From: Sulfurimonas autotrophica DSM 16294
GTDB lineage: Bacteria > Campylobacterota > Campylobacteria > Campylobacterales > Sulfurimonadaceae
Length of the DNA stretch: 64,000 bases
Direction: 5' to 3'
Assembly (NCBI RefSeq): GCF_000147355.1
Contig: NC_014506.1
Location: forward strand, 930,001-994,000
In this document: in pieces, positions 1 through 64,000 of the stretch
Position numbering within the stretch: position 1 is the first letter of the stretch
Layout of the letters: the number at the start of each line of letters is the position of its first letter
Position numbers and translations under genes: made by a program
Notes under the pieces: generated by a model
Seen by the model: the letters and a program-made list of their open reading frames with translations, nothing else
Told to the model about the DNA's origin: nothing
Database searches by the model: none

Positions 1-929
1 CCTACATGTGATGGTTTTTCAGCAGCTCCGTTTCCAAGCAGCGTCGCCGTTACGACCTGTGTTGTAGAGGTAGGCGCACCAATCATTGTTGCCAAAGTAT
101 TTACAAGCGCAGCTCCGAGTTGGTTGGCAACCGAGTGGATGAGTTTTACATGATAAAGCTCAAACCCAAGTGTTTTTATAATGCTCCAACCGCCAAACAT
201 CGTTCCAAGTGTTATGGCTGTCGTACACATTAAAATAACCCATAAAGGAATAGAAAAACTTTGTGTTTCATGCGATGCCAAAAGCATCATCCCTATTATT
301 GCCATGCCTTTTTGTGCATCATTCGCACCATGGGAAAATCCGAGCCAGGCAACACTGAAATATTGTGAAACAACAAAAAAAGGACGAATTTTCATTGTAA
401 ATCTTTTAAAAACAAAAAAGAAAATTTTCATTGTTAAAAAGCCGATAATAAAACCTAAAAAAGGTGAAGCAAAAAGCCCTGTAACAACTTTCAGAACGCC
501 TGTAAGTTCACCGTTTTGCAGTGCTGTTATACCCCAGTTGATTTGGGCCTCGCCTACTATATAAAGTCCGGCTCCTACAAGTCCGCCTGCAAGTGAATTG
601 GAAGAAGATGAGGGCAGTCCAAAGCGCCATGTAATTAAGTTGTATGTTACAGCGGCCAAAAGAGCTGCAATAACCAATGCTTGTGCATCTCTAAGCGGTG
701 CGTTGGAAATATTAACAAAGGTACCAACTGTGTCGGCAACAGCAAGCCCTGCCAACAGAGGTCCCAAAAAAGTAAAAATACTGACAATGGCTATGGCTAC
801 ACTCGCTTTCATTGCACGTGAAGCGATGGCGGTAGCAACCATATCGGCAGAATCATGAAAACCGTTTGTAAAGTCAAAAATAAAAACACTGATAACAGTT
901 AAAATAATGAGTATAGTCGTTAAATCCAT
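1..929 (-). CDS. pit: PiT-family inorganic phosphate permease (3' end cut off)
   Basis: Inner-membrane phosphate/cation symporter. Translation of the minus strand from the ATG at 927-929 begins MDLTTILIILTVISVF and continues with F-T-N-G-F-H-D-S-A-D, the first PiT signature. The second half has WLGFSHGANDAQKGM, the repeated motif, and a GLPSSSSNS segment. The protein is almost entirely hydrophobic, with a basic cytoplasmic stretch in the middle. About 309 residues are visible and the frame stays open to base 1, so the C-terminus lies outside the window. A GGAG ribosome binding site (complement of 941-944) supports the start. It is divergent from the HIT gene, with only 58 bases between them. 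The family is certain from the motifs; the exact cation partner cannot be read from sequence. Confidence 0.93.
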   Translation of the reverse strand, partial: MDLTTILIILTVISVFIFDFTNGFHDSADMVATAIASRAMKASVAIAIVSIFTFLGPLLAGLAVADTVGTFVNISNAPLRDAQALVIAALLAAVTYNLITWRFGLPSSSSNSLAGGLVGAGLYIVGEAQINWGITALQNGELTGVLKVVTGLFASPFLGFIIGFLTMKIFFFVFKRFTMKIRPFFVVSQYFSVAWLGFSHGANDAQKGMAIIGMMLLASHETQSFSIPLWVILMCTTAITLGTMFGGWSIIKTLGFELYHVKLIHSVANQLGAALVNTLATMIGAPTSTTQVVTATLLGNGAAEKPSHV

Positions 930-987
930 AATTTATTTTACTCCTTTTTATTTAAATATAGTTATAATAAACTAAAAAAGAGAAAAG

Positions 988-1488
988 ATGAGAGATATTT
1001 TATATGCCCCGTGGCGGGATGAGTATGTTAGCAAAGAGAAAATTGAAGGTTGTGTTTTTTGTCATATAAGCAGACATGCCGAGGAAGATGAAACTTTACA
1101 TGTACTATACAGAGATGAATACTGCTTTATCGTTATGAATCGCTATCCTTATACTCCGGGTCATTTTATGATTATTCCTCATTTACATACTGATAAACTT
1201 GAAGATTTACCTGCACAAATATGGCTGCACATGTCAAAACTTGCCCAGCAGAGTGTAAGACTTTTAAAAGAAGGTTTTGGTGCTCATGGGGTGAATATCG
1301 GGATGAACCTTGGTAAATCTGCAGGTGCAGGAATAGCCGAACATATACATATGCATCTTGTTCCCCGTTGGGAGAGAGACACTAACTTTATTACTGCTAT
1401 TGGTAATACAAGAGTATACTCAACAGATTTTGAAAAGATTTATAAAAAAATTAAAAGTTTAATCCCAAACTATATAGATATTAAATAA
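988..1488 (+). CDS. HIT-family nucleotide hydrolase/transferase
   Basis: A 166-residue histidine-triad protein. The catalytic triad is H119-I-H121-M-H123, followed by LVPRW. An N-terminal C22-V-F-C25 pair is typical of the Ap4A phosphorylase-like branch, where it helps bind zinc. The segment RYPYTPGHFMIIP is the conserved nucleotide-binding strand of this branch. Members act in the cytoplasm on dinucleoside polyphosphates or adenylylated substrates; the substrate here is not determinable. The start is the first ATG after an AG-rich stretch (980-987). It appears to be the first gene of a rightward run. It contains a near copy of the iterated palindrome at 1096. Confidence 0.92.
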   Translation: MRDILYAPWRDEYVSKEKIEGCVFCHISRHAEEDETLHVLYRDEYCFIVMNRYPYTPGHFMIIPHLHTDKLEDLPAQIWLHMSKLAQQSVRLLKEGFGAHGVNIGMNLGKSAGAGIAEHIHMHLVPRWERDTNFITAIGNTRVYSTDFEKIYKKIKSLIPNYIDIK

Positions 1489-1524
1489 ATTTGATGTATA
1501 CTAAAAAAAACAAAGGATGTAACA

Positions 1525-1737
1525 ATGACAGATGCTGTAATTAAAGAGCTGGCAGTAAGAAAAGCTGAAATTGAAAAAGAGTTAGAGTTACTTTTTAAAG
1601 CAAATATGAAAATAACAGACTGGGATGTTCCTGAAGCTGATGATACAGAGGCGGCAGATATCATACTCAATATTATGGAAAAAAAGATACATCAACTTAA
1701 GAGTGACGTAAAAGCCGGAAAATACGAAAACTATTAA
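1525..1737 (+). CDS. Small acidic helical protein, unknown function
   Basis: A 70-residue protein that I do not recognise. It is predicted to be largely helical: an N-terminal amphipathic stretch rich in E, K and L (AEIEKELELLFKANMKI), a short acidic linker (DVPEADDTEAAD), and a second helix. There is no cysteine, signal peptide or membrane segment, so it is likely cytoplasmic. AAAGGATG precedes the ATG at good spacing. It sits 36 bases after the HIT gene and 16 bases before another small helical protein, so the three are probably co-transcribed. Confidence 0.7.
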   Translation: MTDAVIKELAVRKAEIEKELELLFKANMKITDWDVPEADDTEAADIILNIMEKKIHQLKSDVKAGKYENY

Positions 1738-1753
1738 AAAAAAGGAAAATAAA

Positions 1754-1966
1754 ATGAGCGCACATAAACATAAAGAACATTTAGAAAAAATTAAAGATGC
1801 AGTTGTTGAGAGTGATAAACTGGATGAAAAGCAGAAAAGTGACAGTGTAAAAAGAATCGAAGAGTGGATAGAAGAAGATAAAGCTTTTGGAACTTTAAAA
1901 GAAGAGTTGCTAAATATTAGTGAGTTTTTTGAAACACTGTTTGCAGAATTAGGGTTGAGTAAATAA
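1754..1966 (+). CDS. Small charged helical protein, DUF4404-like
   Basis: A 70-residue, highly charged, probably all-helical cytoplasmic protein (MSAHKHKEHLEKIKDAV at the start). The spacing of L, I and V in two helices around a W-I-E-E-D turn recalls the small DUF4404 family, but this is resemblance by eye only. A strong AAAGGAAAATAAA ribosome binding site precedes the ATG. It lies between another small helical protein and a GGDEF-EAL gene that begins seven bases after its stop, so all may be one transcript. No function can be assigned. Confidence 0.7.
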   Translation: MSAHKHKEHLEKIKDAVVESDKLDEKQKSDSVKRIEEWIEEDKAFGTLKEELLNISEFFETLFAELGLSK

Positions 1967-1972
1967 GTATAA

Positions 1973-4303
1973 ATGAATCAACTTTCTAGAATTATTGTTG
2001 TAGCGTTATTGCTAATTACAATTTTTTTTACGGGCAGTTATATTTACTTGACACACAAAGTAGATACTTTAAAAAATGAAAAGTATCTTGACACAAGTGG
2101 AGATATGAGAGATGAACTTCAGAGTTTAATAAAAGAAAAATCTGAAGCCATCTTACTTGTGACCCTTGGACTTTCTGCAAATCAAAATATAAAAAATGTA
2201 ATAAAAAAGAAACATTACAAAAATATTGGTTTTAACGACTTAAGTATAACACTTCAGCATTACTCGTCATTACAAAATGTCTGGTTTCAACTCATTACAC
2301 CTGAAGGGAAAAGTTTTTACAGAAGTTGGACTGATAAAAAAGGTGATAATGTGTCGAGTGTACGACAAGATATCAAACAAATAATACTAGAACCCAAAGT
2401 TATGTCTACAATTAGCATCGGTAAATATGATATGACTTTTAAGGCGATGGTGCCTATTTTTGATAATGGAAAATTTATAGGTATTATTGAAACTTTGGCG
2501 AAATTTTACTCTATTACTCAAAAGTTGAAAAATCATGGCAATGAGTTGTTGATAGTTGTAGATAAAAGCTATAAAAAACAACTAAGTGAAGCATATTCTC
2601 AAACTTTTGTAGATGATTATTATATAGCCAATCCATTTGAAAATGAAAAACTTCTGCATATTGTGCAAAAGAGTACAATTGAAAAATATCTCAAAATTAC
2701 AACCTATATGGTTGATACAGAAAACTCTCTGCTTTTAACAACACTGCAGCTACCCGATATGAATGGAAACCCGATGGGCTATTTCATCATAGCAAAAGAT
2801 TTGAAAAAGATTGATCTGTCTGAGATTGAACAAGCAAAAAATGGTGTTTTAGAAGTAACTTTATTGATTTTACTATTGATTATTATCCTTTTTTATTATA
2901 TTTACAGTGCAAACTATAAGCGTTTGATTCAAGAACAAAATGAGATACTTGAATCAAGTGTACAGGAGAAAACAGAAGAGTTGGAATTACAGACGAATGT
3001 TTTGACTTTTATTGCATATCATGACCATTTAACGGGATTGGCAAATAAAGTTTTGTTGTTAGACAGAATAGAAGAAGCTATAAAACATGCAAAAACAACA
3101 GAAGAACAGTTTAGTGTATTCTTTTTGGATTTAGATAAATTTAAAGAAGTGAATGATACTTACGGGCATGAGATAGGTGATGAATTATTACTGCAAATAA
3201 AGAGCAGATTAAAACAATGTATAAAAAGTGATGATACATTAGCAAGACTTGGTGGCGATGAGTTTGCAATACTTCATAAAAATGCTACAAAAATCAGTAC
3301 AATAAATTTAATAGACAACATATTGATTCGTATGAAAAAACCATTTCATGTGAAAAATATAGAAATATTTACCAGCTTTAGTATTGGTGTGGCTTTGTAC
3401 CCTCAAGATTCTGCAAAGGCTAATCAGCTTTTGCGAAATGCAGAGACTGCCATGTATAAAGCAAAAGATGATGGTAAAAATACCTATCAGTTTTATGACA
3501 AGAAAATGACAGAGATGGCACTGCAAAAAATTCAACTTGATGCAGATATACGAAAAGCATTGAAAAATAAAGAGTTTGTAGCCTATTTTCAACCTAAAAT
3601 TGATGCAAGAAATGGAAAAGTTGTCGGCTTCGAAACGCTTATCCGTTGGATGCATCCTCAAAAAGGAATGATGGTTCCAGATGAGTTTATTCCATTTTGT
3701 GAGGAAACAGGATTAGTTTTAGAAATCGACAAATATATGTTAATCCAATCCATAAAACAGATAATGAAGTGGCAAAAAGAGGGGCTTGAGTTTGGCAAAG
3801 TATCAGTCAATGTCTCTACCAAAAAAATAGAGAGTAGTAATTATATAGAGGAACTTACATATATTATTGACAGTTTGCAATTTGATACTAGTGTTTTAGA
3901 GCTGGAAATACTTGAGGGTCAAATTATGAAAAATCCACAAAAATCTATTGAAATTTTAAATAAGTTGCGTGATTTAGGTATTTCTATATCTATTGATGAT
4001 TTTGGAACAGGATATTCATCATTATCTTATCTGAAAAAATTGCCGGTGACTAAAATAAAAATTGACCGTAGTTTTGTGATAGATTTGCCTACGAGTAAAG
4101 ATGATGTGGCAATAGTGAGAACAATTATAAATTTGGCTGAAAATTTAAAGCTTGAAATAATTGCAGAAGGAGTGGAAAAGAGAGAGCAACTTGACTTTTT
4201 AGTGAATGAAGGCTGTTATAATATCCAAGGATATTATTTTTCAAGACCGCTGCCTGCTGACGAATGTAAAGAGTTTATAATTGCACATTCTAAAGGAAAA
4301 TAG
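1973..4303 (+). CDS. Membrane sensor with GGDEF and EAL domains (c-di-GMP turnover)
   Basis: A 776-residue protein. It has a membrane helix near residues 7-27, a periplasmic sensor domain to about residue 285, a second helix near 298-318, a coiled coil, then GGDEF and EAL domains. The GGDEF motif is intact (G427-G-D-E-F431), so diguanylate cyclase activity is plausible. The inhibitory RxxD site five residues upstream reads K-S-D-D, so product inhibition through it is probably lost. The EAL signature reads E554-T-L in GFETLIRW, a tolerated variant, and DDFGTGYSSL is present, so phosphodiesterase activity is also plausible. The sensor resembles the stand-alone sensor protein at 39419-40516. The ribosome binding site is weak; translation may be coupled to the preceding small gene. 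Confidence 0.9.
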   Translation: MNQLSRIIVVALLLITIFFTGSYIYLTHKVDTLKNEKYLDTSGDMRDELQSLIKEKSEAILLVTLGLSANQNIKNVIKKKHYKNIGFNDLSITLQHYSSLQNVWFQLITPEGKSFYRSWTDKKGDNVSSVRQDIKQIILEPKVMSTISIGKYDMTFKAMVPIFDNGKFIGIIETLAKFYSITQKLKNHGNELLIVVDKSYKKQLSEAYSQTFVDDYYIANPFENEKLLHIVQKSTIEKYLKITTYMVDTENSLLLTTLQLPDMNGNPMGYFIIAKDLKKIDLSEIEQAKNGVLEVTLLILLLIIILFYYIYSANYKRLIQEQNEILESSVQEKTEELELQTNVLTFIAYHDHLTGLANKVLLLDRIEEAIKHAKTTEEQFSVFFLDLDKFKEVNDTYGHEIGDELLLQIKSRLKQCIKSDDTLARLGGDEFAILHKNATKISTINLIDNILIRMKKPFHVKNIEIFTSFSIGVALYPQDSAKANQLLRNAETAMYKAKDDGKNTYQFYDKKMTEMALQKIQLDADIRKALKNKEFVAYFQPKIDARNGKVVGFETLIRWMHPQKGMMVPDEFIPFCEETGLVLEIDKYMLIQSIKQIMKWQKEGLEFGKVSVNVSTKKIESSNYIEELTYIIDSLQFDTSVLELEILEGQIMKNPQKSIEILNKLRDLGISISIDDFGTGYSSLSYLKKLPVTKIKIDRSFVIDLPTSKDDVAIVRTIINLAENLKLEIIAEGVEKREQLDFLVNEGCYNIQGYYFSRPLPADECKEFIIAHSKGK

Positions 4304-4310
4304 TATAAAT

Positions 4311-4631
4311 ATGCAAATGGTTGTAGATTCCCTGAGACAAAAGGGGAAAATATTTAAAAAAATGCAGGAGATTTCTCCAAAAGAACTGGACATAAGAAAT
4401 AAAATAAAAATATATAAAGCAACAGATGTTCATGGTTATTTTTGGGCTATTTTTTCTGTGAGTCAAAAGAGTAGAATACTTATGAAAGATGTGCATAGAT
4501 TTGAAGAAATTTATGCAAAACTGACACTTTTCTGTGAACATAATTTTAAATATAAAGTTATTTTTATAGATGCGCCTTTGTGCTCTAAAGCTGCAAAAGC
4601 CTTTAAAGAAGCAGGCTGGAAAATTCAGTAA
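4311..4631 (+). CDS. Conserved hypothetical protein upstream of coaX
   Basis: A protein of about 106 residues that I do not recognise. I chose the ATG at 4311 because it follows the AAAGGAAAA of the preceding gene's end; an upstream in-frame start at 4281 would overlap the GGDEF-EAL gene. The sequence is basic, with an alternating strand and helix pattern (KIYKATDVHGYFWAIFSVSQ, then YKVIFIDAPLCSKAAKAF) suggesting a small alpha/beta fold. There is no signal peptide or membrane segment. Its stop shares one base with the start of coaX (TAATG), which implies translational coupling in the coaX-hisG operon. Confidence 0.75.
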   Translation: MQMVVDSLRQKGKIFKKMQEISPKELDIRNKIKIYKATDVHGYFWAIFSVSQKSRILMKDVHRFEEIYAKLTLFCEHNFKYKVIFIDAPLCSKAAKAFKEAGWKIQ

Positions 4632-5254
4632 TGCTGTTGTGTGATATAGGCAATACTTCATATCATTTTCTTGATGGAAGTAGAGAATACAAACAGGATG
4701 TCAAAACTTTCGATCCTTCATCTATAAAAGAAAAAGTATATTTTATTTGTGTGAATAACACTTTACATGTAAGGTTGAAATCTTTGTCAAACTGGATAGA
4801 TTTATCTGAGTATATTGATAAAGAGAAATATTATAAAACAATGGGAATTGACAGAATCTTTGCAGTAGAATCAGTTTCAAACGGTATTATCATTGATGCC
4901 GGGAGTGCTGTGACTGTTGATGTTGTAAAAAATGACGAATTTATGGGCGGTTTTATTTATCCGGGAATCAAAGCGATGCAAAAAACTTATGAAAATATTT
5001 CTCCCGCATTGGCATATTCATTTAACTTTGAGTGTGACTTGGATATAATGCCAAAAAATTCACAAGATGCGATAAGTTACGGATACTTAAAAACGCTTTA
5101 TTGTGAAGTGATGTCTCATCAACTGCCTATTATTTTGACAGGCGGAAATGCATTGGAATTTAAAAAAATATTTCCTGATGCGAAGATTGATACAGCATTG
5201 ATTTTTCATGCTATGAAAAAGATTATAAAAGAAAACGAGGATAGACTATGTTAA
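4631..5254 (+). CDS. coaX: Type III pantothenate kinase
   Basis: Phosphorylates pantothenate in the first step of coenzyme A synthesis, in the cytoplasm. The type III fold is shown by DIGNTS at the N-terminus (phosphate-binding loop), the G-I-D-R segment, IDAGSAVTVD (second ATP/catalytic loop) and GGFIYPG. At 207 residues it is shorter than the usual 250 or so, as is common in this phylum. It overlaps the upstream gene by one base and hisG by seven, so expression is coupled. An exact copy of the iterated palindrome lies at 4763-4772, encoding Leu-His-Val-Arg. Confidence 0.9.
   Translation: MLLCDIGNTSYHFLDGSREYKQDVKTFDPSSIKEKVYFICVNNTLHVRLKSLSNWIDLSEYIDKEKYYKTMGIDRIFAVESVSNGIIIDAGSAVTVDVVKNDEFMGGFIYPGIKAMQKTYENISPALAYSFNFECDLDIMPKNSQDAISYGYLKTLYCEVMSHQLPIILTGGNALEFKKIFPDAKIDTALIFHAMKKIIKENEDRLC
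4763..4772. repeat. Iterated palindrome TTACATGTAA (coaX)
   Basis: Exact copy, codon-aligned as Leu-His-Val. Confidence 0.7.
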
Positions 5255-5871
5255 CAGTTGCATTGCCAAAAGGTCGTATTGCCAAAGAGACTTTAGAAAT
5301 TTTTGAAACTATTTTTGGTGAGGGTTTTAAATTTGATGACAGAAAATTAATACTAGAGACTCCAAAGTTTCGTTTTTTACTGGTTCGTAATCAGGATGTT
5401 GCAACCTATGTGTATCATCAAGCAGCCGATATCGGTGTAGTAGGGCTTGACACGTTAGAAGAGCAGGGGCTTGACGTAGTGCGTCTGCTTGATTTGCGTC
5501 GCGGAGTCTGTAAAGTTGCCATAGGAATGCGAAAAGGCGAAAAGCTTGACCTTACAAAACCTGAACTCAAAGTAGCATCAAAAATGGTCAACATTACAAA
5601 GCGTTACTTTGAAGAGAGAGCGGTAAGTGTAGAAATCATTAAGCTTTACGGTTCAATCGAACTTGCACCTTTAATCGGTCTTGCGGATATGATAGTCGAC
5701 ATTGTAGAAACCGGAACAACTATGAAACAAAACGGCTTGGAAGTTGTGCAGGACATTATGACAAGTTCTACTTACCTTATAGCAAACAAGAACAGTTACA
5801 TCAGTAAAAAAGATGAAGTTTTAGATATTTATGAAAAAATAAATGAAGTTATAAAAGCAGAAAATGACTAA
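5248..5871 (+). CDS. hisG: ATP phosphoribosyltransferase, short form
   Basis: Catalyses the first step of histidine synthesis, ATP plus PRPP to phosphoribosyl-ATP. The N-terminus LTVALPKGRIAKETLEIF, the segment ADIGVVGLDTLEE and the PRPP-binding loop DIVETGTTMKQNGL are characteristic. At 207 residues it is the short form, lacking the C-terminal allosteric domain of long HisG. Short HisG normally works as a hetero-octamer with the HisRS-like regulator HisZ, which is not in this window. The gene overlaps coaX by seven bases and the methyltransferase by eight. An AACGAGGATAG ribosome binding site lies within the end of coaX. Confidence 0.95.
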   Translation: MLTVALPKGRIAKETLEIFETIFGEGFKFDDRKLILETPKFRFLLVRNQDVATYVYHQAADIGVVGLDTLEEQGLDVVRLLDLRRGVCKVAIGMRKGEKLDLTKPELKVASKMVNITKRYFEERAVSVEIIKLYGSIELAPLIGLADMIVDIVETGTTMKQNGLEVVQDIMTSSTYLIANKNSYISKKDEVLDIYEKINEVIKAEND

Positions 5872-6547
5872 TCTCGACCTGTATGCCAAAGCCGAACACC
5901 TTTTAGGTATAGAAGAAGCGACAGAAGCGCTTTATGATTTGTACCGCTCAGAGCTTGATGAATACAATGTAAAAACACTGCTTGATGTCGGCTGTGGACG
6001 CGGCGGATTTATGCAGCGAATGATAAGTGACGGCGTTACATGTAAAGGTGTCGATTTAAGTGCTGTGATGGTTAAAGAGTGCCAAGCACAGGGACTTGAC
6101 GCTGAGTGTATAGATGTAAAAGAGATTGAGGGCAAATTTGATGCGGTTGTAAGTATTTTTGATGTACTCAATTTTATGGATAAAGAGGCTCTTGTTGCAT
6201 TTTTGGAGACAATAGCAGACAAACTTAATGATGAGGGTATATTTATAGCAGATATCAATACTCTCTACGGCTTTAGCGATGTTGCAGAGGGCACAATGAG
6301 CAGTGAAAGTGAAAATGAATTTTTAAGTGTGGATGCCGTATTTGAAAACAATGAACTCCACACCAGGTTTACACTTTTTGAAAAAAATGATGATGGCAAC
6401 TATACAAAGCATCAGGATACAATCGTGCAGTATTTTCATAAAATACAAACATTTCAAAACCTTTCAGGTCTCAAGCTTGTAGAAAAACAGACTTTTTCAC
6501 TCTATGACACTGAAGATAAGACACTTTTAATCTTTAAAAGACGATAA
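5864..6547 (+). CDS. Class I SAM-dependent methyltransferase
   Basis: A 227-residue cytoplasmic methyltransferase of unknown substrate. Motif I is LLDVGCGRGGFMQRM. The post-I acidic strand is CKGVDLSAVM and motif IV is FDAVVSIFDVLNFM, giving the Rossmann-like SAM-binding fold over roughly residues 35-145. The C-terminal half is less conserved and carries a YTKHQDTIVQYF segment of the sort found in small-molecule methyltransferases. It overlaps the end of hisG and is followed within a few bases by a small HicA-like gene, so it belongs to the coaX-hisG operon. It has an exact TTACATGTAA copy at 6036, here read as Val-Thr-Cys-Lys. Confidence 0.85.
   Translation: MTNLDLYAKAEHLLGIEEATEALYDLYRSELDEYNVKTLLDVGCGRGGFMQRMISDGVTCKGVDLSAVMVKECQAQGLDAECIDVKEIEGKFDAVVSIFDVLNFMDKEALVAFLETIADKLNDEGIFIADINTLYGFSDVAEGTMSSESENEFLSVDAVFENNELHTRFTLFEKNDDGNYTKHQDTIVQYFHKIQTFQNLSGLKLVEKQTFSLYDTEDKTLLIFKRR
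6036..6045. repeat. Iterated palindrome TTACATGTAA (methyltransferase gene)
   Basis: Exact copy in a different codon phase, read as Val-Thr-Cys-Lys. Confidence 0.7.
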
Positions 6548-6574
6548 TTGAAGTATATAAACACAGGAGAAAAA

Positions 6575-6832
6575 ATGAGTAAACATAAAACAAAACTTTC
6601 AAAAATATTTGAACATCCAATGTCTGGAAATATTGACAGCAAAAAGCTTCTTTCAGCGTTAGAGCATTATGGTGCAAAAATTGATTTAAACAAAGAACAT
6701 CGTGCAATTATTCACCTTAATGGGAAAGAACATTCAATGACACTTTCACACAGACCGGAATTATCCAAAGATGCTATTGTAAAACTTCGTCACTTTTTAG
6801 AGAGTGTCGGTCTTACTCCAGACAAGCTATAA
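6575..6832 (+). CDS. Small HicA-like protein (dsRBD-like fold)
   Basis: An 85-residue basic protein. The start at 6575 is chosen because ACAGGAGA precedes it ideally; an upstream TTG at 6548 has no such site. The pattern KLLSALEHYGAKID, then HRAIIHLNGKEHSMTLSH, then a terminal helix, resembles the HicA mRNA-interferase fold. In HicA a conserved His follows G-S-H; here the corresponding region has a histidine in RAIIH. No HicB-type antitoxin is adjacent, so it is more likely a housekeeping relative than an active toxin. It converges on amrA, with a shared hairpin over the stop codons. Confidence 0.7.
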   Translation: MSKHKTKLSKIFEHPMSGNIDSKKLLSALEHYGAKIDLNKEHRAIIHLNGKEHSMTLSHRPELSKDAIVKLRHFLESVGLTPDKL

Positions 6833-6851
6833 TATTAAAATACTATAGCTT
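6824..6851. terminator. Inverted repeat between convergent genes
   Basis: Perfect 8-bp arms, AAGCTATA at 6824-6831 and TATAGCTT at 6844-6851, with a 12-base AT-rich loop. The repeat spans the stop codons of both the HicA-like gene and amrA, so it could terminate transcription from either side. There is no long T tract. Confidence 0.45.
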
Positions 6852-7389
6852 CATAAACATAAAGCGTTGCATCTTTGCAATGCTCGGGTGCAATACCCGC
6901 TTTTTCCACACAACAACTTCTGACAAACTGTTCTTTATCCCATCCCATATCTGTTGCTACCTGTGGTAAATATGTGCCGTTTGTTGAACCGTATTCAACA
7001 TATATACCATGTTTGCCGACAACCACATCATCAATAGAATTTACTTTTTTTCTCGGCGTAAGCACTGAAATTTCAATTTCTATATTGTCAAGTTCTTCTT
7101 TTGTTACAGGATTAAAACGTGTATCATACCGTGAAGCGGATATGGCCATATCTATAATGACTTTGTACAGAGGCTCATCAGGTTCAAATCGACCTATGCA
7201 GCCTCTTAGCATGCCGTTTTCTTTGAGTGTGACAAAGGCACCGAGATGGAGTTTGAATTTATCAGGCAGTTTGCTCTCATCAAGTGCTATTTTTTGATTA
7301 TTTATAACAGCTTCATAAAGTGCCGTTTTTGCTATCTCTTTTAAAGCTTTTTTTTCTTCATCCGTGAGGTAAAATTCATCTGTATTCAT
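6835..7389 (-). CDS. amrA: AMMECR1 / AmmeMemoRadiSam protein A
   Basis: A 184-residue AMMECR1-domain protein. It has the invariant LRGCIGR motif near residues 60-66, then DTRFNPV and IEIEISVLTP, which define the family. The family includes AmmeMemoRadiSam protein A, usually found beside a MEMO-type protein (AmrB) and a radical SAM enzyme (AmrS); neither partner is adjacent here. The biochemical role is unsettled. It has an AAAAGGAGTATTATT ribosome binding site, no signal peptide, and lies 12 bases downstream of the GGDEF-EAL gene on the same strand, so the two are probably co-transcribed. Confidence 0.88.
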   Translation of the reverse strand: MNTDEFYLTDEEKKALKEIAKTALYEAVINNQKIALDESKLPDKFKLHLGAFVTLKENGMLRGCIGRFEPDEPLYKVIIDMAISASRYDTRFNPVTKEELDNIEIEISVLTPRKKVNSIDDVVVGKHGIYVEYGSTNGTYLPQVATDMGWDKEQFVRSCCVEKAGIAPEHCKDATLYVYEAIVF

Positions 7390-7401
7390 AATAATACTCC
7401 T

Positions 7402-9690
7402 TTAAAAGGAATATCTTACACTATTTTTTCTTAGAAATTGAATAAACTGTTCGTTTGGTAGAGGTTTAGAACAATAATAGCCCTGTAGATAGGTACATTT
7501 TTTTTCTTTTAAAAATAGATATTGTTCCTGCGTTTCAACGCCTTCGGCAACTACCTCAAAATTAAAAGTTTGCGCAATCATTAAAATGGCACTGATTAAC
7601 TCTTTATCATCTACATCATTTTGAATATCCATGACAAAGGATTTGTCAATTTTGAGTGTTGTAAATGGAAGTTTTTTAAGATATGACAAAGAAGAGTATC
7701 CTGTGCCAAAATCATCTATTGAAATACTGACTCCCAAATCTCGCAATTTTTGCATTCTTGTACTGACAGTTTTAAGGTTTTCAACTAGTGCCGATTCAAC
7801 TAATTCCAGTTCTAAACAGCTAGGTTTTATATTTGTCTTTTTTATAATTGAATCTACATCATGTAAAAAATTTGAATTTTCAAACTGGTGCGCGCTGATA
7901 TTTACGGCTATTTTTTGAAGTTCTATAACGCCTGTAAACTCTTTTTGCCATGCAACAAATTGTTTTAGTGCTGTTTGTAAAACCCATTTACCTATTTCTA
8001 AAATCAATCCGCTTTCTTCTGCAATAGGTATAAATTCATCTGGATAAACATCATTGAATTTCGGTGTATTCCATCGCAGCAGTGCCTCAGCACCTATGAC
8101 TTTTGACGTAGCGAAATCTATAATAGGCTGATAGTGAAGTTCTAGTTCTTGATTTTTTACAGCATCTCTGAGGCCGTTTTCTATAGCCATTCGTCTGCTT
8201 ATCCATTCATCCATCTTGTGTTGATAAAATTTTGTGGTATTTCTGCCTGCTTTTTTAGCCTCATACATAGCAATGTCGGCATATTTTAAAATATCATCCG
8301 GACTTTGTGATCCATTTCCTATAAAAGCAATCCCCAGACTTGCCGATACATTGAGTGTGAGATCATTTATCTTAAAACTTTTAGATAAAATATTGTGTAT
8401 TTTTTCTGCGATGCGTTCCGCATTTGTAGCTGCAAATTGCATTTCATTGGCTAAATCCGGTAATAAAATAACGAATTCATCTCCGCCGATTCTTGCTATG
8501 GTGTCTTCAACTCTAATGACATCTTTTAATCTATGGGCAGTTTGGATAAGAAGTTCATCACCTACAGCATGTCCAAGTGAATCATTGATATTTTTAAAAT
8601 GATCCAAATCTAAAAAAATAACACCAAAAATAATATTATGCCGTTTATAACGAATGATCTCTTGTTCTATTTTTTCCAATAGTAAAGAACGATTTGCAAT
8701 ATCTGTTAAGGTGTCATGTTTTGCCTGATGTTCAAACTGGAGCTGTGTTTGTATTCTGTGTGTAATATCGGTAACGATTCCTATGCCGCCTATAACATTA
8801 TTGTTTATATCTTTGAGTGGCGATGTGTTCATACTTATCCATAGATTTTTTTGCTTAAATTTTGTTGTGTATTGGCCCTCATAAAATCCTTCGATATTAT
8901 CTAAAGGAGCTTGAAGTGATGGAAATATTCTCTGATCTGGCAGAGTATGCAAATCAAGACTGATTAAAAACTCTTGTGAGGCTTCTAAGAAATTCATAAA
9001 TTCTTGATTGACTTCATGAATAATCATATTTGTATCATACATAAAAATTCCAAGAGGAGCCTGCTTAAAAACTGTTTTAAAGCGATTCTCGGATATTGAT
9101 AGTTCTGCTGCTGTTTTTTTATACATCTGTTTAGAGATTAAAATATTTAAATAATTTTTATAAAATTCTTTTGCTATGTATAGCATAAGTATTAAGTATA
9201 AAAACACAAGAAATGCGATTGAATTATAGAGTAGTGTATTTTGCATTAAAAGTTTTATAATTAACGGGGTTAAAATAAAAACTAAAAACAGTTGTACGGC
9301 ACGGATTAAGGAAGAGAGACTACTGACACCTCCCGCACTTAAGCCGGATATAATGATAATGAGTGCCGCTTGATGCAGAGGACTTTGTTGCACAAAAAAT
9401 AAAAATGGTGTCAGTCCAAATAAAATAGAAGAAACAATAAGTCCACCATAAAATATTTGTTTCCATCGTTGTATACTGAATTTATGATTATTTTTTTTAT
9501 AAAGTTTGTAGGAAAAAAATCGAAGAAGGGAAACAGAACTTATTAAAAAATACCAGACTAACAGTTCTTTATTATTGACATGGTTATAAAAGATTCCAAC
9601 AAGGACAGTAGCGTTTATGAAGGCACCAGATGACGAGATTTTGAGATTATTATAGGCATTGTCTATGAGTTGTGTACCATATAAATTCAA
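7402..9690 (-). CDS. Polytopic membrane PAS-GGDEF-EAL protein
   Basis: A 762-residue c-di-GMP protein. The first 180 or so residues hold about five or six hydrophobic helices with little periplasmic domain, an integral-membrane sensor of the MASE type by appearance. A PAS domain follows (residues about 200-320, ending GGIGIVTDITHRI), then GGDEF with an intact ARIGGDEF motif and an intact inhibitory site R-V-E-D, then EAL with GAEALLRW and DDFGTGYSSL. Both catalytic domains look competent. The start is TTG at 9690, chosen for AGAGGA seven bases upstream. It is divergent from moxR. Confidence 0.9.
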   Translation of the reverse strand: MNLYGTQLIDNAYNNLKISSSGAFINATVLVGIFYNHVNNKELLVWYFLISSVSLLRFFSYKLYKKNNHKFSIQRWKQIFYGGLIVSSILFGLTPFLFFVQQSPLHQAALIIIISGLSAGGVSSLSSLIRAVQLFLVFILTPLIIKLLMQNTLLYNSIAFLVFLYLILMLYIAKEFYKNYLNILISKQMYKKTAAELSISENRFKTVFKQAPLGIFMYDTNMIIHEVNQEFMNFLEASQEFLISLDLHTLPDQRIFPSLQAPLDNIEGFYEGQYTTKFKQKNLWISMNTSPLKDINNNVIGGIGIVTDITHRIQTQLQFEHQAKHDTLTDIANRSLLLEKIEQEIIRYKRHNIIFGVIFLDLDHFKNINDSLGHAVGDELLIQTAHRLKDVIRVEDTIARIGGDEFVILLPDLANEMQFAATNAERIAEKIHNILSKSFKINDLTLNVSASLGIAFIGNGSQSPDDILKYADIAMYEAKKAGRNTTKFYQHKMDEWISRRMAIENGLRDAVKNQELELHYQPIIDFATSKVIGAEALLRWNTPKFNDVYPDEFIPIAEESGLILEIGKWVLQTALKQFVAWQKEFTGVIELQKIAVNISAHQFENSNFLHDVDSIIKKTNIKPSCLELELVESALVENLKTVSTRMQKLRDLGVSISIDDFGTGYSSLSYLKKLPFTTLKIDKSFVMDIQNDVDDKELISAILMIAQTFNFEVVAEGVETQEQYLFLKEKKCTYLQGYYCSKPLPNEQFIQFLRKNSVRYSF

Positions 9691-9765
9691 AAAATAATCC
9701 TCTTGCTAATTATTAGTAAGAATTATGCCTCATTATCTATTATTCAACCCTGAAGTCTAAATATA

Positions 9766-9777
9766 ATTTCATGAAAT
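9766..9777. promoter_or_regulatory. Perfect 12-bp palindrome upstream of moxR
   Basis: ATTTCATGAAAT is self-complementary. It lies in the 129-base divergent region between the GGDEF-EAL gene and moxR, just upstream of the TTTTACA direct repeat. It is a candidate dimeric-regulator site; no specific regulator is recognised. Confidence 0.35.
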
Positions 9778-9780
9778 ATA

Positions 9781-9798
9781 TTTTACATATCTTTTACA
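9781..9798 (+). promoter_or_regulatory. TTTTACA direct repeat, 11-bp period, upstream of moxR
   Basis: TTTTACA at 9781-9787 and again at 9792-9798, starting exactly 11 bases apart and ending 21 bases before the moxR ATG. The spacing of one helical turn is the geometry used by OmpR/PhoB-family regulators. The same element occurs upstream of soxX. Confidence 0.45.
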
Positions 9799-9819
9799 AA
9801 TTAATACTACACTCTTTAA

Positions 9820-10767
9820 ATGAAAAATAAAATAAAACTTCTAAAACAAGAGATAGCAAAAGGCGTAATCGGTCATAAAGATATGATTGATGCTCTGCTG
9901 ATTGGACTTATGACAAATGGGCATATACTGCTTGAAGGTGTTCCCGGTCTTGCCAAAACAACGGCTGTCAATGCTATAGCCAAAGCATTGAGTCTAGAGT
10001 TTAAACGTGTGCAGTTTACTCCTGATTTATTGCCTTTAGACATTATTGGAGCAGAAATTTATGATGTAAAGTCCGGAGACTTTAAAATCAAATATGGACC
10101 TGTCTTTACAAATTTACTTTTGGCTGATGAGATAAACAGAGCTCCGGCAAAAGTACAATCGGCACTCTTAGAAGTTATGCAGGAAAGACAGGTTACTATA
10201 GGTGACAGCAGTTTTAAAATCCAGAATCCGTTTTTAGTGCTCGCAACCCAAAATCCGATTGAACAAGAAGGTGCATACACTTTGCCTGAAGCACAATTAG
10301 ACCGCTTTATGTTTAAAGTAGTCGTTGGCTACAACACAGAGGATGAAGAGTATGAAATAGCACAAAAAGTTGCCAATGACACTTTTGAACCTATAAATCC
10401 GGTCATCTTTGCTGATGAGTTGCAACAAATTAAAGAAGAAGTTAAAGCTGTCCATATTGAAGAGGAATTGAGTGCCTACATTGTAAAACTTGTTTTTACA
10501 ACAAGAGATCCAAAAAAATACGGCCTTGAAGAGTTAGAACGTTATATAGCATTTGGTGCAAGCCCGCGTGCAACCATCGACATGTTAAAGGCTGTAAAGG
10601 CAAGAGCGTATTTACGAGGTCATGATTTCGTCTCTCCTATCGATATTGCACTGACTATAAAAGATGTATTGCGACACCGCATAATTTTAAGCTATGATGC
10701 CATTGCCGAGGGGTTGAGCAGTGATGATATTATTCAAAAAATATTAGAATCTATAGAAATACCATAA
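9820..10767 (+). CDS. moxR: MoxR-type AAA+ ATPase
   Basis: A 315-residue AAA+ chaperone-like ATPase of the MoxR family. It shows Walker A (GVPGLAKTT, residues about 40-48), Walker B (LLADEINRAPAKVQSALLEV), a sensor region LATQNPIEQEGAYTLPEAQL and arginine-finger region LDRFMFKV. MoxR proteins act with von Willebrand factor A (VWA) domain partners in assembling or maturing membrane or periplasmic complexes. It heads the operon moxR-DUF58-hypothetical-batA-batB/C-batD, the standard arrangement for Bat (aerotolerance) loci. A two-part TTTTACA repeat lies immediately upstream. Confidence 0.95.
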   Translation: MKNKIKLLKQEIAKGVIGHKDMIDALLIGLMTNGHILLEGVPGLAKTTAVNAIAKALSLEFKRVQFTPDLLPLDIIGAEIYDVKSGDFKIKYGPVFTNLLLADEINRAPAKVQSALLEVMQERQVTIGDSSFKIQNPFLVLATQNPIEQEGAYTLPEAQLDRFMFKVVVGYNTEDEEYEIAQKVANDTFEPINPVIFADELQQIKEEVKAVHIEEELSAYIVKLVFTTRDPKKYGLEELERYIAFGASPRATIDMLKAVKARAYLRGHDFVSPIDIALTIKDVLRHRIILSYDAIAEGLSSDDIIQKILESIEIP

Positions 10768-10771
10768 TAAT

Positions 10772-11632
10772 ATGCTAAAAACACTTTTCAAATCCAATAA
10801 GAAACTGGCATTAATTCTTATTAAAACACAAAGGGAAGTCTTTAGTAAAATTACAGGCGACAATACCAGCAAAAGAAGAGGAGAGGGCTATGATTTTATA
10901 GAACTCAGAGAGTATGAAAGCTGTGATGATATAAGACATATAGATTGGATAGTAAGTTCCAAAATAGGCAAGCCCTATGTAAAACTTTTTCATCAGCAGC
11001 GAGAATTAAATGTAGTAATCGCTCCTCTTTTATGCGGTTCGCTCCATTTTGGAACAACAGCGCTAAAAAAAGATTTACTGACTCAGATTTGCGCGTTAAT
11101 CAGTTACAGCTGTGTGAAACAAAATGACCCGTTTGAAAGTTATATTTGCAGTGATGAAGTGTTTTTGTGTACTCAAAAAACAAAACAGAAGTTTGGTGTG
11201 AGAACCTTGGTAGAAAAAATTGATGCTTATGACGTCCTTGGAAAAACATTGGATTATGTACAGATAACACAGACTCTTTATACACAGTTGCAGCATAAGA
11301 GTATTCTGTTTTTAATCGGTGATTTTTTTGATACGCAAAACTTAAATATTAAGGCATTAAGTCTGAAACATGAGGTGATAGTTATTATTGTGCGTGATCG
11401 TTTTGAAGAACATCCTGCCCAGCTGGGCGAGCTCAATATTACTGACCCTGCTCTAGGTATGAGTGCGGATATGACTTTAAATAAAGCGACTCTCAAGTCT
11501 TATACAAAAAAAATATTTGAACACGATAATGAGTTATATAAAAAATTACAAAGAGCAGGCATTCGTTTTATTAAAATTTATACGGATGAGGATCCGGCTG
11601 AAAAAATCATTAGCTTAATGAGCAGAATATGA
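10772..11632 (+). CDS. DUF58 protein of the MoxR/Bat operon
   Basis: A 286-residue DUF58 protein. The family signature is RRGEGYDFIELREYESCDDI followed by RHIDWIVSSKIGKPYVK. The C-terminal part has a VWA-like alpha/beta fold (SILFLIGDFFDTQNL), which is usual for the family. There is no transmembrane segment, unlike many DUF58 proteins. It is always linked to MoxR ATPases and is thought to be their partner. It begins five bases after moxR and overlaps the next gene by four bases (ATGA), so translation is coupled. Confidence 0.9.
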   Translation: MLKTLFKSNKKLALILIKTQREVFSKITGDNTSKRRGEGYDFIELREYESCDDIRHIDWIVSSKIGKPYVKLFHQQRELNVVIAPLLCGSLHFGTTALKKDLLTQICALISYSCVKQNDPFESYICSDEVFLCTQKTKQKFGVRTLVEKIDAYDVLGKTLDYVQITQTLYTQLQHKSILFLIGDFFDTQNLNIKALSLKHEVIVIIVRDRFEEHPAQLGELNITDPALGMSADMTLNKATLKSYTKKIFEHDNELYKKLQRAGIRFIKIYTDEDPAEKIISLMSRI

Positions 11633-12021
11633 AACAGCTCAATATAAATGATATTTTTCCTCTCGAAACAGTACCGGACAACTCTTTGAGTCTATTTCTA
11701 TTGTCTTTAGTCTTATGTGTAGTAATTGTTTTGATACTTTACTTTTTTTATAAAAAAAGAGTGCAAAAAAATAAAAAAGACGAAGCATATTACTTGAATA
11801 TATTGCTGCATTCAAATTTTTATAATGTAAAACAAAGTGCTTATCTGTTTACATATTATGGAAGAAGGTTGGCAAAAACAAAAGAGCAGAAAAAAGAACT
11901 TGAGAGCATAATTTCTCAACTTTATATCTATAAGTATCAACAAAAATCGCTTAATATACCTGAAAAACTACAAAAGGAAATAAGAAAATTTTTAGATGAA
12001 TTAAGAGACTTTTATGCTTGA
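11629..12021 (+). CDS. Membrane-anchored protein of the Bat operon (DUF4381-like)
   Basis: A 130-residue protein with one strong transmembrane helix (SLFLLSLVLCVVIVLILYFF, about residues 21-41) preceded by a short hydrophilic N-terminus and followed by a basic, helical cytoplasmic domain. Position, length and topology fit the small DUF4381-type protein found between the DUF58 and batA genes in Bat operons, but sequence similarity is weak to the eye. It overlaps the DUF58 gene by four bases and batA by eight. Its likely role is as a scaffold of the membrane Bat complex. Confidence 0.75.
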   Translation: MKQLNINDIFPLETVPDNSLSLFLLSLVLCVVIVLILYFFYKKRVQKNKKDEAYYLNILLHSNFYNVKQSAYLFTYYGRRLAKTKEQKKELESIISQLYIYKYQQKSLNIPEKLQKEIRKFLDELRDFYA

Positions 12022-12928
12022 TTCATTTAGTTTTACATATCCTCTTTTTTTATTGTTACTGCCTTTGTTTATACTCAGTGCTTTACTCTTTAAGCAAGAG
12101 AAAGAATCCTACTATATGCCGCATTTTTATCAACTGCTGCCTCACGCAAATAAAAAACATTATGTAAGAGAAATTTTAAAATGGACAATGTTTACATGTA
12201 TGATTTTTGCATTAAGCGACCCGATTATAACGAAAAAAATAAAAGCAGTAAAAAGCAATGCCGTTGATATAGTTTTGGCATTGGACACCAGCGATTCTAT
12301 GAGCACTTACGGCTTTAATGAAAAAAAGTACAAGCAAAGCAGATTGAATGTCGTAAAAGAGGTCGTGCAAAATTTTATAAATTCAAGAGTGAAAGACAGA
12401 ATAGGACTGGTGGTTTTTGGTACAACTGCAGGTATAGCCTCTCCTTTGAGTTTTGATAAAGAAGCTCAAAAAAATATAGTTGGCAACATTAACGTGGGAG
12501 TGCTTGGAAAAAGTACAGCATTAATTGATGGTATAGTTTCTTCCATACAGCTTTTGAAAAATTCAAAAAGTAAATCGAAGATTATTATTCTGCTTAGTGA
12601 CGGGGAGGATTCTGCAAGTAAAATACCGCTTGAATTTGCTTTGAAATTGGCAAAAAAGTACAATATAAAAATATACACGATAACTATAGACAAAAGTTAC
12701 AGCGATATGATGAAAGTGATTGCAAATAAAAACGGTGCAAAAAACTTTGAGGTACAAAATAAAGAAGATTTAGTAAAAGTATACAAAAGTATTGATAGCT
12801 TAGAAAAGAGTGAGCTGGAATATAATACTCTGAGTGTGCATGAACATATATATTTTTATTTTTTAATTATATCGCTGTCATGTGCTGCGGCGCTTCTGCC
12901 ATATGTTAAAAACAGAGGAGTGCTGTAA
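12014..12928 (+). CDS. batA: BatA, membrane VWA-domain protein
   Basis: A 304-residue inner-membrane protein with two N-terminal hydrophobic helices, a periplasmic or cytoplasmic VWA domain (about residues 85-260), and a C-terminal transmembrane helix (YFYFLIISLSCAAALLPYV). The metal-ion site D91-T-S-D-S95 is intact, as are the later conserved T in GLVVFGTTAG and the D in LLSDGEDS. Bat proteins support growth or survival under oxidative stress in several bacteria; here this is inferred from operon context. Overlaps with neighbours on both sides imply coupled translation. Confidence 0.9.
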   Translation: MLDSFSFTYPLFLLLLPLFILSALLFKQEKESYYMPHFYQLLPHANKKHYVREILKWTMFTCMIFALSDPIITKKIKAVKSNAVDIVLALDTSDSMSTYGFNEKKYKQSRLNVVKEVVQNFINSRVKDRIGLVVFGTTAGIASPLSFDKEAQKNIVGNINVGVLGKSTALIDGIVSSIQLLKNSKSKSKIIILLSDGEDSASKIPLEFALKLAKKYNIKIYTITIDKSYSDMMKVIANKNGAKNFEVQNKEDLVKVYKSIDSLEKSELEYNTLSVHEHIYFYFLIISLSCAAALLPYVKNRGVL

Positions 12929-14475
12929 TGTTTTTTTTATACAGTTATGCACTCTATTTTTTGCTTATTCCTATGCTACTCTTTGTTCTCTCTTTCAAAA
13001 AAACGAAAAATTCTATGGAAAACATTTTTTCGCAAGCAGTGATTAAGCAGCTCGCATTAAACACACAATTACTGAAAACTTCGGCCCGTTACAGATATTT
13101 TTTACTGGTTATGGCTCTTATGATTATAGCTCTGGCTCGTCCTGTTTATTTGAAACAAAATGCAGTTACAAAACAGATGAGCAGTTCTGCGGTTATTGCT
13201 CTTGATGTGTCAAAATCTATGCATGCATCAGACATCTATCCAAGCCGTTTAGGTTTAGCCAGACTAAAACTTTTAAAATTCATCCAAAAAGCGAATAACT
13301 TACATGTAGGCATACTTATATTTGCAAAAAATTCCTATATGCTTTACCCACTAAGCGAAGATACACAGGCATTGGCATATATGCTCAAAAATGCCGATAT
13401 CAAGCAGAAACTAGAACCAAATACCAATCTCTTTGGAGTGCTTGAATCAGGTAAAAAAATGCTGGAGAAAGAAAAAACAAAAAATATAATTCTACTCACT
13501 GACGGCGGTGAAGACGTCAGCCGGGCAGATGAAATCTCTTATATTTTGAAAAATCATTTAAAGCTTTATGCAATTGATTTTGGTCCCAAACCGAATAATT
13601 CTTTAAAAAATATGACGCAAAAAAGTGAAGGGTATTATATGAAATATCAATGGACACAAAGTGATATTGAGGGCATTTTAGACGCCATACAAAAGAGCTC
13701 TCAAAAAATAATTACAAGTGAATATAATATGAAGCAGTATCAAGAATTGTTTGTGTACCCTTTGGGCACTGCATTATTGATACTCTATTTTGTTTTTATT
13801 ATAGGCTTGAAGCAAAAGTATATAGTGAAACTTTCGTTGTTAGTCGGTCTGATGCAACTGACTCTTTTAAGTGCTCCTGCAAGTGCCGGTGTTTTTGACT
13901 TTATAAAATTACAAAAGGCACACTCATACTATGAGCAAAAGCAGTATGAAAAAGCAATCCAACACTATAAAGAGCTAACACCGACAAGCGAAGTAAATTA
14001 CAATATTGCCAATGCTTTATACAAACAGCACAAGTATTTAAAAGCTGTAATTTCTTATAAACGTGCTCTATCAACAGATAAGCTGCTTAACGCAAAAATT
14101 TTTTATAATATCGGAAACTGTTATGTCCAAAGAGACAAACTGGAGTTGGCAAAGTCTAATTTTGAGCACTCTTTACAACTGCATCTCTTTAAGCAGACAA
14201 AAAACAATTTACAAATAATCACGCAGGAGCTGAAAAAAAGAAAAAAACTGAAAAAAATTTTTAACAGAGGCTCGGCAAAAGTATGTTTTAAAAATACGCT
14301 TGAACAACGCAACAATGATTATAAAGTCAGTTCAAAATATAAGATAAAACTGCAGAAGTTAGTCTTGTCGGAGGAAGAAAAGTGGATAAAAATAATACAA
14401 AAGCAAAAAACTCCGGTTTTCTTACAAAAAATTCAGATAAAAAGGATGAGTGATGATGCGCAAAAACCTTGGTAA
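12928..14475 (+). CDS. batB: BatB/BatC fusion: VWA domain plus TPR repeats
   Basis: A 515-residue protein. The N-terminal part is BatB-like: membrane helices near residues 5-20 and 55-70, a VWA domain with D93-V-S-K-S97 and LLTDGGEDVS, then a transmembrane helix near 275-295. A second hydrophobic stretch (VKLSLLVGLMQLTLLSA, ending ASAG) looks like an embedded signal, after which TPR-type helices follow (YYEQKQYEKAIQHYKEL; NIANALYKQHKYLKAVISY), matching a separate BatC in other genomes. The tail is very basic. The stop falls inside the start region of batD. Confidence 0.87.
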   Translation: MFFLYSYALYFLLIPMLLFVLSFKKTKNSMENIFSQAVIKQLALNTQLLKTSARYRYFLLVMALMIIALARPVYLKQNAVTKQMSSSAVIALDVSKSMHASDIYPSRLGLARLKLLKFIQKANNLHVGILIFAKNSYMLYPLSEDTQALAYMLKNADIKQKLEPNTNLFGVLESGKKMLEKEKTKNIILLTDGGEDVSRADEISYILKNHLKLYAIDFGPKPNNSLKNMTQKSEGYYMKYQWTQSDIEGILDAIQKSSQKIITSEYNMKQYQELFVYPLGTALLILYFVFIIGLKQKYIVKLSLLVGLMQLTLLSAPASAGVFDFIKLQKAHSYYEQKQYEKAIQHYKELTPTSEVNYNIANALYKQHKYLKAVISYKRALSTDKLLNAKIFYNIGNCYVQRDKLELAKSNFEHSLQLHLFKQTKNNLQIITQELKKRKKLKKIFNRGSAKVCFKNTLEQRNNDYKVSSKYKIKLQKLVLSEEEKWIKIIQKQKTPVFLQKIQIKRMSDDAQKPW

Positions 14476-15817
14476 TATAATTTTTCTGCTGCTTTTTATC
14501 TATTTTGATGCGCATGCATGGGTTAAAACATTTGCTCCCCAATATATTATGAAAACAGAAGCATTGGAGTTTACTGTCGTTGCCAAGGGCTTTAATGTCA
14601 AATTTCCCAAGGTAGAATATATAGACGGATATGTGGTAAAACATATTAAGACTTCACATGAAGCGGTGATAATCAATGCCAAAAAAGCAGACAAGTTGAG
14701 TAAAATATACTCTTTGACTCCAGACAAGGATGTTACATTACCCGCTTTTAATATAGAAGTGGATGGCAAGGTTGAAAAAACACAACCCTTACATGTAACA
14801 GTGAAAAAACTCACCCAAACACGTTCACCAGATTATAAACTCAGTATGGACATAAGCAATAAAACTCCTATGGTAGGAGAAAAATTGACATTACATGTAA
14901 AGCTTGTATATAAAGATTTGCAAGATTATGATCTCTTTACACCTGTCTTTAATGATTTTTCACTGCAAGAACTCAGTGACAAAGAGTATAAAAATGACAA
15001 AGGCGAATGGGTAGAAGAGATTGTTTATGATATAGCACCTCAAAGAAGTGGTACATTTGTTTTATACCCGGCAAAAGCCAAGATAGAACTCTCAATTCCA
15101 AAACATAAAAAACGCAATATTTATTCTAATGCCCTTACACTCTCAGTAACAGTGATTCCGAACAACCTTTCTATTGTCGGATCCTATGAACTCAATGCGA
15201 GTGTCAATACAAAATTCATTCATAAAAATCAGCCGGTAAAATTTACACTTTATCTACAAGGCAGCGGCAATATCAATAATTTTGATGATTTGAATATTAG
15301 AGTGCCGGGTGCGACTGTATATGAAAAAAGTACAAAAAAACTGCATAAAGGACAACGTGACATCTATCAAAAAAGCTTTGAAATAGTTTCAGATAAAAAT
15401 TTTACTATTCCCTCTGTTTCATTGCAATATTTTGATATTAAAGAGAAAAAAATAAAAAACATAAATACCCAGGCTTTTGCTATTACTGTAAAAGATTCTG
15501 TGCGTGTAAAAACAACAACTAAAGAGGAGAAACTTACTATTATGGAAAAAATACTTTATTTTATGTCGGGAGTATTTGTAACACTGTTTTTAATTTACAT
15601 GTATAAAGTATTGAAAAATACTAAAACAACTGATAAACAAAAAAGAGTCAAAAAAGAGCTGCAAAATATTCAGTCAAAAGAGGAATTTTTGAAAAAAGTC
15701 GTGCCGTATTTAGGGAAAGACAGATCATTAAATCGTTTAATATATACTCTTGAGAATGTAGAAAATTTTGAATTTAAGAAACTAAAAAAAGAGATAATTA
15801 CTTATATTTGCAAATAA
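14453..15817 (+). CDS. batD: BatD, oxygen tolerance protein
   Basis: About 454 residues. The protein starts with a signal-like hydrophobic segment (IIFLLLFIYFDAHA), has a long beta-rich periplasmic region with immunoglobulin-like repeats (MVGEKLTLHVKLVYKD and KFIHKNQPVKFTLYLQGSG), a C-terminal transmembrane helix (ILYFMSGVFVTLFLIYMYKV) and a short cytoplasmic tail. This is the BatD layout. Consecutive GTG, ATG, ATG codons lie at 14450-14458; I chose 14453 for its spacing from AAAGGA at 14441. It has two exact TTACATGTAA copies, both encoding Leu-His-Val. It closes the operon, followed by a 12-bp stem hairpin. Confidence 0.87.
   Translation: MMRKNLGNIIFLLLFIYFDAHAWVKTFAPQYIMKTEALEFTVVAKGFNVKFPKVEYIDGYVVKHIKTSHEAVIINAKKADKLSKIYSLTPDKDVTLPAFNIEVDGKVEKTQPLHVTVKKLTQTRSPDYKLSMDISNKTPMVGEKLTLHVKLVYKDLQDYDLFTPVFNDFSLQELSDKEYKNDKGEWVEEIVYDIAPQRSGTFVLYPAKAKIELSIPKHKKRNIYSNALTLSVTVIPNNLSIVGSYELNASVNTKFIHKNQPVKFTLYLQGSGNINNFDDLNIRVPGATVYEKSTKKLHKGQRDIYQKSFEIVSDKNFTIPSVSLQYFDIKEKKIKNINTQAFAITVKDSVRVKTTTKEEKLTIMEKILYFMSGVFVTLFLIYMYKVLKNTKTTDKQKRVKKELQNIQSKEEFLKKVVPYLGKDRSLNRLIYTLENVENFEFKKLKKEIITYICK
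14789..14798. repeat. Iterated palindrome TTACATGTAA (batD, first)
   Basis: Exact copy encoding Leu-His-Val-Thr, 102 bases before the second batD copy. Confidence 0.7.
14891..14900. repeat. Iterated palindrome TTACATGTAA (batD, second)
   Basis: Exact copy encoding Leu-His-Val-Lys. Confidence 0.7.
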
Positions 15818-15822
15818 GAGTA

Positions 15823-15849
15823 TTTATAGCAACATTATGTTGCTATAAA
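15823..15849. terminator. Bidirectional terminator hairpin
   Basis: A perfect 12-bp stem, TTTATAGCAACA (15823-15834) and TGTTGCTATAAA (15838-15849), with a three-base loop. It sits in the 33 bases between convergent batD and the cytochrome c peroxidase gene. Confidence 0.7.
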
Positions 15850-15850
15850 A

Positions 15851-16864
15851 TTAGTTTAACTCCGGTTTAGGAGTATTGTCATTTGTAGCTGGAAGCATTG
15901 GCAATTTCACATATGGTTTTTTACCATCAAGTGCACCTAAAAATGCTTCTATAGATTTAGCCTGCTTGTCACTGATGTTAGCTCCAAGTTGAATGCGACC
16001 CATCTCTTTGATTGCATCTTTGAGTGTTGGTATCATACCGTTGTGAAAGTATGGAGCAGTTTGGGTTACATTTCTAAGTGTCGGAACTTTTACCATACCG
16101 TTGGCATCCCCTTTAAAGTCCCCTACGTTCATATATTTGTATTTTGCAACTACATTAAAGGCATTCATTCCACCGCCAATACCAACACCGTTATGACATG
16201 ATGCACAACCAACTTGAATGAAAGTTTTTAAACCTTCTTTTTGCTTTTTCGTCATGGCATTTTCATCGCCGTTCATAAATGCGTCAAAAGGAGCAGGTGT
16301 TACAAGTGTTCTCTCAAACAACCCGATAGTGTCAGCCACTTTTTTAAATGTGATTTTTACATTTTTGCCGTATGCTTTTTGAAATTCTTTCACATATGCA
16401 GGCATAGAAGTTACTACTGCAACGACATGCTCTTGTGTAGCAGCCATTTCAGGAGCCGCTTGGATAGGACCTTGAGCCTGATCTTCTACGTCTGGACTTC
16501 TACCATCCCAAAACTGTTTGTCATTAAACACTGCATTATATACAGTCGGAGAGCTCAGGTGATGCGGGTTAGCTGTCCATTTGTGACCGACTGCCGCCTG
16601 CATACCGTCATCGCCGCCTTTGCTTAGGTTGTGACAAGTATTACAAGAGATAAGACCACTTTTGGAAAGTCTCGGGTCAAAGTAAAGTTTTTTACCAAGT
16701 TCTACTTTAGCTTTTGTAATAGGGTTTTTTGGATTGTCAATTAATTTTAACAGTTTACTTGCTTCTGTTGGAATTGGTGCAAGTCCTGCATTTTTTGCAT
16801 CTTGAACCAATGAGCTTGCCATGAGTGAAGCCGCTGTAAGTGTTAGAGCTACGATTTTTTTCAT
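15851..16864 (-). CDS. Dihaem cytochrome c peroxidase
   Basis: A 337-residue periplasmic enzyme that reduces hydrogen peroxide using electrons from cytochrome c. The signal peptide is MKKIVALTLTAASLMAS. Two haem c sites are visible: C74-N-T-C-H78 and CASCH near residue 219. Between them are the conserved WDGRSPDVEDQA and the later NVGDFKGDANGMVKVPTLRN and PYFHNG segments. This is the bacterial CCP/MauG family, standard length. A GGAAAATAAA ribosome binding site precedes the ATG. It stands alone on the minus strand between the Bat operon and pdxA; the peroxide theme fits with the neighbouring aerotolerance genes. Confidence 0.95.
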   Translation of the reverse strand: MKKIVALTLTAASLMASSLVQDAKNAGLAPIPTEASKLLKLIDNPKNPITKAKVELGKKLYFDPRLSKSGLISCNTCHNLSKGGDDGMQAAVGHKWTANPHHLSSPTVYNAVFNDKQFWDGRSPDVEDQAQGPIQAAPEMAATQEHVVAVVTSMPAYVKEFQKAYGKNVKITFKKVADTIGLFERTLVTPAPFDAFMNGDENAMTKKQKEGLKTFIQVGCASCHNGVGIGGGMNAFNVVAKYKYMNVGDFKGDANGMVKVPTLRNVTQTAPYFHNGMIPTLKDAIKEMGRIQLGANISDKQAKSIEAFLGALDGKKPYVKLPMLPATNDNTPKPELN

Positions 16865-17004
16865 TTTATTTTCCTTCTGGGATGTATTTATAAAATTGTA
16901 GCAGAAAATATCTTAAAGGAAAATAATTATCTTTTAAGGAATTTTAGCTTTTCTGGCTCTTTGGAAGCAAGGTTTTCAAATGCTAAAGCGTGACTTAGAA
17001 AAAA

Positions 17005-17958
17005 CTAAATTTCTTTTTTGTAACCTTGCCTGTGCGTCTTGTTATCTATTAGGTCCAATGCAGATTGTACAGCATTGACATAACTCAGTGTTTTGGCCTC
17101 GCCTTTATAAGCGATGTCAAAAGCAGTCCCGTGGTCAACTGATGTACGTACAATGGGCAGATTGAGTGAAATATTAACACTCTCATCAAAATAAAGTGCT
17201 TTAAGCGGTGCAAGTCCCTGATCATGATACATCGCTACAAAATAGTTGTAATTATTGCGACAATAGGGTGCAAAGGCAACATCAGGCACGATTGGACCTA
17301 CAAATTGTTCAAAACCTATTTTTTTGTTGGCACTTTTTATTGCTTTGGTAATAATAAGCTCTTCTTGACCCAAAACACCGTTGTCCCCGGCATGCGGATT
17401 GAGACCGAGCACTGCTATTGGAGCCTCAGGAATAGAATTGTGCATATCCAAAAAGAACTGCTTGAGTTTTTTATATTTGATGTTTTTTGCAACATCTTTG
17501 AGTGGAATGTGTTCTGTAAAAAGAGCCACGTACATTTTTTGACAGCCAAGCATCATAATGGCTTCTTTGTTAAAATGTTGACGCAGCAGGTCAGTATGAC
17601 CTTTAAACTCAAGTCCTGCTTTCATCCAGGCTTCTTTGTGTATTGGTATGGTGACGACTGCTTGCGCTTTTTTTTCTTCGCACAAATGCACTGCAGCCAT
17701 AAAAGATTCATAAGCATACAAACCGCTTACGGCATCTACTTTTCCTGGTTGAATATCAAACTCTCCCTCAACTTCACAAAGCTCAAAATCATCAGGAACC
17801 GTTACATGTAAGCGTGCAGAGGCTTTTTGCAACATAGTCCTGTTTATACAGTAAATCGGATGACAAATTTTGGAAATTACTTCATGTGCTTTGAGTGCTA
17901 TTTCTATACCGACACCGTTTAAATCACCGATACTTACGGCTATAATTGGCTTACTCAT
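17005..17958 (-). CDS. pdxA: 4-hydroxythreonine-4-phosphate dehydrogenase
   Basis: An NAD-dependent oxidation step in the DXP-dependent route to pyridoxal phosphate, giving the substrate that PdxJ condenses. Visible PdxA motifs are SIGDLNGVGIEIALK at the N-terminus, KGHTDLLRQHF with the metal/substrate histidine, GLNPHAGDNGVLGQEE, and MYHDQGLAPLK followed by SVDHGTAFDIAYKG. At 317 residues the length is typical. Its ATG overlaps the end of pdxJ by four bases, making a plsC-pdxJ-pdxA operon on the minus strand. It has an exact TTACATGTAA at 17802. Confidence 0.96.
   Translation of the reverse strand: MSKPIIAVSIGDLNGVGIEIALKAHEVISKICHPIYCINRTMLQKASARLHVTVPDDFELCEVEGEFDIQPGKVDAVSGLYAYESFMAAVHLCEEKKAQAVVTIPIHKEAWMKAGLEFKGHTDLLRQHFNKEAIMMLGCQKMYVALFTEHIPLKDVAKNIKYKKLKQFFLDMHNSIPEAPIAVLGLNPHAGDNGVLGQEELIITKAIKSANKKIGFEQFVGPIVPDVAFAPYCRNNYNYFVAMYHDQGLAPLKALYFDESVNISLNLPIVRTSVDHGTAFDIAYKGEAKTLSYVNAVQSALDLIDNKTHRQGYKKEI
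17802..17811. repeat. Iterated palindrome TTACATGTAA (pdxA)
   Basis: Exact copy; on the coding (minus) strand it encodes Leu-His-Val-Thr. Confidence 0.7.
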
Positions 17959-18746
17959 CGAGTTGTGAGACTTTTCATCTCTTTTATGGCTTCACTTAAA
18001 CCAGTAAAAACACTGCGAGCAATAATGCTTTGTCCGATATTTAACTCTGTTATTTCTTTTATTTGCATCATCTCATGCACATTATGATAGTTGAGCCCAT
18101 GACCTGCTGCTACTTCGAGTCCGAGTTTATCGGCATGTCTTGCAGAGAGTTTTAGCTGCTCTATTGCCATCTCAAGCCTGTCGCTAAGTTCATAGCGCGG
18201 AAACTCCAACTCTTTTACAGAATGATTTGATTTTGGCAAAGAGGAATTGAGCATCGCAAAAAGATTTGCAAAAAGACCGGTATGCAGCTCAACCATCTCG
18301 GCTCCGAGTTTTTTTGACTGCTCCATCGCTTCAATGCTCGGATCAACAAACAAAGAGACGGGGATAATACTGTCATGTAGCTGTTCTATTGCATAAGCTA
18401 TTTCATTTTCATAACTAAACACATCAAGTCCGCCTTCCGTGGTGACTTCTTCTCTTTTTTCTGGAACCAAAGTGGCACGATGAGGCTTCACTCTACTGAC
18501 AATGTCTAATATATTTTTATTGATGGAACACTCAAGATTTACAGGCAGTTTTGAAAACTGTAAAATATTTTTTACATCAATATCCTGAATGTGTCTTCTA
18601 TCTTCTCGTAAATGGATGGTAATTTGTTCGGCTCCACTCTCACATGCAACATAAAGTGCCTGTAAAATGTCAGGGTCATTCACCTGTCTTGCTTCTCTTA
18701 AAACTGCTACGTGGTCTATATTGACGCCAAGTTTCATTGGTTTCAT
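17955..18746 (-). CDS. pdxJ: Pyridoxine 5'-phosphate synthase
   Basis: Condenses 1-deoxyxylulose 5-phosphate with the PdxA product to form pyridoxine 5'-phosphate. The 263-residue TIM barrel shows LGVNIDHVAVLREAR at the N-terminus (with the active-site His), ITIHLREDRRHIQD, VTLVPE-like ATLVPEKREEVTTEGGLD, VELHTG and AAGHGLNYHNV, followed by ELNIGQSIIARSVFTGL. All known catalytic segments are present. The start overlaps the plsC stop (ATGA) and its stop overlaps pdxA. Confidence 0.97.
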   Translation of the reverse strand: MKPMKLGVNIDHVAVLREARQVNDPDILQALYVACESGAEQITIHLREDRRHIQDIDVKNILQFSKLPVNLECSINKNILDIVSRVKPHRATLVPEKREEVTTEGGLDVFSYENEIAYAIEQLHDSIIPVSLFVDPSIEAMEQSKKLGAEMVELHTGLFANLFAMLNSSLPKSNHSVKELEFPRYELSDRLEMAIEQLKLSARHADKLGLEVAAGHGLNYHNVHEMMQIKEITELNIGQSIIARSVFTGLSEAIKEMKSLTTR

Positions 18747-19450
18747 GATTTCTTCTCTTTTACTGATTTATAAAATTTAAGATATTTTTCTTCTAAATTT
18801 TCGTAATTTGTTATATCCCCAACATGAACTTCCACAGTGTAAGGCTCTTTGTATGGAGAGCTTTTAAATACTTTTTCAAGTTTATTATTGATATACACGG
18901 GTACTATATCAAGGTTATTGGCTTTGGCTATTTTTGAAGCTCCGCTTTGAAACTTTTTAATGCCTTCGCCGTTATATCTTTCACCTTCTGGAAAAATATA
19001 TATATTCATATCATCCACTTTTGCAAGCGTCCTTTTGATTGTTTTAAAAAATCTCACCAATCCTTTTTTATTTTCCAAGTCAACCGGAATACATCCGCTG
19101 TATTGAAAAAATTTTCCATATATTGGGTCGTTAAAAAGTTCCTGTTTTGCTATCCATGCACCGCTTTTGTTATTTTTTGAAAAAATATTTTCCATAACGA
19201 GAATATCAAGCAGAGAACGATGATTTATAGCATATAAAATTTTATCTTTTTTTGGAAGTTCACCGATAAGTTTGATCTTAATATTTAAAAAGTCCAAGAC
19301 CTGATTTGAATACTCTTGACGTGCTTTTGAAAGTTCTTGATAGGCATACTTTTGAGTAATAAACGGATGAAAATAAGTTTGTTTGAAAATTTTTATATAT
19401 TTATATCCGAGCTCTATCATAAATATATATTTTCCTAAGTCTTTTAGCAT
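18743..19450 (-). CDS. plsC: 1-acyl-glycerol-3-phosphate acyltransferase-like protein
   Basis: A 235-residue PlsC-family acyltransferase of phospholipid synthesis, membrane-associated. The catalytic H-x4-D motif is NHRSLLD; the glycerol-phosphate binding motif is FPEGERYNGEG, and VPVYINN is the third conserved block. The N-terminus has a hydrophobic segment (DLGKYIFMIELGYKYIKIF) likely to associate with the membrane. AGAGGGTT precedes the ATG. It is the first gene of the plsC-pdxJ-pdxA operon. Specificity for lysophosphatidic acid is inferred from the family, and another acyl acceptor is possible. Confidence 0.88.
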   Translation of the reverse strand: MLKDLGKYIFMIELGYKYIKIFKQTYFHPFITQKYAYQELSKARQEYSNQVLDFLNIKIKLIGELPKKDKILYAINHRSLLDILVMENIFSKNNKSGAWIAKQELFNDPIYGKFFQYSGCIPVDLENKKGLVRFFKTIKRTLAKVDDMNIYIFPEGERYNGEGIKKFQSGASKIAKANNLDIVPVYINNKLEKVFKSSPYKEPYTVEVHVGDITNYENLEEKYLKFYKSVKEKKS

Positions 19451-19511
19451 ATAACCCTCTTTTATAAAAAGAAAATTATAGCTAAAAATATGTAACTATT
19501 TTCTAACACTT

Positions 19512-20453
19512 TTAGGCATTATTTTTTTTCAGTGTCATTTCTGTTTCCATCAATTTGATTTCATCATTGGCAAAGATACGAATTTTATCATCTGCTTTGA
19601 GCTTTTTATCTGCAATTTTATTGGGGTAATCAAAATGATTTAAAATATGTTTGATAGTATTTATACGGGCTTTTTTCTTGTTGTCGGAACGAATGATTGT
19701 CCAAGGTGCATAATCTGTGTGTGATGCTAAAAGCATAGAGTATTTGGCTATAGTATATTTGTCCCACAGTCCTTGGGATTTTTCATCTACAGGGGAGAGC
19801 TTATATTGTTTGAGCGGGTCGGTTCTGCGTTTGTCAAAACGTCTTTTTTGCTCGGCTTTTGATACAGAAAAGTAAAACTTAAAAATCTTTATATTGGAGT
19901 TAATGAGCATCTTTTCAAACTCAGGCACCTCATGTAAAAATTCTTTATGTTCCTCTTGTGTACAAAACCCCATAACAGGTTCAACCCCTGCACGGTTGTA
20001 ATAACTTCTATCAAAAAGAACAATTTCTCCGGCTGAGGGCAGATGCTGCACATATCTTTGAAAATACCATTGCGTTGTCTCTTTGTCGCTCGGCTTGTCA
20101 AGAGCGACAACTCTTGCACCACGAGGGTTAAGATGTTCCGTAATACGTTTAATTGTACCGCCTTTACCTGCGGCATCACGACCCTCAAAAATCATCAGCA
20201 CTTTTTGTCCTGTCTCTTTGACATAGTTTTGCATTTTTAACAGTTCTATCTGCAGTTCTTTTAGCTCACTTTCATAACGCAGAACTTCATCTTTTACCCA
20301 GACGGCAACGCGCTTTTTGTGCGGATCCTTTTCTCTTTTGTCTTGAATATTCTTTTTATTTGTTTTATTTTTTCTTCTCTCTTCATGCACAATTTCTTCT
20401 AAATTGGCACCATCTTTCATCTCATCATCAAGTATATCTCTTTCATGTCCCAT
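19512..20453 (-). CDS. ppk2: Polyphosphate kinase 2
   Basis: A PPK2-family enzyme that transfers phosphate between polyphosphate and nucleotides. Walker A is GRDAAGKGGTIKRI; the lid and Walker B region has VLFDRSYYNRAGVEPVMGF, and RRTDPLKQYKLSPVD and APWTIIRSDNKKKARIN complete the family signature. A single catalytic domain of about 230 residues follows a charged N-terminal tail. I prefer the ATG at 20453, preceded by AAGGATA, over one ten codons upstream. It is divergent from a CHAD-domain gene, a polyphosphate-binding family, with about 100 bases between. Confidence 0.94.
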   Translation of the reverse strand: MGHERDILDDEMKDGANLEEIVHEERRKNKTNKKNIQDKREKDPHKKRVAVWVKDEVLRYESELKELQIELLKMQNYVKETGQKVLMIFEGRDAAGKGGTIKRITEHLNPRGARVVALDKPSDKETTQWYFQRYVQHLPSAGEIVLFDRSYYNRAGVEPVMGFCTQEEHKEFLHEVPEFEKMLINSNIKIFKFYFSVSKAEQKRRFDKRRTDPLKQYKLSPVDEKSQGLWDKYTIAKYSMLLASHTDYAPWTIIRSDNKKKARINTIKHILNHFDYPNKIADKKLKADDKIRIFANDEIKLMETEMTLKKNNA

Positions 20454-20549
20454 ATTCGTATCCTTTTTTTTATTATAAATCAAATTATATTAATATCAGT
20501 TTTACCTTAACATATATATTGTTATAATAATGCAATAAGGTATGAAAAT

Positions 20550-21422
20550 ATGCACGCAACAATTGAAGCTACATTTAGAGAGTTTTTAGAAATTGATTTA
20601 AAAAAAGTAAAAAAATATGAAAAAGCAGTGCTTGCATCAAAAGATACAGATGCTCTGCATCAAATGCGTGTGTCCCTGAGAAGGATGCGTTCTGTGTTCT
20701 TTACTTTTCAATCGGTAATACCAAAAAAAATAACAAAAAATATTTATGCCAATATTTCAACAGTCGCTTCTTGTTATGACAAAGCTCGCGATATTGATGT
20801 ATATATAGAGACATATTTAAATAAAGATGCATTAACTTCTACTGAGTTGTTGCTTTATAATATTGCTTTAAAATGCAGAGAAAAAGAGTACAGAAAAATC
20901 AAAAAGTATTTAGAATCAAAAAAATATAAAAAATTTAAAAAAGAATTGAAAAAATGGATAAAAACAAAACAATGGAGAAAAAAGCTTACTAAAAAACAGT
21001 TGTCTGTACTTGAAGAAAATATAATTCCTTTTGCTGCAAATTTTTTAAAAAGTTATCAAAATGATATATGCTTGTACGGTTCTGCTATAGGTCCTGTATT
21101 GGAAGATGAACAAGCACATAAATTACGAATAAAATTGAAAAAATTAAGGTATGCAACTGAGTTATTTACTCCGTATTTTCAAAATAGATTAGATAATTTA
21201 AAAAAAATACTAAAAGAGCTTCAAGATATTTTAGGACAACTGCATGATATTTATATAACAAAAAAGCTGCACAAAATTTTTTTACATTTTCAGCAAGATA
21301 AAAAACTTTATGCATACATAAAAAAGGTTGAATTAGTCAACACATATAAGAAAGAAAAGCTCAAAGAAGCTTTTTTTCTAAAGTGGAAACTATTTACAAA
21401 GATTGTTCAATCAGTTTGTTAA
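20550..21422 (+). CDS. CHAD-domain protein
   Basis: A 290-residue alpha-helical protein, rich in lysine, of the CHAD family. The conserved histidine and basic residues are visible in [16 protein letters not shown] near the N-terminus and [20 protein letters not shown] in the second half. CHAD domains bind inorganic polyphosphate and are found on polyphosphate granules. There is no CYTH phosphatase domain, so it is a stand-alone CHAD protein. It lies next to, and divergent from, ppk2, which supports a role in polyphosphate metabolism. Its 3' end overlaps the convergent DUF255 gene by 29 bases. Confidence 0.9.
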
Positions 21423-23325
21423 TTTGATGTAAATCCTGTGTATTGGCAAAACAGCTTTTGTCTCCGCATATCATAAAGTCATCATCTTCACTTTTTTTGA
21501 ATTCTACAAACGGATATTTTATTTTTGCAAGTGCATAAGCATAGTTATTAATATTTTGCTCATTTGTTTTTATAATTCTGTCTCCCTTGACATATCTGAG
21601 TGCCTGCGTAAGCATGTAAGGGTAGTAAATCGGTCTGCGCCCCAGTTCATAAGAGTTATATTCCATTGTTTTAAAAGCAAAATGTCTGTATTTCTCATCT
21701 TCAAGAAGCGTTCCCAAAGTTATTAAAGCATTTATCATAATACTGACCGAACTTGTATATGTTGTGTCAGTTATTTCAGCTTTTACGGCAAATTCACCGC
21801 TGCTGAAGTTCCATACGCCTTTGTCATAGAACTCTTCCAGTGCCTTATTTACAAATCTTTGTGCATGTATGAGATAGACCTCATTTTGTGTATATTTAAA
21901 GGCACTCAGCAGTGCTTGAGAAAGGAATGCATAATCTTCCAAAAATGCTTCTACTTTTGGTTTTTTATGAATTAGAGTCGTGTGATACAGCTTACCGTCT
22001 ATAAACAGAGTGTCAAGCAGTTTATTAAGAGTTTTTATAGCCTTTTCTTTGTATTTTCTATCGATGGCTCCAAGTTTGAACAAAGAATTTATCATCATAC
22101 CAGACCATGATGTTTGCACTTTTTTGTCTATAAACGGATAACTTCTTTTTTGTCTTATTTTTTGTAAAAGTGGTTTAATATCATTGAACCACTCAGGAAT
22201 TTCATCTTCAAAGCGAATAATATTTTTACCTTCAAAGTTTCCGTGATGAGTGACACTCATCTCTTGGCACATTTCTTTTGCATTTTCATAGCCGTTTTGG
22301 GTAAGTACGGTGTAAACTTCATCATAGGTGTAAACAAAGTAAGTTCCTTCTTTCCCATCACTGTCTGCATCGCTGGCACTGTAAAATAGGTCATCTTCGC
22401 TCATAAAGTTATACCAAAAATCTGCCACTTCTTTGGCCGTATGAAGATACTTTTCATCTTCATATGTCAAATAAGCCTCAGTATATACGCCGCAGAGCAG
22501 AGCATTGTCATAGAGCATTTTTTCAAAATGGGGTACGAGCCATTTTTCATCTACGGAGTATCTGCAAAAACCGCCGTCAACAAGGTCGTATATACCGCCT
22601 TTGATCATATGCTCAAGTGTATTTGTTGTCATGGCCTTTGCACTGGCATCATTATAGAGTCTGTCAATAACCATTAAAGCAGTAAGTGTTGAAGAGTGCG
22701 GAAACTTTGGTTTGTCTGAAAAACCGCCGTTTCTTGTATCATAATTGTTTTTTGCCTGCAGTAGAAGATTTTTATAAAAATCCTCTTTTAAAACAGTTGC
22801 CTCTTTTGGATGATCTTTATGATTTAAAAATCCTTCTATTTCATCTGCATTTTCAAACAGTTTTGGATCCATTTCTTTGATTTTTGTAGCAATCAAACGA
22901 GTAAGTTCTTTAAAGCCCATGCCTTCAATACTGCCGGCATTGGATTCGGGAGGAATGTAGGTTCCGGCAAAAAACGGTTTGTTTTGCGGTGTACAAAAAA
23001 TACTCGTCGGCCATCCGCCTGCACGGCGGTTGAGCAGCATATGCACTTCCTGATAATATTTGTCAATATCGGGGCGTTCTTCACGGTCAACTTTTATACA
23101 AATGAAACTCTCATTTAAAATTTGGGCACACTCTTTGTCTTCAAAAACTTTTTCTTCCATAACATGGCACCAGTGACAAGAGCTGTAGCCAATACTTATA
23201 AAAATTGCTTTATTTTCAGTTTCTGCGCGCTCAAAAGCTTCATCACACCACGGCCACCAGTCTACCGGATTGTCCTTGTGCTGCTGCAGGTATGGGGAAT
23301 CTTCATTTGCTAATCTGTTTGACAT
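21394..23325 (-). CDS. DUF255 thioredoxin-domain protein (YyaL/SSP411 family)
   Basis: A 643-residue protein. The N-terminal thioredoxin-like domain (about residues 1-165) has [16 protein letters not shown], with a C-H-W-C redox pair, and [12 protein letters not shown]. The remainder is an all-helical (alpha/alpha)6 barrel resembling six-hairpin glycosidases or N-acylglucosamine epimerases ([20 protein letters not shown], then MLYDNALL). No signal peptide is present, so it is cytoplasmic. The family is widespread and its reaction is unknown. It lies 80 bases downstream of cheB and converges on the CHAD gene. Confidence 0.93.
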
Positions 23326-23405
23326 AATCTATAACCTCTTTTATTTTGTAGGATAGGGTATGAAAAAAAGGCTGATGCTTTGCTTAAATAATGTTTTGTA
23401 TCTAC

Positions 23406-24470
23406 TTACCTCACCGTGTTAATAAGGTTTGCTATTTCGCCAAGTGTCAAAGAACTTATGACAGCGCCGATATCTACTGCCTGTTTTGGCATACCATAGA
23501 CTATACAACTTCGCTCATCCTGAGCATAAGTGGCCGCTCCTGCATTTTTCATCTTTAAAAGACCTGTCGCTCCATCATCTCCCATTCCTGTGAGTATAAT
23601 GCCAACTCCAAATATGCCGACCTCTTTTGCCATAGAGCGAAACAAAACGTTGACACTGGGTTTATGAGAATTTACCTTTGGGTAGTTTTTTAAAGCAATT
23701 TTGTACATAAACCCGCTTTTAACGACTTCCATATGTAAATGTCCCGGTGCTATTAAAATTCTACCATGCATAAGCGTGTCACCTTCTTGGGCTTCTTTGA
23801 CCACAGAAGAGGGCAGTACCTCATTGAGTCTTTGTGCAAATGAAGCAGTAAAGCCTGCAGGCATATGCTGTGTCACTACAATAGGCGGATGATTTGGCTC
23901 TAGCATCATAAATATCTCTTCTAGTGTTTGAACACCGCCTGTTGATGCTCCTATAGCTATGATTTTTTTCGATGCGGGAAGAGAACTTGCAGCTTTAACA
24001 CTACTTGAGACCTGCTTTTCATTGAGCACTTTGCTTGAACTGCGTCTTTGAATATTATGAAGTATTTTTACATGCGAGTGTGTTGCAATTCTTACTTTTG
24101 ATATAAAGTCATTTTGTTTATCTTTAAAAAACGAATTTATCTCAGAGGTAGGTTTGAGTACAATGTCAACAGCGCCCATTCTTAAAGCATCAATAGCAGA
24201 ACTGCTTCCCTGTGTTACGAGAGTGGAGCAGATAATGGTCGGTATTGGTTTTTGTTCTGAAATTTGTTCTAAAAATGTAAGTCCATCCATTTTTGGCATT
24301 TCTATATCGAGTATAAAAACATCAGGCAGCCCGACTTTTTTAAAGATATCAAAAGCATCAACAGGGTTTGGTGCACTGCCGATTACTTCAATATCTTGAG
24401 CAGAGGCAAAAATCTTTTTTAACTCGTTTCTTACTAGTGCTGAATCATCTATTATAAATACTTTAATCAT
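23406..24470 (-). CDS. cheB: Chemotaxis response regulator protein-glutamate methylesterase
   Basis: Removes methyl groups from chemoreceptors, giving adaptation. The N-terminal receiver (residues 1-120) has acidic pair D8-D9, phosphoacceptor D55 in ILDIEMPKMDG, and an STL switch segment. The C-terminal methylesterase (about 165-350) has the catalytic serine in IGASTGGVQT, histidine in VVTQHMPAGFT and aspartate in GMGDDGATGL. Full-length CheB of 354 residues. This is worth noting because some Campylobacterota have CheB without a receiver domain. It is the last gene of the che operon and shares one base with the preceding unknown gene. Confidence 0.97.
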   Translation of the reverse strand: MIKVFIIDDSALVRNELKKIFASAQDIEVIGSAPNPVDAFDIFKKVGLPDVFILDIEMPKMDGLTFLEQISEQKPIPTIICSTLVTQGSSSAIDALRMGAVDIVLKPTSEINSFFKDKQNDFISKVRIATHSHVKILHNIQRRSSSKVLNEKQVSSSVKAASSLPASKKIIAIGASTGGVQTLEEIFMMLEPNHPPIVVTQHMPAGFTASFAQRLNEVLPSSVVKEAQEGDTLMHGRILIAPGHLHMEVVKSGFMYKIALKNYPKVNSHKPSVNVLFRSMAKEVGIFGVGIILTGMGDDGATGLLKMKNAGAATYAQDERSCIVYGMPKQAVDIGAVISSLTLGEIANLINTVR

Positions 24471-25378
24471 TAAAAAAATTCCAATTCGCTGTTGTCTTCA
24501 TCATCTTCTTTTCCTTCTAACTGACTTTTCATAAAAATAATATTATTTTCTAAAGAGTGTTCAAATATATAGACATCTTTAAAAATTCTGTCAACAAACA
24601 TATCGAGCAAATATACACTCACATCACTTAAAATTTCTGAGAGATAATCAAAAGCTTTTAAATGTTCAGGTTTAATCTCTTGAATCTTTATATTTCTTAA
24701 ATATGATGCTAATTCCTGATAAATAGGTGTAATAGATATTGTTTGTGATGATTTAGAAAAAATATTTGCAACATCATCGAGTTTCTCTGCTATTTGACTA
24801 AAAAGTTCCTGTGAAAGTTCTCCTGCATTAAGCCGCATAACTATATCTGTTAGATCATCTGCTATAAAGAGGGAGCTTCCCTCATATGTGTCAAAAAACT
24901 TATCTATGGAGTTCTCTTTGACAACATCTTGTTTTATAGCAATCTCTCGTCTTCCTATTGATTTAATGGCGTATGGTGTGCTTAAAACACTAAAAAGCTT
25001 TTTGTAAAATAACTGCTCAATTATAGGATAAAAGATGACAGCATCAACAAAATAGATAGTTTCAGACAGCTTTTCATACTGTTTTGAATCAAATAGCAAT
25101 ATAGTTATAATATCACTGTCATATTCATGAATACGTTGAAAAAATTGATTTGCAAGTGTTTCATTCTCTTTTGCATCAATAACAACTACATTAATATCGC
25201 GTTTACTCAGTGTGGTAGCTATTTTGTTTAGCATATTTTCATTCATGGTTATTTTTGATAATGTTTTAAAATAACTTGATATTTTATCAATTAAGTTTTC
25301 ATTCTCTTTGCCAATATATAAAATATTGTAATCAGCGGCTAAAAATTGTATATATGCACTGTAATCTTTATGCATCAT
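24470..25378 (-). CDS. Chemotaxis-operon protein with degenerate receiver-like domain
   Basis: A 302-residue protein that I do not recognise. Residues about 17-145 follow the alternating pattern of a receiver domain: strand YNILYIGKEN where the acidic pair should be, INVVVIDAKE with a possible D at the phosphoacceptor strand, IITILLFDS, and AVIFYPI where the K-P dipeptide should be. The acidic pair and the lysine are absent, so phosphorylation is unlikely. The C-terminal half is helical and ends in an acidic tail (EGKEDDEDNSELEFF). It sits between cheR and cheB and shares one base with each, so it is tightly coupled to adaptation enzymes. Confidence 0.75.
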   Translation of the reverse strand: MMHKDYSAYIQFLAADYNILYIGKENENLIDKISSYFKTLSKITMNENMLNKIATTLSKRDINVVVIDAKENETLANQFFQRIHEYDSDIITILLFDSKQYEKLSETIYFVDAVIFYPIIEQLFYKKLFSVLSTPYAIKSIGRREIAIKQDVVKENSIDKFFDTYEGSSLFIADDLTDIVMRLNAGELSQELFSQIAEKLDDVANIFSKSSQTISITPIYQELASYLRNIKIQEIKPEHLKAFDYLSEILSDVSVYLLDMFVDRIFKDVYIFEHSLENNIIFMKSQLEGKEDDEDNSELEFF

Positions 25379-26184
25379 TATTTCCTTATTTTTTTATAGA
25401 TAGAAGATGTGATATTTTCAAGGGGTGAAGTATCTACCATGTTTAAGTTTTCTGTTAATGATATTACAAAATATCCGCCTATTTTTAAATTTTTAAGTAC
25501 ATTGTCTACAACAAGCTGTTTTGTTGCATCATCAAAATAAATAAGGACATTTCTTAAAAATATAACATCAAACTCTCCAACGTCACCATTGTGTTTCAGA
25601 AGGTTCCCGACTCTAAAGTCAATGTTTTCAACGAGTTTTCTGTCAATTAAAAACTGTCCTTCATGGCTGCCTCTGCCTTTGAGACAATACTCTTTTTTTA
25701 GTTCAGTAGGTATTTTATCTACCCATTTTTCAGGGTACAAACCTACTCTTGCCTTTTTTATGACTTTTGTATTGATGTCTGTACCTACTATTTCCCAATC
25801 ACTTTTTGCCATAGTTTTATCTAAAAGCATCGCAACGGAGTAAGCTTCTGCACCGACAGATGCAGCCGCGCTCCAAAAACGAAATTTCTTTTTAAAAGGA
25901 TGATTTGGAATAATGACTCTTTGCAAATACTCAAAATGCTCTATTTCCCGAAAAAAATAGGTCTCATTTGTTGTGATGAGGTTAATCATCTCAATACGCT
26001 CTTGTTCGTTAATTTGTATCAGACGAATATAATCGAGATAAGAATTAAGCTTATAAAAAAGTAATCTTTTTAAAAGCCGGCTTTGCACAAGCATTTTTTT
26101 TGAAGACTGCAAGTCAATGCCAACTTCTTTAAAAATTAACTTTTGTATTGTTTTAAATTCATTATCATTTAAGATAATTGCCAT
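25378..26184 (-). CDS. cheR: Chemotaxis protein-glutamate methyltransferase
   Basis: Methylates glutamates on chemoreceptors with SAM. The 268-residue protein has the N-terminal helical domain, including LITTNETYFFREIEHFEYLQ, and a C-terminal Rossmann domain with FRFWSAAASVGAEAYSVAML (motif I), IVGTDINTKVIKKA, FDVIFLRNVLIYFD and GGYFVISLTENL. All expected CheR segments are present. There is no C-terminal pentapeptide-binding extension that I can identify. It is translationally coupled to the following unknown gene. Confidence 0.96.
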   Translation of the reverse strand: MAIILNDNEFKTIQKLIFKEVGIDLQSSKKMLVQSRLLKRLLFYKLNSYLDYIRLIQINEQERIEMINLITTNETYFFREIEHFEYLQRVIIPNHPFKKKFRFWSAAASVGAEAYSVAMLLDKTMAKSDWEIVGTDINTKVIKKARVGLYPEKWVDKIPTELKKEYCLKGRGSHEGQFLIDRKLVENIDFRVGNLLKHNGDVGEFDVIFLRNVLIYFDDATKQLVVDNVLKNLKIGGYFVISLTENLNMVDTSPLENITSSIYKKIRK

Positions 26185-26185
26185 T

Positions 26186-27130
26186 TTATACCATCAGCTT
26201 TTCAATAGCTTCACTTAATGCAAGCATATTTACCTTTCCTATAATCTGTTGAGCACCGTTTTGCTTTAAATTGTCACCCATATTGTCATTAGACATATTT
26301 GTATGTATAATAAGATTTATATTATTGTACTCTTTATGACTTCTAATATAGTCTATGACTTCTTTACCGCCAAGAACAGGCATTTCCAAGTCGGTTATAA
26401 AAAGGCCTATATCTTCAGGTGCAATATTTGGCAAATCATCAAGTAAAAGCTGACCATTTTCATACATTTTATATTTTAAGCCCATTTTGATAAAGAGGCT
26501 CTGGGCCATTTTACGTATAAAACGACTGTCATCGGCAAAAATGACTAATTTGTCATTTTGGAGTTTGTGCAGTCTGTTTGTTTCTTCAGCAGCCTTGGTG
26601 TCTATAGTTTCAAAAGTGTCAAGAAGCATTTTATCACTGTCAAAAATAATACACATCTCTTTTTTTTGTCCTATTTGTACCTTGGTTATAAAAGAGGTTT
26701 TTTCATCATTTTGAGAGTTGTCAGTCATAGTGTCTGCAGGAATGTTGACAATATACTCTACGCTTTTCACAACTATACCTAGTCTATGCCCGCCATAATG
26801 GGCTACAATAATAAGTTCATACTCTTCATCAGGTAAAACCTCATTTCCAAACCATTTGTCAAAATTAATAATAGTCGTCATATTTCCGCGTATATCAGCA
26901 GTACCTATGATGAGGTTTGCATCATGTGTTCTAGCTATATCTATATCTTTATAAACTAAAAGTTCTTCAATTTTAGATACATTTTTTGCATAGTATTGAT
27001 TATCACTGCCTTTAAACACAAGATACTGACTTGTATCGTTTGCATTTGAGCTAACCAGAGCAACCAGATCTAGTTCATCATCATCTTCAACACTGTTTTC
27101 AATATTTTCTTTATAATCTTCCATGGGCAT
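26186..27130 (-). CDS. cheV: CheV-type coupling protein (CheW plus receiver)
   Basis: A 314-residue CheV. The N-terminal CheW-like domain (about residues 30-165) includes DIRGNMTTIINFDKWFG and HRLGIVVKSVEYIVNIP. It is joined to a receiver domain (about 190-314) with KLVIFADDSRFIRKMAQ, the phosphoacceptor in LFITDLEMPVLGGKEV, and a T/S switch in IIHTNMS. It couples receptors to CheA and is thought to buffer phosphate. CheV proteins are characteristic of Campylobacterota chemotaxis. The lysine near the C-terminus reads I-G-K-V rather than K-P. Two ATGs, at 27130 and 27124, are both possible starts. Confidence 0.93.
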   Translation of the reverse strand: MPMEDYKENIENSVEDDDELDLVALVSSNANDTSQYLVFKGSDNQYYAKNVSKIEELLVYKDIDIARTHDANLIIGTADIRGNMTTIINFDKWFGNEVLPDEEYELIIVAHYGGHRLGIVVKSVEYIVNIPADTMTDNSQNDEKTSFITKVQIGQKKEMCIIFDSDKMLLDTFETIDTKAAEETNRLHKLQNDKLVIFADDSRFIRKMAQSLFIKMGLKYKMYENGQLLLDDLPNIAPEDIGLFITDLEMPVLGGKEVIDYIRSHKEYNNINLIIHTNMSNDNMGDNLKQNGAQQIIGKVNMLALSEAIEKLMV

Positions 27131-27135
27131 CTCTT

Positions 27136-27636
27136 TTATTCACTCGACAATGTCGAGAGTTCATCTACATTTAAGATAGTGTCCATATTGAGTATAGGTA
27201 TATATTTATTTTCATATTTACCCATGTTCAATATATATTTGGAGTCTATTTTTGCACCAAATTCAGGCGCATTTTTGATATTTGATTTTTCAATCGTATC
27301 AACTTCATAAACTTCATCTATCATTATGCCTATTTGTGTGGTTACATCATTTTTTTTATAGTTAATAACAACTATAGATGTTTTGTCACTTACTTTTGTT
27401 TTTGATAATTCAAATCTATCTACAAGATCAACAACTGCAACAATATTACCCCGTATATTTGTAACCCCTTTGATAAATGAGTTCATCATTGGTACTTTTG
27501 TTACACTTATATACTCCACAATTTCTTGCGCTTTTAGTGCTTCCATAGCGTAAAGCTCACCGCCTGCAACAAAAAGCAGGTATTGATCTTGTGTATTATC
27601 AGTATCAGCATTTAAATCATCATCTAGAGTCCTCAT
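27136..27636 (-). CDS. cheW: Chemotaxis coupling protein
   Basis: A 166-residue single CheW domain linking receptor tips to CheA. The beta-barrel pattern is clear: QYLLFVAGGELYAMEALKAQ, IVEYISVTKVP, FIKGVTNIRGNIVAVVDLVD and IGIMIDEVYEVDTIE. AGGAGACTTAT precedes the ATG. A short acidic N-terminal tail (DDDLNADTDNTQDQ) precedes the domain. It lies five bases upstream of cheV and ten bases downstream of the receptor gene, within the che operon. Confidence 0.95.
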   Translation of the reverse strand: MRTLDDDLNADTDNTQDQYLLFVAGGELYAMEALKAQEIVEYISVTKVPMMNSFIKGVTNIRGNIVAVVDLVDRFELSKTKVSDKTSIVVINYKKNDVTTQIGIMIDEVYEVDTIEKSNIKNAPEFGAKIDSKYILNMGKYENKYIPILNMDTILNVDELSTLSSE

Positions 27637-27645
27637 ATAAGTCTC

Positions 27646-29634
27646 CTAGTAACGGTCAAAATCACGCAAATCTAAACCGTTTGAAGGTGAAGCAACTTGA
27701 GGAGCGGATGTGTTATGTGGCGAGTGTGCTAGAGGCACAGGTTTTGAAAACATATCGCCTTCATTTACTGTAAAAAAGCTCATCATTTGCGCTAACGAGC
27801 TTGCTTGAGAGTTAAGCTCTTCACTCGCACTTGCCATCTCTTGTGCTGAAGCTGCATTAGTCTGTGTAACCTGATCAAGCTGACTCATAGCTGTACTGAT
27901 TTGTCCAAGGCCAATGTCTTGTTCCTTTGCCGAATTTGCTATGTCTTTTATAAGCGTTGCAGTCTCTTCGATTTTTGGAACGACACTGCTTATTAGCTCG
28001 CCCGCACGTTCGCTGATTTTTACACTGTCTGTTGTAATAGAACTGATTTCTTGTGCCGCAATTTGTGAACGTTTTGCAAGTTTTCTTACTTCTGCCGCAA
28101 CAACTGCGAATCCTTTTCCGTGTTCACCCGCACGTGCCGCTTCGATGGCAGCGTTGAGTGCAAGCAGATTTGTTTGATACACGATATCTTCAATAATTCC
28201 GATTTTTTCACTGATGGTTTGCATTGCTGAAACAGTTTTACTCACAGCTTCCCCGCCTTCAATAGACATTGAAGAAGCCTCATTCGCCAAATCATTTGTT
28301 TTTTGGGCATTTTTGGCACTCTCGGCGACACTTCCGCTCATCTCTTCTAAGGCTGCACTTGTCTCTTCAAGTGAAGAAGCCTGCTCCGTTGCCCCTTGAG
28401 AAAGAGACTGAGAAGATGCACTGACCTGTGTTGATGCTGCACTTATTTCTGTTACACCGCTGTTGACACGGCTTACGATAGTTTGAAGTTTTTCTGCCAT
28501 AGAATTTGTTGCAGTTTTTATAAGGGTATAATCACCGACAAACTCTTTTTCAATTCGAACAGTCATGTCTCCGTTTGCCATGCCTTCTAACACATCACCA
28601 GCTTCATTAAAAAGCTCTTGTAAAACCGTGGCAGTTGTATTTGCTGCTTGTTTAACTGCATCAAAATCACCTTGGTATTCTGTTGTAATACGTTCAGAAA
28701 GATTTCCGTTTTGCAAAGCATTCAGACCGTAAATAGTGTCGGCAAATGCTTTGTCTACTACTTCTAATGTATCATTAACGACTGCCGTAAGTTTTAAGTA
28801 ATCCCCGGACATACCTTCAGTAGTAACTCTTGCTTTTACATTCCCTTTTTCTATCTCGGAATAACCTTCTTCATAGTTTGTAAGAAGTTCTTGGAGTTTT
28901 GCAGCCGTATCATTTGCTGCCTGCTTGACTACATCAAAGTCACCTTGATACTCTGTTGTGATTCTTGCATCAAACTGACCGTTTTGCAAGGCATTCAGAC
29001 CGTAAATAGTGTCGGCAAATGCATCATTAACAATTTTTAGGAAAGTATTCATACCTTCTATAATGGTTGCAAAATCACCTTGATGTTTTGTTGTGTCTAA
29101 TGTTATATTTAATTCTCCGCGGCTTACAACTTCATTCACAATATTACTGTCGCTTATAAGACTTTCTAGAGAGTTGGCTAAATCATTTACAGCATTTTTC
29201 ATTTGCGCGTAATCACCACTGTAATTACTAGCTACTTGTACACTGAAATCACCTTTGGCAAGTCCGTTAAGTGCAGTTTGTATATCACGATTGGCTCCGT
29301 TAATGATGTCTAAGGTGCTGTTAAAACTGTTTGCTATTTCGGCGTATCCACCTTCTAATTTGCGAAGATCAATACGCTGATCCAGTGTGCCATTTTTGAC
29401 AGCATCAGCCACATCTAAACTGCTGTCTTGAAGCTGTGTAAGATTATTTGCAATGTCATTGATATATTTTGATAAAACTGATGTATGTTTACCTTCTAAA
29501 TTCAAGTCGACATTAAAATCACCTTTTGAAAGTTGTTCTAATGTGCTTGTAAGTAGTTCCATATCTGTATTAGAAATTTTTGCCATAGCATTTCCCTTTT
29601 TTTTGTTTTTTGTTTTTGTTTTTTCAGTTGCCAT
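27646..29634 (-). CDS. Cytosolic methyl-accepting chemotaxis protein with HAMP-like repeats
   Basis: A 662-residue receptor with no transmembrane segment, therefore soluble. Residues about 20-400 consist of successive HAMP-like units (patterns such as [19 protein letters not shown] and [19 protein letters not shown]) in which several copies are nearly identical. The C-terminal signalling hairpin is intact: [20 protein letters not shown] and [19 protein letters not shown]. There is no C-terminal CheR-tethering pentapeptide. The start at 29634 has AAAGGAAAATATA upstream. Being between a PAS/CZB gene and cheW, it probably receives its signal from the soluble PAS protein. Confidence 0.93.
28706..28749. 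repeat. Intragenic direct repeat, copy 1 (mcp)
   Basis: A 44-base segment that matches 28979-29022 at all but one position. It encodes part of a HAMP-like unit ([13 protein letters not shown] on the minus strand). The copies are 273 bases apart, equal to 91 codons, so the reading frame is kept. Confidence 0.85.
28979..29022. repeat. Intragenic direct repeat, copy 2 (mcp)
   Basis: Second copy of the 44-base repeat, differing at one base (G for A at the twelfth position). Similarity continues less perfectly into the flanks, consistent with duplication of a whole HAMP-like unit. Confidence 0.85.
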
Positions 29635-29645
29635 TATATTTTCCT

Positions 29646-30500
29646 TTATTGTTCTACAAAGTTGTCTACAAGCCCATTGAGAGCCTCGAAAAGTTCCTGT
29701 GTGTCCCTACTAATATCACTTTCCAATTGAGGGCGCTGAGAAGCTTCCGTAGTAGTGTACGTTTTGAGATTACTATGTACGCCGTCGTGGAGTTTTTTAA
29801 GTGTTGAAAAAAGCCTGTCTTTTGCAAATGGTTCATTTTTATAACTTTCTAAAGTTTTTCCAAACGCACAGCAACAACTCTCAGTAACTTCGATGTTTTG
29901 CACCCCTCTTTTTACCTGTGATTCTATATTGCTTTTAAACGCAATATGGTCTGCTTTATATTTAGAAAGATTCATATTGAGTAAAGTGGAATTTAAAATT
30001 TGCTTTTGTGTATTTAAACGATTTATAAATGATTCGTATGTTAAGTTGCGCTCTTCTAAAAAAGAATTTAAAAACTGTAATGACTCATCTATACTGTGCC
30101 CTTGTTCGTAGTTGCTTACTTGGCTGTATACTTTTTCTATTTGGTCGACTGCAAAACGTGAAGGTTTTGTTCGATAGGAAGTAATATAAGCAATTTCATT
30201 GTTTTTGACTACAGGAAATATAAACGCCTTAACCCAGTAAAAACTCTCCTTATTGCTTGTAAGATTTTTAACATATGCTACAACCGGTTCTTTGTTTAAG
30301 AGTTTTTGCCACATTAGTTTAAATACCGCTTTGGGCATACCCGGATGCCGAACAATGTTATGAGGCTTTCCGTAGAGCTCTTCTATCGGATATTCTGCCA
30401 TGTTTGCAAAACCAAAATTCGTATACGTAATAACCCCTTTTTTATCTGTTGTGCTTACTAGGAAATCTTCATCATCCAATATCTTTTCTTTTTCTAACAT
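29646..30500 (-). CDS. Soluble PAS sensor with C-terminal CZB-like zinc domain
   Basis: A 284-residue protein. The N-terminal PAS domain (about residues 10-115) is Aer-like: [14 protein letters not shown], then [17 protein letters not shown] and WVKAFIFPV. The C-terminal helical part has the spacing of a chemoreceptor zinc-binding (CZB) domain: [12 protein letters not shown] with a histidine, [11 protein letters not shown] with cysteines, and [10 protein letters not shown] with two histidines. There is no signalling hairpin of its own and no membrane segment. It lies 11 bases upstream of the cytosolic receptor gene, so it likely feeds a redox or energy signal to that receptor. AAAGGAGGAAGTAA precedes the ATG. 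Confidence 0.87.
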
Positions 30501-30514
30501 TTACTTCCTCCTTT

Positions 30515-32599
30515 TTAGTTGATTTCTCTAATTTTGTGTTCCATTAGTTTTGGAATATCAAATATAAGGGCTATTTCACCACTTCCTAATATAGTTCCGC
30601 CACTAATTCCCGGAACATTACTAAACACTTCACCTAAAGGTTTGATAACAGTTTGGAATTCACCAAAAAGTTCATCTACCATCATTCCTATTTTGTAATC
30701 ACCATAACGTACCACTACAACATTTTCTCTTTCACTGTGTGATGCAGCCTCAGAAAAATATTTCCTTATATCAAGCAATGGAAGCATTGAATCTCTGAGG
30801 TTTATAAATTCATTACCGTTCATTTGATTTTTGTAGTTGGTGTCTAACTCTATACACTCTTGTATCATCTCTAGCGGTATAATATATTTTGTATCACCGC
30901 TTTGGACTAAAAACCCATCTATGATGGCAAGCGTTAGAGGGAGCCTGATAGTAAAGAGACTGCCTTCTCCCTCTTTGGAATCAATTTCGACTGTTCCTCT
31001 GAGGCTTTCTATATTTCTTTTAACAACATCCATGCCGACACCGCGTCCTGATATGTCAGAAACTTCTTCAGCAGTGGAGAGACCTGCCACAAATATCAGA
31101 TTATATATCTCTTTATCGCTGAGATTATTATTTTCAGGCACGAGACCGTTTTTTATTGCCTTTTGTAAGATTTTGTCTTTTGGAAGACCCTTTCCGTCAT
31201 CTCTTATTTCAATTACTATAGTACCTGCATCCGGGTAAGTTGTAAGTGTTACTTTTCCGCTTCTCTCTTTACCGAGCTTTTCTCTTTCTTCAGGCATTTC
31301 TATGCCATGATCAATAGAGTTTCTTAGCATATGCATCAGCGGATCAGAAATTTTTTCAACAACCATTTTATCAAGTTCTGTTTCACCTCCAATAATTTCA
31401 AAGTCAATTTCCTTGTTCACTTTTTTAGCAACATCATGAACAATTCTCTTAAATTTGTTAAAACTGTCACCGACTTGAACCATACGAATATTCATAACTC
31501 CTGTTCGTATCTCTTCAAGCATATCGGTAAGAATAGTTGCCGATTCACTCAGTTCATTGTCATCTAAAATATCTGCTCTTTGTGTCACTTTTGCATTTGC
31601 AATAACCATTTCAGAAATCTGGTTGATGAGTTGGTCTATTTTTGATGAATCCACACGCAGAGAAAAGCTTTTGTTCTGTTCTTTTTGCGGCGTTTTTTTT
31701 GCTTGAGGCGCGGCCTGTTTTTGTTCTGCTTCTGGCTGTACTTCTTGTGTAGCCTCTTCTGACGGAGGCTCTTCAAGGAGTGAAGCATCATAAAAGCCAT
31801 GTTTTATGAGTTCATCTTTAAGGCTTGCCTTGTCTTTGGATTCTTGAATTAATTTTTTTAATGCATCTTTATTGCTGGCTTTGAATATAGAGAGCTCAAT
31901 ATCATCTAAAACAAATTCAAATATCTCTTCAATATCTTCATACTCTACATCAGTCAGAAAAAGAATTTCATAACCCATGTAGGCTTGGGTAGGGTTTATC
32001 TCCTGCAGATTCGGGATATTTGAGGTAATTGGAAATATTTTTTTTATCTCTCCAAGTTCATGAAAGAAACTTAAAATATTGACAATATCCATACCTGTTG
32101 CAAAAAAGTTTGGTTTTAATCGAAAAGAAACATGCCATAATATTTCTTCTTCACTTGTTTGTTCTTCTTGTATTTCAGTTGTAGGTTGTGCCTCTATAGC
32201 AGGTTTTGTTTGTTGGTTTGGCATAAATGCTTCGAGCATTTTTAAGAGTTCATCATTTGTAACTTGTGTAAATTCATCTATCTCTTCTTGTGCTATTGCC
32301 AAATCAATTAAATGCTGCGTATGGTCTTTTGCTTTGAGAAATATATCTATCATATCCGGTGTAAGCATAACTTTAGCATCTCTGACTTCACTTAAAAGGC
32401 TTTCAGCCACATGAGCAAAACCTACTATGGCATCGAAACCAAACATTCCTGCCGTACCTTTTATGGTGTGCATAGCACGAAAAAGGGCACCTATGCTTTC
32501 TTCATCGACTCCATCTTCTTGCATCGTGATTAGAGCATTTTCCATAAAGGTAAGCTGCTCATCTGCATCTTCACAAAATAGTTCTAATTCTTCATTCAT
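30515..32599 (-). CDS. cheA: Chemotaxis histidine kinase
   Basis: A 694-residue CheA. P1 phosphotransfer domain: FRAMHTIKGTAGMFGF with phosphorylatable H44. A P2-like region occupies about residues 150-265 (two weakly conserved blocks). A Q/E/P-rich linker leads to the P3 dimerisation helices (SSKIDQLINQISEMVIANAK). The P4 ATPase carries the N box in LMHMLRNSIDHGIE, the G1 box IRDDGKGLPK and the G2 box SGRGVGMDVVK. P5 CheW-like domain follows (PLEMIQECIELDT). There is no C-terminal receiver domain, unlike CheA of Helicobacter and Campylobacter. A GGAGGAGACTGG site precedes the ATG, which overlaps the STAS gene by four bases. Confidence 0.97.
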   Translation of the reverse strand: MNEELELFCEDADEQLTFMENALITMQEDGVDEESIGALFRAMHTIKGTAGMFGFDAIVGFAHVAESLLSEVRDAKVMLTPDMIDIFLKAKDHTQHLIDLAIAQEEIDEFTQVTNDELLKMLEAFMPNQQTKPAIEAQPTTEIQEEQTSEEEILWHVSFRLKPNFFATGMDIVNILSFFHELGEIKKIFPITSNIPNLQEINPTQAYMGYEILFLTDVEYEDIEEIFEFVLDDIELSIFKASNKDALKKLIQESKDKASLKDELIKHGFYDASLLEEPPSEEATQEVQPEAEQKQAAPQAKKTPQKEQNKSFSLRVDSSKIDQLINQISEMVIANAKVTQRADILDDNELSESATILTDMLEEIRTGVMNIRMVQVGDSFNKFKRIVHDVAKKVNKEIDFEIIGGETELDKMVVEKISDPLMHMLRNSIDHGIEMPEEREKLGKERSGKVTLTTYPDAGTIVIEIRDDGKGLPKDKILQKAIKNGLVPENNNLSDKEIYNLIFVAGLSTAEEVSDISGRGVGMDVVKRNIESLRGTVEIDSKEGEGSLFTIRLPLTLAIIDGFLVQSGDTKYIIPLEMIQECIELDTNYKNQMNGNEFINLRDSMLPLLDIRKYFSEAASHSERENVVVVRYGDYKIGMMVDELFGEFQTVIKPLGEVFSNVPGISGGTILGSGEIALIFDIPKLMEHKIREIN

Positions 32600-32859
32600 C
32601 CAGTCTCCTCCAATAAAAAGTCACATGCAGAATTTTTGATGATTTGTGCCAGTTCTTCATTGACATTTTGAAGTGCGAATTTTTTTGAACTCTCCCCGGC
32701 AGTTTTTTGAGCAGATATAAAGAGTTGAATAACACTCATATCTACTCTGTTTACATTTTGCATATCTAAAAGCAAGTCACCCTTTGCAAATTCTTCAAGT
32801 AAAGATTTGTGAAGTGATTCAACTTCGTAAATATTTAATTCGTTGTTATTAAATTTCAT
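32596..32859 (-). CDS. Small STAS-domain protein in the che operon
   Basis: An 87-residue STAS-fold protein of the anti-sigma-factor-antagonist type. The order GDLLLDMQNVNRVDMSVIQLF followed by ISAQKTAGESSKKFAL and ELAQIIKNSA is the STAS pattern. The phosphorylatable serine of SpoIIAA-like proteins falls in D-M-S, where a serine is present. It sits between cheY and cheA. Comparable STAS proteins occur in the che operons of some other bacteria, but their role is not established; it may tune CheA or respond to a partner kinase elsewhere. Confidence 0.85.
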   Translation of the reverse strand: MKFNNNELNIYEVESLHKSLLEEFAKGDLLLDMQNVNRVDMSVIQLFISAQKTAGESSKKFALQNVNEELAQIIKNSACDFLLEETG

Positions 32860-32868
32860 AAATTATAC

Positions 32869-33231
32869 TCACGCAATTAGTTTTTTTACTGCCATAAAAA
32901 ATTTCTTTTTATTAAATGGCTTAAGCATCCATGCTTTGACGCCTAGTGCCTGACCTTTTGTTTTTAAGTCCGGGTTTGATTCTGTAGTAAGCATAACAAT
33001 CGGTATATATTTATATGCATCATTTGCTTTAATGTTTTCAACCATTTCCAACCCGCCCATAACAGGCATGTTTACATCACTAAATATTAAATCAAATTTA
33101 TCTTGAGCTAATTTATCCAACCCCTCTTGACCGTTTTCAGCAACTATCGGTTCATGTCCTGCTTCAACTGCTGCCGAAGAAGCAACAGCACGAATCAGAC
33201 TTGAATCATCTACTATTAATATCTTACCCAT
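32869..33231 (-). CDS. cheY: Chemotaxis response regulator CheY
   Basis: A 120-residue single receiver domain that, when phosphorylated by CheA, binds the flagellar switch. The acidic pair is D8-D9, the phosphoacceptor D52 in LIFSDVNMPVMGG, the switch threonine lies in VMLTTES, and the lysine in MLKPFNKKKF. It is the promoter-proximal gene of the leftward che operon, with CAGGGAAACTC before the ATG. A 23-base palindrome lies just upstream. A flagellar gene is not in the window, so the output target is inferred. Confidence 0.95.
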   Translation of the reverse strand: MGKILIVDDSSLIRAVASSAAVEAGHEPIVAENGQEGLDKLAQDKFDLIFSDVNMPVMGGLEMVENIKANDAYKYIPIVMLTTESNPDLKTKGQALGVKAWMLKPFNKKKFFMAVKKLIA

Positions 33232-33244
33232 TTGAGTTTCCCTG

Positions 33245-33267
33245 TATTATAAAATTATTTTATAATA
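33245..33267. promoter_or_regulatory. Perfect 23-bp palindrome upstream of cheY
   Basis: Arms TATTATAAAAT (33245-33255) and ATTTTATAATA (33257-33267) are exact inverted repeats around one base. The repeat lies 13 bases before the cheY ATG, in the 137-base gap between the che operon and the divergent DnaJ gene. It may be an operator or a hairpin in the 5' leader; it is pure A/T. Confidence 0.45.
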
Positions 33268-33368
33268 TTCTAACTGTTTAAAACTTAAATTTAATTGAGC
33301 TGTAAACTCTAAGTGTAAAAGTGTGATATTTGGTATGTTTTTTGCTTTGTCTTACAAAAGGTTTATTA

Positions 33369-34145
33369 ATGCAGATTTTACTCGGCGTACACGAAACTAT
33401 TATAAAAATAAATTCTATGTCGATCAAAATAGATTATATACAGTATTTTATACATCAGCATTTTAGCGATGTGATAATAAACAAAAGGGTGTTACATATA
33501 CCTGCATCACATCAGAACCGTCATTATCGTATTTTTTTACTCAAATGGCTTTATGCGCTGTATGCAAAGAAGACTCATAATGATTTTTTTGAATTAAAAG
33601 ATACACTTCTAAACAGGCAGCATAAAGCTATAAAAATCTTATTGGCCCACGATATTATCTATAAAATCATTTGGAATATAATTGATGCTCAAAAGATAGC
33701 ACTAAAGATTGAACCATATAACAGTAGTATTATAAATGTACTACAAACATACTTTACGACTTCGTTACATGTAACTCAAACACATTGTTCTTTATATGTT
33801 AGCTCGCCAAAAGAAAAAGCGCTTGTGAAAAAACTTTTAGATTCTTCTGACATTATTTTCATGAATCATAAACATATATTTAATACAAAGCAAATGAATG
33901 AATTTGTGTATGTTCCTAGTAAAAAGGAAAAACTACATATGACTCCTTTACAAAAAGCACATACTATTTTGGGTACATTGCCAAATGATGATGCGGAGAT
34001 GCTGAAAAAACGTTATAAAAAACTGGCAAAAAAATATCATCCTGATAAAGCCAATACAAAAGATGATAAAAATGTGGCCTTATATACACAAAAATTTCAA
34101 AATATTTTAGAAGCGTATGAGATGCTTTTAAAACAGGTGGGATAA
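33369..34145 (+). CDS. Protein with C-terminal DnaJ domain
   Basis: About 258 residues. The first 185 or so residues form an unfamiliar domain with no clear family. A C-terminal J domain (about residues 193-258) contains the obligatory H-P-D tripeptide in KKLAKKYHPDKANT and the flanking helices DAEMLKKRYKKLAKK and YTQKFQNILEAYEMLLK. It therefore probably stimulates a DnaK-type chaperone on a substrate bound by the N-terminal domain, as in DjlA-type co-chaperones. The start at 33369 is preceded by AAAAGG; an upstream in-frame start lacks this. There is an exact TTACATGTAA at 33765. Confidence 0.83.
   Translation: MQILLGVHETIIKINSMSIKIDYIQYFIHQHFSDVIINKRVLHIPASHQNRHYRIFLLKWLYALYAKKTHNDFFELKDTLLNRQHKAIKILLAHDIIYKIIWNIIDAQKIALKIEPYNSSIINVLQTYFTTSLHVTQTHCSLYVSSPKEKALVKKLLDSSDIIFMNHKHIFNTKQMNEFVYVPSKKEKLHMTPLQKAHTILGTLPNDDAEMLKKRYKKLAKKYHPDKANTKDDKNVALYTQKFQNILEAYEMLLKQVG
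33765..33774. repeat. Iterated palindrome TTACATGTAA (DnaJ-domain gene)
   Basis: Exact copy encoding Leu-His-Val-Thr. Confidence 0.7.
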
Positions 34146-34209
34146 CATTTTACACTAATTATATAAAAACATGATACAATAGTATCTAATTTATTTAACA
34201 GAGCAGTGC

Positions 34210-34710
34210 ATGAAAAAAATCTATATAGCCGGTCCTGATGTTTTTGAACAAAATTCCATAGAGATTGGAAAAAAATTAGTGAAAATGTGTAAAAAGTATG
34301 GCTATGAGGGTCTGTATCCTCTTGATAATGTTGTCGATTTTTCACAAAGTAAACATAAAACAGCGCAAGATATATTTGATGCAAACATTGCAATGATACA
34401 AAAAGCTGATATTGTCATTGCTAATTTAAATCCGTTTCGAGGAAAAGAGCCGGATAGTGGTACTGTTTTTGAATGCGGATTTGCTTACGGGTTAAAAAAA
34501 GAAGTGTATGGGTATTTGAGCCATACATGTAACTATCTAGACAGCTTCAATGAAGATGAAAAATTTGCTAAAGAGGGGTATTTTTGTGATGATAAAAAAA
34601 GACTTATAGAAGATTTTGATTATCCACTTAATTTAATGCTCTCTTGTTCTACTAAAATTTTAGAAGGTGACTTTGAAACTGTTTTAAAATTCCTCAAAGG
34701 CAAAGAATGA
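34210..34710 (+). CDS. Nucleoside 2-deoxyribosyltransferase family protein
   Basis: A 166-residue cytoplasmic enzyme that cleaves or exchanges the N-glycosidic bond of deoxynucleosides. KKIYIAGPDVFEQNS at the N-terminus, IQKADIVIANLNPFRG, and DSGTVFECGFAYGL (with the nucleophile glutamate) are family motifs. Whether it transfers or hydrolyses (as Rcl-type proteins do) cannot be decided. CAGAG precedes the start. The stop overlaps the start of the kinase gene by four bases (ATGA), an unexplained coupling. Confidence 0.9.
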   Translation: MKKIYIAGPDVFEQNSIEIGKKLVKMCKKYGYEGLYPLDNVVDFSQSKHKTAQDIFDANIAMIQKADIVIANLNPFRGKEPDSGTVFECGFAYGLKKEVYGYLSHTCNYLDSFNEDEKFAKEGYFCDDKKRLIEDFDYPLNLMLSCSTKILEGDFETVLKFLKGKE

Positions 34711-37301
34711 AATCTTTTATTTTTATATTGCTTTTTTTATCTTTTTCTTCTTTTTTAAACGCTCAAACCGGGCATTCTTCTAATAACTTACAAAAAGTTT
34801 CTTTGCAACTGCATTGGAAATACCAATTTGAATTCGCAGGTTTTATTGCTGCAAAAGAGAAAGGTTTTTATCGTGATGCCGGTTTGGATGTCCAACTCAA
34901 AGAGTATCAAACCGGTATGAATGTTGTTGATGAAGTCCTTTCTCATCGAGCTGATTTTGGAATTTACAATTCATCTATTTTATTGGAGTATTTAAAAGGA
35001 AAGCCTATTGTCCTTTTGGCATCATTTTTTAAACGTTCGGCTCTTGTTTTAATTACACAGCCATACATTCACTCACCTAAGGACTTAGTCGGAAAAACAG
35101 TTATGTCCTCTCTTGTTGATGATTTTGCACTAAATTTTAAACCTTATTTAGATGGCTACGGTGTGAATATAAATGATATTAAAATGGTTAATCAGACATA
35201 TAGAGTTGATGAGTTTGCAAAAGGTGAAGTGGATGCTATGACTGCCTTTGTTTCCGACCAACCCTACAAACTCGATAAACTTGGTATAAAATATAATATT
35301 TTAAATCCATCAAATGATAATTTATTTGTTCTTCAAGAGGAGCTATTTACCTCCGCTGATGAACTGAAAAATCATCCACAACAGGTTTATGCATTTAAGG
35401 AAGCCTCCATAAAAGGTTGGGAATATGCACTTTCGCACAGAAAAGAGATCGCACAAATAATCAAAAAAAAATATGCGCCGCAACTTGATATGGACACGTT
35501 GGAGTATGAAGCAGAGGCTATCAATAAACTGATACTGCCTTTTATATATGATATAGGCTCCATAGACAGAAATTTTTTAAATAAACAGATACAGCTTTTT
35601 AAAAGTAATTTTCATATTGGAGAGGGGAAAAGTTTAGATGATTTTATTTTAAAACCTAGAATAAACAAACTTGATTTGACAGAAACTGAACAAAAGTATA
35701 TAGAAACTCATCAGAAAATACCTATGTGCATAAATTATGATTTCTTTCCGATTGACGGCTTTAAAGACGGAAAACACATAGGTATTATGGCTGATGTGTT
35801 TAAATTGATTTCAAATGAAACAGGCTTGAAATTTATTCCTTTAGAATCACAATCAGAAAAAGGTTTGTATGAACACTTACAAGAAAAAAGATGTAAACTT
35901 CTCTCTGTAGTGGCAACGGACAATGTGCATTTTAGTACCATAAAACCGACAAAATCTTTTAGTGCAACTAATTTTACGCTATTAAGCAGACTTGACCGAT
36001 CTTTTATTGACAATCCTATGTTGTTAAAAGGAAAATTGTTATTGGTACAAAAAGAATCATTTAAAAATTATTTGAACTATTTGTATCCATATTTAAATAT
36101 TGAAGTAGAAGATAACAAAAATATCATGGTACAAAAAATTCTTGATGGCAAAGCGTATTCTATTGCATCTATAGATGAACAGGCGGATTATTTTATTGAT
36201 AAGTATGGTTACGGGAAGTTGAAAATTAATGGCTTCTTGGCAAAAGATAAACTTTTACATGGGAGTATCGGTGTACAAAAAGATGAACCTGTTTTATACT
36301 CCATTATACAAAAAGCTCTTGATAATATTCCAAAACAAAAGATAGAATCAATTCAAAACAGCTGGAGATTAACACGGTATCATGAGCGAGTGGATTATAT
36401 TCTTTTATGGGCTGTTTTAGGCGTTGTTAGTGTTATCTTTCTTATTATGATCTATTATCAAAGAAAATTAAAGTACTTTAACAAAGCACTCGAAAAAAGA
36501 GTTGCGCAAAAAACAAAAGAACTACAAGAAGCAAACGAACTTTTAGAGCATAAAGTACAAAAAAAAGCGCAAGAACTCATAAAAAAAGATGAAATTTTAA
36601 CTTCTCAATCCAAGCAGGCCGTTATGGGTGAAATGATAAGTATGATTGCCCATCAGTGGAGACAACCATTAAATACAATTACTCTTCAGGTGTCAAATTT
36701 GCAGTTAAAATACATGATGGGACAAGAGATTTTAAAAGAAGAGGTGATGCAGACATTAGAAGATATCAGCAACTCTATTGTATATCTCTCAGATACGATT
36801 GATGATTTTAAAACTTATTTTCACCCTAACAAAACCCCTGAAGATATAGCACTTGAATCATTGCTTAATAAAGCGGTGAAATTTATTTTACCAAGACTTA
36901 AATCAAATAAAATAGAACTCAAAATAGAGTGTGACTCATCTATACATGTACATGTTTATATAAATGAACTTATACAGGTTTTACTCAATATTTTAAATAA
37001 TGCTGTTGATGTGTATGAAAATAGAAATATGGATGATAAAATCATAACAATTATATGTAAAAAAAGTGGTTTAAATGTACAAATAAATATAACAGATAGA
37101 GCCGGAGGAATCAGTGATGAACACTTGCCTAAGTTGTTTGAACCATATTTTTCTACAAAAGGAAAAAACGGAACAGGACTTGGTCTGTATATGTCGAAAA
37201 TGATTATAGAAAAGCAGTTTGGCGGGAGTATCAGTGTCAAAAGTTCAATATTCGGTACGACTTTTACTCTAGTTATACCAAAAGATATACAAAAAAAATA
37301 A
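34707..37301 (+). CDS. Hybrid sensor histidine kinase with NMT1-type and SBP-type sensor domains
   Basis: An 864-residue membrane kinase. A signal peptide or anchor (MKSFIFILLFLSFSSFLNA) leads to an NMT1/THI5-like solute-binding domain (about residues 30-310; LHWKYQFEFAGFIAAKEKGF), then a second, SBP_bac_3-like domain (about 330-560; IPMCINYDFFPIDG). A transmembrane helix (ILLWAVLGVVSVIFLIMIYY) is followed by a coiled coil rich in E, K and Q, a HisKA domain with H in MIAHQWRQPLNTI, and HATPase_c with NILNNAVD and GTGLGLYMSKM. No response regulator is adjacent. The ligand of the NMT1-like domain, which in relatives binds pyrimidine-like or sulfonate compounds, is unknown. Confidence 0.9.
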   Translation: MKSFIFILLFLSFSSFLNAQTGHSSNNLQKVSLQLHWKYQFEFAGFIAAKEKGFYRDAGLDVQLKEYQTGMNVVDEVLSHRADFGIYNSSILLEYLKGKPIVLLASFFKRSALVLITQPYIHSPKDLVGKTVMSSLVDDFALNFKPYLDGYGVNINDIKMVNQTYRVDEFAKGEVDAMTAFVSDQPYKLDKLGIKYNILNPSNDNLFVLQEELFTSADELKNHPQQVYAFKEASIKGWEYALSHRKEIAQIIKKKYAPQLDMDTLEYEAEAINKLILPFIYDIGSIDRNFLNKQIQLFKSNFHIGEGKSLDDFILKPRINKLDLTETEQKYIETHQKIPMCINYDFFPIDGFKDGKHIGIMADVFKLISNETGLKFIPLESQSEKGLYEHLQEKRCKLLSVVATDNVHFSTIKPTKSFSATNFTLLSRLDRSFIDNPMLLKGKLLLVQKESFKNYLNYLYPYLNIEVEDNKNIMVQKILDGKAYSIASIDEQADYFIDKYGYGKLKINGFLAKDKLLHGSIGVQKDEPVLYSIIQKALDNIPKQKIESIQNSWRLTRYHERVDYILLWAVLGVVSVIFLIMIYYQRKLKYFNKALEKRVAQKTKELQEANELLEHKVQKKAQELIKKDEILTSQSKQAVMGEMISMIAHQWRQPLNTITLQVSNLQLKYMMGQEILKEEVMQTLEDISNSIVYLSDTIDDFKTYFHPNKTPEDIALESLLNKAVKFILPRLKSNKIELKIECDSSIHVHVYINELIQVLLNILNNAVDVYENRNMDDKIITIICKKSGLNVQINITDRAGGISDEHLPKLFEPYFSTKGKNGTGLGLYMSKMIIEKQFGGSISVKSSIFGTTFTLVIPKDIQKK

Positions 37302-37302
37302 T

Positions 37303-37524
37303 TTATACTTGTTTGTTTCTCACCATTGCTAAAACCATCGGAAGGTTAAGTCCATCATTGTTAAAGCCTTCATCTTTACACGATTCACATTTGTCACCCA
37401 TAGGACATACGTCGTTTTCTAAAAGCTCTTGGAGTGTTGTAAAATTATTTTCTTTTATACATTGGGCTATATCTTTTAGAGTCAATGAATTACATACACA
37501 AATTTCAGTATCTAAGTCTATCAT
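37303..37524 (-). CDS. BFD-type [2Fe-2S] ferredoxin-like protein
   Basis: A 73-residue protein with the Fer2_BFD domain. The cysteines C-V-C near the N-terminus (EICVCNSLTLKDI) and C-P-M-G-D-K-C-E-S-C in the middle give the C-x-C...C-x5-C-x2-C arrangement; four would bind a [2Fe-2S] cluster. The motif is close to bacterioferritin-associated ferredoxin and to the BFD domains of nitrite reductases. It is convergent with the kinase gene, with one base between, and is transcribed leftward alone. Its role is probably electron transfer to an iron-storage or reductase partner not in this window. Confidence 0.85.
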   Translation of the reverse strand: MIDLDTEICVCNSLTLKDIAQCIKENNFTTLQELLENDVCPMGDKCESCKDEGFNNDGLNLPMVLAMVRNKQV

Positions 37525-37655
37525 TATTTAAAACCTCGTTTTCTTTTTGCACAATTATAATATATTTTAATTAATACAAATTTTACATTTATGAGATACA
37601 ATTGCACAAAGAATACACACAAAAATGTTATATTCTTTTTTTGAAGGATGGAAAT

Positions 37656-39407
37656 ATGAAATTTTTACTAAAAATATTTTTTGCATTTGCCTTGGGTTTA
37701 GGGCTTCTGAACGCAGCTGATTTTTTAATGCCCGATCAAGCTTTTAAACCTTATGCAAAAGTAAATGATGAAATACAGATAGAAGCAGGTGTTACAATAG
37801 CCAAAGATATATATCTGTATGAAGATAAATTAAAGATTGAGTTAGTTGATGCCAAGGGATTGTCGATTGAAAATATTCAAAAACCTGCAACAACAAAGCA
37901 TAGTGGAGATAATGTATATTTAAAATCACCGAATTTTATTGTTACTCTTCAAAAAGATGCTTCAGTAAGCGGTCTGCAAGATGTAAAGTTGAAGATTTCT
38001 TATCAAGGCTGTTCTGAACAGGGTCTATGCTATGAGCCGAGCAGTAAAATTTTTAATTTAAAAATTGACACTTCCAAATTCTCTGCAAATACCGCGAAAA
38101 GCGTAGAAAAAACTGCAGAAAAAAATGTAAAATCAGAAACAGATTCTATTGCTGACACGATAAAATCAAGCAGCTTTTTAGTTGTTTTAGCAACTTTTTT
38201 TGGATTTGGGGTTTTATTGTCTTTGACACCATGTGTTTTTCCTATGATTCCTATAATCTCCGGTGTAATTATTTCTCAAGGAGAAGGACTGACAACCAGA
38301 AAAGCTTTTGCCTTATCTTTAGTTTATGTACTTGCAATGGCTATTGCCTATACAATCGCGGGTGTTTTAGCAGGGTTGTTTGGATCTAATTTGCAAGCCG
38401 CATTACAAACGCCTTGGGTCGTTTATTCCTTTGCAGGTGTCTTTGTTGCCCTTGCTGCTAGTATGTTTGGTTTTTATGAATTGAAACTTCCTGATGCACT
38501 TGTGACAAAAGTAAGCTCAAACTCAAATCGTAACGGTTTTGCGGGTGTAGCCATTATGGGATTTTTATCAGCACTTATTGTTGGTCCATGTGTCGCCGCT
38601 CCTCTTGCCGGTGCTTTAGTATACATCGGACAAACAGGCGATGCATTGCTTGGCGGTGCGGCTTTGTTTAGTATGAGTATAGGTATGGGGATTTTACTTA
38701 TTTTAGTAGGTGTGAGTGCCGGTAAATTTATGCCTAAACCTGGTCCATGGATGGTTATGGTTAATGAGATATTCGGCGCATTAATGTTGGGTGTGGCTAT
38801 TTGGATGCTTGAAAAAGTACTGCCTTCATCGATTACTATCTTGATGTATGCAATCGTTGGACTTGGATTTAGTGTGCACTTTGGAGCGTTTGATAAAGAA
38901 GGGCATAGTTTTAAACGTACTGTATCTTTAATGTTATTTATCTACTCTTTAGCACTTTTTATAAGTGTGTTAGCAGGTGCACCAAGTATAAAACAACCGC
39001 TGGGATTTTTAAAATCACAAGCAGCCGGCACAGTATTTTCTGCAAATGAGAAAAAGTTAACATTTACAAAAGTAACATCACTGGAAGAGCTCAATGCCCT
39101 CTTACAAAAAAACAAAGGCAAAAAAATCATGCTTGACTTTGCGGCAGATTGGTGTACTGCATGTAAGGAACTCGAAGAGGTGACTTTTGCAGACCCTAAC
39201 ATAAGAGAAAAATTAAGTGAATTTGTGTTGATTCGTGCAGATGTTACAGCGAACGGAGCAAAAGAAAAAGCTCTCAGCAAAGCATATGGTGTTTTTGGTC
39301 CTCCTGTTATTTTATTCTTTGACAAAGACTTACATGTAAAGAAATCAAAAACAATTGTAGGTTTTATAGAGCCACAAGAATTTTTGGCTCATCTTAATGC
39401 TTTATAG
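37656..39407 (+). CDS. dsbD: Thiol:disulfide interchange protein DsbD
   Basis: About 583 residues. It passes reducing equivalents from cytoplasmic thioredoxin to periplasmic thiol proteins. After a signal peptide (FLLKIFFAFALGLGLLNAA) the periplasmic alpha domain has the C-x5-C pair in CSEQGLCYEP. Eight or so membrane helices follow, with the redox-active cysteines in LTPCVFPMIP and IVGPCVAAPL. The C-terminal thioredoxin domain has ADWCTACKE. The start at 37656 follows GAAGGATGG. It lies upstream of the sox regulatory genes; DsbD/CcdA-type proteins often keep SoxY or cytochromes reduced. There is a TTACATGTAA copy at 39330. Confidence 0.95.
   Translation: MKFLLKIFFAFALGLGLLNAADFLMPDQAFKPYAKVNDEIQIEAGVTIAKDIYLYEDKLKIELVDAKGLSIENIQKPATTKHSGDNVYLKSPNFIVTLQKDASVSGLQDVKLKISYQGCSEQGLCYEPSSKIFNLKIDTSKFSANTAKSVEKTAEKNVKSETDSIADTIKSSSFLVVLATFFGFGVLLSLTPCVFPMIPIISGVIISQGEGLTTRKAFALSLVYVLAMAIAYTIAGVLAGLFGSNLQAALQTPWVVYSFAGVFVALAASMFGFYELKLPDALVTKVSSNSNRNGFAGVAIMGFLSALIVGPCVAAPLAGALVYIGQTGDALLGGAALFSMSIGMGILLILVGVSAGKFMPKPGPWMVMVNEIFGALMLGVAIWMLEKVLPSSITILMYAIVGLGFSVHFGAFDKEGHSFKRTVSLMLFIYSLALFISVLAGAPSIKQPLGFLKSQAAGTVFSANEKKLTFTKVTSLEELNALLQKNKGKKIMLDFAADWCTACKELEEVTFADPNIREKLSEFVLIRADVTANGAKEKALSKAYGVFGPPVILFFDKDLHVKKSKTIVGFIEPQEFLAHLNAL
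39330..39339. repeat. Iterated palindrome TTACATGTAA (dsbD)
   Basis: Exact copy encoding Leu-His-Val-Lys in the thioredoxin domain. Confidence 0.7.
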
Positions 39408-39418
39408 GTAAGTTCTGT

Positions 39419-40516
39419 TTGTTAAAAAAAATAGTTATCTTTTTTTCAGGGCTGATACTTATAGTCCTTTTGGTCGCTCTTTATTATAAAAATGAAGTAA
39501 AAGAAGAAAAAATTTATCATATTATGGATCAAATACGCTTAACGCTTGATTCACAGTTGAAATCTCATCAAATGGATGATTTAAAAGTTGCATTAATGCT
39601 TTCAAAAAATGAAGGCTTAGTCAATGCCTTGGAAAATGATGATGAAGATTTAGGTTATAAAATTCTTGATGATATTACTAAATCTATTCAAAAAAATACC
39701 GCTATGCGCATACGTGCTCAGATTATTACTAAAGAGTTGAATATATTTGCAAGAAGCTGGGATGATATTTATGCCGGTATGCCTATAGGTGACTACAGAT
39801 TAGACTTGCAATATTTTGATACGCATACAAATCCCCGTACTTCTATAGAAATCGGGCGTCGTTTGGGTATAAAAGCTACGGTGCCTATATATAAAAACGG
39901 TGAATTTTTAGGTTTTGTAGAAGTTATCTCTTTTTTTAAATCAATTACAGATTTTTTTAGTTCAATGGGTGTGGATTTATATGTTTTACTTGATGTGAAA
40001 CATACAGATACAGCCGTTTTAATGATGGAAAATTTAACTATTGATGAATATGTGCTCTCAAACAGAAATTATAACTATGCCCATTTGCGTACACTCAATC
40101 ATATAGATTTTAAAGAACTAAAACTTAACGGTGTTGTTTATGCTGACAAAAAATATATTTTTTATGAAAATATGAAAGACGGAAGTGGTAAAATAATAGG
40201 TGGTTTTGTATTCGTATTACCAAAAAGGTACTTGGATTATTTTAGAAATCCAGAAGATGACATCTCTTTTTTAATAAATGTAACAAGAAGCGGATTATAT
40301 GATGTTGTTAAAGAAGAAAAGTATGAAAACAATATAATATACAAAGACTATAATGCTAAATCAATGGTATATCTGCAAGATGTTATCGACAAAGAGGACA
40401 GACAGCTCTTTTTGGATGAAGCATACGAAAAATTTGATAAATACTCTAAAGATGAGTTGATTCAAATGATGCTTGACAGAAAAATAGTCAAAAAAATAGA
40501 CGGGAACATTAAATGA
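39419..40516 (+). CDS. Membrane-anchored sensor-only protein upstream of a two-component system
   Basis: A 365-residue protein starting at TTG (39419). It has an N-terminal transmembrane anchor (VIFFSGLILIVLLVALYY), then a periplasmic region, with no kinase or enzymatic domain and no second membrane helix. Residues about 105-275 match the layout of the sensor in the GGDEF-EAL protein at 1973: a central SWDD, then GIKATVPIYKNGEFLGFVEV, then a DLYVLLD strand, then a glycine-rich SGKIIGGFVFV. Such Cache/MCP-like sensors usually occur fused to effectors. It overlaps the response regulator gene by four bases. The role as a ligand-binding partner of the adjacent kinase is inferred. Confidence 0.78.
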   Translation: MLKKIVIFFSGLILIVLLVALYYKNEVKEEKIYHIMDQIRLTLDSQLKSHQMDDLKVALMLSKNEGLVNALENDDEDLGYKILDDITKSIQKNTAMRIRAQIITKELNIFARSWDDIYAGMPIGDYRLDLQYFDTHTNPRTSIEIGRRLGIKATVPIYKNGEFLGFVEVISFFKSITDFFSSMGVDLYVLLDVKHTDTAVLMMENLTIDEYVLSNRNYNYAHLRTLNHIDFKELKLNGVVYADKKYIFYENMKDGSGKIIGGFVFVLPKRYLDYFRNPEDDISFLINVTRSGLYDVVKEEKYENNIIYKDYNAKSMVYLQDVIDKEDRQLFLDEAYEKFDKYSKDELIQMMLDRKIVKKIDGNIK

Positions 40517-41166
40517 AAATTTTACTTTTGGAAGATGAATACTCTTTACGTATTAGTATAGAAGAATTTTTAACAGATTTGGGGTATGAAGTAGATGGCA
40601 TTATGGATGGACTTGAAGCTTATGATGCCGTATATGACAAAGCATACGATTTACTTCTTCTAGATGTAAATGTTCCATCATTAAACGGGTTTGAACTTTT
40701 AAAAAAAATACGTGTTGATGATATTACAATACCAGCTATATTTTTAACTTCTATGACAGATATGGATGACTTAAAAGAGGGGTACAAAAGAGGGTGCTGT
40801 GACTATATCCGCAAGCCTTTTGATTTGGAAGAACTTGAATTGCGTATTGACCAGGCAATAGCAAGTCACCTCAAAAATGACGGCAACACCGTTGAACTTG
40901 GATGCGGTTTACTGTATGATTTGAAAAAAAGTAAATTGACAGAGAATGATGAGGAAATTGTTTTAAGGAAGACAGAAAAAGATTTGCTCGAAGTATTGAT
41001 AAAACATAAAAACTCTGTCGTCTCCACGCAGATGTTTCAAGATGAAGTGTGGGGAGAGTATGTTGAACCCGCTACAATCAGAGTACAGTTGAATAACCTT
41101 AAAAAGAAACTTCCCGACACTATTATACAAAATAGACGCGGTTTAGGATACATTATTGAAAGATAA
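40513..41166 (+). CDS. OmpR/PhoB-family response regulator
   Basis: A 217-residue transcription regulator. The receiver (1-115) has E7-D8, phosphoacceptor D51 in LLLLDVNVPSLNG, and the lysine in YIRKPFDLEELE. The C-terminal winged helix (about 135-217) contains LRKTEKDLLEVLIKHKNSVV and EPATIRVQLNNLKKKLP, then QNRRGLGYIIE, typical of the OmpR family. It is translationally coupled to the sensor gene before it and the kinase after it. The sox operon starts about 1.2 kb downstream; the TTTTACA repeat there is a plausible target. Confidence 0.93.
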   Translation: MKILLLEDEYSLRISIEEFLTDLGYEVDGIMDGLEAYDAVYDKAYDLLLLDVNVPSLNGFELLKKIRVDDITIPAIFLTSMTDMDDLKEGYKRGCCDYIRKPFDLEELELRIDQAIASHLKNDGNTVELGCGLLYDLKKSKLTENDEEIVLRKTEKDLLEVLIKHKNSVVSTQMFQDEVWGEYVEPATIRVQLNNLKKKLPDTIIQNRRGLGYIIER

Positions 41167-42313
41167 TAAATACTCGGCAAAATATGCTCTTATTTATACC
41201 TCTTTAATTACGGTTATCTTGCTTACACCCCTGTTTTTCTATTTTGTCTATATGAAAAATATTCATTCGATTCAAAATGAACTGTTCTTAAAAGAAAAGT
41301 CTCTTTTAGTTGTAAAAGCTATGCAGGAGTTCAATCAAAATGATGAATTTTTTGAATATCCAAGATTTAAAACATTCGAGTCAGGCTTATATAATGAGAG
41401 CTTTCATCCGATTTTTACTTTAATAAAAACACCTATTAATTATTTTAAAGGCGGGTATTATTTGGACGGGAATGATGCTTATCTTATTGTGAAGCTGCCA
41501 AAAAACAGATATTTCGGTGCGAGATATCTTGTCTTGAAAAATAAAATATCTTATGCACCTGTCTATGAAAAGGTTTTTATTATACTTTTTACTATAGTCA
41601 TCTTTGTTTTTATACTCAGTCTCTTTTTTTTAGGAAGCTTTGCAAAACCCTTTCAAAAAATAAATAAACAGCTAGATAACTTTATAAAAGATTCTATGCA
41701 TGAAATAAATACACCACTTTCAATTATTAATGTAAATATTGATTTATATAACAGAAAAAATGAACAAAATAAATATATGCAGAGAATGAAAGCCGCGGCA
41801 AAGGTACTCTCAAATATTTACAACGATATGGACTACTTGATAAAACACGAGCGCTTGGAGCATGAGAAAAAAGAAATCAAACTAAGTGAGTTTCTAAAAG
41901 AGCGTATAGAATACTTTAATGAAGTTGCCCGTATGAAAAATATTACCATAAATGCTTCTATACAGGAATGCGGAGTTATATATATAAATGATAAAGAGCT
42001 GCAGCGTCTCATAGATAACAATATATCTAATGCAATAAAGTACTCATATGAGAATTCCTATATAGATATAAAGTTACATGCAGAGAATGGAAGATGCCAC
42101 TTGAGTTTTAAAGATTATGGCGTCGGTATTGAAAAAGTTGAAAAAATATTCAGCCGTTATTATAGAGAAAACAGCAGTAAAGGCGGCTTTGGAATAGGGC
42201 TTAATATTGTCAAATCTATAATAGAGAAAGAAAATATAGAACTTCAAATAGAGTCTCTGCCCAGTCAGGGAAGCCTATTTATCTACACATTTCACCCAAA
42301 AAACGTAAATTAA
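41156..42313 (+). CDS. Sensor histidine kinase, partner of the upstream regulator
   Basis: A 385-residue kinase with two transmembrane helices (about residues 8-28 and 137-160) bounding a modest periplasmic domain. HisKA has the phosphorylatable histidine in DSMHEINTPLSIIN and HATPase_c has the N box DNNISNAIKYSYEN and GGFGIGLNIVKSI. There is no obvious HAMP domain. The start is a TTG at 41156 that overlaps the end of the regulator gene by 11 bases. Directly downstream are 79 bases of promoter region and soxX. Confidence 0.9.
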   Translation: MKDNKYSAKYALIYTSLITVILLTPLFFYFVYMKNIHSIQNELFLKEKSLLVVKAMQEFNQNDEFFEYPRFKTFESGLYNESFHPIFTLIKTPINYFKGGYYLDGNDAYLIVKLPKNRYFGARYLVLKNKISYAPVYEKVFIILFTIVIFVFILSLFFLGSFAKPFQKINKQLDNFIKDSMHEINTPLSIINVNIDLYNRKNEQNKYMQRMKAAAKVLSNIYNDMDYLIKHERLEHEKKEIKLSEFLKERIEYFNEVARMKNITINASIQECGVIYINDKELQRLIDNNISNAIKYSYENSYIDIKLHAENGRCHLSFKDYGVGIEKVEKIFSRYYRENSSKGGFGIGLNIVKSIIEKENIELQIESLPSQGSLFIYTFHPKNVN

Positions 42314-42329
42314 ATATAAATAAAACTGA

Positions 42330-42347
42330 TTTTACATAAATTTTACA
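42330..42347 (+). promoter_or_regulatory. TTTTACA direct repeat, 11-bp period, upstream of soxX
   Basis: TTTTACA at 42330-42336 and again at 42341-42347, 11 bases start to start, ending 45 bases before the soxX ATG. The only other copy seen of this spaced repeat is at 9781, before moxR. The arrangement fits an OmpR-family operator, and such a regulator is encoded directly upstream. Confidence 0.5.
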
Positions 42348-42392
42348 CTTAGCAGTTAAACTTACTCCACAAAACAAATAGGAGGAACAAGA

Positions 42393-42947
42393 ATGAAGAA
42401 AACTGTTATGATGTCATTGCTTGTAGGTGCCTCATTATTTGCTACTGATTATAGCAAAGTTATAACGCACCCAGACGCAAGTAAGATGATAGAAAAAGAT
42501 TTGTTAGCACCACCAAAAGTATATACTATGCCGGCTGGTTGTGTAACAACAGACCCTGATGCAATAGCAAGAGGTGAGTATATTTTCCATAACTTAAATG
42601 GAAAAAAAGCAAAAAAAGCACCACCTAAAGGTCTTGCCCGTAAACAAATGAAACCAGGAAAAACATATTTACCGGGTCAAAAAGTACCATTCAAGCAATA
42701 TGGAAACTGTGTCGCATGTCATAATATAGAAGGTGCAAAAGGTGCCGGTAATATTGGTCCAGATTTAACTGATTACAAAGAAAACTTTGTGGACAGCGGA
42801 GCAAGAGACAATCAGTTTGTTTTTCAAAAAATAGCTGATGCACGTATTGACAATCCTGATACTCATATGACAATTAACTTAACAACAAAGTTATTCACTC
42901 CAAGAGAAATATGTGATATTACTTCATATATTGTATCTCCAAAATAA
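42393..42947 (+). CDS. soxX: SoxX, sulfur oxidation c-type cytochrome
   Basis: The small haem subunit of SoxAX, which attaches thiosulfate to SoxY. Signal peptide KKTVMMSLLVGASLFA; one haem c site C106-V-A-C-H110 in GNCVACHNIEGA, with a distal ligand methionine likely in DTHMTINL. At 184 residues it is within the normal range. A strong AGGAGGAACAAGA site precedes the ATG. It heads the soxXYZAB operon in the order typical of Sulfurimonas-type Campylobacterota. Confidence 0.95.
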   Translation: MKKTVMMSLLVGASLFATDYSKVITHPDASKMIEKDLLAPPKVYTMPAGCVTTDPDAIARGEYIFHNLNGKKAKKAPPKGLARKQMKPGKTYLPGQKVPFKQYGNCVACHNIEGAKGAGNIGPDLTDYKENFVDSGARDNQFVFQKIADARIDNPDTHMTINLTTKLFTPREICDITSYIVSPK

Positions 42948-42964
42948 TTAAAGGAATTTAAACT

Positions 42965-43432
42965 ATGCAAAGAAGAGATTTTTTCAAAAAACTAGGTACT
43001 GCAGCTGCTGTAACAGCTGTCATTCCAGCGATGAGTTTTGCCGATGATGCAAAACCTGTAAGTCCGAACAAGATGGATTTTCAAACAGCAGTAAATGCTA
43101 TAACAGGCGGGAAAACTCCTAAACCATCTAAGAAAGTAAAGCTTAAAGTACCGGAAATTGCTGAGAACGGTGCAGTTGTTCCTGTAACCGTTGAAGTAGA
43201 TTCTCCAATGACACAGAGTAACTATGTAAAAGCTATTCATATTTTAAGCGGTAAAAATTCAAATGCACGTTGTATAGATGTATTTTTGACTCCTGCAAAC
43301 GGTAAAGCAATGTTTGCGACTCGTATTAAACTTGGCGGTACACAAAACGTCACTGCTTTAGTAGAGTTAAGCGATGGAGAGTTTTTAACAGCTTCTCAAA
43401 GTGTAAAAGTAACTATCGGTGGTTGTGGTTGA
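42965..43432 (+). CDS. soxY: SoxY, sulfur carrier protein
   Basis: The periplasmic carrier whose C-terminal cysteine bears the sulfur substrate. A twin-arginine type leader is visible (QRRDFFKKLGTAAAVTAVIP), so it is exported folded, probably with SoxZ. The C-terminus ends T-I-G-G-C-G, with carrier cysteine C154 as the penultimate residue. This is one glycine shorter than the classic GGCGG arm. 155 residues. It begins 17 bases after soxX. Confidence 0.95.
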   Translation: MQRRDFFKKLGTAAAVTAVIPAMSFADDAKPVSPNKMDFQTAVNAITGGKTPKPSKKVKLKVPEIAENGAVVPVTVEVDSPMTQSNYVKAIHILSGKNSNARCIDVFLTPANGKAMFATRIKLGGTQNVTALVELSDGEFLTASQSVKVTIGGCG

Positions 43433-43483
43433 TTTTAGCCATATTAAACTAAGATAAAAAAATAATAATAAGAGGATATTAAA

Positions 43484-43822
43484 ATGGCAGACAAAAGAAA
43501 ATCACTGATTAAAATCAAACCTAAGAAATATAAAGATGGCGAAGTAGTAAAAGTTAGTTTTATGGTTATGCACCCAATGGATACTGGTATGGGTAAAAAT
43601 AAAAAGACTAAAAAAATTATTCCGGCTAAATATATTGACAGCGTGAAGTTTTTTTATAACGGAAAAGAGATTACAAACATGAAAGTTTGGGAATCATTAT
43701 CTGTAAACCCTGTATTTACAACATACATGAAAATTAACGGCAAAGGTAAACTTACTGTTAAGTATACAGATAATACTGGTGAAGCGCACGAAAAAACTAA
43801 AAAGATTAAACCAAAAGGATAA
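43484..43822 (+). CDS. soxZ: SoxZ, SoxY-binding partner
   Basis: A 112-residue protein that forms the SoxYZ heterodimer. It has no signal peptide of its own and would travel with SoxY. The SoxZ fold is shown by IKIKPKKYKDGEVVKVSF, MVMHPMDTGMG with the conserved H-P-M, and the C-terminal GKLTVKYTDNTGEAHE. It ends in a basic KKIKPKG tail. AAGAGGATATTAAA precedes the ATG; soxA begins four bases after its stop. Confidence 0.95.
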   Translation: MADKRKSLIKIKPKKYKDGEVVKVSFMVMHPMDTGMGKNKKTKKIIPAKYIDSVKFFYNGKEITNMKVWESLSVNPVFTTYMKINGKGKLTVKYTDNTGEAHEKTKKIKPKG

Positions 43823-43826
43823 TCAA

Positions 43827-44597
43827 ATGAAAACAGGTATTAAAATAGCTCTATCGGTTGCAATGCTTGCTTCATTATCATTTGGTGGTGAGCAATTTGC
43901 AATGAGCGACGCAGACCGTGCAATGTATGCAGAGATGTCAGAAAACAATCCTGCAGATATTATGGTTGCAGACGGTGAGGAATTACTAAGTTACATGGGT
44001 GGAGACGCGGGTCTTGCCAAGTACCTTGGTGTCAGTGAAGATGATTTACCGGCATATATAGCAGGGTTTCCTCGTTATATCAAAAAGTTTGATATGGTTG
44101 TAGGATTGGATCAGGTTGTTCAGGCTATGATGGCAGACGGCGGGCATAAACCATTGAAGCTTAAAAGTGGAAATATGTTTTCAATGCTGGCATATATTAA
44201 ATCTATTGCTAATGATGAAAAAATTAACATAGATGTAAATGCGAACCCGCAAATGAAAGCAGCATATGCTTTAGGTGAGAAAACGTTTATGACAAAACGA
44301 GGTGGTCGCGGGCTTTCATGTAACTCTTGTCACTCACCTGATGTAGTCGGTCGAGTATTAAGAACACAACCGCTTCCTGACTTGGGTACAAAAGGAGCAA
44401 AATCTGCAGCTACATGGCCGGCATACAGAATGACGAAGTCATCTTTAAGAACTATGCAGCGTCGTTTCCAGGGATGTATGAAAAATGCACTGCTGAAAGT
44501 TATACCAATCGGTTCTAAAGAGATGGTAGCACTTGAAGTGTATTTAACAGATAAATCAAAGGGTGCTGAAATTGTAATCCCTGGTTTAAAAAGATAG
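43827..44597 (+). CDS. soxA: SoxA, single-haem subunit of SoxAX
   Basis: About 256 residues. Signal peptide GIKIALSVAMLASLSFGG. It has one CxxCH haem site only, C165-N-S-C-H169, and the active-site haem-ligand cysteine, which is modified to a persulfide in characterised enzymes, most likely C217 in RRFQGCM. Many SoxA proteins have two haems; the single-haem type is the usual one in this group. I placed the start at 43827 (after CCAAAAGGATAATCAA), which avoids a 44-base overlap with soxZ. Confidence 0.94.
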   Translation: MKTGIKIALSVAMLASLSFGGEQFAMSDADRAMYAEMSENNPADIMVADGEELLSYMGGDAGLAKYLGVSEDDLPAYIAGFPRYIKKFDMVVGLDQVVQAMMADGGHKPLKLKSGNMFSMLAYIKSIANDEKINIDVNANPQMKAAYALGEKTFMTKRGGRGLSCNSCHSPDVVGRVLRTQPLPDLGTKGAKSAATWPAYRMTKSSLRTMQRRFQGCMKNALLKVIPIGSKEMVALEVYLTDKSKGAEIVIPGLKR

Positions 44598-44607
44598 AAG
44601 GCTAATA

Positions 44608-46368
44608 ATGGAAATTTCTAGAAGAGATTTTATGCATATTGCAGCTATATTTGGACTGACTGCAGCTACGAGTAGTTTTGCAAGTTCACAAAAAATAGAG
44701 CAAATAGGTTTAAAAGATATATATCAATTTAACTCTATGGGTAATTTTACACTTATGCACATATGTGATTTGCATGCGCATGTAAAACCACTATATTGGA
44801 GAGAGCCGTCTACTTTGATTTCTGCTCCAAACCTTGTGGGAACACCTGGATTTTTATGTGGTGAAGCATTTGCGAAGCATTATGGACTGGAACCTAGTTC
44901 TCTTGATGCTTATTTTGATACATATATAGACTTTAGCAAACTAGCTAAAAAGTTTGGGAAAATGGGTGGTATCGCTCACATTAAAACTTTGACAAATCAC
45001 ATTATAAAAGAGCGTGGAAAAGAGAATGTACTTTTCCTTGACTCTGGTGATACTTGGCAAGGTACGGGTGTAGCACTTAAAACCGGCGGTGAAGCTATTG
45101 TAAAAGCACAAAATTACCTTGGTATTGACACTATGGTTGGTCACTGGGAATTTACTTATGGTAAAGAGAGAGTAAAAGAGCTTATAGATATGCTGGATGC
45201 GAAATTTATCTCTCAAAATATTGTAGGCGATGATCCTTTTGCTGATGAATATGAAGAGTTAATATTTGAACCGTATACGATTGAAGAGCGTGGTGGTGCC
45301 AAGATTGGTATTATCGGTCAGTCTTTTCCGTTTACATCTACTGCAAACCCTAAAGAGTTTACTGAGGGATGGAGTTTTGGTTTAAGATTAGAAACACTTC
45401 AAGAATATGTAGATGAGTTGAAAAATGAAAAAAAAGTTGACTGTGTTGTTGTGCTTTCTCACGATGGATTCAGTGTGGATCAAGAAGTTGCGCGTAAAGT
45501 TAAAGGTATTGACTTTATTTTAAGCGGTCATACACATGACCCTTCACCGGAACCTATTGTTATTAATGATACTGTTATTGTTATTGCAGGAAGCCATGGT
45601 AAATATATCGGTCGTTTAGACATTGATGCAAAAGACGGAAAAGTGAATGGCTATGAGTATAAACTTATTCCGATTGCGTCAAACATCATTCCGGCTGACC
45701 CGGAAGGTGTTAAGCTTGTAAATAAGTTATATGCTCCGTTTGACAAAGAGTTTAATGAAGTTTTAGGTCAGACAAAAGGTATGCTTTATAAGCGTGATAC
45801 ATTCTTTTCAACATTCGATCAGCTTATAAATGATGCGATTATAGATGAAATGAAATGTGATATATCTTTTACACCTGGGTATAGATGGGGAACAACAGTT
45901 CTTGCAGGTGATAATATTTTAATGGATAATGTATATGAAATGTGTGGTATTACATACCCTGATGTTTATACATTTGAGTTAAAAGGTGAAAAAATCGCAA
46001 CACTTTTAGAAGATATTGCGGACAATGTTTTTAATGCAAATCCTTTATATCAACAAGGTGGTGATATGAGCCGTCTTGGCGGTGTAACGTATTCTATCGC
46101 TGTTGCGAATAAAGCAGGCAAAAGAATATCAAATCTTAAGATTGGAGGTAAACCTATAGACTTGAAAAAAACTTATGTAGTCTCTTCATGGGGTGGTAAT
46201 TTACAAAAAGCAGGTGCTAACTTGCAGACTGATAAAATTCGCCCGGTTTATGATGTAGTGCGTGATTACATTAAAAGAGAAAAAGTAGTTGATGTAAGTA
46301 ATAAAGGTAATGTTACTTTGGTTGACTACAGTTGTGGCTGTCCTACGAAGGGGTCTAGAGGCTGCTAA
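44608..46368 (+). CDS. soxB: SoxB, sulfate thiohydrolase
   Basis: Hydrolyses sulfate from the cysteine-bound S-thiosulfonate on SoxY in the periplasm. A 586-residue protein with a twin-arginine leader (SRRDFMHIAAIFGLTAATSS). Dinuclear manganese ligands are in MHICDLHAHVKP, LFLDSGDTWQG, VGHWEFTYG and LSGHTHDPSPEP, and the substrate-binding C-terminal 5'-nucleotidase domain follows. Unusually, the last residues contain three cysteines, C576, C578 and C586, in SCGCPTKGSRGC. A hairpin follows within a few bases. Confidence 0.96.
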   Translation: MEISRRDFMHIAAIFGLTAATSSFASSQKIEQIGLKDIYQFNSMGNFTLMHICDLHAHVKPLYWREPSTLISAPNLVGTPGFLCGEAFAKHYGLEPSSLDAYFDTYIDFSKLAKKFGKMGGIAHIKTLTNHIIKERGKENVLFLDSGDTWQGTGVALKTGGEAIVKAQNYLGIDTMVGHWEFTYGKERVKELIDMLDAKFISQNIVGDDPFADEYEELIFEPYTIEERGGAKIGIIGQSFPFTSTANPKEFTEGWSFGLRLETLQEYVDELKNEKKVDCVVVLSHDGFSVDQEVARKVKGIDFILSGHTHDPSPEPIVINDTVIVIAGSHGKYIGRLDIDAKDGKVNGYEYKLIPIASNIIPADPEGVKLVNKLYAPFDKEFNEVLGQTKGMLYKRDTFFSTFDQLINDAIIDEMKCDISFTPGYRWGTTVLAGDNILMDNVYEMCGITYPDVYTFELKGEKIATLLEDIADNVFNANPLYQQGGDMSRLGGVTYSIAVANKAGKRISNLKIGGKPIDLKKTYVVSSWGGNLQKAGANLQTDKIRPVYDVVRDYIKREKVVDVSNKGNVTLVDYSCGCPTKGSRGC

Positions 46369-46371
46369 TTG

Positions 46372-46399
46372 ACAGGAGGCAGCTGCAACTGTCTCCTGT
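46372..46399 (+). terminator. Hairpin after soxB
   Basis: Arms ACAGGAGGCAG (46372-46382) and CTGTCTCCTGT (46389-46399) pair over 11 positions, with one G-U pair, around a six-base loop. There is no T tract behind it, so it may be a partial terminator or an RNA-stabilising hairpin separating soxB from the porin gene. Confidence 0.5.
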
Positions 46400-46474
46400 A
46401 TCTGGATGTGTTAATAATAACATAAACAAACATAGTTATTATAACACTTTTTATATTAATAAAAGGGAATAGAA

Positions 46475-47689
46475 ATGAAGAAAAATATGATTAAATTAGC
46501 AGCTGGTGCTGCTGCAGTATTATTAATGGCTACTTCAGCACAAGCTGGTTACACAATGAAGAAAAAAGTAGGTGATGTTGATACAAAACTTACTTTCTTT
46601 GGTTTTGCACAGCTTGAAGCAGTCGGTGGAGACGGTATGCAAATTAAAGAAGCAGGTTCTGTAGCAAAAGCTAACAGTGATGTAGCATTTCGTGCGCAGC
46701 GCATTCGTCTTGGTTGGAAATATGTAGCCGGCAAAGTCCGCGGAAAAGTTTTTATAGATTTTAATCAAAATAGCGATGTAAATGCTGTTGGTAGTGATGC
46801 AACAGATGGTGCTTCTATGCCTAAATACATTAAAGATGCATTTATCTCTTATGTTGCTGATCCTGCTTTTGTAATCAAAGCCGGTCTTATCAAAATGCCA
46901 AATGGTATGAGTTTTACTATGCCGGGTTGGAACTTAGATATTGCAGAACGTGCTTTTGATAAATCTTTAGTTCTTGAAAGAAATATCGGTTTGATGGTTT
47001 CTGGTCGTGGCATAGGTTATGAAGGAAATAAAGTAAATGGGTTCGAAATGGGTCATGAACGTCCTTGGAAAGGATTTGGTTATGATGTAATGGTAGGAAA
47101 CCAGGCAAGTAGAAGTGCTGCTGCAAGTAGTAAAGAATTTGGTGGACTCTCTTACGCAGTTCGTGGTATGTATGATTATACTGAAAAAATACATGTAGAA
47201 GCTTCTTATGCAGTATCAGAAAATGCTGACGGCAATGATGCATTAACAACGAATAGTGAAGATTATTCAAACATCAATGTTGGTATTGACTCAAATCTTC
47301 AAAAGTTAAGCTTAAAAGCAGAATATTTTAATGCACACAATATTAAAGGTGTAAAAGATTATGATGAAGATGTTTATACTGCAACTGCAGGGTATTTTGT
47401 AATGCCAAATCTTGAACTCGTTGCAAAACATATTCAAGGAAATGCACAAAAAGGTACAAATGCAAATACTACACATTTAGGAAACACATATTTAGGTTTT
47501 AACCTTTTCTTATCTCAGCCGTATTCTGATTATTCACGTAAAGCAAAACGTGCAAGAAACCAGCATAAAGTTGTAGCGAACTACATCTTAGCAAGTGGTT
47601 CCGGTGCTACAGAAGGTGCAGAAAAATGGACTGGATTAAGCGGGTATAGAGACGATGCATTCATCATTCAGTACCAATTCAAATTCTAG
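46475..47689 (+). CDS. Outer-membrane porin, phosphate-selective-porin-like
   Basis: A 404-residue beta-barrel precursor. It has a signal peptide (IKLAAGAAAVLLMATSAQAG) and a long chain of alternating-hydrophobicity strands with aromatic girdles, ending in FIIQYQFKF, a terminal phenylalanine as required for BAM recognition. The internal segments FAQLEAVGGDG, KVFIDFNQN and VIKAGLIKMPNGMSF resemble porins of the OprO/OprP type common in the phylum. An AAAAGGGAATAGAA site precedes the ATG. It follows soxB after 106 bases and may be co-regulated, allowing entry of thiosulfate or another anion; that is inference. Confidence 0.85.
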   Translation: MKKNMIKLAAGAAAVLLMATSAQAGYTMKKKVGDVDTKLTFFGFAQLEAVGGDGMQIKEAGSVAKANSDVAFRAQRIRLGWKYVAGKVRGKVFIDFNQNSDVNAVGSDATDGASMPKYIKDAFISYVADPAFVIKAGLIKMPNGMSFTMPGWNLDIAERAFDKSLVLERNIGLMVSGRGIGYEGNKVNGFEMGHERPWKGFGYDVMVGNQASRSAAASSKEFGGLSYAVRGMYDYTEKIHVEASYAVSENADGNDALTTNSEDYSNINVGIDSNLQKLSLKAEYFNAHNIKGVKDYDEDVYTATAGYFVMPNLELVAKHIQGNAQKGTNANTTHLGNTYLGFNLFLSQPYSDYSRKAKRARNQHKVVANYILASGSGATEGAEKWTGLSGYRDDAFIIQYQFKF

Positions 47690-47712
47690 ACTAAATTACT
47701 AAGGATTATGCT

Positions 47713-48621
47713 TTGAAATTACTTTTGTTGAGTGTTGTATTATTTCATTCTCTCCTTTCTTACGATTACAAACTTCAGCCCATAAAAGCTGGTGAGTCCG
47801 CTGCTTACTGCTTTTTTGGTCTACCAGAAGTAATGGACGAGCATAACAACGGTAACATGTCTAATTCATGTTTTGTTAACCTTGGGAGCAGCTATCTTGT
47901 GATAGATAGTGGTCCCACGTATCAGTATGCTGCTCAGGCATACAAAAAAATAAAAAACCTCAAAAATCTCCCTGTTTCTTATGTCATTGACACTCATGTT
48001 CACGATGACCATTGGTTGGGTAACAGTTATTATGTTACGCTTGGAGCTAAAATCATAGGCTCAGAGGCATTCAAAGAGCTTCCTAAAGAAGAAAAAACAC
48101 GTATGCAAAGAAGAATTTCTGCCGAGGCATATCAACAGACGAAACAAGTTTTTCCGACTATTTTTGTAGACAAAGAAAAAGTTTTAGATATTAATGGAAA
48201 AAAAATAGTTATAAAAAGTGTAAATCATAAAGCGCACACGAACAGTGATCTTTACGTTTACATACCAAGTGAAAAAATCGTCTTTGTCGGTGATCTGGTT
48301 TTCAATCAAAGACTCCCTTCACTACGAGACGGAGACATAAACGGCTGGTTTGAGGCTCTTGAGAGAATCAAAAAAATAAATGTTGATTATATTGTCGGCG
48401 GTCATGGAGAAAATATAGATAAAAAAGCAGTAGATTTTACCTATAATTATCTCAAAACTTTAAGAAATGAAGTGAAAAAAAGACTCGATGATGGCGAAGA
48501 TATCGCAGATGTAGTCAATGAAGTGAAGATGAAAGAATATAAAAATGTGCCTTTTTACGACTCTATTCATAGACAAAATGTAGAAACAGCTTATAGAATG
48601 TTGGAGTGGGAAAGTGAATAA
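47713..48621 (+). CDS. Secreted metallo-beta-lactamase-fold hydrolase, SoxH-like
   Basis: A 302-residue MBL-fold protein. Signal peptide KLLLLSVVLFHSLLS. Metal ligands are H-V-H-D-D-H in IDTHVHDDHWLGN, a later H in KAHTNSDLY, D in FVGDLVFNQ and H in VGGHGE, the standard dinuclear site. It matches the MBL proteins often linked to Sox loci (SoxH) or to quinoprotein relay modules. The start is TTG at 47713, with AAGGA seven bases upstream. It overlaps the thioredoxin-like gene by eight bases. Confidence 0.87.
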   Translation: MKLLLLSVVLFHSLLSYDYKLQPIKAGESAAYCFFGLPEVMDEHNNGNMSNSCFVNLGSSYLVIDSGPTYQYAAQAYKKIKNLKNLPVSYVIDTHVHDDHWLGNSYYVTLGAKIIGSEAFKELPKEEKTRMQRRISAEAYQQTKQVFPTIFVDKEKVLDINGKKIVIKSVNHKAHTNSDLYVYIPSEKIVFVGDLVFNQRLPSLRDGDINGWFEALERIKKINVDYIVGGHGENIDKKAVDFTYNYLKTLRNEVKKRLDDGEDIADVVNEVKMKEYKNVPFYDSIHRQNVETAYRMLEWESE

Positions 48622-48988
48622 TTTATTCTTATTGCTTGTGCTGAGTATTACTTCTTTATGGGGTGTTGAATTTCACAGTTATGAAGAAGCATTGAAACTG
48701 CAAAAGAAAAATAATAAAATTATTATGATTGATGTTATGCGTTCAGATTGTCACTACTGCATAAAAATGAAAAAAGAGGTATTTGACAATCCTGAGATGT
48801 CTGCATGGATACAAAAGCGTTTTATTCCTGTAGAACTTAATCTTGATTTTGATGAGCTGCCTTTAAATTTACATGTCTATTTTACGCCGACTTTTTTCTT
48901 CGTAGATCAAAATCAAAAAGTTATAAAGAAAATTCCGGGTTCATGGAATATTCAAGACTTTAAAGATTTAACAAAAAACATAAAATAA
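48614..48988 (+). CDS. Periplasmic thioredoxin-fold protein, SoxW-like
   Basis: A 124-residue thioredoxin-fold protein starting at GTG 48614. Signal peptide LFLLLVLSITSLWG; C-H-Y-C redox pair in DVMRSDCHYCIKMKKEVF and a cis-proline in YFTPTFFFVD. The DUF255/thioredoxin_7 type layout (cysteines followed by EVFDNPEMSAWIQKRF) suggests a disulfide reductase, possibly fed by DsbD, which is encoded 9 kb upstream. Placement beside SoxH- and DsrE-like genes suggests keeping SoxY or a related thiol reduced. Confidence 0.85.
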   Translation: MNNLFLLLVLSITSLWGVEFHSYEEALKLQKKNNKIIMIDVMRSDCHYCIKMKKEVFDNPEMSAWIQKRFIPVELNLDFDELPLNLHVYFTPTFFFVDQNQKVIKKIPGSWNIQDFKDLTKNIK

Positions 48989-48998
48989 AGGATAATTA

Positions 48999-49433
48999 AT
49001 GATAAAATTTACACTAATTTTACTAAGCTTTTGTATTCTCTCATTTGCAGATACAGAGTATGCCGATCCTAAACCTTCGATTGACAATCCGAGACAAATC
49101 GTCTTTTCCGTCACGGAAGACAGTCCGCATGCGCTGGATCATATACTCAGTGTCGCAAACAATGTTTTAAAGTTTTACGGACCTGAAAAAGTAGAGATGA
49201 AAATCGTTGCTTATTCAAAGGGCATTAAACTTTTAGACAGACATGTGAGAGAAACTGCACTGCGAGTGGATGCTCTGATGCAGTATGATGTGGAGTTCGT
49301 AGCTTGTGGTAATACCATGAGAACACTGCATATAAAAAAAGAAGACCTTGTTGACGGCTCTGTAATAGTAACTGCAGGCGTTGTAGAATTACTAGAGAGC
49401 GTAAAAGCAGGTTGGATATATATTAAACCATAG
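48999..49433 (+). CDS. Exported DsrE-family protein
   Basis: A 144-residue protein with a signal peptide (TLILLSFCILSFA) and a DsrE/DsrF-like domain (QIVFSVTEDSPHALDHILSV, then KVEMKIVAYSKGI, then FVACGNTM with a single conserved cysteine, and a GVVELLESVKAGWIYIKP end). Cytoplasmic DsrE proteins pass sulfur as cysteine persulfide; this one carries an export signal. AAAGGATAATTA precedes the ATG. It is third in the cassette downstream of the porin. Confidence 0.85.
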   Translation: MIKFTLILLSFCILSFADTEYADPKPSIDNPRQIVFSVTEDSPHALDHILSVANNVLKFYGPEKVEMKIVAYSKGIKLLDRHVRETALRVDALMQYDVEFVACGNTMRTLHIKKEDLVDGSVIVTAGVVELLESVKAGWIYIKP

Positions 49434-49442
49434 GAAAATACA

Positions 49443-50366
49443 ATGAAAAAGATTTTACTTTTAATCGCAGCATTATTCTTTGCTGCTTCACTACAGGCAA
49501 AAGGAGATTTACATCTTTTTAGTGTTGATAATAAGGATGAAAAAATTACTCCTTATATGATAGAAGAAGCACTTAATAAAAACGGCTTACATGTAGAACT
49601 TAACAGTAATATGATAGGACCTTTTAAAAAGCAGTTTAAAGAGACAAAGTATAAAATCTTTACTTTGATGACATTCTGGAGTAAGAAATATACAAGAGAA
49701 TTAGTCAATAAATATCCAAAAGCGGGTGCTTTTACACCGATGGGTATGGGAATTTATCAAGCTAGGAATGAAGATACACTGCATTTTTCTGTTTTAACGG
49801 CAGAAGCGCAGGGAAAAATTCTTGGCATTCAAGATCCACTTCTTAAAAAGATAGAGGCTCAGGTATTGGCTGTTATTAAAAAGAATTTTCCAAAAGCGAA
49901 ACATACTTTGAGTGAAGATAGTCTGAAAACTTCACATAATCTTGTAACGACCTATGAGATGGAAGTCGATGAGGATGAAGATATTGATGATGTGCAAGAC
50001 GAGTTCATAATGAATCTTGAAGCAGGGTTTAAACCGTTTGGCTTTGTTGTTCCGGAGTATATGGACCTTAATGAAGTGCTTACTGAAGATGGGAAAGTAG
50101 AATCTCCATATGATTTTTATTTGACATACTCTATCTGTAAACTGCCGGTTATCTACACTGTTTCAAAAACAAGACCGGAAGCTTCGGCATTTGCACCATG
50201 TACAACGATAATATATAAGAAAAAAAATGAAAATAAAGTCGTTGTAGGTTTTCCTGCTGTTTACAACTGGCTGAGTTCTGCAAAAGTTGAAAATAAAGAC
50301 GCAAAAAAAGAGCTTTTAAAAGCTCAGAAAGATTTTGAGAGTATCTTAAAAGATATAACAGAGTAG
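49443..50366 (+). CDS. Exported DUF302-domain protein
   Basis: A 307-residue protein with a signal peptide (KILLLIAALFFAASLQA). Two similar halves can be seen, each with the DUF302 layout: the first around residues 30-155 (FTLMTFWSKKYTRELVN, then AGAFTPMGMGIYQ) and the second around 180-300 (YDFYLTYSICKLPVIY, then ASAFAPCTTIIYKK). The function of DUF302 proteins is unknown, and they are often found near sulfur or redox genes. A TAGGAAAATACA site precedes the ATG. The stop codon lies in a hairpin shared with the convergent helicase gene. A TTACATGTAG copy lies at 49587. Confidence 0.83.
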   Translation: MKKILLLIAALFFAASLQAKGDLHLFSVDNKDEKITPYMIEEALNKNGLHVELNSNMIGPFKKQFKETKYKIFTLMTFWSKKYTRELVNKYPKAGAFTPMGMGIYQARNEDTLHFSVLTAEAQGKILGIQDPLLKKIEAQVLAVIKKNFPKAKHTLSEDSLKTSHNLVTTYEMEVDEDEDIDDVQDEFIMNLEAGFKPFGFVVPEYMDLNEVLTEDGKVESPYDFYLTYSICKLPVIYTVSKTRPEASAFAPCTTIIYKKKNENKVVVGFPAVYNWLSSAKVENKDAKKELLKAQKDFESILKDITE

Positions 50367-50388
50367 AAGTTTATCTTCTACCTCTGTT
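50357..50388. terminator. Bidirectional hairpin over both stop codons
   Basis: AACAGAG-TAGAAG (50357-50369) pairs with CTTCTA-CTCTGTT (50375-50388) over 13 positions, with one bulged C and a five-base loop. The stem contains the TAG of the DUF302 gene and the loop side contains the TAA of the helicase gene, so it can serve both. Confidence 0.65.
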
Positions 50389-51624
50389 ACTATTTCTTCC
50401 GCGGGAATTTCCACTTCTGGGCTTATTCCTTGCACCACGATTCCCACCCATATTGATAGGTTCTGCTTTTATGCTTGGATCCGGTTTAAAACCTTTTAGC
50501 CATACTTTTGGTATGTCTTTTTTTATGAGTTTTTCTATATTTTGTAAAAATTCATCTTCATCTACACATACAAGTGAAATAGCTTCTCCACCATTACCTG
50601 CACGTCCTGTTCTACCGATTCTATGCACATAATCTTCACTTACATTTGGAAGTTCATAATTGATTACATGTGGAAGCTGGTCAATGTCTATACCTCTTGC
50701 TGCAATATCAGTCGCCACCAAAACGCGTACGTCACCTTTTTTAAAATCAGCTAACGCTTTTGTTCTTGCATTTTGACTTTTATTGCCGTGAATTGCAACA
50801 GCAGTTATGCCGTCACTTTCAAGTTGTCCGCTTAAACGGTTAGCGCCGTGTTTCGTTCTTGTAAAGACTAAAACTTGTTGCCATTTCCCTTCATTGATAA
50901 GGTGTGTTAAAAGTTCGCGTTTACGTGTTTTATCTACATGATAAACGGCTTGTTTTACAATCTCGCTAGAAGTATTTGCACGAGCCACTTCTATGAGTTT
51001 TGGGGCATTTAAAAACTGGTTTGAGAGTTTTTTTATTGCATCAGAATAAGTTGCAGAAAACAGTAGTGTCTGTCGCTGGTTTGGAATAATGTTTAAAATC
51101 TTTTTGATGTCGTTTATAAAACCCATGTCAAGCATTCTATCTGCTTCATCAAGTATGAGATATTCAACTTCACGCAGATCAATAGTTTTTTGTGAAATAT
51201 GATCAAGCAAACGCCCCGGTGTTGCTATGACTATATCCGTACCTTTTCTCAAGTTTGAAATTTGAGGGTTTATTTTGACGCCGCCAAAAATCACAGTAGA
51301 TTTAAAAGGTAAATGTTTACCATAAAGTGCAACACTTTCGCCGACTTGTGCAGCTAGTTCACGTGTTGGTGTAAGAATTAATGCTCTTATTTTATGTTTT
51401 TGTTTTGTAGGTTTTTCTCGTGAAAGAAGTTCTAAAAGTGGCAGTGTAAAACCTGCTGTTTTTCCCGTCCCGGTCTGCGCACCTGCTAAGATGTCTTTTT
51501 TTTCTAAAATTACCGGAATTGCTTTTTGTTGGATTGGAGTAGGTGTATTATATCCTTGCTCTTTGATGGCCTTTAAAATCGGAGCCGATAAACCGAGTGA
51601 GTTAAATGTAGTTTCTTTTTTAAT
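50371..51624 (-). CDS. rhlE: RhlE-type DEAD-box RNA helicase, probably starting at ATT
   Basis: About 417 residues. Q motif [12 protein letters not shown], Walker [25 protein letters not shown] as [27 protein letters not shown] and [10 protein letters not shown] are all present, then a short basic R/G/N-rich tail. The frame runs unbroken upstream of the first common start (GTG at 51294, which would remove the first four motifs) to a TAG at 51636-51634. Between these, the only plausible initiation site is ATT at 51624, with AGGA seven bases upstream. A frameshift or base error in the A-run before it would also explain this. Confidence 0.88.
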
Positions 51625-51729
51625 CGTTTTTTCCTAATGAAGGCTTTTGCCTTTTGTGTATTCTTTCATAATAGCATAATTTATGGCAATTGTGGGTATA
51701 ATTTCAAAAATACTTTTATAGGACACCAA

Positions 51730-52482
51730 ATGCCTGCAGATACAATCTCAATTAAACCAAACAATCACCGTATTTATCAATGTCCAAATGATAAAAAATC
51801 AGACCTTTTAGATAAACTAATTCAAGAAAATCCAAATGCAGATATTTTGGTAATGTGTTCTAAAAATCCTCAGCAAATCAAAGAAAAACTTCAAAATAAA
51901 GATGTGCGTGTCATTGAAGACAAGGAACTTATCAAAGAGAAAGATTTAACATGTGAGTATCTTATCAGCTATGATATGCCGATAAAAGCCATCGTTTATA
52001 TGGCAAGAGTCTCCAAAGCTGTCCAAAAAGCTGTAATGCTTTTGGATGAGAGTGAACAAAAAGCACTTCATTCGATAGAAACACTACTCGGGCGTGCAAT
52101 TAAACAAGAACGCATTGAAGGTTTTGAGTATGAAGTAAAAGAGAGCAAGAAACCAGCAGAACACACAAAGAAAAAGCTCTCCAAAGATGAAATCAAAGAG
52201 GTTGCCAAAAAGCGTTATGAAAGTTCTACACAGGAAAAACCAAAGTTTGACAAACCAAAGCGTGACTTTAAAAATGATGACAAAAAAGATGATAAATGGG
52301 CGAAAAAGAAAAAATCACCTAACAAATTTTTAGGCAAAGATGAAAATGGAAAAGCAATATTTTCAGGTAAAAGCGGTGAGAGAAATCATCGTCATGACGG
52401 TACACCACGTGATAAATATGATGCACCTAAAGTTACAGGTAAAAAAATAAATATCAAAGCTCGCAAGCCAAAAGAAGATTAA
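51730..52482 (+). CDS. Degenerate helicase C-terminal-domain protein with basic tail
   Basis: A protein of about 250 residues starting at ATG 51730, with AGGACACCAA upstream. Residues about 40-135 align by eye with the C-terminal RecA-like domain of the neighbouring RhlE: DVRVIEDKELIKEKDL with [24 protein letters not shown] with VINYELP, and HSIETLLGRAIKQERIEGFE with [19 protein letters not shown]. The motif VI segment HRIGRTGR is replaced by MARVSKAV and there is no ATP-binding half. The last 100 or so residues are very rich in K, D and R. It is likely an RNA- or helicase-associated protein without ATPase activity; function unknown. It diverges from rhlE. Confidence 0.8.
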   Translation: MPADTISIKPNNHRIYQCPNDKKSDLLDKLIQENPNADILVMCSKNPQQIKEKLQNKDVRVIEDKELIKEKDLTCEYLISYDMPIKAIVYMARVSKAVQKAVMLLDESEQKALHSIETLLGRAIKQERIEGFEYEVKESKKPAEHTKKKLSKDEIKEVAKKRYESSTQEKPKFDKPKRDFKNDDKKDDKWAKKKKSPNKFLGKDENGKAIFSGKSGERNHRHDGTPRDKYDAPKVTGKKINIKARKPKED

Positions 52483-53525
52483 TTTTCTTCGATAATTTGC
52501 GCAACTCTTTTTGAACTGCCATGCTGCAGGTAGCTTCTTAAAGATTTTGAATTTTGCAAAAACTTCTCTCTGTCATAATCATGATAGGCTTTTAAAAGGT
52601 TTTCCACTGTAACATCTTCTTGTATAAATTCGGGGTGCAGGGCCTCATTTTTATACTGAGAAAACATAATATTTCCAAGTCCTATATAATCCAATTTTAC
52701 AAGTCTGCTGGCTATAAAATAATCAAGCGGTTTTGCAATGTAGCTTAAAACAAAAGGCACTCCTATAAGAGCTGCTTCAAGGGTAGCCGTTCCACTGCAT
52801 ATAAAGGCAAAATCAGACTTATAGAGTGTTTCATGCGGCTCATTTGAAATAGAAAAAGCACTTAAATCTCCGTATAACTCTTGTATATCTGCCTCTGAAA
52901 AGTGTTTTGGAATGATGATTGTCGCGTTTACATGTAAACTCTGTACGAGTTGTTTAAAAACAGGCATAAGCTTTTTAATTTCACCTTTTCTGCTGCCTGG
53001 CATAAAAGCAACATCCTTTATTTCAGCATTAAGTGACTCTTTGAAATTTTTGATTTGGTCTAATAGTGGATGTCCTACATATTCTATAGGTGCATCTTTT
53101 GGATAGTAACTTTTTTCAAAAGGCAAAATAGAACATAATTTATTTATGGTTTTTGCAAGTACAGGAATGCGTTTTTTCTTCCATGCCCAGGCTTGAGGGA
53201 GTATATAATAGATTATTTCTTTTTGAGGGTATTTTTTCTTGATTTTTTTAGCAAGGGGGAGATTAAAACCGGAAGAATCAATCAATAAAACTTTGTCGGC
53301 ATCTTCACTGAGTTGGAGCATTTCATCATTGAGTTTAAAAAAGAATCGCAGTTTTTTGAGGGCGTCGACAAACCCCATAATGGCAAGACTTCTCAAATCA
53401 ACAATAGGCTCTCCCAGACTTTCATCAAAGATACCTATAAACTCAATGTCGTCACTTAATTCTTTTTTTAAAGATTTCAAATGCACATTTGCAGAGTGTT
53501 CCAATGCTGATACAAGAATTTTCAT
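52479..53525 (-). CDS. lpxB: Lipid-A-disaccharide synthase
   Basis: Joins UDP-2,3-diacylglucosamine to lipid X to form the lipid A disaccharide, at the inner membrane. Conserved LpxB segments: ALEHSANVHLKSLKKEL, IMGFVDALKKL, VLLIDSSGFNLPLAKKI, IIYYILPQAWAWKKKR, YVGHPLLDQI, FMPGSRKGEIKKLMPVF, ICSGTATLEAALIGVPFVL and FIASRLVKLDYIGLGNIM. At 348 residues it is near the usual length. It overlaps the pseudo-helicase gene by four bases at the 3' end and diverges from the dihydroorotase homologue. It carries a TTACATGTAA copy at 52928. Confidence 0.96.
   Translation of the reverse strand: MKILVSALEHSANVHLKSLKKELSDDIEFIGIFDESLGEPIVDLRSLAIMGFVDALKKLRFFFKLNDEMLQLSEDADKVLLIDSSGFNLPLAKKIKKKYPQKEIIYYILPQAWAWKKKRIPVLAKTINKLCSILPFEKSYYPKDAPIEYVGHPLLDQIKNFKESLNAEIKDVAFMPGSRKGEIKKLMPVFKQLVQSLHVNATIIIPKHFSEADIQELYGDLSAFSISNEPHETLYKSDFAFICSGTATLEAALIGVPFVLSYIAKPLDYFIASRLVKLDYIGLGNIMFSQYKNEALHPEFIQEDVTVENLLKAYHDYDREKFLQNSKSLRSYLQHGSSKRVAQIIEEN
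52928..52937. repeat. Iterated palindrome TTACATGTAA (lpxB)
   Basis: Exact copy, read on the minus strand as Leu-His-Val-Asn; flanking bases extend the palindrome to 12 (TTTACATGTAAA). Confidence 0.7.
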
Positions 53526-53580
53526 GAGTTTTAAGCCTTAATAATTTATAATACCGTCATTATATCAAAGGTGGTCTGAA

Positions 53581-54768
53581 ATGCTTATATCAAACGCAAT
53601 AGTTTGTGATGTAAACGGTGAGCGAGAAGTAGATGTCAAAATAGAAAACGGAATGATTACAGAAATAGGCTCTAATTTACGTGATGAAAACGTTATAGAT
53701 GCCAAAAGCATTTATCTGCTTCCTAGCCTTGTTGATACAAATGTTAGAGTCTTGGACTCATCTTTGAATGCAAAAAATATTAAAGCCATTGCTAAAGAGG
53801 CAAGAAAAGGTGGAGTAGGGCATATTGTCTTAAATGCTGATTCAAACCCTGCCATAGATAACGAAGTCGTTTTAGAATTTGCACAAAATGGTATCAAAGA
53901 TATAAATGATGTAAAAATTGATTTTATGCTCAACTCCTTAAAAGAAGATATGAGTCTCTCAAATATTGCCATTTTACTTAAAAAAGGAATAGTGGCTCCA
54001 TATATGAGTACCATAGCAAAAAATAATGTTGCCATCAAAATAGCGGAATATGTTAAAATGTATGGCGTGACACTCTTTTGTAAGCCAGAAGACAACTCTT
54101 TAATAAATGCCGGTGTGATGCTCGAAGGTGATGTAAGTTCAAAACTCGGACTTGCCGGTATTCCTGAACTGAGTGAAGTCTTACATGTATCAAGAATGAT
54201 AGAAATAGCAAGACATTTCGGGATTAAAATACTTTTTAACTCCATCGCTTCACCACGTTCGGTCGAGCTGATAACAAAAGCAAAAAGTGAAGGGGTGGCG
54301 GTCAGTTGTGAAGTTTCTGTGCATCATTTACTAAATTCAGATGAAGCGTGCGAAGGTTTTAATACAACAGCAAAACTCAACCCGCCACTCGCTTCAAAAA
54401 ATGATGTCAAAGAACTACAAAATGCGCTCAAACGCGGAGAAATTGACGTGTTGACAACACTGCACCAGCCAAATTCACCTGTCAATAAAGAAGTGGCATT
54501 TTTTGACGCGGCGTATGGCTGTGAAGCACTTGAAGATGCACTGCCGATTTATTATACAAAACTGGTAAAGTCAGGCATGATTTCAATGAGTGAATTAGTA
54601 AAACTTACTGTACAAAATCCTGCAAAAAGTATAAATATTGAAGCCGGAGTTATAGAAGTAGGGCAAAATGCAAATCTAGTGCTGTTTGATTTAAACGAGA
54701 AGAGAGTTGTAGATAATGCACAGTCACTTTATAATGGTGAAGAAATTTTTGGAAAAGTTGTGCTTTAG
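53581..54768 (+). CDS. Dihydroorotase-like protein lacking metal ligands
   Basis: A 395-residue amidohydrolase-superfamily protein with the class I dihydroorotase fold. The metal-binding H-x-H that should follow the first strand reads SLVDTNVRV. The metal histidine in the usual H-C-E-D segment reads L-F-C-K-P-E-D. The catalytic aspartate segment (normally A-T-D-H-A-P-H) reads TTLHQPNSPVN. The fold-level landmarks GLAGIPELSE and SVHHLL remain. It is therefore probably non-catalytic, like the PyrX-type subunits that support aspartate transcarbamoylase; that link is inferred. AAAGGTGGTCTGAA precedes the ATG. Confidence 0.85.
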   Translation: MLISNAIVCDVNGEREVDVKIENGMITEIGSNLRDENVIDAKSIYLLPSLVDTNVRVLDSSLNAKNIKAIAKEARKGGVGHIVLNADSNPAIDNEVVLEFAQNGIKDINDVKIDFMLNSLKEDMSLSNIAILLKKGIVAPYMSTIAKNNVAIKIAEYVKMYGVTLFCKPEDNSLINAGVMLEGDVSSKLGLAGIPELSEVLHVSRMIEIARHFGIKILFNSIASPRSVELITKAKSEGVAVSCEVSVHHLLNSDEACEGFNTTAKLNPPLASKNDVKELQNALKRGEIDVLTTLHQPNSPVNKEVAFFDAAYGCEALEDALPIYYTKLVKSGMISMSELVKLTVQNPAKSINIEAGVIEVGQNANLVLFDLNEKRVVDNAQSLYNGEEIFGKVVL

Positions 54769-54802
54769 CGTTTGAAAAGCTGGTTTCCGAAAAGCATTTA
54801 GC

Positions 54803-55981
<1,179 letters not shown>

Positions 55982-56021
55982 TTATTGTAAAATTATTAAA
56001 AATATTTTCAAAGGTGTATTG

Positions 56022-56588
56022 ATGGCAACTGTCGGTATGAGTGATATTAAAAAAAATGTTCGTTTAATAGTAGGTGAAGTTCCGTATAAAGTAGTAGAAT
56101 TTCAACATGTAAAACCGGGGAAAGGTGCTGCATTTGTTCGTATGAAAATGAAAAGTTTTCTAAATGGAAAGGTAGTTGAAAAAACTGTTCATGCAGGTGA
56201 TAAATTTGAAGTACCTGTGATTGATTATAAAACTATGCAGTATTTATATGATGATGGTGATATGTACCAGTTTATGGATAATGAAACTTATGAACAGCTC
56301 GGTCTCACTTATGAGCAGTGTGACGATGCTTCAAAATGGTTCAAAGACGGTATAAATGTAGATATAGTATTTTATAAAGGGAATGCCATCTCTGTGCAGG
56401 CTCCTGAAATTATGGAATTTGTTATTACTGAAACACCGCCAAACTTTAAAGGTGACACATCAAGCGGAAGTAAAAAACCTGCAACACTTGAAAGCGGTGC
56501 TGTTGTTCAGGTTCCATACCATGTTTTAGAGGGTGATACTATTAAAGTTAATACTGTCGATGGCGAGTATTTAGAAAAAGTTAAATAA
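56022..56588 (+). CDS. efp: Elongation factor P
   Basis: Relieves ribosome stalling at polyproline. A 188-residue protein with the three-barrel EF-P layout. The apical lysine that is modified in many bacteria is in VKPGKGAAFVRMK, near residue 34. KMKSFLNGKVVEKTVHAGDK and the C-terminal VQVPYHVLEGDTIKVNT and DGEYLEKVK are standard. The ATG at 56022 is favoured over an overlapping TTG by AAGGTG at 56011-56016. It is followed after 29 bases by an ATP-grasp gene. Confidence 0.96.
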   Translation: MATVGMSDIKKNVRLIVGEVPYKVVEFQHVKPGKGAAFVRMKMKSFLNGKVVEKTVHAGDKFEVPVIDYKTMQYLYDDGDMYQFMDNETYEQLGLTYEQCDDASKWFKDGINVDIVFYKGNAISVQAPEIMEFVITETPPNFKGDTSSGSKKPATLESGAVVQVPYHVLEGDTIKVNTVDGEYLEKVK

Positions 56589-56617
56589 TTTAACAAAACT
56601 TATAAGGAATAAGCAGC

Positions 56618-58039
56618 ATGGGATTAAGTAATAAAGAATTACCAAAATTAGGCTTTTTGTATATGGACTATGTCCTGAGATTTTTTGACCATTCAAATTT
56701 TAAAGGTTGGCCAAATAAAATAGAAACTGTAATATATCATTGGAAAAATGATAAAAAGAGATTTATTCAAGAAGTCAAAGATAAAAAAATTGATGTTCTT
56801 ATAGGTAATGTTCCCGCTACTGCTTATGAAACTTTTCGTGAGATTGCACGCGCTCTTCCTCATGTGAGATTTATTCCATCACTAGATACACAGTTTTCAA
56901 ACAAATCTAAAGAAAATGTAACAAGGTTTGCTTGGAAATATGATTTGCCGATTCCAAAAACATATATTTATTATAATCATAAAAATGCAGATAAATTTTT
57001 GCAAAAATGTGAATATCCTAAGATAATTAAAAAATCTTACGGGCCGTCAAACTACGGTGGTTATTTTGTGCATAAAGTAGACAGTTACAAAGAAGCTAGA
57101 GAACTTTTTGATGAAAAAAGATACCATCCTCAGTATTTTCAGGATTTTGTACCAATGGAAGCAGATATCCGTGTTATGCTCATAGGTCACAAACCGGTAT
57201 GTGCGTTCTGGCGTCGTGCTCCTGAGGGTGAATGGCTGACAAACACTTCTCAAGGCGGAAGTATGGATTATATGGATGTTCCAAAATCTGTTCTTGATCT
57301 AGCAGTAAAGGTGTCAAAAGCTGCAAAAGCAGAATACTGGGCTTGTGATGTTGCTTACGGTAAAGATGGTAAAGTACGCATTTTAGAGTGTGCTACTGCA
57401 TTTGCTGCATTCCCTTATATCCGAGATTGGATTGGTCAGTATCTAATGTGGCTTTTAAGTGAGGGCAGATTTAGAAAACCGCATATTCCAATGTTTAACT
57501 GGGAAGAGCTGGGTAAAATTTCTCCTGATTTACTCAGAACAATGCGTCATATCACATTTGGTCAATTTAATGCCAGTTATGACGGTGCATACTTTGGAAA
57601 TAAGAAAAAAATGTATGGTAAAAAAGAAGTTTATATGCATGAACTTGATGAAAAATATAAAATATACCCTGTAAAACCAAGATACAGCGAAGAGTGGCCG
57701 AGCGAAACATGGAACTATCAAGACAAACTGGCGTTAAAACCTTTGCGTTCTTTGAAAAAAGATTCTAATATAGAAGTGCCTGTACCGACCAAAGATGAAT
57801 CAAGTGAGTCTTTTACAAAAGATGAAGTTAAAATTACAAAGGATGAACTGAGTGATTTTTTAACATCTATAAATGGAATTGGTAAAAAGAAAGTTAAAAA
57901 AATAGTAAAACATTTTGGTGATGTAGAAGAAGTGATTGGTGTACTTCACCAAAATCCTACAATGCTCACAGAAATAAAAGGTATTACCGACAAGCTTGTA
58001 AAAAAAGTAAAAAAAGCATGGAAAAAGCTTCTAAAATAA
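56618..58039 (+). CDS. ATP-grasp protein with C-terminal HhH domain
   Basis: A 473-residue protein. A pre-ATP-grasp region precedes a RimK-like ATP-grasp domain (about residues 105-290): LPIPKTYIYYN, YPKIIKKSYGPSNYGGYFV, QYFQDFVPMEADIRVMLIG, FWRRAPEGEWLTNTSQGGS and LECATAFAAFP. The usual E-x-N metal pair reads E-C-A, so the second magnesium ligand is not obvious. The C-terminal 70 residues carry helix-hairpin-helix repeats (FLTSINGIGKKKVKKIVKHF, then MLTEIKGITDKLVKKVKKA), usually nucleic-acid binding. It sits between efp and dnaE. The substrate is unknown. Confidence 0.83.
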   Translation: MGLSNKELPKLGFLYMDYVLRFFDHSNFKGWPNKIETVIYHWKNDKKRFIQEVKDKKIDVLIGNVPATAYETFREIARALPHVRFIPSLDTQFSNKSKENVTRFAWKYDLPIPKTYIYYNHKNADKFLQKCEYPKIIKKSYGPSNYGGYFVHKVDSYKEARELFDEKRYHPQYFQDFVPMEADIRVMLIGHKPVCAFWRRAPEGEWLTNTSQGGSMDYMDVPKSVLDLAVKVSKAAKAEYWACDVAYGKDGKVRILECATAFAAFPYIRDWIGQYLMWLLSEGRFRKPHIPMFNWEELGKISPDLLRTMRHITFGQFNASYDGAYFGNKKKMYGKKEVYMHELDEKYKIYPVKPRYSEEWPSETWNYQDKLALKPLRSLKKDSNIEVPVPTKDESSESFTKDEVKITKDELSDFLTSINGIGKKKVKKIVKHFGDVEEVIGVLHQNPTMLTEIKGITDKLVKKVKKAWKKLLK

Positions 58040-58058
58040 TATAAAAAAGGCAATACTT

Positions 58059-61000
58059 TTGAGCAAACAACCCTCTTTTACACATTTACATCTCCATACA
58101 GAATATTCACTGCTTGACGGTGCAAATAAACTCTCGAATCTTGTTTCGAGAGTCAAAGAACTTGGCATGACTTCAGTAGCTATGACTGATCATGGCAATA
58201 TGTTTGGAGCTATTGATTTTTACAAGCAGATGAAGGGCGCAGGACTTAAACCAATTATCGGAATGGAAGGTTACATTCATAATGGTGAGACTTTGGGTGA
58301 TAAAAGTACAAAACAGCGTTTTCATATCTGTTTATATGCCAAAAATAAAAAGGGATATGAAAATCTCATGTATCTCTCTTCAAAAGCTTTTATAGAAGGC
58401 TTTTACTACTTTCCGCGTATCAATAAAAAAGAGCTTCGTGAACATAGTGAAGGGCTTATCTGTACTTCTGCATGTCTTCAGGGCGAAGTAAACTGGCACT
58501 TAAATCTTCAAAATGAAAGAAATGTAAAAAACGGTGCCTTAGGGTATGAAGGTGCATTAAATGTCGCACGAGAATATCAAGATATTTTTGGAAATGATTT
58601 TTATCTTGAACTTATGCGTCACGGGATTGGTGACCAGCTCTATATAGATGAGCAGATACTTAAAATTTCTCGTGAGACAGGTATTAAAATAGTCGCAACA
58701 AATGATACGCACTATACATACCCGGATGATGCACAATATCATGAAGCTTTTATGTGTATTGGTATGAATAAACTTTATGATGATCCAAATCGTATGCGTC
58801 ACTCTGTTCATGAGTTTTATATAAAATCTCCAGATGAAATGGCAAGACTGTTTGCTGATATTCCTGAAGCGCTCGAACATACCCAGGAGATTACAAATAA
58901 GATAGAAGATTTTGTGCCGATTGTAAAAACACCAACTCCGCCCAACTTTAAATTTACACAAGAATATGCAAAAGAAGAGGGTTTGGATATAGATTATCAA
59001 GATGACCCTCCTTTAGCTGATGATGCAAGTGAAGAGGAAAAGAAAAAATGGTTGAGCGCGGCTGATAAAAATGATGCCGAGTACTTTATAATTAAGTGCC
59101 GAGAGGGGCTGGAAAAACGCCTGAAAATAGTTCCAAAAGAACGTCATCAAGAATATCGTGACAGATTAGAGTTTGAAATGGATATTATTAACTCTATGAA
59201 ATTTCCCGGTTATATGATGATTGTATGGGATTTTGTTAAAGAGGCGAAACGTATAGGTGTTGCGGTTGGACCTGGCCGAGGAAGTGCTGCTGGGAGTTTA
59301 GTTGCATATTCTTTAGAAATTACAGATATTGATCCTATGAAATATGACCTGCTGTTTGAGCGTTTTTTAAATCCTGAGCGTGTAAGTATGCCCGATATTG
59401 ATATGGACTTTATGCAGGCTCGTCGTGGAGAAGTTATTGATTATGTAACGAAAAAATATGGGCGTAATCAGGTTGCACAGATTATTACTTTCGGTTCACT
59501 GCTTGCAAAAGGAGTTATCCGTGATGTTGCTCGCGTACTTGATATGCCGCTCTCTAAAGCAGATCAGATGGCAAAACTTGTTCCTGATGAACTTGGTATT
59601 ACGCTCAATGGTAAAACAAAAAACGGTGAATTTAAAGATGGTGCTTTTCAAAAAGAGCCGAAACTCCGTGAGCTTGTAGAGAGTGATCCTCAAGTTGGGC
59701 GTGTTTGGGAATTTGCCAAAAAACTTGAAGGCCTCAAACGAAATGCCGGAATGCATGCAGCTGGTGTCGTTATTTCCAATGAAGAGCTTTGGAAAAAGAC
59801 ACCTATTTATAAGCCATCTGGTGAGGATACCTTTGTAACACAGTACTCGCTTAACTATATGGAAGATGTAGACTTAATCAAGTTTGACTTCTTGGGGCTG
59901 AAAACGCTTGATGTTATTGACAATGCAATTAAGCTGATTAAGAGAAGATATGATAAAGATATAGACTGGCATACGATAGATGAAAATGACAAAAATGTTT
60001 ATGATGTCATTCAAACAGGTGAAACGGTAGGGATGTTTCAAATTGAATCCTCCGGTATGCAGGATTTGAATAAACGATTAAAACCTTCAAATTTTGAGGA
60101 TTTAATTGCGGTCTTGGCACTCTATCGTCCGGGTCCTATGGAGTCGGGGATGCTTGATGACTTCATCGAGCGTAAACACGGACGTCAGGAAATTACCTAT
60201 GTTTTTGAAGCGCTTGAAGAGATACTAAAACCTACTTACGGAGTAATTGTTTATCAAGAACAGGTAATGCAGATTGTGCAGACCATTGGAGGATTCAGTC
60301 TTGGCGGTGCAGACATTGTTCGTCGTGCTATGGGGAAGAAAAAAGTCGATGAGATGCTCAAATATAACAAAGAATTCTCAGAAGGTGCAGCAAAACAGGG
60401 ACTAGATTATAAGACTGCATCAGAACTTTTTGATTTAATTGAAAAGTTTGCCGGATATGGTTTTAACAAGTCTCACTCGGCAGCCTATGCAATGGTTACA
60501 TTCCAAACAGCATGGCTAAAAACTTACTATCCAAATGAATTTATGGCAGCCCTTTTAACGTCCGATAAAGACAATACTGAAAAGGTTGTCCGCTACATAG
60601 ATGAAGTAAAGCGTATGGGTATTGAGCTTTCTCCTCCTGATATCTGTGACTCATATTTGGAGTTTTCAGCTATTACCAAAGAGAATCGTGAAATTATTCT
60701 TTTTGGTTTGGGCGGCATAAAAGGTGTCGGTGAAGCTGCCATACATGCAATGATCGAAGAGCGTGAAGAAAATGGTGATTATGCCTCTTTGCAGGATTTT
60801 GTCAATAGAATTGAACCTTCAAAAGTCAATAAACGTGTTGTTGAAGCAATTATAAAATCAGGCGGATTTGACAGATACGGCTACTCGCGCAAAGCACTAT
60901 TGGACCAAATAGAACTTATAGTTGATACTGCAAAAAAAGCAAGTGAAGCAAAGAAAAATGTAGTCGGCAGTCTTTTTGGTGATGACGAAGAAATTACAAC

Positions 61001-61673
61001 AGTGAGGCTTGAACTTAAAAATTCGGATGAGTATGAACTTAAAGAAATCTTGGAATTTGAAAAAGACACGCTGGGCTTTTATGTCTCAGGGCACCCGATG
61101 GATGATTTTCGTGAAGAGTTGGATGAATTAAACTATACGCTCTCTTCAGAACTTGAGAGTATTAAAGATGGTTCATTCGCTATATTTATCGGAAAAGTTG
61201 AAGAAATACAGAAAAAAATCTCTAAAAAAGGAAATCAGTTCGGTATAGTGAACTTGATGGATTTTCATGGAAATATAGAAATTATGCTTTTTTCCGACAA
61301 GTTAGAACAACTAGGTGAAATGGATTTGGAAGAACCGGTTGCATTTAAGGCAAGAGTAACACATACTGATTTTGGACCACGCTTGAATGTAACAAAAATA
61401 ATGACGCTCAAACAGGCAAAAAAAGAGACAAAAAAAGTTAAAACAGAGATTCAAGAAGCACCGCCTGAACCAATAAATCTGGCTGTAAGACTTAGTAATA
61501 ATTTTGATGTATTGGAAAATCTCTATAGTATGATAAGACAAAACCCGGGGAATCGACCGCTCAAAATAACAATAATTTCAAAACTTCATAATGTTGTTAT
61601 AGACTCTGCAATACGCGTAGATAGTAAAATTATTACTGCCTTGGATGGTAATGAATTTGTGGATTTAATATAA
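58059..61673 (+). CDS. dnaE: DNA polymerase III alpha subunit
   Basis: The replicative polymerase subunit, 1204 residues, class DnaE1. N-terminal PHP domain (THLHLHTEYSLLDGAN, VAMTDHGNMFG); polymerase palm with RGSAAGSLVAYSLEITDIDP and catalytic aspartates in MPDIDMDFMQ; fingers QVMQIVQTIGGFSLGGAD and RRAMGKKK; then FNKSHSAAYAM, a tandem HhH, and a C-terminal OB fold (FAIFIGKVEEI). The start is TTG at 58059, following a weak site. It lies 19 bases after the ATP-grasp gene. Confidence 0.97.
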   Translation: MSKQPSFTHLHLHTEYSLLDGANKLSNLVSRVKELGMTSVAMTDHGNMFGAIDFYKQMKGAGLKPIIGMEGYIHNGETLGDKSTKQRFHICLYAKNKKGYENLMYLSSKAFIEGFYYFPRINKKELREHSEGLICTSACLQGEVNWHLNLQNERNVKNGALGYEGALNVAREYQDIFGNDFYLELMRHGIGDQLYIDEQILKISRETGIKIVATNDTHYTYPDDAQYHEAFMCIGMNKLYDDPNRMRHSVHEFYIKSPDEMARLFADIPEALEHTQEITNKIEDFVPIVKTPTPPNFKFTQEYAKEEGLDIDYQDDPPLADDASEEEKKKWLSAADKNDAEYFIIKCREGLEKRLKIVPKERHQEYRDRLEFEMDIINSMKFPGYMMIVWDFVKEAKRIGVAVGPGRGSAAGSLVAYSLEITDIDPMKYDLLFERFLNPERVSMPDIDMDFMQARRGEVIDYVTKKYGRNQVAQIITFGSLLAKGVIRDVARVLDMPLSKADQMAKLVPDELGITLNGKTKNGEFKDGAFQKEPKLRELVESDPQVGRVWEFAKKLEGLKRNAGMHAAGVVISNEELWKKTPIYKPSGEDTFVTQYSLNYMEDVDLIKFDFLGLKTLDVIDNAIKLIKRRYDKDIDWHTIDENDKNVYDVIQTGETVGMFQIESSGMQDLNKRLKPSNFEDLIAVLALYRPGPMESGMLDDFIERKHGRQEITYVFEALEEILKPTYGVIVYQEQVMQIVQTIGGFSLGGADIVRRAMGKKKVDEMLKYNKEFSEGAAKQGLDYKTASELFDLIEKFAGYGFNKSHSAAYAMVTFQTAWLKTYYPNEFMAALLTSDKDNTEKVVRYIDEVKRMGIELSPPDICDSYLEFSAITKENREIILFGLGGIKGVGEAAIHAMIEEREENGDYASLQDFVNRIEPSKVNKRVVEAIIKSGGFDRYGYSRKALLDQIELIVDTAKKASEAKKNVVGSLFGDDEEITTVRLELKNSDEYELKEILEFEKDTLGFYVSGHPMDDFREELDELNYTLSSELESIKDGSFAIFIGKVEEIQKKISKKGNQFGIVNLMDFHGNIEIMLFSDKLEQLGEMDLEEPVAFKARVTHTDFGPRLNVTKIMTLKQAKKETKKVKTEIQEAPPEPINLAVRLSNNFDVLENLYSMIRQNPGNRPLKITIISKLHNVVIDSAIRVDSKIITALDGNEFVDLI

Positions 61674-61697
61674 TAAATAATTGTAAGGGTATTTACT

Positions 61698-63476
61698 ATG
61701 GCGTTTGAACTTATGGATTTGAAACAAAATAATTCGAGTTTACTAAATCTTTTAACACAACATCTTCCAGATATGTTGTGGGTAAAGGATTTAGAAGGTA
61801 AATATATATATGCAAACAAAGCTATATGTAATGATTTATTGATGGCAAAAGACACACAGGAGCCTATAGGAAAAGGTGATATCTTTTTTGCATTAAGAGA
61901 AAGAGAAGCACATAAAGAAATTGCTGATTGGCATACATTTGGAGAACTTTGCTTTAATAGTGATCAATTGGTGATTGACAGCAACAAGGCTATGAAGTTT
62001 GAAGAGTATGGGAATGTTAAGGGTAAACTTATGTATTTGGAGGTATATAAAGCTCCATTTTATGATAAAGATGGAAATATCATAGGCACTGTGGGAGCAG
62101 GCCGTGATATTACACAGTTGAAAAAAATCCAATTTGATTTAGAAAACAGTTTAGAAGAATTAGATACAAAAAGAGATCAATTGGAGTTTCAGGCAAATCA
62201 TGATGCTCTGACCGGTTTGCCAAATCGTGTTCTTTTTATGGACAGACTAACGCAAGCAATTAAGTTAGCTAAAAGAGAAAAACAACATGTTGCAGTTCTT
62301 TTCTTAGATATAGATGATTTTAAAAAGATAAATGACTCATTGGGACATCATGTAGGGGATGAAATTCTAATTGAAGTAACACAAAGAATGTTACTCAAAA
62401 TGCGAAAATCTGACACACTTGCAAGACTTGGTGGTGATGAGTTTTGTATTATAATAAATAATATTAAAGATATAGATGATGTGTCCAAAATTATCGAAAA
62501 TGGAATGGAGGTTTTTAGAGATCCATTTATTACTCAGGAGCATACCTTATATATAAGTATAAGTGTTGGTGTATCTTTGTACCCAAATGATGGAAAAGAT
62601 GCTATTGCATTATTGAAAAATTCAGATGCTGCAATGTATAAAGCAAAACAAAATACTCGAGATAGATATAGCTTTTATGATGAAGAAATGACAAAAAAAG
62701 CATACGAAAGAATTTTTCTTGAAACCGAGATGCGTAAAGCTTTTGAAAAAGATGAATTTGTTGTTTATTTTCAACCGCAGGTCCATGCAAAAACAAAGAT
62801 CTTAACAGGTATGGAAGCACTTGTAAGGTGGCAACATCCTGATATGGGATTTATTTATCCTGATAGATTTATTCCTTTGGCAGAATCAACGGGAATGATT
62901 ATAAAGCTTGACAGGATAGTGATGAAAAAAGCAATTTCACAATTTTCTCGTTGGAAAAAAAGCGGTCTTGAGCCAAAAAAAGTTTCTATTAATTTGACAA
63001 TGACACAATTGGCAGAAGGAGATTTTTATAAGTTTATAAAAGAGTTGTTAGAATATGAAAATGTTTCGGCAAGTGAAGTGGAATTTGAAATTACTGAAAG
63101 AGAAATTATGGGTAATCCAGATGCATCCATAAAGGCTTTAGAAAAACTTAATGAATTAGGCATATCAGTTGCTATTGATGATTTTGGAACAGGCTATTCA
63201 TCGCTAACTTATTTAAAAAGACTTCCTATTAATAAATTGAAAATTGATAAATCATTCATTGATAATATACCTAAAGATTTATCTGATTCTGCCATAGTAA
63301 AAACTATAATAAATTTATGTGAAAATTTAGAACTGCAAGTGATTGCAGAAGGTGTTGAAGAAGAAAATCAAAATGATTTTTTATTTGAAAATAATTGTGA
63401 AGATATACAAGGTTTTCTTTTTTCTCATCCAATCAATGTAAAAGATATGGAAGAATTTATAAAAAAACATACTTAA
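61698..63476 (+). CDS. PAS-GGDEF-EAL protein (c-di-GMP turnover)
   Basis: A 592-residue soluble protein without membrane segments. An N-terminal PAS domain (about residues 17-140; LPDMLWVKDLEGKYIYANKA, ending GTVGAGRDITQLKK) leads through a coiled coil to GGDEF with LARLGGDEF and an intact R-K-S-D inhibitory site, then EAL with GMEALVRWQHP and AIDDFGTGYSSL. Both domains have catalytic motifs. GTAAGGGTATTTACT precedes the ATG. It is the only soluble one of the three GGDEF-EAL proteins in the window; an internal signal such as redox state or a small ligand is likely. Confidence 0.93.
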   Translation: MAFELMDLKQNNSSLLNLLTQHLPDMLWVKDLEGKYIYANKAICNDLLMAKDTQEPIGKGDIFFALREREAHKEIADWHTFGELCFNSDQLVIDSNKAMKFEEYGNVKGKLMYLEVYKAPFYDKDGNIIGTVGAGRDITQLKKIQFDLENSLEELDTKRDQLEFQANHDALTGLPNRVLFMDRLTQAIKLAKREKQHVAVLFLDIDDFKKINDSLGHHVGDEILIEVTQRMLLKMRKSDTLARLGGDEFCIIINNIKDIDDVSKIIENGMEVFRDPFITQEHTLYISISVGVSLYPNDGKDAIALLKNSDAAMYKAKQNTRDRYSFYDEEMTKKAYERIFLETEMRKAFEKDEFVVYFQPQVHAKTKILTGMEALVRWQHPDMGFIYPDRFIPLAESTGMIIKLDRIVMKKAISQFSRWKKSGLEPKKVSINLTMTQLAEGDFYKFIKELLEYENVSASEVEFEITEREIMGNPDASIKALEKLNELGISVAIDDFGTGYSSLTYLKRLPINKLKIDKSFIDNIPKDLSDSAIVKTIINLCENLELQVIAEGVEEENQNDFLFENNCEDIQGFLFSHPINVKDMEEFIKKHT

Positions 63477-63485
63477 GGATATAAT

Positions 63486-64000
63486 TTGAATAAACAAGAT
63501 TTCAATGAAGGTCTTCTAGGCTTTTTAGATGCTTCGCCAACACCTTTTCATGCAACAAACAATATGTCGATGATGTTTGAGAATGCCGGATTTATAAAAC
63601 TCAATGAAGTTGATAAATGGGAATTGGAGGCAGGACAAAAGTATTATGTCACCCGTAATGATTCTTCTATTATCGCTTTTACTTACCCTAAAACAGATCT
63701 AAAGTATACAATGGTTGGTGTGCATACAGATTCCCCAAATCTAAAACTAAAACCTAATTCTGTTATAAAAGAGCACGGTGCTGTAAAGTTTGGAGTAGAG
63801 AGCTACGGAGGGCTTCTTTTAAACCCTTGGTTTGACAGAGATTTGTCTTTGGCCGGTCGTGTAAGTTATCTTGATTCTAATGACAGACTTCAAAGCGCTC
63901 TTATTAATGTGCAAAAGCCAATAGCTGTTATTCCATCACTTGCTATTCATTTGGATGACAAAGCGAATAAAGACAGAACTGTCAATAAACAAACCGATAT
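63486..64000 (+). CDS. apeB: M18-family aminopeptidase (3' end cut off)
   Basis: The start of a zinc aminopeptidase of the M18 (aspartyl aminopeptidase) family. Starting at TTG 63486, with AAGGA at 63475-63479, it reads FLDASPTPFHATNNM, then a metal-ligand histidine in MVGVHTDSPNLKLKP and GVESYGGLLLNPWFDRDLS, all M18 landmarks. About 171 residues are present and the frame runs off the window. It starts nine bases after the GGDEF-EAL gene, so the two may be co-transcribed. Confidence 0.92.
   Translation, partial: MNKQDFNEGLLGFLDASPTPFHATNNMSMMFENAGFIKLNEVDKWELEAGQKYYVTRNDSSIIAFTYPKTDLKYTMVGVHTDSPNLKLKPNSVIKEHGAVKFGVESYGGLLLNPWFDRDLSLAGRVSYLDSNDRLQSALINVQKPIAVIPSLAIHLDDKANKDRTVNKQTD

Follow-up and report, generated by a model that had tools for sequence, protein, structure and literature searches.

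PRA2, a conserved single-domain pseudohelicase family and a possible partner of the DEAD-box helicase RhlE in Sulfurimonas and its relatives

PRA2 (pseudo-RecA2 protein with a basic tail) is a real, conserved and so far unnamed pseudohelicase family, represented by one intact gene in the window, i.e., the 64,000-nucleotide stretch of the Sulfurimonas autotrophica DSM 16294 genome (2,153,198 bases) that was analysed here. Since PRA2 is the RecA2 half of a helicase alone, has lost its working parts and is nevertheless kept intact, usually in genomes that also carry RhlE, it is probably a non-enzymatic helper in RNA remodelling. The favoured reading, to which a probability of roughly 0.45 is given, is that PRA2 acts alongside the DEAD-box helicase RhlE as its non-catalytic partner; the rhlE gene faces away from that of PRA2 across a short intergenic region. 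The features of the locus are as follows:

51730..52482, + strand: PRA2 gene, an intact coding sequence of 250 codons plus stop
51720..51723, + strand: ribosome-binding site AGGA, 6 nt before the PRA2 ATG (from the sequence; a similar AGGA occurs in relatives)
51697..51702, + strand: putative PRA2 -10 element TATAAT (from the sequence and its fixed spacing to the rhlE -10)
51730..52134, + strand: degenerate RecA2 domain, PRA2 residues 1-135 (AlphaFold2 model, structural match, gap placement, invariant residues)
52135..52302, + strand: linker, PRA2 residues 136-191, variable, of low complexity and rich in K, E and D (homolog alignment; pLDDT below 50 at residues 173-194)
52303..52479, + strand: conserved C-terminal basic motif (KFLGKDENGKAIFSGKSGERNHR.DG ... 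INIKARKPK), PRA2 residues 192-250 (alignment of 20 rows; family f1 only)
50371..51624, - strand: rhlE, encoding an intact DEAD-box RNA helicase of 417 aa (Pfam DEAD and Helicase_C; RhlE NCBIfam model, E 1e-198)
51668..51676, - strand: putative extended -10 of rhlE (TGCTATTAT), back to back with the PRA2 promoter (from the sequence and its fixed spacing)

The PRA2 frame is open from the ATG at 51730 to the stop at 52480-52482, and, together with the AGGA at 51720-51723, this bears out the intact gene with a ribosome-binding site that had been described in the first-pass annotation. The listed open reading frame starts further upstream, at 51637; the ATG at 51730 is the start conserved among relatives.

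The same annotation had aligned PRA2 by eye with the C-terminal domain of RhlE. The alignment is correct: it is weak between the two sequences (BLASTP of PRA2 residues 77-133 against RhlE residues 322-383 gives 24% identity and E 0.002 in a two-sequence comparison) but far beyond chance by profile, with an hhalign probability of 96.3% (E 1.9e-9) against RhlE RecA2. The proposed RecA-like fold is equally well founded. In an AlphaFold2 model based on an alignment of 33 homologs, residues 11-130 have block pLDDT values of 85-94, and the top Foldseek matches of this confident model are RecA2 domains of DEAD-box proteins. The best solved match is the second domain of B. subtilis YxiN (2hjv_B; Z 16.6, 1.5 A over 120 residues, VIA-align), and the 50 best PDB entries (Z 13.9-16.6) are all DEAD-box helicases or complexes containing one; several of the matching entries are complexes of RecA2 with a peptide. 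A search of the PDB with the 33-sequence profile points to the same domain, in particular to YxiN/DbpA RecA2 (2hjv_A, E 1.2e-6) and MJ0669 (E 1.6e-5). In a Pfam scan of PRA2, nothing exceeded the cut-off (the best match, E 0.13, is due to chance, and the DEAD model matches the neighbor instead), and NCBIfam yielded sub-threshold helicase matches only.

Within this fold, most of the working parts are gone. PRA2 has a single RecA2-like domain in 250 residues, and RecA1, with its Q motif, motif I (P-loop) and DEAD box, is absent, as had been recognized when the protein was said to lack the ATP-binding half. When PRA2 is aligned with RhlE RecA2 by hhalign, about 26 residues are missing from PRA2 where RhlE has the motif IVa strand and helix (HGN...Q..R), and motif V is reduced to the invariant D64 (alignment and hhalign). 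The segment YMARVSKA aligns with RhlE motif VI, of which Y90 and R93 are left and from which the arginine fingers have disappeared; ARVSKA thus stands where RhlE has HRIGRTGR, in line with the replacement by a non-catalytic sequence that had been noted in the window. R93 is the sole residue of the motif that is invariant in the 33 homologs, all of which share K9, C18, K23, D64, D82, R93, E109, E117, R122 and Q126, and the mean column identity of the domain is 59% over 33 rows. In DEAD-box proteins, motifs IVa and V contact RNA and ATP, and the parts that are missing from PRA2 normally hold RNA and the phosphates of ATP. Their loss should leave the domain inactive. With neither RecA1 nor motif IVa nor arginine fingers, it should not bind and hydrolyze ATP in the manner of a helicase. 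Judged by its helicase-related fold and the inactivating changes in its motifs, PRA2 is a pseudohelicase, of which the RecA2 half only is present.

PRA2 is found in 186 of the 228 genomes of family f1, the family of the window, at E <= 1e-13 (124 of the 139 good-quality ones) and in 15 of its 18 genera. A search of 398 genomes of the order gave 41 strong matches, at E 3.4e-30 or below; all of them lie in family f1, and the next match follows at 3.9e-12. No strong match was found outside family f1 in these 398 genomes, and the suggestion that the gene pair might be conserved across Campylobacterota is therefore not borne out. Of the weaker order-wide matches, the 11 that were retrieved belong to a second family, SHORT2 (see below); most others have frames whose length suggests an active helicase. 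All 13 loci that bear a name among the matches in the genome collection are from Sulfurimonas; the plasmid collection contained no match to PRA2. The frame lacks internal stops in nearly all of the listed homologs, and omega, estimated by NG86 for pairs of homologs and for domain and tail separately, ranges from 0.025 to 0.207 in the domain (21 pairs) and from 0.033 to 0.257 in the tail (20 pairs, those that allowed its computation); for RhlE, 16 of the pairs give 0.033-0.100. PRA2 is accordingly under constraint, in many cases weaker than that on RhlE. Purifying selection therefore acts on both domain and tail, and the view that the gene is maintained rather than decaying is confirmed by its occurrence in 186 of 228 family genomes and by an omega well below 1 in all computed pairs. 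A fold other than RecA-like and a set of relatives with only degraded copies were both looked for, and neither was found.

The origin of PRA2 was addressed with a tree of 34 RecA2 domains, in which PRA2 (100/99) and RhlE (100/98) each form a clade. PRA2 lies outside the RhlE clade; descent as a copy of the facing rhlE is thus rejected, and a reading of the gene as a remnant of that helicase is not supported. In the same tree, 11 rows of active helicases are split from PRA2 plus SHORT2 with a support of 96/94, and PRA2 and SHORT2 form separate clades (97/94 and 100/99). The branches are long, and the grouping of the two families is tentative. By hhalign, SHORT2 is the closest relative of PRA2 (probability 98.6%, E 7e-16). 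It is a protein of about 200 aa with a full-length RecA2 domain, a lost motif VI and a short basic tail. No dedicated family model for PRA2 was found in Pfam or NCBIfam, and in Pfam SHORT2 matched only the generic Helicase_C, whose cut-off was passed by both members scanned. Both families have a single RecA2 domain without RecA1 and have lost the fingers of motif VI; unlike PRA2, from which the segment is missing, SHORT2 retains HGNHR and a TTD motif V. It was found in seven of 298 genomes of the order, an eighth match lying in a 449-codon frame that was taken for a full helicase, and its distribution over four families of the order is patchy (e.g., L123:4983-5585; L095-L105). The genome of the window also has a copy, in a cluster whose gene names, except that of the helicase, were assigned by eye:

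C1:1168482-1169081, + strand: SHORT2, in the cluster DEAD-box helicase - membrane protein - SHORT2 - tex

The genomic context points to a link between PRA2 and RhlE. In a set of loci from 82 genomes, one of which had too little flanking sequence, PRA2 and rhlE are divergent neighbors in 54 of the 81 usable cases and are not neighbors in the other 27. Eleven of these genomes had been chosen because the listed coordinates showed adjacency (six of them belong to three further genera, g96, g97 and g101), and without them the divergent arrangement is seen in 43 of 70. In 28 of 47 rhlE upstream regions, the PRA2 TATAAT and the extended -10 of rhlE (TGnTAnnAT) stand back to back at exactly 26 bp; in the others, the distance is 25 bp (one region) or 35-54 bp (five), or one element is lacking (13). 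One of the 47 regions (L099) belongs to a different helicase, and the strict promoter pattern occurs in two of the 11 loci chosen for adjacency. As judged from the sequence, simultaneous occupancy by two polymerases should not be possible where promoters overlap in this way. E. coli and Salmonella are reported to have bidirectional promoters (PMC12825309, PMC10268837). Fixed spacing is, however, also what each promoter by itself would demand, and this counts against an inference of partnership from the spacing. In 15 loci without an adjacent RhlE, no other neighbor recurs throughout (by eye), although close relatives share neighbors.

Several loci depart from the arrangement in the window. In two genomes (G011 and G062; loci L041 and L069), PRA2 adjoins lpxB as it does in the window, and rhlE, whose product is 81-82% identical to RhlE of the window, lies elsewhere. 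In G065 (L057:2589-4597), PRA2 is separated from rhlE by two genes directly upstream of it, the start of one of which resembles a DNA cytosine methyltransferase (by eye). A long inverted repeat, each arm of which spans about 26 bases, was noticed by eye in the PRA2-rhlE intergenic region of G628 (L149:1237-1296); it draws chance microRNA matches.

The start of rhlE is itself unusual. Neither ATG nor GTG nor TTG occurs in frame close to the beginning of the gene; an in-frame ATT at 51624-51622 (- strand) with AGGA ahead of it is present instead. ATT takes the place of the ATG of relatives in nine of the 47 rhlE upstream regions, those of the window's clade, two of which have an in-frame ATA further upstream; this substitution suggests that rhlE may start at AUU. 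An AUU start is known for infC. Genera g97 and g101 have a conserved stretch in the rhlE leader, CAGCGC..TTCGGTCTGCGACTGAC (L147, L148 and L150; less clearly L145 and L146). Located between the rhlE -10 and the start, it could pair with a later AGACCG; it has no Rfam match at gathering score and possibly acts as an RNA element in regulation. In the window's clade, some rhlE leaders seemed by eye to contain a hairpin that others lack, and this candidate was dropped. For seven loci, Rfam gave matches below the gathering score only.

PRA2 and RhlE also tend to occur together. The RhlE ortholog was called present at a best match of about 1e-140 or better (a paralog of 50% identity reaches about 4e-128), and a helicase encoded near tex, called present at about 1e-100 or better, served as the control. 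Of 228 genomes, 166 have both PRA2 and RhlE, 20 have PRA2 only, 11 have RhlE only and 31 have neither (Fisher p 6e-16, from counts that ignore shared ancestry). The corresponding figures, likewise with shared ancestry ignored, are 116/8/4/11 (p 1e-8) for good genomes and 49/3/2/6 (p 4e-5) for good genomes outside the window's genus. In good genomes, the odds ratio of association with PRA2 is 39.9 for RhlE versus 4.9 for the control helicase, and in those of at least 2 Mb the p values are 0.0004 versus 0.27; a logistic fit gave standardized coefficients of 1.08 for RhlE, 0.09 for the control helicase and 1.07 for genome size. Outside the window's genus, however, the association of PRA2 with the control helicase is just as strong (42/10/0/8, p 1.7e-5). 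Small genomes tend to lose both PRA2 and RhlE, and adjacent genes can vanish in one deletion, which weakens the co-occurrence as evidence. The presence of PRA2 follows that of RhlE also in genera whose PRA2 and rhlE genes lie apart. Taken from genome sequences, the divergent pairing, the overlapping promoters and the co-occurrence provide circumstantial but real support for a link between PRA2 and RhlE, and they likewise lend circumstantial weight to the earlier proposal that PRA2 could modulate its neighbor.

As a partner of RhlE, PRA2 would use its folded domain as a protein-docking module for RhlE or for a client of RhlE, such as a ribosome-assembly particle or an RNA-decay complex, and its basic tail would hold RNA. 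It might thereby tether or recruit RhlE to RNA, or tune RhlE activity by activation or inhibition, and the two proteins would act on the same RNA substrates. Known helicases offer some precedent. In E. coli, according to passages of PMC3814787, the regulator RraA binds the RecA2 domain of SrmB; in the related H. pylori, RNase J and a DEAD-box helicase that has a role in rRNA maturation form an RNA-decay unit, as described in part of PMC5874925. These cases indicate that RecA2 domains of helicases can be docking sites, without showing the same for PRA2. In the work on H. pylori, helicases were also surveyed in 28 Epsilonproteobacteria, and three partial sequences of the N-terminal region were called annotation errors; the passages of that survey consulted make no mention of stand-alone C-terminal helicase domains (PMC5874925). 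A narrower proposal likens PRA2 and RhlE to pseudokinase-kinase pairs: the two would be a dedicated pseudohelicase-helicase pair, in which PRA2, pared down to a RecA2 domain and a tail that holds RNA, controls or targets a single specific DEAD-box helicase and the overlapping promoters are mutually exclusive. This proposal is somewhat unlikely.

The tail bears on the strongest alternative, namely that PRA2 is an independent RNA-binding protein (an RNA chaperone or ribosome-associated factor) that serves the same process as RhlE, e.g., ribosome assembly or growth in the cold, without contacting it; the tail would then bind RNA, with RecA2 as a scaffold. Residues 136-250 (115 residues) carry a net charge of +18, as opposed to -2 for the slightly acidic domain, and the last 59 residues, with a mean column identity of 65% over 20 rows, are about as conserved as the domain. 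The first-pass annotation was thus right about a long basic tail, but not in presenting it as something that merely remains. Both the conserved basic character of the tail and the persistence of PRA2 in the 20 genomes without detected RhlE, four of which are at least 97% complete (G111, G126, G129 and G275), favor the independent role. The repeated divergent pairing with overlapping promoters speaks against it, as does the tail itself: in some members (G011, G016, G062 and genera g4 and g7) the tail motif is missing, short or different, and it is therefore dispensable, whereas the domain is always kept. On balance, an independent RNA binder is somewhat unlikely. Further searches with the tail motif gave no Pfam match in any of 20 PRA2 members and nothing better than E 0.64 in the PDB, and the predicted structure of the tail alone is of low confidence (pLDDT 69.4, pTM 0.27). 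Among 298 genomes of the phylum, the tail was matched in 16, each of them a member of family f1. Its presence on other proteins was considered and rejected, as the only two matches outside PRA2 genes (E 0.009) lie in 32-codon frames of G254.

An inhibitory role as a decoy, in which PRA2 would mimic RecA2 of RhlE and compete with it for RecA1, for RNA or for a RecA2-binding partner, is improbable. The retained fold would suit such a role, and RecA2 is a known protein-docking surface, as the SrmB-RraA interaction (passages of PMC3814787) and the RecA2-peptide entries of the PDB illustrate; however, the side that faces RecA1 and RNA (motifs IVa, V and VI) has been deleted or lost, which disfavors competition for either. 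That PRA2 is a neutral or decaying fragment, a piece of helicase fold without catalytic motifs kept by chance beside rhlE, is barely credible in view of the open frames in nearly all listed homologs, an omega well below 1 and the occurrence in 15 of 18 genera.

A non-catalytic partner of RhlE would be of broader interest, as very few pseudohelicases have so far been described in the open-licence literature. A single-domain RecA2 pseudohelicase that is conserved in most of one family and linked to a named helicase offers a small, testable model for the control of an active helicase by an inactive helicase domain. Searches of the open-licence literature returned nothing on Sulfurimonas DEAD-box helicases, stand-alone C-terminal RecA domains or N-terminally truncated, degenerate DEAD-box proteins, and nothing related on a catalytically inactive paralog as a pseudoenzyme.

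Among known systems, the RecA2 half of RhlE-type helicases shares with PRA2 the fold, the order of strands and helices, the pattern Y-D-x-P ... Y-x-x-R around motif VI and the closing GF[EK]; PRA2 differs in the absence of RecA1, motif IVa and arginine fingers, in a motif V reduced to one Asp and in its own conserved tail. Utp25, a pseudohelicase of the yeast and human SSU processome, resembles PRA2 in its helicase fold, vestigial motifs and disordered appendage, and its authors consider a possible role as a helicase cofactor; unlike PRA2, it retains both RecA domains, is eukaryotic and is reported to be essential (passages of PMC9539457). Finally, PriA of Deinococcus radiodurans is, like PRA2, a bacterial relative of helicases that has been described as lacking helicase activity, but it is much larger, belongs to a different helicase family and acts in the restart of DNA replication (PMC4504706, PMC9539457).
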